From positions 1 through 32,602 of the IMG/VR virus record IMGVR_UViG_3300045971_000042: a stretch of DNA of 32,602 nt; one strand, given 5' to 3'. Each line of letters starts with the position of its first letter. Within the stretch, counting starts at the first letter, position 1. A model generated the notes under the pieces. It was not told where the DNA came from. It searched no databases and saw only the letters and a list, made by a program, of their open reading frames with translations. Made by a program: the position numbers and the translations under genes. Positions 1 through 32,602 of the stretch are shown here, piece after piece. Source of the DNA: a virus.

Positions 1-687
1 AAAGCACCAGACGCACTTAAACACCCAACACGGGTAGCAGCAATCATTCCCATACAAGTGCATGTGGTAAAAGCGCGAGATCAGAAACGAGTGGAGATAA
101 AAGATCCAAGCGGTGTGAACAGCGAAATTTGGTCTTATGTTCCAGAGTTGTTTGAGGCCCGCATCCGTCGCGGAGATAAACCAGGTGATTGCTGGGAATG
201 GCTTGGGGCATCACATCGACAGTCGTATGGAATGTTCCCCGTTGTGAGCAACAGGCTTGGGTTGTCAAAGAAAGGTAATCCGCGAGGGCAGATGATGAAT
301 GCACAGCGATTGGCAGTTGCGATAAAACTTGGTCGCCCGTTGCGTGGTAATGCTGAACAGGTGTTTGCCACGTGCCACAATCCACGTTGCACTAATCCAG
401 ATCACCTACAAGTTGGTAGCCGACATGACGCATGTCAAAACGCACCATCCCGCACGTGGAACTTTAGCGAATACAGAGCAAAATACGACACTGAGTATTA
501 CACCCGTTATGTCTACACTACTCGTTATGATTACATTGCTGCTGAGTTTGGTATCAAGAACGAACAAGCATCGCACTTAAAGGGTGTGACTAAAGCTCGA
601 GTTGATGCGATACGTGAAGCAGGTGGGAACGACGATTACCCGTTTAACATTACACCTTCGTATGTGAAGAAGTATCCTCTAAAGTAG
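1..687 (+). CDS. HNH-like protein, 5'-partial at window edge
   Basis: The reading frame is open to base 1, so the gene probably starts upstream; a GTG at 58 is a possible internal start giving 209 residues. Numbered from that GTG, residues 45-130 resemble the HNH_3 fold: CWEW at 45-48, a Cys pair C106/C111 and PDHL at 114-117 followed by VGS. In this family the metal and catalytic His normally lies two residues before the first Cys and an Asn closes the motif. Here those positions look like A104 and A125, so the nuclease may be inactive or unusual. The C-terminal part is Tyr-rich, then has a helix-turn-helix-like stretch (about 160-190). It is on the plus strand, opposite to the phage operons, and converges on the hemerythrin-like gene with a 9-base overlap, as expected for an inserted selfish gene. 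Family level is fairly sure; activity is not. Confidence 0.6.
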   Translation, partial: KAPDALKHPTRVAAIIPIQVHVVKARDQKRVEIKDPSGVNSEIWSYVPELFEARIRRGDKPGDCWEWLGASHRQSYGMFPVVSNRLGLSKKGNPRGQMMNAQRLAVAIKLGRPLRGNAEQVFATCHNPRCTNPDHLQVGSRHDACQNAPSRTWNFSEYRAKYDTEYYTRYVYTTRYDYIAAEFGIKNEQASHLKGVTKARVDAIREAGGNDDYPFNITPSYVKKYPLK

Positions 688-1137
688 AGGTGCTGGATGT
701 GTATCGCTGTAACGGCGAGTGCGATCACTAAACGACTCAACCATTAGCCTGTCGTGGTAGTCTATGTGCGATAAAAACATGTTGATGATAAAGTTGATGT
801 ATTCAGGTGAATGGTTCTGATGTAGTGAGTCTATAGACTTTATGTGAACAAGGTTCTCGTGGTTATGTGAGATAGCATACTTATACTTGTTCTCGCACAT
901 CAACCTGTTCTCTGTAGCCACATGCGTTATTGTATGCTCTACAATAAAGTCAATAATCCTATCCATTTCCTCATCAGTAGCACTTGAGGTGAGTGCCTTA
1001 TCCATCAGATCACATAGAGCAGTATAGAGTTCAAGATGCTGCTGATCTATTAAAAGATGGTTTAACAAATAATGTGAGAAGGCATCTTTCATAATAGATT
1101 CTTGGAAATCAGCAAAAGGTATGTGTTGCTGTATCAT
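679..1137 (-). CDS. hemerythrin-like protein
   Basis: This 152-residue, mostly helical protein matches the bacteriohemerythrin ligand pattern. H34 lies in IDQQH, H72 and E76 in HVATE, H91 in SHNH, and H124 and D129 in HIDYHD. The spacings H72 to E76 (4), E76 to H91 (15) and H124 to D129 (5) equal those in Methylococcus bacteriohemerythrin (H58/E62, E62/H77, H117/D122). The remaining ligand, expected at E+19, is N95; H93 or H98 could substitute. Family members bind O2 at a di-iron centre in a four-helix bundle. No signal peptide or membrane segment is seen. It is the last minus-strand gene after the fibres, so it would be expressed late if cotranscribed. Its role in a phage is unknown; O2 or iron binding is inference. 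The ATG at 1137 was chosen because it precedes the first helix; its Shine-Dalgarno (AAGGCAG) is weak. Confidence 0.7.
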   Translation of the reverse strand: MIQQHIPFADFQESIMKDAFSHYLLNHLLIDQQHLELYTALCDLMDKALTSSATDEEMDRIIDFIVEHTITHVATENRLMCENKYKYAISHNHENLVHIKSIDSLHQNHSPEYINFIINMFLSHIDYHDRLMVESFSDRTRRYSDTHPAPLL

Positions 1138-1155
1138 AGATACTTACTGCCTTTA

Positions 1156-1563
1156 TTAGCGACTGAACCAAGCGATAATGCTATCGTGGAACAACTCAAG
1201 AAATACAAACAGTGATGATGCAATGGAAGTTATTACAGTAAGAGCAGTTCGTAGTCTGATTACTTCCTCTTTTCTTATCACTAACTCTACTTTAAGTGGT
1301 TCTATCTTGGCATCAATCAACTTCTCAATAGATAAGGTTGAACTGTCGTTAAATGAGTTCAACTTAGCCAACATAGCCTGCGTTTCGTTCAGCACTAACT
1401 CAATACGTGCTAATACACGGTCAACATTTAGAGACTTCTCTCGCAGTGTCGCTACTTCTATGACCATTCCGTTAAGTCGACGCTCTGACTCCGCCAAGTA
1501 AGACTCAGAGTAGTGGTATCCGCGACGGTCGTTTGCTTCGTGGTTGTTATCTGCTGCCATCAC
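1156..1563 (-). CDS. coiled-coil protein with C-terminal membrane anchor
   Basis: 135 residues. The N-terminal 30 residues are polar, residues 30-100 are heptad-rich (Leu/Val/Ile with Glu/Lys/Arg) and likely form a coiled coil, and residues 105-130 are a single hydrophobic helix (start LTVITSIASS) ending in WFSR. The layout, soluble coiled coil followed by one tail anchor, resembles XhlA-type holin accessory proteins, but no diagnostic motif is present. Its position just after the fibre genes would suit a lysis or host-envelope function, which is inference. The start codon has a good ribosome site (GGGAG, 8 bases upstream). An AATAAATA motif lies 20 bases upstream, overlapping the stop codon of the fibre gene. 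Confidence 0.6.
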   Translation of the reverse strand: MMAADNNHEANDRRGYHYSESYLAESERRLNGMVIEVATLREKSLNVDRVLARIELVLNETQAMLAKLNSFNDSSTLSIEKLIDAKIEPLKVELVIRKEEVIRLRTALTVITSIASSLFVFLELFHDSIIAWFSR

Positions 1564-1582
1564 TTGTGTCTCCCAATAACTC

Positions 1583-1590
1583 TATTTATT
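1583..1590 (-). promoter_or_regulatory. AATAAATA late-promoter-like motif
   Basis: AATAAATA on the minus strand, overlapping the fibre stop codon, 20 bases upstream of the coiled-coil gene. It is one of a recurrent set (see findings) resembling the T4 late promoter TATAAATA. No -35 box is obvious. Confidence 0.3.
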
Positions 1591-4500
1591 AGTATGAGAA
1601 CACGTATACAGTGCCGTTGCCACCAGCACCACCTACACCACCAACGGCTAAACCAGATGGATTTTGACTGCCATTACCGCCAGCACCGCCACCACCACCG
1701 CCTTGTCCACCAGGACCACCAGCACCACCAGCATAAGCAGTTCCGGAAGTATTACCACCGCCACCACCGCCACCACCCCAGCCACCATTAAGTGACGTTC
1801 CAGCCGCGCCTGCCCCGCCCGTATTACCAACAGCATTAGTAACTACTGCTCCACCTGTACCACCACTTCCAGCAGAGTAGTTTATAGGTAAGCTTCTACC
1901 TCCAGATGAACCAGCATTACTAGCATTACCACCGCCACCACCGCCACCACCCCCAAACATTGATCCTCCACCACTAAACCCGCCTCCTCCTCCACCAGCA
2001 CCACCAAACTCACCACAGGACATTTGGGCTGAGTATGTAGATCCGCTTCCTACTGCACCACAATAACCAATAGCGCCGTAACCAGATGTTGGTGCACCAG
2101 ATTTTGGCCATCCACCTATACCACCTAGTCCTTGAGAAACACCTGCACCGCCTGCACCCGCGCTTCCACCACCACCACCACCACCAGAATCAACGTTGTT
2201 TAACCCAGAAGCACCACCACCACCACCACACGCATAAAGATAAGTGCCAAACGTTGAGGTTCCACCAGCATTACCAACAGCACCAGAAGCACCACCAGTA
2301 CCACCAGCACCAGCAGTAACAGATACGGTACTACCCAAATCAGCAGCATTAAATGTTGCTGTATTAAACGAGCCACCACCACCACCACCAGATCTACCTG
2401 TATAGTTTTGTGCTGCTGACATAGGTTGTCCACCAGCACCACCACCGCCAGGACCCCACATCTTGACAATAACGGTTGTAACACCAGATGGTTTGATCCA
2501 GTTACTCGTACCTGATGTAAAGACTTGAACATTACCTGTGCTACCACCACCGCCTGATGATCCATTAGCAGCGGAAGTAATACGTCCATCTGCACCTACT
2601 GTTATGTTTGCGTTAGTGTATGAACCAGAAGTAACGGTTGTATTTGCTAATACGGTCGTAATGTTGCCAGTACCACTACCTGTAATCGCACCAGTAAGCG
2701 TAATGGTTTGATCACCTGTATTAGAGCCAGATAATGTGGTGATACCAAGTTTAGATTTAACTGTAGTCGTCGTTTCATCACCCGTATTAGAGCCAGATAA
2801 GTTAGCAGCGGTTATGTTACCAGATAGAACAACCGTGTTAGCCAAGTCAATAGTTAGTCCTGCTGCTGGATGTGATACGACGATGTTATTGCTTGTACCA
2901 GAAGTTACTGAATCAATAAACGAATACCACGATGCGGTTGTGTCTGCTACTAAACCAACATTTTGCCCAACTGGGATAGATACTGCTACGTTTTGTGTGT
3001 TACCATCTATTGCTGCTGATGTAGCGGGATAGACTTTAAGTGGGTTAGTGCCATTATTGATGATGTAGTGAACTTCACCCGCCGTTGCTGGCACAGGCAA
3101 TCTTACACCTTGACCACTACCTACAGAGGTGACATTAGTGACTGTCTTTGACAATAGTTGTGCGGTTGATTGGGTTGTACCTGCTGCGCTAATAGTCTCT
3201 ACTGATGTAGATAACTTACCGCTTACATACAAGTCAGTACCTACCCATACAGATTTAGCGATTGACGCACCGCCTGATGACATAAATGAGCCAGTATTAC
3301 CCAAGAAGTTAGTAGCATCAAGAGTAGAGGTTGACTGAATCCAGTTTGAACTTGACAGGTAAGTAAAGTAACCTGTTGACTTCGTAGTAGCACCTATAGT
3401 TGCGCCATTGATCGTACCACCTGTTATAGCAGCATTAGCATTTAGTGTATAAGTAGATAGATCTTGATCGCCTGTATTGCTACCAGATAAGGTCGTAATA
3501 CCAAGTTTCGTCTTGATCGTAGCAGTTGTTTCATCACCTGTATTAGTGCCAGAAGCAGAACCAGTTCCGCTTGCGTATGTACCTGCTACTTGAGCACCTA
3601 CTTCGCTGTAAGTGTAGGTTGGCTTAGTGGCTGCTTTAGCCCACGCATACACGTCTGACGCAGGTAATGTAGTTGGTATTGTTTGATCACCTGTATTGCT
3701 ACCAGATAAGGTCGTAATACCAAGTTTCGTCTTGATTGTGGATGTTGTTTCATCACCTGTATTAGTACCGCTTGCTGATCCAGTACCTGATGCGTATGTG
3801 CCTGCTACCTGCGCACCTACCTCGCTGTATGTATAAGTTGGTTTAGTTGCGGCTTTTGCCCACGCATAAACATCACTTGCTGGTAGTGTCGTTGGTATTG
3901 TCTGATCGCCTGTATTAGTTCCAGACAGATTTGAACCAGATACGATACCTGTTGTCTCTATGTTACCTGCGAAAGTGACATTAGAGATAGAGCCACCAGT
4001 AATAGCGACATTGGTTTGATCAAATGTTACGGTAGATGAGATTACGTCGCCTGTAATGTCAATGCCAGTGCCCGCTGTGTATGTAGTGCCACCTCCACCT
4101 CCTGCTCCTAAAGTAACACCATTAGCGATAACATTGCCTGTAACCGTTAGTTCTCCAAAGATTTTTGCTGCTGTGGTGCTGCTATTACCAATCGTAGTTG
4201 TATTACTTGCACCAAGCACAGCCGCATCACCAATCGCTATTGCGTTAGTTACGGTTGAGTCAGATGCGGTAATGTAAGCACCAAGTAGCGTATTATTAGT
4301 ACCTGTCTTTAGAGAAGTTGCTTCTGTAACTGCTCCGCAGAACGCACCAACCAACGTATTACGATTACCTGGTCCTGTGTTCTGCACACCTACAACCATT
4401 ACTGTGCCAGTCCCACTACCTGCACCTGTAGCGGTAAAGATGGTATCTACTGTGTTAGATGCAGAGCCAATAGCGGTAAAAGATGTATTACCAGGAGTTA

Positions 4501-5683
4501 CGATAGAGTATTTGGTTCCTGCTACACAAGATGTCGCTGGTATAGTGGAGATGTATTGCCCCGCATTATGCCCAATAGCAACACCATAACTCGCACCGCT
4601 TGAGTATTGCCAAGTTCCAGTACCAATCGCAACAGTGTATAAACCATTCGCGTAGTATCCTGCTCCCTGACCAACTGCGGTAAAAAATGATGGCCAAGTA
4701 TTACCGTTAGTATTTCCGTTTAACGCACCTCTACCTATCGCTACATTACGTTGGCCTGCTATAACGTTTTGCATCGCGGTGTGTCCAATAGCAGTATTTC
4801 TATCTGCACCTGCACCACTTGGTGCCGCTGTGCCCGTACCGCTACCTACTCCACTTGCCGTAAAAGTAGTCCCTACATTATTGTTTGCCGCTCCAATGCT
4901 CGTAAACGATGTGTCACCAGCAGAAACAATCTTATACACGATACCTGGGATGAATGATCCTGCTGTAACTTGTTTACCAAGGTTATTAAGTGCATAAGCA
5001 CCAACTGCGGTCTCGTTCGTCCCGTATACATTAAATGCTAAAGCGTAAAATCCTATGCCTGTATTAGTGTTGGGGGTTGTTTGCGAGCCCAATGTGTTAG
5101 CACCTACAGCAGTATTAAAACCGCCTGTAGAGTTGGAATTAAGAGCATAGGCCCCCATTGCCATGTTGTTTGTGCCAGATGATAGATTAGCCAACGCTCC
5201 TAAGCCAAATGCTATTGAAGAACTGTCTGAAGACTTTATACCCAATACTGCGCCATCAACTGTTATAGATGTTAGAGCGACATTAGATGCTGTGCCACCA
5301 GTAATAGCGACGTTTGCTTGGTCAATACCTGTCGTCGCTGTGATGACATTACCAGTGACATCAATACCAGTGCCTGCTGTATAAGTTGGTGCTTGTGTAA
5401 TGGTTGAAGTAATCACATCACCAGTTAAATCAATACCAGTGCCTGCTGTATACGTTACTCCTGGCGCTGTATTGGTGATTACATTACCTGTGATGTCAAT
5501 ACCAGTGCCCGCTGTGTATGTAGTTCCACCGCCACCTCCTGTTGATGAAGCAGGTACACCACCTACCGTAGTTCCATCACCAACCCATAGCAGTTGGGTA
5601 TCTGTACAGTAAATCAGTTCACCTATTACTGGTGTAAATGTTAGCCTTTCTGCGTCTGTTCCGCGTCGTAGTTGTAATGACAT
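1589..5683 (-). CDS. large tail fibre with glycine-rich tip domain
   Basis: 1364 residues, a putative receptor-binding fibre. Residues 1-42 (start MSLQLRRGTDAERL, then a conserved VGDGTTVGG) are the N-terminal attachment module seen in many phage fibres and in the Mtd family. Residues about 150-520 hold YadA-head-like repeats (NTAVGAN, NVAIGRG, TAIGHTA types). Two copies of a phage-fibre module (KYxIV...GxTSFTxIG...GSGTGT) interrupt them near 245-290 and 385-430. Several LSGTNTGDQT-type turns follow, and a 73-residue segment is duplicated at about 592-738. From about 1050 to the end is a glycine-rich domain starting WIKPSGVTTVIVKMWG with poly-Gly runs, as in the Gly-rich tip family and polyglycine adhesins. 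The short TYTAGTGID repeat is shared with the neighbouring fibre gene, suggesting module exchange. Trimerisation is inferred from the repeat type. Confidence 0.85.
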   Translation of the reverse strand: MSLQLRRGTDAERLTFTPVIGELIYCTDTQLLWVGDGTTVGGVPASSTGGGGGTTYTAGTGIDITGNVITNTAPGVTYTAGTGIDLTGDVITSTITQAPTYTAGTGIDVTGNVITATTGIDQANVAITGGTASNVALTSITVDGAVLGIKSSDSSSIAFGLGALANLSSGTNNMAMGAYALNSNSTGGFNTAVGANTLGSQTTPNTNTGIGFYALAFNVYGTNETAVGAYALNNLGKQVTAGSFIPGIVYKIVSAGDTSFTSIGAANNNVGTTFTASGVGSGTGTAAPSGAGADRNTAIGHTAMQNVIAGQRNVAIGRGALNGNTNGNTWPSFFTAVGQGAGYYANGLYTVAIGTGTWQYSSGASYGVAIGHNAGQYISTIPATSCVAGTKYSIVTPGNTSFTAIGSASNTVDTIFTATGAGSGTGTVMVVGVQNTGPGNRNTLVGAFCGAVTEATSLKTGTNNTLLGAYITASDSTVTNAIAIGDAAVLGASNTTTIGNSSTTAAKIFGELTVTGNVIANGVTLGAGGGGGTTYTAGTGIDITGDVISSTVTFDQTNVAITGGSISNVTFAGNIETTGIVSGSNLSGTNTGDQTIPTTLPASDVYAWAKAATKPTYTYSEVGAQVAGTYASGTGSASGTNTGDETTSTIKTKLGITTLSGSNTGDQTIPTTLPASDVYAWAKAATKPTYTYSEVGAQVAGTYASGTGSASGTNTGDETTATIKTKLGITTLSGSNTGDQDLSTYTLNANAAITGGTINGATIGATTKSTGYFTYLSSSNWIQSTSTLDATNFLGNTGSFMSSGGASIAKSVWVGTDLYVSGKLSTSVETISAAGTTQSTAQLLSKTVTNVTSVGSGQGVRLPVPATAGEVHYIINNGTNPLKVYPATSAAIDGNTQNVAVSIPVGQNVGLVADTTASWYSFIDSVTSGTSNNIVVSHPAAGLTIDLANTVVLSGNITAANLSGSNTGDETTTTVKSKLGITTLSGSNTGDQTITLTGAITGSGTGNITTVLANTTVTSGSYTNANITVGADGRITSAANGSSGGGGSTGNVQVFTSGTSNWIKPSGVTTVIVKMWGPGGGGAGGQPMSAAQNYTGRSGGGGGGSFNTATFNAADLGSTVSVTAGAGGTGGASGAVGNAGGTSTFGTYLYACGGGGGASGLNNVDSGGGGGGGSAGAGGAGVSQGLGGIGGWPKSGAPTSGYGAIGYCGAVGSGSTYSAQMSCGEFGGAGGGGGGFSGGGSMFGGGGGGGGGNASNAGSSGGRSLPINYSAGSGGTGGAVVTNAVGNTGGAGAAGTSLNGGWGGGGGGGGNTSGTAYAGGAGGPGGQGGGGGGAGGNGSQNPSGLAVGGVGGAGGNGTVYVFSY
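3471..3908 (-). repeat. 219-bp tandem duplication inside the fibre gene
   Basis: Two in-frame 219-bp units, 3471-3689 and 3690-3908, encode nearly the same 73 residues (SDVYAWAKAATKPTYTYSE core). The protein copies are almost identical while the DNA differs at many third positions. Confidence 0.8.
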
Positions 5684-5695
5684 AGTTATTCCTTA

Positions 5696-7255
5696 TTATA
5701 CAAAAGCACCAAAATCTATTTCAAGTGCTGGGGTCGTGAATGACCCAAAATCTATTGTTACGTTTGGACCAACTACTGTTCCTGTAGTTGTGCCTGTGGC
5801 AGAGATAACATTACCTGCTATCGCAATGCCAGTGCCCGCTGTGTAGGTGGTGCCACCACCTATTGGGTTACCATAGCCATCAATAATGGTTCCGTATAGG
5901 CGTGTCTGTGTAGTTGAACTATTGCCAATAACGGTTGTATTACTTCCATCACCAACCGCTCCACCGCCAATAACGATTTGATTAGATCCAGTTGATGATG
6001 GCCCTACAGTATTTGACCCAAGAAAGAGATTATTATCCCCAGAAATGTGGGCATTAGCACTATAACCAAACCCTGCCTCTGCTCCTATCGCTACGTTATT
6101 GCTGCCATCAAGGTTCAAGTTCAACGCATCGTGCCCAATACCAACATTGTTGCCACCAGTTGTATTAGAGGCAAGTACAGATGTTCCAAGTGCGAAGTTT
6201 TGTGGACCAGTTGTATTAGCCGCCAATGAGTTACTACCAGCAGCAAAGTTTTCCTGACCAGTAGTATTGTTTTGCAAACAACCAGCACCTATAGCAATGT
6301 TAAACATACCTGGAAAATAGCCACCGCTTATTGTTCCTGGAGTATTTTGGAATAAGTTATTTGGGTCACCAATAGAAATGTTATTATTACCAGTAGCGGT
6401 TGGGTTAGCCCCACGAGTTATAATAATGCCATTAACAGATAAATCCACTGGTGTAGATAAAGTTACACCAGAAATACTACCACCAGTAATAGCGACATTG
6501 GATTGATCAAATGAACTACTTGATCCTGTATTGGTGATTACGTTGCCAGTGATGTCAATGCCAGTGCCTGCTGTGTAGGTTGGACCAGGAGCACCATCTA
6601 TACCATTCGTCCCGTTAGTACCATTCGTGCCATCAGCACCTGCTGGACCAGTATCGCCAGTTAGCCCTGTGTCGCCTTTATCGCCTTTAGCACCTACTAA
6701 AGAAGCAAGCCACTCTACTTCCGTCCCAGTAAACCCATTTGTTACTGCTACTTGGTAAGCACTTAAGCCATCAGCACCGTTCGTACCATTCGTTCCGTTT
6801 GTTCCATCTGCTCCCGCAGGTCCTGTAGCACCATCTATTCCGTTCGTTCCATTTGTTCCATTAGTTCCATCTGCACCTGCTGGGCCAGTATCGCCAGTTA
6901 GCCCCGTATCGCCCTTGTAGCCGCGTGGTCCAGTAGGTCCAGTGTCACCAGTAGCACCCGTGTCTCCTTTTGGTCCCGTGTCACCTTTTGGTCCAGGTAA
7001 ACCATCGCCATTACTTAGATTAATTTTGAAATCAGTTTCAGCAGAGCGAACAAGTAAGTTGGTTGGTTCTATCGCTACTTGGTAAACATTTGTTACGTTT
7101 ACAGAAGATGGTAGAGTGTTACCACTTACATCAGCAATAGCGACATTATACCCATCATTAGATAGGTTAACATTGTAGTGTGAGTCGTTAACTTGAACGA
7201 CGAATTGAGTATTAGTCTCTGTGACGAGAGTTATGTCTAATGGTAGCGAAGACAT
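5696..7255 (-). CDS. collagen-like tail fibre protein
   Basis: 519 residues. Residues 1-80 are a beta-rich N-terminal domain, presumably virion attachment. Residues about 83-165 and 190-228 are collagen-like Gly-X-Y triplets (GPKGDTGPKGDTG, repeated GTNGTNG). They are interrupted by a conserved phage insert, YQVAVTNGFTGTEVEWLASL, which is widespread in collagen-like phage fibres. YadA-head-like repeats follow (NVAIGAEAGFG, GNNNISIG), then IGNSSTTQTRLYG, and TYTAGTGI repeats occur at two places. The gene lies 12 bases upstream of the larger fibre gene and shares repeats with it, so both are probably distal parts of one fibre complex. Collagen-like and YadA-like segments both imply a trimer. 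Receptor specificity cannot be read from the sequence. Confidence 0.8.
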   Translation of the reverse strand: MSSLPLDITLVTETNTQFVVQVNDSHYNVNLSNDGYNVAIADVSGNTLPSSVNVTNVYQVAIEPTNLLVRSAETDFKINLSNGDGLPGPKGDTGPKGDTGATGDTGPTGPRGYKGDTGLTGDTGPAGADGTNGTNGTNGIDGATGPAGADGTNGTNGTNGADGLSAYQVAVTNGFTGTEVEWLASLVGAKGDKGDTGLTGDTGPAGADGTNGTNGTNGIDGAPGPTYTAGTGIDITGNVITNTGSSSSFDQSNVAITGGSISGVTLSTPVDLSVNGIIITRGANPTATGNNNISIGDPNNLFQNTPGTISGGYFPGMFNIAIGAGCLQNNTTGQENFAAGSNSLAANTTGPQNFALGTSVLASNTTGGNNVGIGHDALNLNLDGSNNVAIGAEAGFGYSANAHISGDNNLFLGSNTVGPSSTGSNQIVIGGGAVGDGSNTTVIGNSSTTQTRLYGTIIDGYGNPIGGGTTYTAGTGIAIAGNVISATGTTTGTVVGPNVTIDFGSFTTPALEIDFGAFV

Positions 7256-7257
7256 AA

Positions 7258-7713
7258 TTAAACTCCATCATTACTGACAAGTATTAAGAATTGTATTTTT
7301 TGTATTGACTCACCAGTCGATGCGTTATCCTTAACCGTTAAGTAGCCGGTAAAGATGATTGGCATTTGAGAGTCTGGATCTGCTGGTTCAACTGCTGTAA
7401 TGATCGTTGGTATGTGGACAAAGCCAATCCCGTTTACTGCGTCAGTTACATAGACATAACTGTCTAAATCAAAGGCAACAGCACCTGCTTTTGTTCCTAA
7501 CCCGACAATGTTGATACCGTTCTTAGTATCGCTAACGTATGCTGCACTTCGTTCAATGAGTTTAAACTCAAACGTGAAGTTAGTGATGTCGATTGGGAGA
7601 TTGTTTTTAGTAAACGTAAGAACTTGCTTACGTGCTTCGCCTTGTAGGAGCGATAAACAGAGAACGTTTCTGTCGCCGCCTAATTGAGATTGAGTTTCCT
7701 TGGTGATTCGCAT
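7258..7713 (-). CDS. putative tail or fibre-attachment protein
   Basis: 151 residues, predicted beta-rich. The start is MRITKETQSQLGGDRN. The N-terminal part (LSLLQGEARKQVLTFTKNN, then LPIDITNFTFEFKL) resembles the opening beta-sandwich of phage baseplate and fibre-adaptor proteins such as BppU-like domains. No catalytic motif, signal peptide or membrane helix is seen. It sits between the J-like tail tip gene and the collagen-like fibre gene, so a role linking tip and fibre is reasonable, inferred from position and fold type only. Its stop is directly followed by the ATG of the next gene. The start follows a GAGG ribosome site. Confidence 0.55.
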   Translation of the reverse strand: MRITKETQSQLGGDRNVLCLSLLQGEARKQVLTFTKNNLPIDITNFTFEFKLIERSAAYVSDTKNGINIVGLGTKAGAVAFDLDSYVYVTDAVNGIGFVHIPTIITAVEPADPDSQMPIIFTGYLTVKDNASTGESIQKIQFLILVSNDGV

Positions 7714-7783
7714 ACGTTATTACCTCACTAGGTGTATGGTTGTGTGATAGTCACCGAGGTACTTCCCAGCAGCTATCATTTAT

Positions 7784-9601
7784 TTAGCGTATAAAGGCAC
7801 CTGTTTTGGTCGCAATGTTATACACAAAGTAACTGATAAAGTCACCACCCTGTGTAGGGACATTTGTATTTGTTGTAACTACTGCGGTTGACGATGCTAA
7901 CTCTACGTGTTGTGTCGCAGTTGGGTTAATAATAGCAAAGTCTGAAATGACCATAGTCCCACCGCTGTAAAAGTCTCCTTTTACGTTAACCATTGCACCA
8001 GGTGCGTTAGGTGTTCCCATGTACCAAAATGCTCTCAACTCAACTACGATGTCAACAGTTGCAGGGTAAGCAGCAAGTAAATTTCCTAAATTAATAACTA
8101 CTGCCTCAGCACCAACACCAGTATTATCACCACCCCACTCAATGTATGGTGATGTTGAACCAGATGGCCACTTAGTCTGCTGGCTCCACCCTAAACAGTC
8201 AGCAGTTAAATCGTTTTGCCCAACATTTGGTGTTACTATTCTTGCACGTATGTCCAAGTCTAAACCACTTGAAAATTGGTATGTAATAACTACGTTATCA
8301 GGTGGAGTAGTTAGTTGTGTCTTACCACCCCCACCTGAGTAGTTTATTTGGTAGTGTCCAGTCGATGGTTGAGCTACAGTTATACCAGCAGCAATTGCAC
8401 TCGCACTAGCTGACACTGTATTTGCCATACCTTGACCAGTTAAATAGTCCCAAACAGACCCTGCTGCTTTAGAGTTAGCCGGTAATGAATTAAGCAATTT
8501 AAGTAAGAACGCTGCGGTTGCCATACCACTTATACTACTACCATCGTTATTCGTTACTTTAGATGCGTCTGTTACAGCACCTGGTACTAAAACTGGTGAG
8601 TATGTATTTGCATCTGATGGCAGAGAGAACTCAGATACACCATCTTTGTTTATTGCGCGACATTTAGCAACAAATGTACTTGACGATACAGTATCAACAG
8701 TTACTGATACTGCCGTGTTAAGAGGGAAAGTCAATGCTCCGGCTGGTTGAGTTCTAAGTAGTGTGTATAATCTATCTGCTTCAGACATGGATACATCTGG
8801 TGATGTCCAAAACTCTAAACTTTCCGCCAACCCCGTTACCACAGAGGTAGTAATAGTTACGGATGGTTGTGCTCCGAACTCTACCTTAGTAATCGTTGGT
8901 TTAGTTGGTGCTTGCAGTGACGATAACGGAGTAATGCCATCGCTATCCGTTCTGATGTAACGAGATAGGTTTGATTCGTTGTACACAGATGCATCGTATT
9001 CTAAAGCAGTAATGTTTATCTCGATGTTGCCGTTATCAAGATCTGCTTCACTAACAGTTATTACGCGAAATAGTTTACTGCTAAATCCAAGAGTTGCGTT
9101 TGTAACATCAATCAAGTCACCCGCTTTTACACCTATCTTGCTAAAGTCGGTTGTGAAAGAAATTACTTTATCAACCCGTGATTGTTTTAATTCTATGAAT
9201 GATAATAGCTGTGCTTGAACTGGATTGGTAACTACTTGATAGTTCAAGTTCAAAACATTTTCATACTCATTTGCTAACCTCTCCCCAGATGGAATACTAA
9301 GTTGAATAAAGTCTGTCTTACCCTTCAAGTCCTCATGTGGGTATACGACCTTAACTGTGTTATAGATCTTATCAAGTGGTGTAAGTGTTAATTTTATTGG
9401 TCCGATAATGTTGTCATCGTTAAACGATTGATAAGATGTGCCCGCCTTGTTTATAACTACAGCAAATTTACCTTCGTGTGTATCGTATGTAATCCAACAA
9501 CCGCAGGCTGATGCTAGTATTGACAAGTTATCAAGAACTGATCTGCTTGTATCAATAGCGCCGTTAATTGTGTATCTATTTTCTAAGTATGAAATTCCCA
9601 T
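7784..9601 (-). CDS. J-like tail tip protein, C-terminal part
   Basis: 605 residues corresponding to the central and C-terminal part of J-like tail attachment proteins. Residues 1-60 (ENRYTINGAIDTSRS, then GCWITYDTHEGKFAVVI) and 150-225 (FTTDFSKIGVKAGDLIDVT, then ITALEYDASVYNESNLSRY) are typical of the Phage-tail_3/TipJ family. Fibronectin-like beta domains follow (about 230-330), then a tail with unknown fold. The usual N-terminal portion is missing; it is encoded separately at 12597-13355, with a 989-residue gene between. It has its own ribosome site (AAAGGA), so it is expected to be made as a separate chain. In assembly it should sit at the distal tail end below the tape measure. Confidence 0.75.
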   Translation of the reverse strand: MGISYLENRYTINGAIDTSRSVLDNLSILASACGCWITYDTHEGKFAVVINKAGTSYQSFNDDNIIGPIKLTLTPLDKIYNTVKVVYPHEDLKGKTDFIQLSIPSGERLANEYENVLNLNYQVVTNPVQAQLLSFIELKQSRVDKVISFTTDFSKIGVKAGDLIDVTNATLGFSSKLFRVITVSEADLDNGNIEINITALEYDASVYNESNLSRYIRTDSDGITPLSSLQAPTKPTITKVEFGAQPSVTITTSVVTGLAESLEFWTSPDVSMSEADRLYTLLRTQPAGALTFPLNTAVSVTVDTVSSSTFVAKCRAINKDGVSEFSLPSDANTYSPVLVPGAVTDASKVTNNDGSSISGMATAAFLLKLLNSLPANSKAAGSVWDYLTGQGMANTVSASASAIAAGITVAQPSTGHYQINYSGGGGKTQLTTPPDNVVITYQFSSGLDLDIRARIVTPNVGQNDLTADCLGWSQQTKWPSGSTSPYIEWGGDNTGVGAEAVVINLGNLLAAYPATVDIVVELRAFWYMGTPNAPGAMVNVKGDFYSGGTMVISDFAIINPTATQHVELASSTAVVTTNTNVPTQGGDFISYFVYNIATKTGAFIR

Positions 9602-9610
9602 TTTAATCCT

Positions 9611-12580
9611 TTAAGTTGCAGTTGATACTCGACGAATAAATTTACCGTAAATCCCAGTTGGGTTTGACCAAGACAGTGTTGGGTATGTTGCAGCGTAAAC
9701 TGGGTCCGGGGGGTCAGTATTAAAAAATGACCAAGGTTGAGAATTTGAACTCATTGTATGGCTTACTAGATTCCAGTAAGCCATCTGCATACCTCCTGAA
9801 TAACTTACAGAGCTTGTAGCTATCATGTACCCCAAATTTTGACGTGTAGTTTCATTTGGTATAGTAAGTAACATAAGCTTCGCTTCTTCAAGCGATGGTA
9901 TGTACCAGTCTGAGTACCCGCTAACAGTAGTATTTTTTAAGTAGTTGAAAACATTCCTAACTGCTGGCACAAAATTCGTTAATTCAAAACTTCTCGAATT
10001 AGTATAACCATCAGTTAAACTGTATGTCTGAATTGGTCTATTATTACTAAGGTCCATGTTATACCATAGTGGAGTTTGCCAGTCAAACGATGCTAAACTA
10101 GTGCTTATAGGTAATCTTGAAATTAAATAGTAACCGTTGTACGTTGCGAAGTAATAGCCTCCATTCCAAAAGTCACCAACTGCGACATTAGTTATTGTAA
10201 CTCCAATAGCTACATTAGTTGCTAACACTTTAGTATCTGGGCTTGTTCTTGTTAGTGAAAACTTTAGTGCCCCAGTACCTGCTGTTACTGCCTTAAAATA
10301 GTTTGCTGTATTTGATAAAGCAGAATTAATCGTCGCTGAACTACCCGTAAACGTCATTGTATTACCTGTTTGGTAAATGTTGTTCAGATAAAGTTTACCT
10401 AACGTAGTAGTAGTAATCGTCAGCGTATAAGTTCTAGCCACACTACCTGCATCGCCAACTATTAACCCAGTAAAGTAAAACTTATCAGTTGGGTGAATAG
10501 TAGTATTGACTGGTACTGCGTATGATGCATTAACTAAATTACAAGTGGTGTTAACAAGCATTGTTCCCTGATCATACGTCACTCCGTTAACAACTTTTGA
10601 CTGAGAATAGTTAACTCCAATCGTTCCTGTGTAGTCACGTATTGGTTCCCAGTAAACATTATACTGGTTAAACGAAGTTGTATCACTCTCAGTAATAACT
10701 AACGGCTCGCCCCAATTAGTTACTTGCACTGGATTGGTCCAAGTATTTGGCTTTATTGCCTTATACCATCTAATACCAGTAGCAGCATTACCAACTGTTG
10801 GTGTTGGAGTTGTCTGGAAGAAAGTACCAGTAATAGAAGACATTCTTGTGTCCAAGTCTGTACTCATTCCATGCACACCATCGAAGGTTGGTTGTATAGT
10901 ATCCTCTTGGTAATACAGTCCAAGAGTTACACCCATCTCACCGTGTCTATTCATTGATACTGCTTTTGTGGCTGTGTACTGAGTGCCACCACTAAATGTA
11001 GTACCATTATACGTCCCACCAATCTGCATTGTCTCAGTAAACGAGAATGGTGAAACACTCTCAAAGTCTGGAGTTAACCACAAACTAAATGCAGATGCTG
11101 ATTGCGAGTTAGCAAAGTATTCTGTTAAATTTGCAGGAGCAGAGAAGTTTTTGTAGACCTGAGTGCTTGTAGTGGTCCAAGTATTATCAACAGATAGCAC
11201 ACCAGCAGCAACACTAGTTGATAACACCAATACGTATGCTTCTGTATGGTGTGGTGTTAACGTAGCTAAGTCCATACCAACTGCATTAACTATCGTATCC
11301 TCTGCTATTACTACGGATGAAGTACCACCAGTAAATCTCGATTGACCAGTAAAAGCCACAGTTAGTGTAAATGTATCCCACGATACTAAATTACCATCTA
11401 CGTATTGCTCGTATGTAACGTTTGTGCCAGTATTTGTATCTTTTATTGGGAAAAATCTAAGTGTCGAAAATACAAGATTTACCTGCGCTTGATTTCCAGT
11501 ATAGGTATACGTTCGAGTATCGTTATCCCAACCCACTGGAGTAGCAAATGATTCACCTAAACCTAAATAACCGTCTGGATTTTCAAGTATAAATTTAATG
11601 GTATAAGTAACATCTAAATTCTCTATTATCTGAGGTGGCGTAGTTGGAAACACAAGTGACGGATAGTTCTTAGTAAAAGTCCGTGGTAGACTCATGTTTT
11701 GTATTGACAAGTGAGTGTTTCGTAAAGTAAATTCCTGGTTTACTACTGTCACAAGACCACTGCCTGGGTTAGTTAGTGTATAAGTTAGTGTTACTGGTGT
11801 GGTTACATAATTATACCCAGGTACGAATCGAACATGGTTAAGAGCATCGTTAACAAAATCCTTACACCCGTGTAATGTCAATGTTTTTGCAGTGTTGTCC
11901 CAGGTAATCGTCTGTGGAGTTTCATACGTGCCTGTATAAGTCGCAGACAAAGTTTTAATGAAACCAGAAGTACCTGAAATAACTAGTGTATAATGATAGG
12001 TATCAGAACTCGGTGTCTCTACATCTGTTATTTGTGGTACACCAACTATTATTTGTGGTGAATCCTCATCATAAAAAGTGGTAGTAGGTACAGTTATTTC
12101 TGGCCAATCTTCTAACGTAACTGTAGTAGTCCAAGATTTTTCAACAGTACCATACTTAACTGTTTGTTGTAACACATACGTACCCGTTACATCTTTTCCT
12201 GTTCCGATCCTAGTTAGTTTAAGATAGTCCCACAGTTGTTTTGAATAGATACCTGTTATTGAATACTTCGTAGCAGTTAACACTCCGGACGTAAGAATTT
12301 CTGTGGTAGTCATTGTAAAAATGTCAAAGCCAGCATACGGAATAACAGCGGAAAATGAACTTGGGAAATACGGCACTATTATTTCATAAGTAAAATCAGA
12401 CGGTACTGATTGCATGTACGTTACATCAATCCCCATAGGGATAATAAATGTACTTCCTTCTGGTATAGTTAACGTCTGGTTAGATGGTGTGCTGCTAGAA
12501 AACGTTACAACCGTTGGTCTATCATCCTGGTATTGTACGCTAGTTGATCCGTAATTATTTAATTCGCTAAGTGAGTTCAT
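9611..12580 (-). CDS. large adhesin-like tail protein with DUF1566/lectin-like C-terminus
   Basis: 989 residues, almost entirely beta-rich. Residues about 150-800 hold loosely repeated cadherin- or Ig-like modules with a recurring pattern of W-(D/T)-N..T, a Gly, VN..L..(V/L)RF.P (seen in TWDNTAKTLTLHG and GWDNDTRTYTYTG). The last 190 residues look like an Lcl/DUF1566 domain, a C-type-lectin-like fold: GDFWNGGYY near 798, GYSDWYIPSLEEAKLML near 888, and GKFIRRVS at the end. Such ends commonly bind surfaces. The gene lies between the two halves of the J-like tail tip gene, 10 bases before the C-terminal half and 16 bases after the N-terminal half. It probably forms part of the tail tip or a side fibre. 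The start codon has an AGGA site 10 bases upstream. Structural role is fairly sure; domain assignment is moderate. Confidence 0.6.
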   Translation of the reverse strand: MNSLSELNNYGSTSVQYQDDRPTVVTFSSSTPSNQTLTIPEGSTFIIPMGIDVTYMQSVPSDFTYEIIVPYFPSSFSAVIPYAGFDIFTMTTTEILTSGVLTATKYSITGIYSKQLWDYLKLTRIGTGKDVTGTYVLQQTVKYGTVEKSWTTTVTLEDWPEITVPTTTFYDEDSPQIIVGVPQITDVETPSSDTYHYTLVISGTSGFIKTLSATYTGTYETPQTITWDNTAKTLTLHGCKDFVNDALNHVRFVPGYNYVTTPVTLTYTLTNPGSGLVTVVNQEFTLRNTHLSIQNMSLPRTFTKNYPSLVFPTTPPQIIENLDVTYTIKFILENPDGYLGLGESFATPVGWDNDTRTYTYTGNQAQVNLVFSTLRFFPIKDTNTGTNVTYEQYVDGNLVSWDTFTLTVAFTGQSRFTGGTSSVVIAEDTIVNAVGMDLATLTPHHTEAYVLVLSTSVAAGVLSVDNTWTTTSTQVYKNFSAPANLTEYFANSQSASAFSLWLTPDFESVSPFSFTETMQIGGTYNGTTFSGGTQYTATKAVSMNRHGEMGVTLGLYYQEDTIQPTFDGVHGMSTDLDTRMSSITGTFFQTTPTPTVGNAATGIRWYKAIKPNTWTNPVQVTNWGEPLVITESDTTSFNQYNVYWEPIRDYTGTIGVNYSQSKVVNGVTYDQGTMLVNTTCNLVNASYAVPVNTTIHPTDKFYFTGLIVGDAGSVARTYTLTITTTTLGKLYLNNIYQTGNTMTFTGSSATINSALSNTANYFKAVTAGTGALKFSLTRTSPDTKVLATNVAIGVTITNVAVGDFWNGGYYFATYNGYYLISRLPISTSLASFDWQTPLWYNMDLSNNRPIQTYSLTDGYTNSRSFELTNFVPAVRNVFNYLKNTTVSGYSDWYIPSLEEAKLMLLTIPNETTRQNLGYMIATSSVSYSGGMQMAYWNLVSHTMSSNSQPWSFFNTDPPDPVYAATYPTLSWSNPTGIYGKFIRRVSTAT

Positions 12581-12596
12581 CTATTGTAATCCTGTA

Positions 12597-13355
12597 TTAG
12601 TAGCTAATTGATGCTGGATTTATACCTGCACCGTAACGTGTATTCGTCATAAAATCATAAAGTACATCACCTGGTTGAGTAAGTGAGTTCTTTATCTTAA
12701 ACGTTAACGATGGCACTCCAGTAAATCCTTTCTCTCTGCTGTATGTTACTTCAACAACAGCAAATACATAATCATTCATCGTATACGTATTGTCCCAGTT
12801 AGGTACATGGTCAAATGCGTAACTCATAGACGCAGAATAGCCTGTTGGTGATGTGCTTGACGTTGATCCATCATTATAACATCTGATCTTTACTAACCCA
12901 TTGATGTTTGTATCCACGTTTCCGTTATCGTCAGTAAGCGATGCTGCTGTAATGCCATCTGACTGAAACGCAACTTTAGATTTACCTAAGTAGATCTCGT
13001 CAAATGTAATCGTGCCTGTTGTCGTTTTCTCACAAATAGTAAGGACATAAGTCATCGTTTTTCTATCTGCACTCATCACAGCATCAGTTATGACACCAGC
13101 AACAACCGCTGTGCCGTATACGACTGGTATCTTATTGTCTTGGTTTGGTGGTAGGTTGATTTGTATACCATAATCCATTTGCGCTCGTGTAGTCGTAGTC
13201 GTATTCTTCTTTGCATCAGAAGCAATACTATCTTGTACTTTGTTTAGTGCGTAGCCAGTTACGACTGTAGACAAAATGTTGCCCGCGGTCTTATTAGATC
13301 CGAACCAATCTACTACACCACCAATAGCGCCTGTTACATCATCCCACCAAGACAT
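12597..13355 (-). CDS. J-like tail tip protein, N-terminal part
   Basis: 252 residues. Residues 1-60 include a small amphipathic N-terminus (MSWWDDVTGAIGGVVDWFG). Residues 70-130 contain the family hallmark PPNQDNKIPVVYGTAVVAG, and residues 180-252 contain VVEVTYSREKGFTGVPSLTF and the signature DVLYDFMTNTRYGAGI. In intact relatives this signature is followed by the region that here begins the separate gene at 9601. The chain stops 8 residues after RYGAGI. The two fragments join logically (..NPASISY then LENRYTINGAID..), and both break points carry Ile-Ser-Tyr. Its ribosome site (GGGGT) lies inside the last codons of the upstream homing-endonuclease gene. Confidence 0.7.
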   Translation of the reverse strand: MSWWDDVTGAIGGVVDWFGSNKTAGNILSTVVTGYALNKVQDSIASDAKKNTTTTTRAQMDYGIQINLPPNQDNKIPVVYGTAVVAGVITDAVMSADRKTMTYVLTICEKTTTGTITFDEIYLGKSKVAFQSDGITAASLTDDNGNVDTNINGLVKIRCYNDGSTSSTSPTGYSASMSYAFDHVPNWDNTYTMNDYVFAVVEVTYSREKGFTGVPSLTFKIKNSLTQPGDVLYDFMTNTRYGAGINPASISY

Positions 13356-13357
13356 AG

Positions 13358-13819
13358 TTAGTTACCCCAATAAAATTGATCAGGCTTTTCTATCTGATAC
13401 TGTCGTAATCGAGATAGATTTATACCTAATTTAACAAGAGCTTCAGCTCGAGTTTTAAATTTACCAGCTGGTGTAACCAGTAGTAAATCCTTCTTCCATC
13501 CCAACCCTAATGGTGGTGCTGGGAACCCTTGTTTGATACTTTGCGTATTCTTATTCCATTTCTTAAATTTTCTAGCGTCACTAGTATTCTGATTTCTAGT
13601 AGCACAGTAAATGTTATCTATGTGATAAGGTCCAGTATCACCATACCTGCACATGCATAATTGCTTACCTGACTGAGTTGTTGGATAGTTTTTATCAACT
13701 CCATTTGATAACCACCAGTTATACCATTCATCAAATGTAATCAAGAACTCTCTGCCATGGGCTCTTGCACCTTTACGGTGTGTTTCGTATCTTACAAATG
13801 CTTCGTAATTTTCTCTCAT
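13358..13819 (-). CDS. homing-endonuclease-like protein (paralogue A)
   Basis: 153 residues. Residues 20-80 carry a pattern typical of small phage-borne homing endonucleases: REFLITFDEWYNWWLSNGVD, then CMCRYGDTGPY, N-IYCAT and N-SDA. Residues about 112-150 form a NUMOD1-like DNA-binding segment (VTPAGKFKTRAEALVKLGI). The protein is clearly paralogous to the plus-strand gene at 22113-22571 over its whole length. It is inserted between the DUF2163-like and tail-tip genes, overlapping the former by 4 bases (ATGA), so translation is likely coupled. It lies next to the split tail-tip gene, and homing nucleases often sit beside the site they cut. Catalytic residues are not assigned, so nuclease activity is inferred. 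Confidence 0.65.
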   Translation of the reverse strand: MRENYEAFVRYETHRKGARAHGREFLITFDEWYNWWLSNGVDKNYPTTQSGKQLCMCRYGDTGPYHIDNIYCATRNQNTSDARKFKKWNKNTQSIKQGFPAPPLGLGWKKDLLLVTPAGKFKTRAEALVKLGINLSRLRQYQIEKPDQFYWGN

Positions 13820-14385
13820 ACTTGTGATCCAAAGTTGATTTTGGAATTAGCCAACGAAGGTACTCGATCCATAGACTTGTCTGTTGGGAAGAATAACTTT
13901 TGATCTGCCGGGTTAGTTCTACGACCAGCATTACGCCCAGCAACCATACCAACTTCAGATTTGCAAATGAGGCTGATAGTTGAGGATGCATTTGCACCAT
14001 CTTGATTGTCTGTTATTGAGTAATTGTTCACGATACCTTTAAACTTACCTGTTGGGTTCCCTGCAATACTTAGCAGTGCCTCGTTCGCTGGAGTATAAAG
14101 TCCCCGAATAACTGTAATAGCACTACCTTTAACCGGCAGCGACATAAACTCAGCAAGTGTCTTATTTGGAACACCGTTTAGCGTAATAGTTAGTTCTGAA
14201 TTGTTTAATCTCAACTCTGAACTTGTATCAGTTATACCCATAAAGTATCCCACACCGTCGTATGTTTCACCGTTAATAATCAATGACGATTTATAATCTG
14301 ACATGCGTATAACTGCACTGCCAGGTATCTCTAACTTGACAAACATTACGCTTTGTAGATAGCGGTATAACGATAGATCAACCAT
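13816..14385 (-). CDS. minor tail protein, DUF2163-like
   Basis: 189 residues. The region IRMSDYKSSLIINGETYDGVG (22-42), the middle with LTITLNGVP, and the C-terminal NAGRRTNPADQKLFFPTDKS followed by a D..P..A pattern match the DUF2163 family, which lies between the tape measure and tail tip in many siphophages. Family members are thought to build the tail tip near the distal tail. It is downstream of the 129-residue tail protein by 1 base and overlaps the homing-endonuclease-like gene by 4. No signal peptide or membrane helix is present. Confidence 0.65.
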   Translation of the reverse strand: MVDLSLYRYLQSVMFVKLEIPGSAVIRMSDYKSSLIINGETYDGVGYFMGITDTSSELRLNNSELTITLNGVPNKTLAEFMSLPVKGSAITVIRGLYTPANEALLSIAGNPTGKFKGIVNNYSITDNQDGANASSTISLICKSEVGMVAGRNAGRRTNPADQKLFFPTDKSMDRVPSLANSKINFGSQV

Positions 14386-14386
14386 G

Positions 14387-14776
14387 TTATGCTACCACCT
14401 GTTGAAATACGAATGGGCCATCCCACATCGTTTGGTTACGTGCACCTATCGTCCACTTAGGGAACGATGTGCAAATCACATTAAATGTTTGTCCTGATAA
14501 CCCAGCAGTATTACCTAACCAGGTTGAATACCCGCTGTTACTAAAAGCTATGGTAGTTGTAGTGAAACGATCCACCACCTCAGCGGCTGCAATTAGAGTG
14601 CGTAGTTCAGTCCACGGAATACCATCTGGTAGTTTAACAGTAAAGGTCCATGGCTTACTACCACGAGATACTGCTCGCACAACACCAGAGCGGGTCATAG
14701 TTTGTGCTACTATTGGGTGGCGATCTATTGAGACCTGTTCCGCCCTATCTAAAATCCATTGAAATTCTGTTGTCAT
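14387..14776 (-). CDS. minor tail protein
   Basis: 129 residues, predicted beta-rich, starting MTTEFQWILDRAEQVS. A recurring part is SRGSKPWTFTVKLPDGIPW (38-56), and the end is WDGPFVFQQVVA. It lies between tape measure and DUF2163-like gene, the position of lambda gpM-type minor tail proteins, but I recognise no defining motif. Probably a tail-tip component. It starts 4 bases after the tape measure stop, so translation is probably coupled. Confidence 0.55.
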   Translation of the reverse strand: MTTEFQWILDRAEQVSIDRHPIVAQTMTRSGVVRAVSRGSKPWTFTVKLPDGIPWTELRTLIAAAEVVDRFTTTTIAFSNSGYSTWLGNTAGLSGQTFNVICTSFPKWTIGARNQTMWDGPFVFQQVVA

Positions 14777-14780
14777 AATT

Positions 14781-17700
14781 TTATGCCTTCATACCTTTTG
14801 CGCCCTGCTGCGTAAGAGCGTAGATTAGTGATGGGTCACGTGCTAGCATCTGTGCGAATGAGGATGCATCGTTAGCGTTAATGGTGTAGTATACATTAGT
14901 AACTCCACCACCCTGTGCAGATACACCACTACCCGGAGTAATGTTAGCTGGGCCAGTAATCAACTCAGGTCCTTTCTCACCAACTATACCAAACTTACCT
15001 GCTGGTAATGAACCACCACCAGCAAAGAAGCCACCAAAGAAGTCGCTTATGCCGCTTGTAAACGAACTAATACCATCACCCAAACTAGATAGAACGGATG
15101 TAAGTCCACTATCTTGCTGTTGTGATGATCCACCAAATCCTTGTCTACTTGCGTATCCGGAACTGTATTGTGCTGTGCTTTGATTATCAGAAGCAAATAA
15201 ATCACCAATGCCAGTTATTACACTTGATAATGGACTACCGCTCCCAGCACCGCCTGCACCACTACCAAGGAGTGAACTTGCTGCACTAAATGCACCACCT
15301 ACTCCACTACCTGGCCAGTTAGTAACAAATACTGGTGTACCGTCTTTAGCACCAGATCCACCGCCAAAGATGCTGCTTACTGCACCCATGATACCTGTGT
15401 CTTGTTTTTGTGATGTTGCACTACCTGACGAGCCACCGCCAAACAACGAGCCAATAGCACCCATCAATCCACCAGTGCTGTCTTTCATTCCATTCATCAT
15501 GTTAGCAAATGTTTGCTGTATTTGTGAACGCAATAATGTTTCAAGCATGTCAGCAGCGAACGATTTCCATTCGAACTTACCAGTCTTAGCAAAGTTTACT
15601 AGAACATCTTCCATGCCTTTAAACGATTTGGTAAACAAATCTTCCGCTTGCTTTGCTCCATTAGTTGCTTCATCAACATACTGATTCATTGCCTTGGACC
15701 AGCCAGTGCTAAAGTCTCGTGATTGAGCAATTACTTTATTTGTCTTAGCGATGATACCATCATAGGATGCTGAGATCTTATTTCTTATTTCATTTTCTTC
15801 TTCTGCATTTGCCTTGCGTCCACGAGCAGCCTCGAATGATTTAAGTGCAGCTTCTTGTTCTGATTTTATCTGATACTGTATGTTACTGATACGCTTTTCG
15901 CTATCAGTCATAGTCATTTGTGCTGACTCTTTATCCAAGTCCATTAACTGTTGCTTTGCTTTATCTTGTGCATCTAAGAACGATGATTGTATTGCAAGTA
16001 AACCATTACGTTGTAGCTCAGCCTCTGTAATTGCCTTAGCAGATACTTCAATGTCAGTGTATACTTTCTTTTGATCTTCTAATGCAGAAATTGTTTGTCT
16101 AATTGCAGCAACTTCTTCGCCAGTAATACCTTTCTTTTTAAGTTTTTCTTTCTGATCAGCTATTTGTTGATCAACTTTAAGTAAGTCATTACCTGCTTTT
16201 ACTTCTGCGTCAAACTGTGCAAGCGAAACATCTTGCGCCTCTTTAGTAAGTCCAACATTTTTTATCTGAAGTGCAATGCGTTCTTTAGTAGCGGATAAAC
16301 TATCCTGCATTGCCTTAGTTGTAGCTTTTACCTTTTCTGTTTCTATAGATAACCCAGATACTAACTGAGTTTGTGCCCATGCTTTCTCAGTTGCTGCTTT
16401 TGCTGCTGCCTCTGCCGCTGCTTCTTGTATAGTTCCTGATTGTTCTGTAGTTGTATTATTCTCTTTTTGTGCTGCTGTCGCCCGTTCTGTGGCATCAGTT
16501 ACACCAAGTAAATCTGAAATCCAATTAGAACCGCCACCCCCATTAGCAATACCGTCTTTACCCCATACTGCTTGATAGACTGCTGTCATTGATCCAAGCA
16601 GCAATAGGAATGCGTTTAATGGACCAAGCGCCGCTGCCGCACCTGCTGATAATCTTACTAATGATGCACCCAAACCAGTTGCTGCAACTGATGCACCTCC
16701 CATAGCTGGAATACTTGCTGCCGCTACTGCATCAATACGAGCAATACTTGCTGCCGCGCCCGTAGCTGCGACTGACGCTGCTTCTTCTGCGACTGCTAAT
16801 CTCGCTGTTGCTGCCGTCAATGCGTTCTGAGCCGCTATGGTAACTGTTGATTCAGCACCATTGGCTGCTAACGCTGCATTATACCGTATAGTTGCAACTT
16901 CAACTGTTGTTATAGCTGAGCCAACACGAGCGTATGCACCTGACAAGAATGTGCCTAATGCACGTGATTGATTAACAATTGCCGCAGTAGCGACATTAGT
17001 TGGTACTACTGTTGAACTCATCAACCCAGCAAGCGATCCAACCGCTTTCGCTATCGTACCAAATGCATTGATGGTTGCTGATGTGGCAAATAGCGCCAAT
17101 GCACCAGCTAATACTTCAGCAGTTTTCTTTGCTGCTGCCATTCTATCTGATAAGTCACCTGTGGGAGTTATTAAGTCTATAACAGGCTGTATGATCTCAA
17201 CGAATGCTCCTTTTGTGAGCATCATCTGACGATTTAATTCTTCACTTAGATTAGCAGCCTTCTTTTGTGCTTCGCCAAATGGTGTAAATGCACCGTAAGT
17301 CTCTTCGATTTTCTTTACATAACTATCCCAGTCAAATCCACGAGCAGTCTTGTCAAATAACTCATTTGCTTTTGCTGCTTGCTCAGCACCTGGACCCATT
17401 GCTGCTAATGCTTTTGCAATGTTATAAAACTGTATGTCTAGAGATGCTGCTGCCAGTGTCTGTCCAGATTGACCAATACTCTGAAAAGTGCCGCGTAATG
17501 CATCATTACCTGCTGCCGCGTCACCAACTGCAATCTGCAACTTCTCAAGCATTTTAGTCATGCCGTCGATACTGCCGCTTGAGATGGCTGCTACTGTTTG
17601 CATCTCCATCAAACGGCCAATAGTAACACCTAATGAAGATGAAACATCGTTTAATTCATTTGCTGATTCTAATAGCGACCTAGAGAACTCAATTATTCCT

Positions 17701-17885
17701 GCGCCAACTAATACTTGCGTTAAAGTCTCAAACTTACCATTGAGTGACTCAACTGCTTTTTCTGTCTTAGTTAGTCCACCACTAAATCCAGTCGTGAACT
17801 TGTTGGCTGCTACTTCTGCTGCTTTTAGTTTACTTGTATAGTCTGTGTCAACTATACCTAATGATACGGAAATGTCGCTTGCCAT
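14781..17885 (-). CDS. tail tape measure protein
   Basis: 1034 residues. It has alternating coiled-coil and hydrophobic parts: an N-terminal DTDYTSKLKAAEVAANKF region, long Ala-rich helices (300-410), a hydrophobic segment near 420-442 (LNAFLLLLGSMTAVYQAVW) and coiled coil about 500-720. From about 748 comes the lambda tape-measure signature (FTKSFKGMEDVLVNFAKTGK, then LLRSQIQQTFANMM). After that the protein is Gly/Ser-rich with GGGSLPAGKFGIVGEKGPEL, a common C-terminal motif, and the end is LIYALTQQGAKGMKA. Tape measures set tail length and cross the host membrane during DNA delivery. The ATG overlaps the preceding stop (TAATG) and has a strong ribosome site (AGGTGG). Confidence 0.9.
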   Translation of the reverse strand: MASDISVSLGIVDTDYTSKLKAAEVAANKFTTGFSGGLTKTEKAVESLNGKFETLTQVLVGAGIIEFSRSLLESANELNDVSSSLGVTIGRLMEMQTVAAISSGSIDGMTKMLEKLQIAVGDAAAGNDALRGTFQSIGQSGQTLAAASLDIQFYNIAKALAAMGPGAEQAAKANELFDKTARGFDWDSYVKKIEETYGAFTPFGEAQKKAANLSEELNRQMMLTKGAFVEIIQPVIDLITPTGDLSDRMAAAKKTAEVLAGALALFATSATINAFGTIAKAVGSLAGLMSSTVVPTNVATAAIVNQSRALGTFLSGAYARVGSAITTVEVATIRYNAALAANGAESTVTIAAQNALTAATARLAVAEEAASVAATGAAASIARIDAVAAASIPAMGGASVAATGLGASLVRLSAGAAAALGPLNAFLLLLGSMTAVYQAVWGKDGIANGGGGSNWISDLLGVTDATERATAAQKENNTTTEQSGTIQEAAAEAAAKAATEKAWAQTQLVSGLSIETEKVKATTKAMQDSLSATKERIALQIKNVGLTKEAQDVSLAQFDAEVKAGNDLLKVDQQIADQKEKLKKKGITGEEVAAIRQTISALEDQKKVYTDIEVSAKAITEAELQRNGLLAIQSSFLDAQDKAKQQLMDLDKESAQMTMTDSEKRISNIQYQIKSEQEAALKSFEAARGRKANAEEENEIRNKISASYDGIIAKTNKVIAQSRDFSTGWSKAMNQYVDEATNGAKQAEDLFTKSFKGMEDVLVNFAKTGKFEWKSFAADMLETLLRSQIQQTFANMMNGMKDSTGGLMGAIGSLFGGGSSGSATSQKQDTGIMGAVSSIFGGGSGAKDGTPVFVTNWPGSGVGGAFSAASSLLGSGAGGAGSGSPLSSVITGIGDLFASDNQSTAQYSSGYASRQGFGGSSQQQDSGLTSVLSSLGDGISSFTSGISDFFGGFFAGGGSLPAGKFGIVGEKGPELITGPANITPGSGVSAQGGGVTNVYYTINANDASSFAQMLARDPSLIYALTQQGAKGMKA

Positions 17886-18181
17886 TATTTCACCACCTTT
17901 TTAATTACTGATTGCACTATCTTTTTAATCTCTTTAATAGTAGGTTCAGTCATACCACGTGGTGCTTGATTACTTGAACCCGCATCAAGTCGTGATGCAT
18001 AGCCGTATGCTGCTTGAATGACGTCTTGACCATCAAGACGTGTGTTACGTCGTGCATTACCACTGTGCTTTGGGGTATTTGCTATGAAGATTGGAAGTGC
18101 TTGTTTCATCACTTCATGTTTAACTGACGTTGCGGCAGCTATCTTCTTATGTAATCCTGACAAATCTGTAGTAGTTGCCAT
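17885..18181 (-). CDS. HK97 gp10-like tail/neck completion protein
   Basis: 98 residues. The segment AYGYASRLDAGSSNQAPRGM followed by a helical C-terminus (EPTIKEIKKIVQSVIKKVVK) is typical of HK97 gp10-like and related minor structural proteins (pattern Y...LD.G.S.QAP.GM). The N-terminus has a short hydrophobic patch (ALPIFIANTP). Relatives usually lie among head-tail connector genes, but here it is between the chaperones and the tape measure. The function is probably in tail completion, with moderate certainty. Confidence 0.6.
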   Translation of the reverse strand: MATTTDLSGLHKKIAAATSVKHEVMKQALPIFIANTPKHSGNARRNTRLDGQDVIQAAYGYASRLDAGSSNQAPRGMTEPTIKEIKKIVQSVIKKVVK

Positions 18182-18206
18182 AATCTATTGATCCTCTATC
18201 TACACT

Positions 18207-18214
18207 TATTTATT
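18207..18214 (-). promoter_or_regulatory. AATAAATA late-promoter-like motif
   Basis: AATAAATA on the minus strand, overlapping the stop codon of the T-type chaperone frame and 25 bases upstream of the gp10-like gene. It belongs to the recurrent set listed under findings; because it overlaps a stop codon it is weaker evidence than the copy at 22068. Confidence 0.25.
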
Positions 18215-18431
18215 GCTTCTTATTCAGAGCATAAATGGCAGCTAAATCATCAGGCTGCTCTTGTGATGGCAGTGAACCCAAATTGTTCGTCTGATTTTCT
18301 CTCTTACGGTTGTAATAACCCAGAGAGTTAGTTAAGTAGTAAAGGTCATTGGTAGTTGCGCGAGCGAGTGCGTCAGATGGTAAGCAGTGATAACGAGTAC
18401 ACAGAGAATCAACCATAAGTACCATCCCCAT
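18210..18431 (-). CDS. T-type tail chaperone frame (made as G-T fusion by -1 frameshift)
   Basis: The frame encodes 73 residues from the ATG at 18431 and is open upstream as far as the GGGAAAG heptamer at 18467-18473. In that frame 12 more codons (VTSSEVLDGTQE) precede the ATG. The likely product is therefore a G-T fusion of about 183 residues covering 18210-18760, not a separately started protein. The frame contains a Cys-Leu-Pro-Ser segment and a polar C-terminus (AAIYALNKKQ). In lambda, gpG and gpGT chaperone the tape measure and tail tube, and the arrangement before the tape measure is the same. No ribosome site is visible for the ATG at 18431. Confidence 0.75.
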   Translation of the reverse strand: MGMVLMVDSLCTRYHCLPSDALARATTNDLYYLTNSLGYYNRKRENQTNNLGSLPSQEQPDDLAAIYALNKKQ

Positions 18432-18463
18432 CTCTTGGGTGCCATCTAGTACCTCACTCGATG

Positions 18464-18760
18464 TTACTTTCCCAGTAACTCCATCACTTTCGCTAAGATT
18501 TTAACACCAAGTGCTGGCTTAGGCATTCTGTTACCGACATAGATTGGTGACCCGTCTTGTTTTAAGACTAGCCCTTGCAATAGGTTGATGGATTCATCTT
18601 GATTCTTACCTAGTGATGATGACAACTTAATAAACACGTTAAGTGGTTGGCGGTCCGGTGTGTAAAATACCAGAGACCCGTTATACTCAGCAACTGTTTC
18701 TTCGTCGTCGATTTCTACTTTCACCAAAACTGGTTCTACAAATACATCTTCTAAGTTCAT
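18464..18760 (-). CDS. G-type tail assembly chaperone
   Basis: 98 residues. The sequence has the usual acidic-to-hydrophobic makeup (MNLEDVFVEPVLVKVEIDDE, then KPALGVKILAKVMELLGK). The final codons contain the slippery heptamer, and a -1 shift would add the T part. It starts by overlapping the upstream 61-residue gene by 4 bases (ATGA). The position between tail tube and tape measure fits the gpG role. Function is inferred from position and the frameshift rather than from strong sequence motifs. Confidence 0.7.
   Translation of the reverse strand: MNLEDVFVEPVLVKVEIDDEETVAEYNGSLVFYTPDRQPLNVFIKLSSSLGKNQDESINLLQGLVLKQDGSPIYVGNRMPKPALGVKILAKVMELLGK
18467..18473 (-). other. programmed -1 ribosomal frameshift site GGGAAAG
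   Basis: The minus strand reads CTG GGA AAG TAA in the G frame. The heptamer G GGA AAG allows both tRNAs to slip to GGG AAA, after which the T frame is open to 18210. This is the same heptamer used between lambda genes G and T. The zero-frame stop TAA follows immediately. Confidence 0.8.
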
Positions 18761-18942
18761 GATTTATCTCCTTGTCTGTTAATCATTTCGTTAATGAGTA
18801 ATAGAAAGAAGTGTAATCGTGATTCGATTTTGTCTGCATCACGTCGTAAGCATCGCATTTCGTTTGTTGCTTTAGCCATCTCTGCTAGTGCTGACTTGAG
18901 TATGTCAGAATCTGAAGCTTTGTTGATTGTGTCATCTATCAT
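18757..18942 (-). CDS. small protein between tail tube and chaperone
   Basis: 61 residues, mostly helical: a charged N-terminus (MIDDTINKASDSDILKSALA) and a hydrophobic stretch near 46-56 (LHFFLLLINEM). No family recognised. It overlaps the G-type chaperone by 4 bases (ATGA), so it is probably cotranslated with it. It is also the first gene after the tandem hairpins at 18985-19035 and an AATAAATA motif, so it may start a transcription unit. Confidence 0.55.
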   Translation of the reverse strand: MIDDTINKASDSDILKSALAEMAKATNEMRCLRRDADKIESRLHFFLLLINEMINRQGDKS

Positions 18943-18965
18943 TCTATAAATCTCTTTAACATAAC

Positions 18966-18973
18966 TATTTATT
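18966..18973 (-). promoter_or_regulatory. AATAAATA late-promoter-like motif after a terminator
   Basis: The motif lies 12 bases past the hairpin at 18985-19010 and 23 bases upstream of the 61-residue gene. Order terminator, motif, gene is what a new transcription unit would show. No -35 box is obvious. Confidence 0.35.
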
Positions 18974-18984
18974 AGTCATAGAAA

Positions 18985-19035
18985 GGGGACTACATTTTAC
19001 TGTAATCCCCGATCAGGTCCTAGGTAGTAGGACCT
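18985..19035 (-). terminator. tandem hairpins, terminator-like
   Basis: After the tail tube stop (19042) the minus-strand RNA has two hairpins. The first (19015-19035) is a perfect 8-bp stem AGGTCCTA/TAGGACCT with a 5-base loop. The second (18985-19010) pairs GGGGA.TACA with TGTA.TCCCC, 10 positions with one mismatch, and is followed by TTTCT. Termination is plausible but the T-run is short, so partial read-through or a 3'-end stabiliser is also possible. Confidence 0.5.
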
Positions 19036-19041
19036 AAACTA

Positions 19042-19512
19042 TTACGCGATTGTGTAAGAACCGCTGATAGTGAACGTTGCTGGGGTCGTCCAGATTGGAG
19101 AATCTGCCGAGCCAGTTAACGCTAAACCAGTAACATAAGCATTGCCAGTCATGGTCTTAGACCCAACTGTTACTGCTACACGTACCATAGTCTTTGCATT
19201 TGACAAGCCTACCAAGCCAAGAGCTGGTGCGCTACCTGCTGCTGGAGAACCAATAGTAGTACCAAACATGTCTGCTTCTGCTACAACTAAGTTGCAACCG
19301 ATGCTGTTGTTTGCTGTCGTTGGTACAGTTAGTTTACCTGAGTTATCAAGTTGGGTCCATGTGAACGAATCGTTCGACGTATTGATAGTTACGTCTTTTA
19401 ACGCGGTTAGCGTCAATGCGGTACCAACAACAGCAACGTTTGCATCAAGTGCAGTTACCGCTACTGTTGGGTATGAGCCAGATACGCCTGGCTTAATTTG
19501 AATGTATGACAT
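19042..19512 (-). CDS. major tail tube protein
   Basis: 156 residues, Ala/Thr/Val-rich and predicted beta-sandwich. It starts MSYIQIKPGVSGSYPTVAVT and contains NDSFTWTQLDNSG and TMVRVAVTVGSKTMTGNAYV. Size, composition, and place between the connector genes and the chaperones fit the tail tube role. It is followed by two hairpins, as if it were a highly expressed unit's 3' end. Identification is mainly from context. Confidence 0.65.
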   Translation of the reverse strand: MSYIQIKPGVSGSYPTVAVTALDANVAVVGTALTLTALKDVTINTSNDSFTWTQLDNSGKLTVPTTANNSIGCNLVVAEADMFGTTIGSPAAGSAPALGLVGLSNAKTMVRVAVTVGSKTMTGNAYVTGLALTGSADSPIWTTPATFTISGSYTIA

Positions 19513-19533
19513 TTTAATGTTTCCTTATGTGTG

Positions 19534-19926
19534 TTAGTTGAATTTGACCAATTTGAATTGAACTTTGGTCGCTATTAAATCGTTTATGTACTCTGTTGTC
19601 GACTCTACTGTAGAACTCATCAATCCTGGTAGTACATACGTATCTATAAAACTTTCTATCGTCGTACGGGTCGTGTCGTAGTCTGTAGGTAGTGTTTTAG
19701 CATCATTGCTAAAGTAAACATCTACAGTGGTCTCTGTTTGATTAACTGTCATGTCAAACGTAACTACTAACGGCTCTACTAACTTCTGCTCTTTGTCTAC
19801 GTATACTCGCTTAGGGTTCTTAGTGTACAATTCTACACCAGACACACTAAATGGTAGTTCACTCGATAAAGCAAAACTACCCAAGTCTTGTGCGGTTAAG
19901 AACGACATTAAGTCATCGCGAATCAT
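19534..19926 (-). CDS. putative tail terminator/head-tail joining protein
   Basis: 130 residues, alpha/beta. It starts MIRDDLMSFLTAQDLGSFAL, has YTKNPKRVYVDKEQ (34-47), a beta-rich middle (VVTFDMTVNQTETTVDVYFS) and ends FKLVKFN. Position between the 167-residue connector and the tail tube is that of tail terminators or minor joining proteins. It starts one base after the connector stop, so translation is coupled. No distinctive motif was recognised. Confidence 0.5.
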   Translation of the reverse strand: MIRDDLMSFLTAQDLGSFALSSELPFSVSGVELYTKNPKRVYVDKEQKLVEPLVVTFDMTVNQTETTVDVYFSNDAKTLPTDYDTTRTTIESFIDTYVLPGLMSSTVESTTEYINDLIATKVQFKLVKFN

Positions 19927-19927
19927 G

Positions 19928-20431
19928 TTATCTCACTCGCTTTAAATTGAAATAGCCTGGCTCTTTCTCTTTTGTCGTAACGACTCCTGTCCCGTTGAAG
20001 TCATACCAGTCACCTGCCGTAATTATTTCTCCAAACAGTTTATCTGCTTGAGTATTATAATGGGCCATCTTACGAAATTCTGAGTTGTCTTCTTTACCAA
20101 AGTCTGCGACTTGTGGGAGAATGTACTCTGCCATTGCTGTATAGATGCAAAGTTCATTGAACTCTGTTAATCTATCAATAATGCGATTTCCGTCTAGTGC
20201 TGGTATGTCAACTTCGGCTATGGAAGTGGTACTATTTTTCATGTAGTAATTCTTCCACCAGTCGGTGCTACGTAACTTAGATAAAATCCTTGCTGTTGCT
20301 CTTTGCAAGTGAGACAAAATAACGTCTTCAGTTAGTCCTTCGTTGGCTTCAAACAACCGCGTATCTCTCGCTTGGAGATCTTCCGCAGTTGCGAAACTTA
20401 ACAAAACACCGTTACTTTTGATGAAGGCCAT
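19928..20431 (-). CDS. head-tail connector/adaptor protein
   Basis: 167 residues, mainly helical: ATAEDLQARDTRLFEANEG, then SHLQRATARILSKLRSTDWW, matching the helical adaptor type (gp6/gp15-like) that joins portal to tail. The C-terminal part has a short GTGVVTTKEKEPGYFNLK tail. It lies directly after the capsid gene, with a 22-base gap. Family-level guess from length, helix content and location. Confidence 0.6.
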   Translation of the reverse strand: MAFIKSNGVLLSFATAEDLQARDTRLFEANEGLTEDVILSHLQRATARILSKLRSTDWWKNYYMKNSTTSIAEVDIPALDGNRIIDRLTEFNELCIYTAMAEYILPQVADFGKEDNSEFRKMAHYNTQADKLFGEIITAGDWYDFNGTGVVTTKEKEPGYFNLKRVR

Positions 20432-20453
20432 TATCTATGATCTCACTTAGACT

Positions 20454-21290
20454 TTACAAAGTGGCATCTGATGTCAATTTAACACCGTAAGTTGCGTGTA
20501 AAATGCCAGCGCCTGCGTTAGCGGTCAACACCAAGTCAGTAGCACGAGCTTTAGCTTGACGTTGTGCTTCCATTGTAACAGTACCACGCATTGTAGTAGC
20601 GATAGCGGATGGAGCAAATACAGCACCGATAGAATCTGCATTACCGTCAACAGCAACTAAGCCGCTTTCGTATACAGCAACACCTGACACTTGGCCAATG
20701 TAACCAGCTTGCAATACGTTGTTACCAACATTGCTCAATGCTGGGATAGCAGTGCCACCAGCGGAAGCCAATTCTTTCTTAACTGCCAATGCTTGACCTG
20801 GGTTCAACACACAGAAGAATGGACCAGTCAATTTTGCTTGACGCAATTTTGCTGCTGCTTTCATGATGTGAGCAACTGTCAATGTACCTGCTGCGCCTGG
20901 ACCTGCTTCAGCAAAGCCAGTGAACAAATCAAACACTTGGCTGTCCATTGCTTCAGCAATAGCACGGCCTGCTTGGTCACCCAATTGTCCCAACACGTTG
21001 TTGGTTGAGTCACGTAACATGTCAGTTACAGTGTGTGCTGATACAATTTCAGCTAACGTAACAGCAACAGACGTTGTGTTCGTATCAGCAGAAGTAGCAG
21101 CGGATTCATCAGTAATGACTTGAGCAGCAATGCCAGCCCATACTGGGATCTGAACAGTCTTGCCAGTGCCCATAGGTTGGTCAAATACTGTAGTCAATTG
21201 ACGAGCAATAGACGTTTCGTAAGCAGCAAACTGAGCTGCGGTAAGCAAATTAACGAATAATTCGCTGTTGATGGTTGTGTTGTTAGCCAT
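20454..21290 (-). CDS. major capsid protein
   Basis: 278 residues, HK97-fold type. It starts MANNTTINSELFVNLLTAAQ, then TVFDQPMGTGKTVQIPVWAG (36-55), HTVTDMLRDSTNNVLGQLGD and QAGRAIAEAMDSQVFDLF (about 90-130), and ends YGVKLTSD. This pattern of capsid proteins without a long delta domain goes with a separate scaffold gene, which is present just upstream. Codon use looks favoured (frequent CCA, ACA, GCA), consistent with high expression. The start has an AGGA site 8 bases away. Confidence 0.85.
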   Translation of the reverse strand: MANNTTINSELFVNLLTAAQFAAYETSIARQLTTVFDQPMGTGKTVQIPVWAGIAAQVITDESAATSADTNTTSVAVTLAEIVSAHTVTDMLRDSTNNVLGQLGDQAGRAIAEAMDSQVFDLFTGFAEAGPGAAGTLTVAHIMKAAAKLRQAKLTGPFFCVLNPGQALAVKKELASAGGTAIPALSNVGNNVLQAGYIGQVSGVAVYESGLVAVDGNADSIGAVFAPSAIATTMRGTVTMEAQRQAKARATDLVLTANAGAGILHATYGVKLTSDATL

Positions 21291-21355
21291 GATTAATTCC
21301 TATAAAGTTAAATGGTTATTCTCTCAGGGTTAGTAAATGACCCTATGCCAGTTAT

Positions 21356-22036
21356 TTACCCTTTAGCCTTAGCCTTAGCTTCGGCATAAATTTTACGGTG
21401 TTGAGGATTGCTCATGTCTAGCTTAGACAAATCAATTGCTCCATTACCTACTGCATTAAACGAGCTTTGAGTATTAGTCGTAGCTGGCGTTGGTGACGCA
21501 AAATGTGGGTTAACTGTTAAAAACTCTTTTACTAAGTCCTCAACGGTAAACGCTACCCCTTTGTCGTTGTATCGCACTGTGCCTTTAGCATCTACGATTT
21601 CAACTTCACCATCTGCATTAAGTCGAACATTAGGTTGTAACAATGCCCTTACCTGATCTGGGTTAACGCTCTTCAGCTGGGCAGCCGCGCTAACTAGAGG
21701 GGTATTGATCTTGTATTCCTTGATGATCTGATCTCGCTTAGAGATTTCACTATCCTTTTTAGCAGCTAATTCTTGCATGATCTTGTCGAACTCTCCACGC
21801 TTCAGAGCTTCTGCCTGTTTGGCTTCGTCTGCTTTTACACGTAGTTGACGTAATTCGTTTGGATCTCCTAAATCTTCATAAGGCTTTAACAGTTTCTTTG
21901 AGAGTGACTGTTTGAGTCCGCTCATGTGTCTGTCAAATTCTTCTTGTGTGTAGGTTCGAATTGTGCTGCTATTGCCGTCCTGAGTTGAATTAGTAGAAGT
22001 CTCAGTTACTTCAGATTCCAATGAATTTGTTGTCAT
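21356..22036 (-). CDS. capsid scaffold protein
   Basis: 226 residues. A Ser/Thr-rich N-terminus (1-30) is followed by a long helical coiled coil (EEFDRHMSGLKQSLSKKLLK, EAKQAEALKRGEFDKIMQEL, KDSEISKRDQIIKEYKIN, about 32-110), then a small globular part with a DGEVEIVDAKG stretch and a basic C-terminus (AKAKAKG), the part that typically contacts coat protein. The layout and place before the capsid gene are those of GP20-like scaffolds. It would be removed from the mature head. Confidence 0.75.
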   Translation of the reverse strand: MTTNSLESEVTETSTNSTQDGNSSTIRTYTQEEFDRHMSGLKQSLSKKLLKPYEDLGDPNELRQLRVKADEAKQAEALKRGEFDKIMQELAAKKDSEISKRDQIIKEYKINTPLVSAAAQLKSVNPDQVRALLQPNVRLNADGEVEIVDAKGTVRYNDKGVAFTVEDLVKEFLTVNPHFASPTPATTNTQSSFNAVGNGAIDLSKLDMSNPQHRKIYAEAKAKAKG

Positions 22037-22067
22037 TGTGGCATTTATCCTTATGGTTAAGTATTAG

Positions 22068-22075
22068 TATTTATA
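22068..22075 (-). promoter_or_regulatory. TATAAATA late-promoter-like motif
   Basis: Exact match to the T4 late promoter consensus TATAAATA on the minus strand, 31 bases upstream of the scaffold start, in a true gap between genes. It is the best copy in the recurrent set. No T4-like late sigma factor gene is in the window. Confidence 0.4.
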
Positions 22076-22106
22076 CCAATTAGATCGTATTGGATTTTGG
22101 CGAAGT

Positions 22107-22112
22107 TATAAT
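22107..22112 (+). promoter_or_regulatory. TATAAT -10 box for paralogue B
   Basis: A perfect TATAAT on the plus strand ends 6 bases before the ATG at 22119 (0 before the GTG at 22113). A transcript would begin at or near the ATG, so mRNA may be leaderless. No clear -35 box. Confidence 0.35.
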
Positions 22113-22571
22113 GTGTTTATGACAAAACATGCTGGTAGACATCCATTAGAAAGAGCAAAAGGTATCTTCGCAACCAAACGCTGGTCATCTAAAAAACGAG
22201 GGATTGAATGGAATTTTACGTTTGATGAATGGTATAAATGGTGGTTAGATAATGGAGTGGATCGAAATGTTCAGTATGGGTATGTTACTAAAGATACTTT
22301 ATGCATGTGCAGACATTTTGATAAAGGTCCATACTCACCTGAAAATGTTTACTGTGCTACTGTTAGTAAAAATGTTTCTGATTCATTAGCCTGGAATCCA
22401 AGAAGGTCTGAACAAAAAAGTAGAAAAATTTCAATAGCACTTGGTATGCCTGTTACCACCCCTCTAGGTAATTTCAAAACACATAGAGAGGCAGGTAAAG
22501 CTCATAACGTGAGCAGCTCAACGATAGAGTATCGTATAAAAACTAAGCCGCTGGAGTATTACCACTCGTAG
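22113..22571 (+). CDS. homing-endonuclease-like protein (paralogue B)
   Basis: 152 residues from GTG at 22113; ATG at 22119 is the alternative start and may be the real one, given the TATAAT box at 22107. Residues 29-90 contain IEWNFTFDEWYKWWLDNGVD, CMCRHFDKGPY, N-VYCAT and N-VSDS. Residues 112-150 form a NUMOD1-like segment (VTTPLGNFKTHREAGKAHNV, then IEYRIKT). It is paralogous to 13358-13819 across both parts. The gene is on the opposite strand to the head genes and its 3' end overlaps the 3' end of the portal gene by 29 bases. This is consistent with mobile insertion next to an essential gene. Catalytic residues are not assigned. Confidence 0.65.
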   Translation: MFMTKHAGRHPLERAKGIFATKRWSSKKRGIEWNFTFDEWYKWWLDNGVDRNVQYGYVTKDTLCMCRHFDKGPYSPENVYCATVSKNVSDSLAWNPRRSEQKSRKISIALGMPVTTPLGNFKTHREAGKAHNVSSSTIEYRIKTKPLEYYHS

Positions 22572-23982
22572 ATTTAGCCATCATTACAGGCATTTCGTCA
22601 GGTGGTAACTCTCCTGGCTCTTGAACTGATTCTGGATTTAACAGTTCTGGATCAGTAATAGTTGCCAATTCATCGGTATCAAGTTCAAGCAAATCTAGGA
22701 TAGATGCTGTAATACCGGCTAATACTCTAGGATCAGTGCTACCACAAGTAGACAATGTCTGCAAGTCTGTAATCTCACGAGACTTGTCATGTATAGCAAA
22801 ACTGTCTGGGTAATCAACTTCAACATCAAAGGGTTGTGCTTGGTATTCGCAGAATAGTCTCCAGATCATCTCCTCGGCCAATTCTAAGTTATCTGCCATC
22901 TCTGCCAGTTTAGAGTTTAACAATGTAAATTCAGTTTCCATCGCTACACCAGATAGTTTAGTAGATACTGTTGCTCTTACTGAACCAATGTTAGCGATAC
23001 GCTCAATAGCAGCAACACTATGCTCAATGCTTGCGTGGAAGTTAGTGATGTTACCACCAGCAAACTCTAACACGTATGGCTTCAAGTTAGGGTCCATGTT
23101 GTCAGGCATCAAGATAATTGATCCTGGACCTATACCTGCTTGTGTGTCAGGTGTCTTAACCAAACTTGGGTGACTATCCATCCGCATTGATTGCTCTATT
23201 TCAGACTGGACGTTGTAAATGTAGCGTTGTTGGTCTGCGATGTCGTTGATTGCTGATGTGCCAATGCCACGAATGTGACCGCGTTGGTTGTATGCTATTA
23301 CCGCAGGTATCTTACCAAGTTGATTCACTTCGTTAAACTGTGCACGAATAACTTTCTCGTGTAAGTCTACTTCAGATGTAGTAATCAAGTCTTTAGTCCA
23401 TGCTTTAATAACTTGGATGTTGCCGTTGATTTCTTCTACATACTTTAGGAAGTCTAGTTCATAGCGACCAGATGGTGTACGTGTCCAGTTCCAGTCAATA
23501 ACTGTAAGTGGAGTAATAAGGGAAACATAAGGGCGAACATTTGCCGCAATCTCGTCTGCCTTAGTAACTGCACCAATGTTTGGCTTGCTAACGATAACCC
23601 ACGCATGTCCAAATACATTAGACCAGATAGCAACCTCTTTCATAAATGAGTCTAAGTCTCTATTATCAAGGTCAGCATCGTCAAGGAAGTCTGCCAACTC
23701 TGGTAAGTTCGCGATTGATCCAAAGTCTCGTTCTACTTCATCACGAAATAAGAATGAAATGTAAGTTGAGATTATACCTTTACATTGATTATCAAGTGGT
23801 GTTGCTTGCAGACGTGCCTGGTATTCCGCATCAGTCTCAAGTTGATAGCGTGTTAAGTGCTTACCTTTGCGGTATGTTTCACCACCCTCGTAACTCTCAA
23901 GTAAGAACCTCCAACGTGCTTCGTATTGCTGATAGATAGAATTGGATGAAATTACTTGTTCAAATTGTGTTAAGTCAGACAT
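22543..23982 (-). CDS. portal protein, DUF4055-like
   Basis: 479 residues. The region YEARWRFLLESYEGGETYRK (20-39), NQCKGIISTYISFLFRDEVE (84-103), IWSNVFGHAWVIVSKPN (about 138-154) and SVRATVSTKLSGVAMETEFT (about 340-360) are typical of DUF4055-type portals. The dodecameric portal is the head vertex for DNA entry and the tail attachment point. The C-terminus is acidic/Pro-rich and overlaps the opposing homing-endonuclease-like gene. It has an AGGAAA ribosome site and an AATAAATA motif 26 bases upstream. Confidence 0.8.
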   Translation of the reverse strand: MSDLTQFEQVISSNSIYQQYEARWRFLLESYEGGETYRKGKHLTRYQLETDAEYQARLQATPLDNQCKGIISTYISFLFRDEVERDFGSIANLPELADFLDDADLDNRDLDSFMKEVAIWSNVFGHAWVIVSKPNIGAVTKADEIAANVRPYVSLITPLTVIDWNWTRTPSGRYELDFLKYVEEINGNIQVIKAWTKDLITTSEVDLHEKVIRAQFNEVNQLGKIPAVIAYNQRGHIRGIGTSAINDIADQQRYIYNVQSEIEQSMRMDSHPSLVKTPDTQAGIGPGSIILMPDNMDPNLKPYVLEFAGGNITNFHASIEHSVAAIERIANIGSVRATVSTKLSGVAMETEFTLLNSKLAEMADNLELAEEMIWRLFCEYQAQPFDVEVDYPDSFAIHDKSREITDLQTLSTCGSTDPRVLAGITASILDLLELDTDELATITDPELLNPESVQEPGELPPDEMPVMMAKSTSGNTPAA

Positions 23983-24008
23983 TTGTATGTTTCCTGATGG
24001 GTATTAGT

Positions 24009-24016
24009 TATTTATT
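24009..24016 (-). promoter_or_regulatory. AATAAATA late-promoter-like motif
   Basis: AATAAATA on the minus strand, between the terminase stop and the portal start, 26 bases upstream of the ATG. Member of the recurrent motif set. Confidence 0.3.
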
Positions 24017-24018
24017 GC

Positions 24019-25257
24019 TTACGAAATAGCATGTCCAAATCGCTGTGGTTGTAGTTGTTCTGGAGCGTAATCTCTCTTAATCGAATAATCGTAGTCAATG
24101 AAATAGCGAATAGAATCGGCAAAGTGGTCGTTTACCCCATCTTTATCCGGAACTGAACTACCTTCTTTATACGAATACCGCTCCATTGAATTGATTGTCT
24201 GCTTACACTTTGGATCAATAAAGTAAGTTACCTGTCCTTTACTATTACATAGTTTAGCATTTACTGCGTTGATACCGTCACGCACTGGATTATGTGCCGC
24301 TTTCACTTTCACTTCAAATCCTGCATTACGCAAGATAGTAATGTCTGTCTTACCTGATGCTGATGTTTTACGTTGATTACCCGCTGGGTCAGGATAAGTT
24401 ATAATTCTTTTGTTCGGATAGCGATTAAGTAACTCATCCACTGCTTCATCTGTATTAGTAGATGTAAGCGCAATCTCATCTACTTGATGTATTACGTTAT
24501 TTGCTAACTTTACAAAGATTGATACTGCTAAGACTCCTACGTTGAAATCTATGCCGACGTATAAGTCACGCGGCAGAGCACCGTCGAATGGTCTTATGTT
24601 TTGATCACGACTGAATGCATAGTAGCAGGCATTAGAGTAAGTCTCAAAGGACGCACAGTATTCTTGCTTGAATGTTCTATCGTCCAAGTCTTCTCGTGCT
24701 TGATCTATTTCTTCCTGTGTAACGTTACCACCCTCAATGGTAGTAAAGGTAAACGATTCCCAGTTCTTATCCTGCTTACCTCTATTGTATAGTTCATGTG
24801 CAAAGGAACCTACCCCGTTTGGTGTGCCAATAAAGAGTGCGCTGCCTTGTCTATCAGATAATGCTGGACGAATAACTTCTGTCCACGCTTCTTTGTCTAA
24901 CATTTGGAACTCATCAAGTATCGCAGCATCAAGACCAACACCGCGTAATGAGTCAAAGTTGTCTGCTCCTACGAGAGTGATAACTGATCCGTTCTTCAGT
25001 TCAAGAGTAAGTTCAGTCTCATTGATTTTACTTACCCAGTTTACTGCTACCATCTTCTTACGTAACGATTTCCATAGCACCTTTTTTGCTTGCTTGTATG
25101 TTGGGTAAATTACGTAAACGTTTTTGTCTGGGTAACGTGCAACTTTAGCGATCTCAGTCATTGCCAGGAATGTCTTACCAAAACGTCTGCCACAGACGGC
25201 AACACGAAATCGCTTCTTAGAGTTACAAATCTTTTGCTGTGGTATGCTAAGTGGCAT
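24019..25257 (-). CDS. terL: terminase large subunit
   Basis: 412 residues with a complete two-domain motor. The Walker A is CGRRFGKT (G23-T29), the Walker B is AAILDEFQ (D115, E116), and the coupling region has GTPNG (144-148). The RNase H-like nuclease has GIDFNVG (D237), YPDPAG (D290) and NDHFADSIRYF (D377/D381). The protein packages DNA into the prohead and cuts concatemers. The start overlaps the small subunit stop (TAATG). Confidence 0.95.
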   Translation of the reverse strand: MPLSIPQQKICNSKKRFRVAVCGRRFGKTFLAMTEIAKVARYPDKNVYVIYPTYKQAKKVLWKSLRKKMVAVNWVSKINETELTLELKNGSVITLVGADNFDSLRGVGLDAAILDEFQMLDKEAWTEVIRPALSDRQGSALFIGTPNGVGSFAHELYNRGKQDKNWESFTFTTIEGGNVTQEEIDQAREDLDDRTFKQEYCASFETYSNACYYAFSRDQNIRPFDGALPRDLYVGIDFNVGVLAVSIFVKLANNVIHQVDEIALTSTNTDEAVDELLNRYPNKRIITYPDPAGNQRKTSASGKTDITILRNAGFEVKVKAAHNPVRDGINAVNAKLCNSKGQVTYFIDPKCKQTINSMERYSYKEGSSVPDKDGVNDHFADSIRYFIDYDYSIKRDYAPEQLQPQRFGHAIS

Positions 25258-25628
25258 TACTTAGGTTCATCCTCATCGTCATCGCTTGGGACGATTGGTT
25301 CATCAGCATTCCAAGGTAGCACTAGGTTAGTCTCAGTATTGATTGTGTCCACGGGCTTACCAATTATTCGATCTGCAACTGCTACTAAACATGCTGGATC
25401 ACCAGTCTCAATGGCACGGTCAATAACTGCCAGCATTGCTTTGTTGATCTTCGCAATCCACTCTGCTTGATAATTGCTTACGACTATTTCAAACGCCTTC
25501 TTCATTGTGCGTCTGTTAGCACGTTCTTTTAAGTGTTCTGCTTTCTGCTCAGGTGTTAACTTGTGGAGGTACTCAGCGTATGGAGATTTACCTGGGAGCC
25601 AGCGTGGTGCGTTAACTGCTACTGCCAT
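25257..25628 (-). CDS. terminase small subunit (putative)
   Basis: 123 residues, helical and basic in the middle (LTPEQKAEHLKERANRRTMK, about 24-43), followed by KINKAMLAVIDRAIETGDP and LVAVADRIIGKPVD, a motif seen in phage proteins encoded just before terminase large subunits, and an acidic tail (PSDDDEDEPK). The overlap with terL (TAATG) means coupled translation. A DNA-recognition role for packaging is inferred from location and the family-like motif. Confidence 0.65.
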   Translation of the reverse strand: MAVAVNAPRWLPGKSPYAEYLHKLTPEQKAEHLKERANRRTMKKAFEIVVSNYQAEWIAKINKAMLAVIDRAIETGDPACLVAVADRIIGKPVDTINTETNLVLPWNADEPIVPSDDDEDEPK

Positions 25629-25633
25629 AATCC

Positions 25634-25789
25634 TTATTCTCCATAACTTTTTAGTATTTCCCGCACATCATCTGCTGTGAGTGATAATGGGTTAATAGGG
25701 ATTAGATGCTGTATTGCATCTTGTTCGTATGTATCGTTTGGGGGTAAATTGAACACTGCTTCTAGGTGTTCTTGATCAACTTCAGTCAT
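25634..25789 (-). CDS. small protein before terminase
   Basis: 51 residues, acidic: MTEVDQEHLEAVFNLPPNDT, then QDAIQHLIPINPLSLT and DDVREILKSYGE. It is preceded by a good ribosome site (GGAG, 8 bases from the ATG) and ends 5 bases before the terminase small subunit ATG, whose own site sits in the gap. No family recognised. The Shine-Dalgarno and tight spacing suggest a real first gene of the terminase operon. Confidence 0.55.
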   Translation of the reverse strand: MTEVDQEHLEAVFNLPPNDTYEQDAIQHLIPINPLSLTADDVREILKSYGE

Positions 25790-25805
25790 TTTGTTTTCTC
25801 CATAA

Positions 25806-25834
25806 ATTAGAGTCCTTGCTTATTGCGGTCGCAA
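25806..25834 (-). promoter_or_regulatory. sigma70-like promoter for terminase operon
   Basis: On the minus strand TTGCGA (25829-25834) and TCTAAT (25806-25811) are separated by exactly 17 bases, with the first ATG 16 bases past the -10 box. It is upstream of the 51-residue gene and downstream of the terminator at 25891-25931. Reasonable match, not tested. Confidence 0.5.
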
Positions 25835-25871
25835 GTGGACGTTACCAATCACCAAAATGGTAATCGTAAAG

Positions 25872-25879
25872 TATTTATG
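25872..25879 (-). promoter_or_regulatory. CATAAATA late-promoter-like motif after a terminator
   Basis: On the minus strand CATAAATA, followed by CTTTA, 12 bases past the T-tract of the terminator and 82 bases before the 51-residue gene. It is part of an 11-base sequence (TAAATACTTTA) also found at 27068-27078 and 31277-31287. Confidence 0.35.
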
Positions 25880-25890
25880 TCGGTCGTGAA

Positions 25891-25931
25891 GCCAAAAGAA
25901 AACACTCGTAAACCAGTGGGATTTACGAGTG
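25891..25931 (-). terminator. rho-independent terminator
   Basis: The minus-strand RNA has a perfect 10-bp stem, CACTCGTAAA/TTTACGAGTG (25903-25912 and 25922-25931), a 9-base loop, and TTTTCTTTT directly after. It separates the small early genes from the terminase operon. Confidence 0.75.
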
Positions 25932-26103
25932 CTCCGGAGTTAAGTAGTTCAAATGGCTGTAATCCCTACTCAGTTCGAAGCCCGGGCTGGTTACCGGGCT
26001 TGCCGAACTTATACTTAGGACATTCTATGAAATTAGCATTGCAGTACGGAATCCCATGTCACCGGTTAAACTTACTGCTCAGCTAACTTTATTTATTATT
26101 CTT
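25932..26103. other. dyad-rich noncoding region upstream of terminase
   Basis: No gene is supported. The 8-bp palindrome CTCCGGAG (25932-25939) adjoins the terminator. A long imperfect hairpin (25972-26009) pairs AGTTCG + AAGCCCGG with CCGGGCTT + CGAACT, 14 bp with a 2-base bulge and an 8-base loop. AATAAATA occurs on the minus strand at 26090-26097. The place, just before the terminase genes, is where cos or pac sites often lie; this is inference. No tRNA T-loop is formed. Confidence 0.45.
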
Positions 26104-26439
26104 CTAATCCCTCTGTGACAAATTCATCCACATCATCATCTTTTCAAACTCGTATAACTGTTGCGGGTTCATCTCGAAAAATCGTTTCATGTGTCTAAAT
26201 CGTTCCAGATCTTCTGCCATCTGTTTTACTTTATTCTTTGGTAGAGTTACGTCGTAGTATTCGATTTGATACGTTTGGACTGCTGATTCGTAATCGATGT
26301 ATTCGTTATCGTTTAAGTTCCATTGCGGTGCGATGTAACTTGCTTGAAATCGTTTTTCTTGAACTTGTTTGGATGGAGCGTATGCTACTATGCCATAGCG
26401 GTTCCAAATCTCTTCTGCTATTGGATTGGTTTTACTCAT
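26104..26439 (-). CDS. hypothetical protein, 111 residues
   Basis: Starts MSKTNPIAEEIWNRYGIVAY; the C-terminal half is helical and charged (KNKVKQMAEDLERFRHMKRF, then LYEFEKMMMWMNL). The frame extends 24 codons upstream to 26511, but the ATG at 26439 gives an 8-base overlap with the upstream stop, matching the two preceding junctions. No family recognised. Last gene of a four-gene early cluster, ending near the packaging region. Confidence 0.55.
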   Translation of the reverse strand: MSKTNPIAEEIWNRYGIVAYAPSKQVQEKRFQASYIAPQWNLNDNEYIDYESAVQTYQIEYYDVTLPKNKVKQMAEDLERFRHMKRFFEMNPQQLYEFEKMMMWMNLSQRD

Positions 26440-26629
26440 TGTTTTGTTCTTGCTTGCGCAAAATTTCAAGTAGTGCTTGTGATTTATCTTTAAGACAATC
26501 AATGTGCTCAATCTCGCGTATTAACCAAGTTGCAATCTCATCTGTTAGCGGTGCGTCCTCTTTAGTTAAAAAGGCCAGAACGCGATTCCGTAACTGTAGT
26601 TCTTGGTATGCGTTAGTGCGTTTACTCAT
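26432..26629 (-). CDS. hypothetical protein, 65 residues
   Basis: MSKRTNAYQELQLRNRVLAF start, all helical, ending QEQNNE. A longer frame opens at 26686, but the ATG at 26629 has a strong ribosome site (AGAGGTG, 6 bases) and the same 8-base overlap (ATGAGTAA) with the gene above. The segment DAPLTDEIATWLIREIEH may be helix-turn-helix-like, uncertain. Function unknown. Confidence 0.5.
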   Translation of the reverse strand: MSKRTNAYQELQLRNRVLAFLTKEDAPLTDEIATWLIREIEHIDCLKDKSQALLEILRKQEQNNE

Positions 26630-26888
26630 CTGTTTCACCTCTTTGCGAAGGTCCATGCTTGACTCGTCCATCGTAGTTGATTTCATAATCCAAAAACTCT
26701 AAATTCAACTTTAACTTATTCATACGTGGTTTTTTGCTATTAGCGATTGTCATTGCTGCTACTGATTTATTCCAATACTTCTCTGATGCTGCTTTTCGTT
26801 GTGCATCCAGTATAACAGTTGTTACCGCGTATTCGCGAGTATTGTGGCTAATTGCTAATAGCTTTTGGAGGTATAATTCGTTATCCAT
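26622..26888 (-). CDS. hypothetical protein, 88 residues
   Basis: MDNELYLQKLLAISHNTREY start, a basic helical middle (QRKAASEKYWNKSVAAMTIA), and a charged C-terminus (GRVKHGPSQRGETDE). It overlaps both neighbours by 8 bases. No family recognised. Possibly a small early DNA-associated protein, by composition only. Confidence 0.5.
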   Translation of the reverse strand: MDNELYLQKLLAISHNTREYAVTTVILDAQRKAASEKYWNKSVAAMTIANSKKPRMNKLKLNLEFLDYEINYDGRVKHGPSQRGETDE

Positions 26889-27036
26889 TCTTTGGTTTCT
26901 TTAACTTTATTGGTGTAGCACGAGCAATAGTCCACCCCTTGAAATTTGCTGGCAAATAAACGTCGATCTTGGGCAAAAACAAGTAGAAACGCTCATAGTT
27001 TCGCCATCTTTTATAGTAAATCAGCTTGGTTTCCAT
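26881..27036 (-). CDS. small basic protein, 51 residues
   Basis: Starts METKLIYYKRWRNYERFYLF and ends TPIKLKKPKNG, rich in Tyr, Arg and Lys. It is the first gene of the cluster after the origin-like region; its stop overlaps the next ATG by 8 bases (ATGGATAA). No good ribosome site precedes the ATG. A CTTAAATA motif lies 36 bases upstream. No family recognised; coding is supported by the overlap pattern and open frame. Confidence 0.45.
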   Translation of the reverse strand: METKLIYYKRWRNYERFYLFLPKIDVYLPANFKGWTIARATPIKLKKPKNG

Positions 27037-27155
27037 ACGTTATTTTTGTGGTAGTAGTCTTTACGGCTAAAGTATTTAAGTCGTTAAATGAATGCTGTTT
27101 AGAAAAAGTGTGCTGAAAAGTGTGTATCGTGCTGTGTTTTAAGCTGTTTTTCAAC

Positions 27156-27224
27156 TGTCGTAGATTTTGTATTTTAAAAACTTTTTAAAAAATTAAATTT
27201 TTTCGTAAACACGAATCTACGACA
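27156..27224. repeat. 11-bp inverted repeat framing AT-rich DNA
   Basis: TGTCGTAGATT (27156-27166) and its perfect complement AATCTACGACA (27214-27224) bracket 47 bases with runs of A and T (about 85% A+T), a candidate DNA unwinding element. Confidence 0.7.
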
Positions 27225-27238
27225 AGTTTGTGAAACTG

Positions 27239-27350
27239 CTGCACACCTGCACACTTCAGTGTTTTCTGGCATTCTACACGCCTAGAATGCCAGAAAAAGT
27301 GTGTTTGGGCCCTGCACACTTGCTGCACACTTTTGCTTCTCTGCACACTT
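27239..27350. repeat. five CTGCACACTT iterons
   Basis: Four exact copies of CTGCACACTT start at 27247, 27312, 27323 and 27341; a fifth (CTGCACACC) is at 27239-27247. They lie in two groups on either side of the 15-bp palindrome. Inverted, less exact copies occur at 27106-27115 (AAGTGTGCTG), 27118 and 27297. Confidence 0.8.
27262..27297. repeat. perfect 15-bp inverted repeat
   Basis: TTTTCTGGCATTCTA (27262-27276) and TAGAATGCCAGAAAA (27283-27297) with a 6-base loop CACGCC. On neither strand does a T-run follow the stem, so a terminator is unlikely; a cruciform or protein site at the origin fits better. Confidence 0.75.
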
Positions 27351-29246
27351 TTACACGATTTTGTAACCAAACTCAGTTACTAGTGGCTCATCATCTTGCA
27401 CAAGTACATTACGAGTCTTGTCACCACCAACCATAATAGTATCAACATAATCACTTACATTACACTTATAGCCTCTAACATCAACCCCATCTTTATACCA
27501 AACTGTAGTTTGTGTTGAACGAGACATACCATCTGCTTTAACCCGTTGTCGATGTTTTGTTATAAAACCTTCTGATTCAAAACGTGGTGCCATTTCCGCA
27601 ACTAAGTTAGCTGGAGTTTTGACAAATTGTGATGAGCTTGAATTACCAGAAGATGAAGCTAACACCTTGTAAATCTCATAAACCTCAAGCGCACTTATCT
27701 TATCAACTTTACGATCTAAAATGTATTGTACAGTAGCAGTGATTGGATTTGGTTTGTTGTTCAGCATCTCAACCCAATCCGTATCACGCAATGGTTCAAG
27801 TGAGAATTGTGCTCCTGCTTTCGGTTTGTGCTTATGGTGTAAGTAATCCAAAAACTGCTGGATAGATTCTTTATTACCCCATAAGTGTTCTGTGCGGCGT
27901 AAAAACGTATCACCCTTATCAAACTCTGTTGGATACTTAGATAAGTCTGTACCAAAGTCGTTAACAAGGGTATCTTCAACCACATTTGGTGTTATTGAGT
28001 TGAATACTTTATACACCACTTCAGCAAAAGTATCACCGCGGTTAAGATTGATTGGGCTAACACGCATCATCTGATTACCATCCTCAACTGGTAGTGGGAA
28101 TGTAACTTGATTACTACCCATTGCCATTGCGATGCAGTTATCGATTGAATACTCTAACCCATACTTTTCTTTAACATAGTCATTAGTGCTGCCAGTTAAA
28201 CTTTTGATTTTAGTCCAATCTTCTTTTGACGGAATCTCATCAATGTAAATGAATACTTTGCCTAACTTAAATCCGTTAAAGTTACTGTCAACTGTATCCC
28301 ATACTGCGGTAAAGCATTGATTTTTACCAAGTATAGTTGGGATGGTAAGATCAAAAAGTACGTTCTTACCTTTTTTACCCTTGCCAAACATAATTGGCAT
28401 GCTTAAAAAGTTATTACCAATGTCTGCATGAACTACTGCATAGATCCATCTCTCTAACCAATCAGTAACTACTGGACGGGATGACTTAAACTTACCATCT
28501 TTCCCAATGATTGCACACCCACCACTTAGCGCAATCATTAATGCTGCCATAACAGGAGGGCAAGGTGGTTGCTCGTCAAATTCATTTGGGTGCATTGAGT
28601 CAGATAAGTCAATAATGTTGTAAGTATTTGGATCTGGTGTGTCTAATGTGTTAACCATCCCTGTATACTGCCTCTTTGGGAATACTTTATTGATGAATGA
28701 GTTAGTCTCTGGATCTTTAATAACGATCTCATCACCCCTCACCATCTTCTTAAAGTATCGCAAGCAAGTTTTAGACTCAAATTCCATCCAGTTACTTGGG
28801 AGTGATCCAACTGGATACTTTTCAAGTTTAACACTTATAACCGGAGAGTTAGACTTTTTGCGAATGCTTGTATGCACTACTTTTCTAAAGTAACAAGGTT
28901 GTGAGCCTTGTAAAAAGCACATCTGTGTGTCGTCATAAATCTTTAGTGCTTGTACAAACTGTTGCCATTTAAAGTCATCAGTCTCTATCTCTTTATCTTC
29001 TTGCTTTGCAAGTGATTCTTCTTGCTTAACTAACAAGCGGCCTTCTTTGAGTTGTAATTCTAAATCTTTAATTGTAGCTAACTGACCACTAATAACTGCC
29101 ATCTGATCATCACATCGCTGCTTTTTATCTGGTACTACCTCGATTGATAACTTCTCTAATGCTGCCAACTTCTTACGCTCTTGTGAAAGCATAATCTTAG
29201 CAGTCGCAATTGTCACCTCTAAATCTTTAATCTCTTCGTCATTCAT
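27351..29246 (-). CDS. superfamily 3-type replicative helicase (DUF5906-like)
   Basis: 631 residues. Residues 1-90 are a charged coiled coil. An ATPase core covers about 230-400: Walker A-like MFGKGKKGKN (G288-N295), with Asn where Ser/Thr is usual, Walker B VFIYIDEI (D336/E337), and motif C near AMAMGSNQ (S378/N379). The set fits DUF5906/D5-like phage and plasmid helicases. A C-terminal winged-helix-type region (about 530-600) may contact DNA. It overlaps the primase by 4 bases (ATGA), so both form a replication unit that unwinds and primes DNA. The origin-like region follows directly downstream. Helicase identity is fairly sure; activity depends on the unusual Walker A. Confidence 0.8.
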   Translation of the reverse strand: MNDEEIKDLEVTIATAKIMLSQERKKLAALEKLSIEVVPDKKQRCDDQMAVISGQLATIKDLELQLKEGRLLVKQEESLAKQEDKEIETDDFKWQQFVQALKIYDDTQMCFLQGSQPCYFRKVVHTSIRKKSNSPVISVKLEKYPVGSLPSNWMEFESKTCLRYFKKMVRGDEIVIKDPETNSFINKVFPKRQYTGMVNTLDTPDPNTYNIIDLSDSMHPNEFDEQPPCPPVMAALMIALSGGCAIIGKDGKFKSSRPVVTDWLERWIYAVVHADIGNNFLSMPIMFGKGKKGKNVLFDLTIPTILGKNQCFTAVWDTVDSNFNGFKLGKVFIYIDEIPSKEDWTKIKSLTGSTNDYVKEKYGLEYSIDNCIAMAMGSNQVTFPLPVEDGNQMMRVSPINLNRGDTFAEVVYKVFNSITPNVVEDTLVNDFGTDLSKYPTEFDKGDTFLRRTEHLWGNKESIQQFLDYLHHKHKPKAGAQFSLEPLRDTDWVEMLNNKPNPITATVQYILDRKVDKISALEVYEIYKVLASSSGNSSSSQFVKTPANLVAEMAPRFESEGFITKHRQRVKADGMSRSTQTTVWYKDGVDVRGYKCNVSDYVDTIMVGGDKTRNVLVQDDEPLVTEFGYKIV

Positions 29247-30277
29247 ACTACATCCTTTGTTTTGTATTTGTTTAAAATCATTTTCGCTATCTCTGATGCT
29301 GTTGCAGTTCGTGATACAGGTTTAACTTTACCCACCGCAGTGCCACCATACTGCATAATAAACTCATCTCTGCGTTCATTTGTAATGCGAGTAAATGCAG
29401 TTTCCCAAGCATTCACTTGGTTTGTTGGGTCTTGCATACACGAATCTAGTGCACAGCAAATGGCACAAATTTGTTGAAACTCAACAAATGAAGCATCAAC
29501 TGATTTACAGATTTGGGCAAGTATAAGTGCGTCGCCGCCCCCACGCCTAATACCACGACATGATAGTAAGTGTTGCATTACCTTCTCTTTACGGCGTTGT
29601 AAAAAGTCACCCGACATTGTATCAATAGTAATACCTGGTGACTGTAGTTGGGCACGTGGTACTGGTTGTACAACTGAGTTAAAAGAGTCAACCTCAATAA
29701 ACTTACCCCTATTCCACCTGCTGTATGCAAGTGTTTCATCTGGACCAGAGTGAAAGTAAATTGCTTGTGACACACTATAGCTAGCACGGTCAGCACCAGG
29801 AAACATTGCTTCAATAGCTGCTTTCTTTTCTGTAAACTCTAGCCGGGTCATCATCCTATCAAACGGAAACACCATCCTAAACTTGTCCTCTTTCTTAGAG
29901 TGAGAGAAGGTAGTGTAAATGACATACTCATACTCTTTATACAGTTCCTCTGCCTCAACGATTGTTTTGTTGTGATCAAAGTCAATAACTAACCCGTGTA
30001 AGCCAATCGCATTCTCTTTACAACGGCGTATAGTGCCTGGGTAAGGTATCCATACGGATAAGTCTTTAATGCGGGTGCGTGGATCGATTTTATTACGACC
30101 ACCTGGCTCTGCGATTAGTACATCTTTGAACTGCCAAAGGTTAAAGAGACTGTTCTTCTCTTTTCCATCTGACTTAAAAAAAGTCAGCAAAGTAGTTGCT
30201 AACTCTCCCCAAGTCAAATCAAGTTGATGTTCTGGTAATGCTGGTGCGTGTACACTTTCAAAAATAGTAACATGCAT
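29243..30277 (-). CDS. archaeo-eukaryotic-type primase
   Basis: 344 residues. The core has the AEP metal motif GLVIDFDH (D99, D101), the sxH-like TTFSHS (H126) followed by a basic strand DKFRMVFPFD, and a third strand AIYFHSGP. After about 210 comes a helical C-terminal domain (RRKEKVMQHLLSCRGIRRGG, then ICKSVDASFVEFQQICAICC) of PriCT type. It would make primers for the phage helicase. The start overlaps the upstream stop (TAATG) and is preceded by GGGAGG, an excellent ribosome site. Confidence 0.8.
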   Translation of the reverse strand: MHVTIFESVHAPALPEHQLDLTWGELATTLLTFFKSDGKEKNSLFNLWQFKDVLIAEPGGRNKIDPRTRIKDLSVWIPYPGTIRRCKENAIGLHGLVIDFDHNKTIVEAEELYKEYEYVIYTTFSHSKKEDKFRMVFPFDRMMTRLEFTEKKAAIEAMFPGADRASYSVSQAIYFHSGPDETLAYSRWNRGKFIEVDSFNSVVQPVPRAQLQSPGITIDTMSGDFLQRRKEKVMQHLLSCRGIRRGGGDALILAQICKSVDASFVEFQQICAICCALDSCMQDPTNQVNAWETAFTRITNERRDEFIMQYGGTAVGKVKPVSRTATASEIAKMILNKYKTKDVV

Positions 30278-30762
30278 TATACTTTCCTCCCATCAACCCA
30301 AATCTCTCCGTTAGAGTCAGAGTAACTGTTGTTACCTATTTGGAATAGTCTGTCAAAAGTATTTGTTGCCGGCGGATCTTTCTTGATGCGTTCAATAGCA
30401 TCATACGCAGTTTCAAAGTTTTCAACTTCGTTAAATGCTGGTTCAACCCATCCCCAGTCTAACTTGCGAGTCCCCTGTGGTACATTCTCAATCACATTCC
30501 AAACTAACAAGTTTACATTGCTTTTTGTTGGGTTCTCTCCAGCAGCAACTAACTGTCCAAGTAACCAGTCTGGAAATACAAAGTCTGAACCTTTTGGTGG
30601 TGTCCATTCTACACGTTCAAATGTGCGATGTTTGCGGTAAACTTCATAATCGAAATACCACCAATCTCTAGACTCTTCAGTTGGTGTCATTCCAGGTTTT
30701 ACTTGGATAGCGCAGTGCTTCGGCGTCATGTTTGGCAGACGCGATGGTTTCTTTTTATACAT
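30277..30762 (-). CDS. hypothetical protein, first gene of replication operon
   Basis: 161 residues. The start MYKKKPSRLPNMTPKHCAIQ is basic, then there are aromatic-rich parts (RDWWYFDYEVYRKH, GSDFVFPDWLLGQL, LDWGWVEPAF) and a helix (ETAYDAIERIKK). No family recognised. Its ATG follows the strongest ribosome site seen (AAGGAGGG, about 7 bases) and the cloverleaf-like RNA leader, so its expression may be controlled at the RNA level. It is translationally coupled to the primase. Confidence 0.6.
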   Translation of the reverse strand: MYKKKPSRLPNMTPKHCAIQVKPGMTPTEESRDWWYFDYEVYRKHRTFERVEWTPPKGSDFVFPDWLLGQLVAAGENPTKSNVNLLVWNVIENVPQGTRKLDWGWVEPAFNEVENFETAYDAIERIKKDPPATNTFDRLFQIGNNSYSDSNGEIWVDGRKV

Positions 30763-30790
30763 AGTAAGTGCCCTCCTTCAAAGGCATAAT

Positions 30791-30868
30791 GACCCCCTGC
30801 TCTTATACGATCTTTGGCAAAGAGTTATGGCTGGTAGTTGCTACCAGTAGTGCGAAGTGCAAGGGGTC
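30791..30868 (-). ncRNA. cloverleaf-like leader RNA of the replication operon
   Basis: 78 bases. The ends pair as GACCCCUUGC with GCAGGGGGUC, 10 bp including one G-U. Inside are a perfect 7-bp hairpin CUGGUAG-CAA-CUACCAG (30831-30847 on plus), a 5-bp arm CUCUU/AAGAG and a short UGC/GCA option. The element ends about 20 bases before the AAGGAGGG ribosome site. The C-run of its 5' arm could alternatively pair with that site. Not a standard tRNA: no T-loop, no U33. A riboswitch, attenuator or protein-binding RNA are options; function is inferred. Confidence 0.5.
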
Positions 30869-30910
30869 TAAATTGGGTTGTATGTATAACTTACTGACTA
30901 CCCATAACTC
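30822..30910. repeat. 9-bp inverted repeat interleaved with the leader
   Basis: GAGTTATGG (30822-30830) and its perfect complement CCATAACTC (30902-30910). One arm is inside the 78-base leader, the other overlaps the -35 box of the inner promoter, so the pair may be two operator half-sites or an RNA arm competing with the leader. The sequence AGTGCGAAG is also present twice (30849-30857, 30940-30948). Confidence 0.65.
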
Positions 30911-30912
30911 AA
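30883..30912 (-). promoter_or_regulatory. inner promoter candidate of replication operon
   Basis: TTGAGT (30907-30912) and TATACA (30883-30888) with an 18-base spacer. Transcription would begin about 10 bases before the 78-base leader. The -35 box overlaps the repeated CCATAACTC. Confidence 0.4.
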
Positions 30913-30971
30913 ATTATCCAACTGCGGTTTGCCGTCCACAGTGCGAAGGTTTTTACACCGTCAATGTATTT

Positions 30972-31000
30972 AGTATACTACCTATCGTTCAATTCTGCAA
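30972..31000 (-). promoter_or_regulatory. outer promoter candidate of replication operon
   Basis: TTGCAG (30995-31000) and TATACT (30972-30977) with a 17-base spacer, near sigma70 consensus. The -35 box is inside the end of the upstream gene. The -10 box runs into a TAAATAC sequence. Confidence 0.5.
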
Positions 31001-31256
31001 ACTTTATGGTTAAATCAGTTATCATCCCTTCCTTTTGTACTATGTGATACCGCAGTTGTGACAGCATTGATTCTTCAGTGCGTTTGATAGTCTCAAGCCT
31101 ATGCTTTACTAACTGTAAGCAAATGCAATCAAATGTGTTTGGTCCAAAGTCATTCATCAATTCAACTAACTCGTTAACGCTTGCTGCCATAATGTATGAT
31201 AACACCAAGAGTTCGTCTTTTGCAATGTATTCTGATTCGGTGCTGATTAGATCCAT
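30978..31256 (-). CDS. hypothetical protein, 92 residues
   Basis: Starts MDLISTESEYIAKDELLVLS, all helical with a coiled-coil-like C-terminus (KRTEESMLSQLRYHIVQKEG). A longer frame opens at 31319, but the ATG at 31256 follows AAGGG and a GCTAAATA motif 25 bases upstream, so it is preferred. No family recognised. The end carries the outer promoter of the replication operon. Confidence 0.5.
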   Translation of the reverse strand: MDLISTESEYIAKDELLVLSYIMAASVNELVELMNDFGPNTFDCICLQLVKHRLETIKRTEESMLSQLRYHIVQKEGMITDLTIKFAELNDR

Positions 31257-31303
31257 AGTATGTAAATCCCTTATAATAAAGTATTTAGCAAGTGTAGCGT
31301 AAG

Positions 31304-31357
31304 TGTGGCAATTTCGCAATCATTTTGAGCTTTTTTGCCACAGAGCACGGGTGCTCT
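31304..31357. repeat. adjacent inverted repeats between two early genes
   Basis: An 8-bp repeat TGTGGCAA/TTGCCACA (31304-31311 and 31335-31342, 23-base loop) adjoins AGAGCAC-GG-GTGCTCT (31342-31357). No T-run follows either stem in the minus direction, so operator or RNA-processing roles are as likely as termination. Confidence 0.45.
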
Positions 31358-32184
31358 TATGCGTTTGCCATTTCTTCGTAGCGATCAAGCACCACACGCA
31401 TACGCTCACAACGATCTTTAACAGACCTACGGGTCAGTTTCCAGCAGTCATTGATCTCTTTTGCTGCCATTACTGCGTATAAGCGAGAATCTTCGTCGTT
31501 GACTAAAGTTTGGAGTCTGCCAAGCACACAGTAATCATCAAACTCACCATCGTCACCAATCCAAAAATTCAAACCCTCGTCAATTCCGCTGATTATTGAC
31601 ATTACGGAGTCAGTGGCATACGCATAGTTACAATAGCAAACTAAATCGCTATACTCACTAACTTCAATTTCATTAAACTTATCCCAATCTTCTTCTGACA
31701 TAATCTTCTCATTGCCATAGTCAATTTCACTTTCTGGTAATTTAATAACTTTATCGTTATGATCACACAATACAGTAATGTCAAAATCTTCTGCTATTTG
31801 AGGCAGGTTAAGAATCAAGTCTTTCATGGCTAACTCACGCCAATAATCTCCCATCCCGAGGGAATCAAAATACAACTCAAATACTTCTGCTGCTTCCCCA
31901 AACTCACGGAAGAAGTCGTTAGTAAGTTTAACCCCACGGAACTCTTCGTAGTGAGACCCATACATTGATGGATCTTCTGAATACTCCAACTCGTTAAACG
32001 GTTTTGATGATACCTTCTCTGCCATTTTCTTTATGGCGTGCGCGATAACTGCTTTATGTGTATCACCAATCATCTCTACCGCTTCTGAATACTTTTCAGA
32101 TGCGTTGGGGGAGATCTCATTTACGGCTGCGTACAGATTTGTAAGCCGTTTAGTCATGTATTTGGTTTCGTTGAACTTGGCCAT
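31357..32184 (-). CDS. hypothetical acidic protein, 275 residues
   Basis: Starts MAKFNETKYMTKRLTNLYAA; the ATG at 32184 has a clear ribosome site (AAGGAG, 10 bases), whereas the ATG at 32229 lies inside the preceding gene. The protein is strongly acidic (NELEYSEDPSMYGSHYEEF, EIDYGNEKIMSEEDWDKF, IGDDGEFDDY) and mostly helical, with a basic C-terminus (KLTRRSVKDRCERMRVV). Acidic phage early proteins sometimes act as DNA mimics, but no such family is recognised here. Confidence 0.55.
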   Translation of the reverse strand: MAKFNETKYMTKRLTNLYAAVNEISPNASEKYSEAVEMIGDTHKAVIAHAIKKMAEKVSSKPFNELEYSEDPSMYGSHYEEFRGVKLTNDFFREFGEAAEVFELYFDSLGMGDYWRELAMKDLILNLPQIAEDFDITVLCDHNDKVIKLPESEIDYGNEKIMSEEDWDKFNEIEVSEYSDLVCYCNYAYATDSVMSIISGIDEGLNFWIGDDGEFDDYCVLGRLQTLVNDEDSRLYAVMAAKEINDCWKLTRRSVKDRCERMRVVLDRYEEMANA

Positions 32185-32198
32185 TTTACGTTTACTCC

Positions 32199-32602
32199 TT
32201 AACCTAATACAATAGCGCCGCATCTCCAACCTGCCTTAGCAATAACCAAGTCAAGTAAGCCGTGCATAACACGATGTGGTTGTGGGACTTTAGCGTTTCG
32301 CATCGCCTCTTCGGCATCCCACATAAATGCAGCAGCACCACTAACAAAATCTACACCATACTTGTCTGATGTAAGTTTTTCAGTGTCCTCACGCAACTCA
32401 AGCAGCAAGTTATAGTTTGAAGCAGATAACTTACCCAACTTTTCATCAATCATGTTTGCTGCTGAAGTCATGTTTGGTGTTTGAATGTAACCTTGGCTAC
32501 AATCAAACTGAATCAACACTTGCGAGGTTGCAAAAAGCGACCGCAAAAACTCCACCGTATTGATACGCTGTGATTTCCCAGCATTTTTTGCTGCCTTAGC
32601 GC
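32199..32602 (-). CDS. hypothetical protein, 5'-partial at window edge
   Basis: The frame is open to the window edge; a GTG at 32555 (VEFLRSLFATSQVLIQFDCS) is only a possible internal start, and a basic stretch AKAAKNAGKSQRIN precedes it. The visible part is helical (MIDEKLGKLSASNYNLLLEL) and ends KAGWRCGAIVLG. It ends 14 bases before the next gene's ATG, whose ribosome site lies in that gap. No family recognised. Confidence 0.5.
   Translation of the reverse strand, partial: AKAAKNAGKSQRINTVEFLRSLFATSQVLIQFDCSQGYIQTPNMTSAANMIDEKLGKLSASNYNLLLELREDTEKLTSDKYGVDFVSGAAAFMWDAEEAMRNAKVPQPHRVMHGLLDLVIAKAGWRCGAIVLG

Follow-up and report, generated by a model that had tools for sequence, protein, structure and literature searches.

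The helicase-primase locus and its intergenic array

The window, i.e. the whole stretch of DNA analysed here, is a virus record of 32,602 bases whose completeness is uncertain. It encodes a 631 aa DUF5906 helicase (27351-29246, minus strand), which matches Pfam PF19263 (E = 1e-10) and carries a Walker A-like GKGKKGKN motif and the motif IDE. PHROG primase models also match this protein. Its closest relative is the helicase of locus L119 (37% identity over 564 aa). The gene located 5' of the helicase gene overlaps the start of the latter and encodes an AEP-type primase-like protein of 344 aa (29243-30277, minus strand) with PHROG primase/helicase matches. This protein shares 38-45% identity with its positional counterparts in L101, L104 and L105, which are likewise encoded 5' of the helicase. 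On the 3' side of the helicase gene, 314 bases (27037-27350) between its stop codon (27351) and the ATG of a 51 aa ORF (start codon at 27036, minus strand) are noncoding. Further downstream follow genes for a small terminase (a putative assignment that relies on its location in front of TerL), the large terminase, portal, scaffold and major head protein.

The noncoding region contains four exact copies of an iteron, CTGCACACTT (at 27247, 27312, 27323 and 27341), and one near copy, CTGCACACCT (at 27239). In addition, three copies overlooked in the preliminary description are present on the opposite strand (AAAAGTGTG at 27104, 27116 and 27295). Outside the array, AAGTGTGCA does not occur in the rest of the record. 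Read with the orientation of the helicase gene, the array starts directly after the stop codon with three exact iterons on the minus strand: iteron 1 (AAGTGTGCAG, 27341-27350), iteron 2 (27323-27332) and iteron 3 (27312-27321). They are followed by an inverted iteron-like copy (AAAAGTGTGT, 27295-27304, plus strand) that overlaps the base of a hairpin. This hairpin (27262-27297) has perfect 15-bp arms (27262-27276 and 27283-27297) and a 6-nt loop, and separates the first from the second iteron group. The latter comprises iteron 4 (exact, 27247-27256) and iteron 5 (one mismatch, AGGTGTGCAG, 27239-27248), both on the minus strand. Next comes a 47-bp stretch with 85% AT (27167-27213), a proposed unwinding element, framed by a perfectly pairing 11-bp inverted repeat (right arm AATCTACGACA, 27214-27224; left arm TGTCGTAGATT, 27156-27166). 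It holds most of the most AT-rich 40-mer found among all 32,602 bases (27164-27203). Beyond the AT-rich part, a third, inverted iteron group on the plus strand consists of AAAAGTGTGT (27116-27125) and, as last element of the array, AAAAGTGTGC (27104-27113). Consequently, five copies are located on one side of the 40-mer and two inverted copies on the other. The size of the noncoding region, the five iterons with four exact ones, the palindrome and the framed AT-rich stretch had all been listed in the preliminary description and are confirmed here.

These elements were compared with 1000 dinucleotide-preserving shuffles of 27036-27350. A 10-mer count of four was reached by none of them (shuffle maximum two), and the same holds true for an 8-mer count of five and for the 15-bp palindrome (0/1000 each). 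The 11-bp inverted repeat with a spacer of 30-70 bp appeared in 4 of 400 shuffles and is modest when taken alone. Folded as single-stranded DNA, the hairpin yields a z-score of -7.7. A role of this hairpin as terminator was rejected: a T-run after the stem is absent on both strands, and the sole scan hit has a weak tail. Rfam hits across the AT-rich part were far under threshold and taken as chance. The GC skew, suggested earlier as a check for an origin, does not switch at the array; nearly all genes of the window lie on one strand.

The L003 junction and the downstream region

The close relative L003 is 92-94% identical to the window over the small downstream ORFs, among them a near-identical counterpart (50 aa) of the 51 aa ORF. 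The similarity extends up to window position 27081 and ends between 27081 and 27082, with 94% identity on the left and the unshared array and helicase on the right; the outermost iteron is found at 27104. Past this junction, L003 carries an unrelated gene and no iterons, and both array and helicase are missing. The preliminary description had considered the lack of iterons in close relatives as an argument against an origin, and on its face L003 represents such a case. However, L003 has lost the helicase as well; the joint absence points to a cassette and does not count against an origin. The simplest reading of the junction would be an exchange of one cassette, in either direction.

The protein encoded in L003 in the place of the helicase (319-1146, 275 aa) has no PHROG or PADLOC match and might be part of another replication module. 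L003 also contains a DNA methyltransferase gene (2325-3587), located between the small ORFs and the small-terminase region; this gene is likewise present in L004 and absent from the window. Another observation concerns window positions 25898-26038 (minus strand), located 5' of the putative small terminase gene. Here, L003 and L004 share with the window an identical noncoding block of about 105 nt, while the flanks diverge. This block ends in a terminator-like hairpin (z = -3.9 for the window fold) whose stem sequence differs between the window and the relatives with the pairing kept. It has no Rfam or tRNA match, and its start was found in the viral contigs only in L003 and L004. It might be a phage noncoding RNA or a packaging element.

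Two functions linked to the downstream genes were considered for the array itself. First, the repeats could be operators at which a regulator controls the packaging and structural genes, since the array sits between replication genes and co-directional late-type genes. This is very unlikely: the position of the array is tied to the helicase gene end and not to any gene downstream, the swap in L003 removes the array while the downstream genes are kept, and a scan covering sigma-70-like promoters did not find any. Second, the proximity to the putative small terminase gene (about 1.5 kb) and to the large one (1.8 kb) could indicate a DNA packaging site (pac or cos). Here, the odds are poorer again, as L003 retains the downstream terminase genes without the array, and as arrays in other loci follow the helicase even where TerL is only 26-28% identical or where no TerL match is found nearby.

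Arrays behind related helicases

Relatives of the locus had to be collected with profiles, because the window helicase or primase as single query did not yield any relatives in viral contigs. Helicase queries against 50,697 phage records and the helicase profile against genome contigs did not give a match either. The terminase finds many relatives; of 34 records searched, only one, L055, encodes a DUF5906 helicase. In L055, an array with another core, AAGTGATG, is located 3' of the helicase gene. The L055 helicase and, subsequently, a profile of five helicases were used to fetch further loci.

In 20 of 22 loci, an 8-mer is repeated in the 3' flank of the helicase gene more often than in shuffles (p ≤ 0.0067); for L113, a 29% relative counted among these 20, the repeat appears to be due to chance. 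The remaining two are L102 (p = 0.013) and L101, which is weak by exact 8-mers (p = 0.067). None of more than 80 control stretches from the gene body, the upstream region or further downstream fell below p = 0.04. In all 21 records compared, the helicase 3' flank contained the highest 8-mer multiplicity of the locus, although with a tie in the window and in L102. Near-duplicates inflate these counts: the first set corresponds to 8 clusters at 65% identity, so that there are fewer than 22 independent cases.

The position of the arrays is conserved. In all 17 loci compared, the first iteron lies 0-35 nt 3' of the helicase stop codon, and in 15 of these 17 the iterons flanking the AT-richest gap are oppositely oriented. 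By contrast, the iteron sequence is not conserved: at least ten different cores were found, and each lineage has its own. The iterons also differ between L091 and L094, whose helicases are about 70% identical. A layout in which iteron groups straddle the palindrome had been called uncommon. Within the family it is not; what recurs is an arrangement of opposed iteron groups around the AT-rich part, and the palindrome is a side element. In L091, too, a hairpin (10-bp arms) is located between iteron groups.

The AT-rich core (CAACTTTTTAAT...AAAAAGAAGTTG) is almost identical in the flanks of L102, L103 and L107, and L107 has TGTTACGC iterons instead of GTGTAGGA. In these three loci, the iterons appear to have changed while the AT-rich core stayed. 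A search for the iteron-pair pattern across all viral contigs returned 12 stretches, several of them coding or composed of other tandem repeats, with about two expected by chance (an estimate), and was discarded as evidence.

A held-out set was fetched with a primase profile, i.e. blind to helicase and array, and comprised six loci with a DUF5906-like helicase next to the primase. An array is present in five of them (L119, L123, L124, L126, L134), with p = 0 in four cases (300 shuffles) and p = 0.017 in the fifth. The L119 array (AGTGACAG) starts three bases past the helicase stop codon, and in L123 an AT-rich gap of 113 bp separates six forward from six reverse copies. L134, a Leptothrix discophora locus and possibly a prophage, is the sole bacterial-genome relative of the primase; it carries AGTTACTA / AGTGACTA repeats 3' of the helicase-like gene. 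The 3' flank of the L121 helicase lacks an array (p = 0.91), though its 64%-identical relative L124 has one. The case of L121 fits the view that the array is a footprint unrelated to replication, be it a mobile repeat or chance. This view is hardly credible in the light of the shuffles, the control stretches, the conserved position of a changing sequence, and the held-out set.

The same origin plan was found in an annotated phage record, Streptococcus phage Javan633, which has a fused primase. No array was detected in three cultured phages whose primases are distant relatives (L115, L116 and L117); hence, not every primase-bearing phage follows this plan. At another distant primase relative, L132, at least eight GTTCCGCA repeats (3551-3900) are located 5' and not 3' of the gene.

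The array as a probable replication origin

The region 27082-27350 is very probably the replication origin of an uncultured tailed phage and of the SaPI/PICI rep-ori type. This assignment is based on the anatomy of the array, the statistics against chance, the constant position combined with iteron turnover, the linkage seen in L003 and the fold of a relative. It agrees with the preliminary description, which had proposed an origin: the array is found 3' of the helicase across the family with an own core in each lineage, and L003, without the helicase, has no array either. The gene directly preceding the array encodes the helicase, which is proposed to be a Rep-like initiator.

SaPI Rep and SCCmec Cch2 bind iterons directly 3' of their own genes with their C-terminal domain (PMC7581432). 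In PICIs, an AT-rich region with one iteron set on either side is always located 3' of rep (PMC6092414), and one PICI study includes DUF5906 proteins encoded by genes that colocalise with mapped origins (PMC10111431). The locus described here resembles SaPI/PICI rep-ori in the order primase, helicase, origin, with the origin immediately 3' of the helicase gene, in the two iteron sets around an AT-rich region, and in the predicted fold of a relative of the helicase (see below). In contrast to SaPIs and PICIs, which are satellites using a helper phage, the window represents a full-size tailed phage that itself encodes terminase, portal, scaffold and major head protein. Furthermore, it has an extra iteron group and the 15-bp hairpin, and iteron sequences vary by lineage. 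Similarly, SCCmec Cch2 is a D5-type helicase that uses its C-terminal domain to bind AAGTG iterons just 3' of its own gene (PMC7581432). That the window iteron AAGTGTGCAG also starts with AAGTG is probably a coincidence. The SCCmec system differs in that it is a chromosomal cassette with only three 5-nt iterons and a PolA-family CCPol-MP pair instead of an AEP primase.

The preliminary description had chosen satellite P4 as analogue. P4 alpha is one fused primase-helicase with two iteron sites (ori/crr). P4 is likewise an iteron-recognised primase-helicase replicon, but primase and helicase are separate genes here and only one iteron site was found in a record that may be incomplete, so that SaPI/PICI rep-ori fits better. 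In pRN1 and BIP-1, the origin is also located 3' of the primase-helicase gene (PMC4234260); it consists of a large stem-loop without iterons, whereas iterons dominate here, accompanied by the 15-bp hairpin. In iteron plasmids of the RepA/RepE type, the initiator loads the host helicase; here, in a scan of selected window proteins, the product of the adjacent gene was itself identified as a helicase.

The AlphaFold model of the window helicase (mean pLDDT 46) was too poor for a fold search. Its residues 501-584 (pLDDT about 46-74) show the order helix, strand, helix, helix, strand, strand. The same order is found at residues 426-509 of the L091 helicase, mostly at pLDDT 76-92 (mean of the whole model 72), and a winged-helix topology is predicted for the helicase C-terminus. 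The L091 model resembles the helicase region of NrS-1 (Foldseek E = 1.2e-8; Z = 15) and, with Z = 12.5 and an rmsd of 6.0 over 305 residues, the SaPI5 primase-helicase; the large rmsd values result from the AAA+ core of the model, which is partly of low confidence. It also aligns to poxvirus D5/E5 and the ASFV primase-polymerase. Covariation between the helicase C-terminus and the iterons was considered, too. Sliding identity was striking, but the best contrast reached only p = 0.15 (rotation), other contrasts were not significant, and the claim was dropped. An MK-like test was not significant, either.

From the facts compiled here and published work on SaPI Rep, SCCmec Cch2 (PMC7581432) and PICIs (PMC6092414), a mechanism can be proposed in which binding, melting, priming and the direction of replication are all deduced. 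The iterons would be recognised by the helicase C-terminus, whose winged-helix domain most likely contacts the iteron groups of opposite orientation. Two helicase rings would assemble facing the AT-rich part and then melt it. The separately encoded AEP-type primase (29243-30277) would prime the opened strands, and replication would depart from the origin bidirectionally.

Alternatively, the region might be an origin whose repeats are mainly read by the primase as priming start sites instead of serving as helicase binding sites, comparable to the NrS-1 primase-polymerase. NrS-1 provides the best fold and profile match of the helicase, and its helicase region is the closest solved relative, with the difference that primase and helicase are fused there and separate here. 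NrSPol starts at TTTGGTTA and GTG sites (PMC8718748), GTG or CAC is present in the iterons of the window and several relatives, and CCPol-MP prefers priming inside the Cch2 iterons (PMC7581432). Nevertheless, this alternative is unlikely: the iterons of several lineages (TGTTGACG, TGTTACGC, AAGTAGCA) lack GTG and CAC, and inverted groups around an AT-rich gap fit protein loading better than scattered starts. As a post hoc observation, over half of the iteron cores include GTG or CAC, at which primases of the pRN1 and NrS-1 types start.

Implications for phage replication

The origin plan as such is known from PICIs and SaPIs. Here, it is probably present in full-size tailed phages, a replicon class for which a search of the open literature did not reveal a published description of a PICI-type origin plan. 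In Streptococcus thermophilus phages, an origin is located near the primase. For uncultured phage genomes, a simple rule for origin prediction emerges: look directly 3' of the DUF5906 helicase gene. It held in five of the six held-out loci. Moreover, the loci provide a natural series of helicase-iteron pairs with fixed position and varying sequence, with which a change of the DNA specificity of an initiator helicase can be tested.

More speculatively, helicase and own iteron array might constitute one cassette that is common among tailed phages of water and exchanged as a whole, in line with the junction in L003. Competition of related phages, satellites and decoy origins for the same initiator would then account for a fast change of the iterons. 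We regard this as a tentative idea that is rather improbable in its entirety. If it were true, it would contradict the published claim that the PICI origin plan is unique among the known bacterial replicons. In that case, satellites would share, or have borrowed, a plan that is general in phages.
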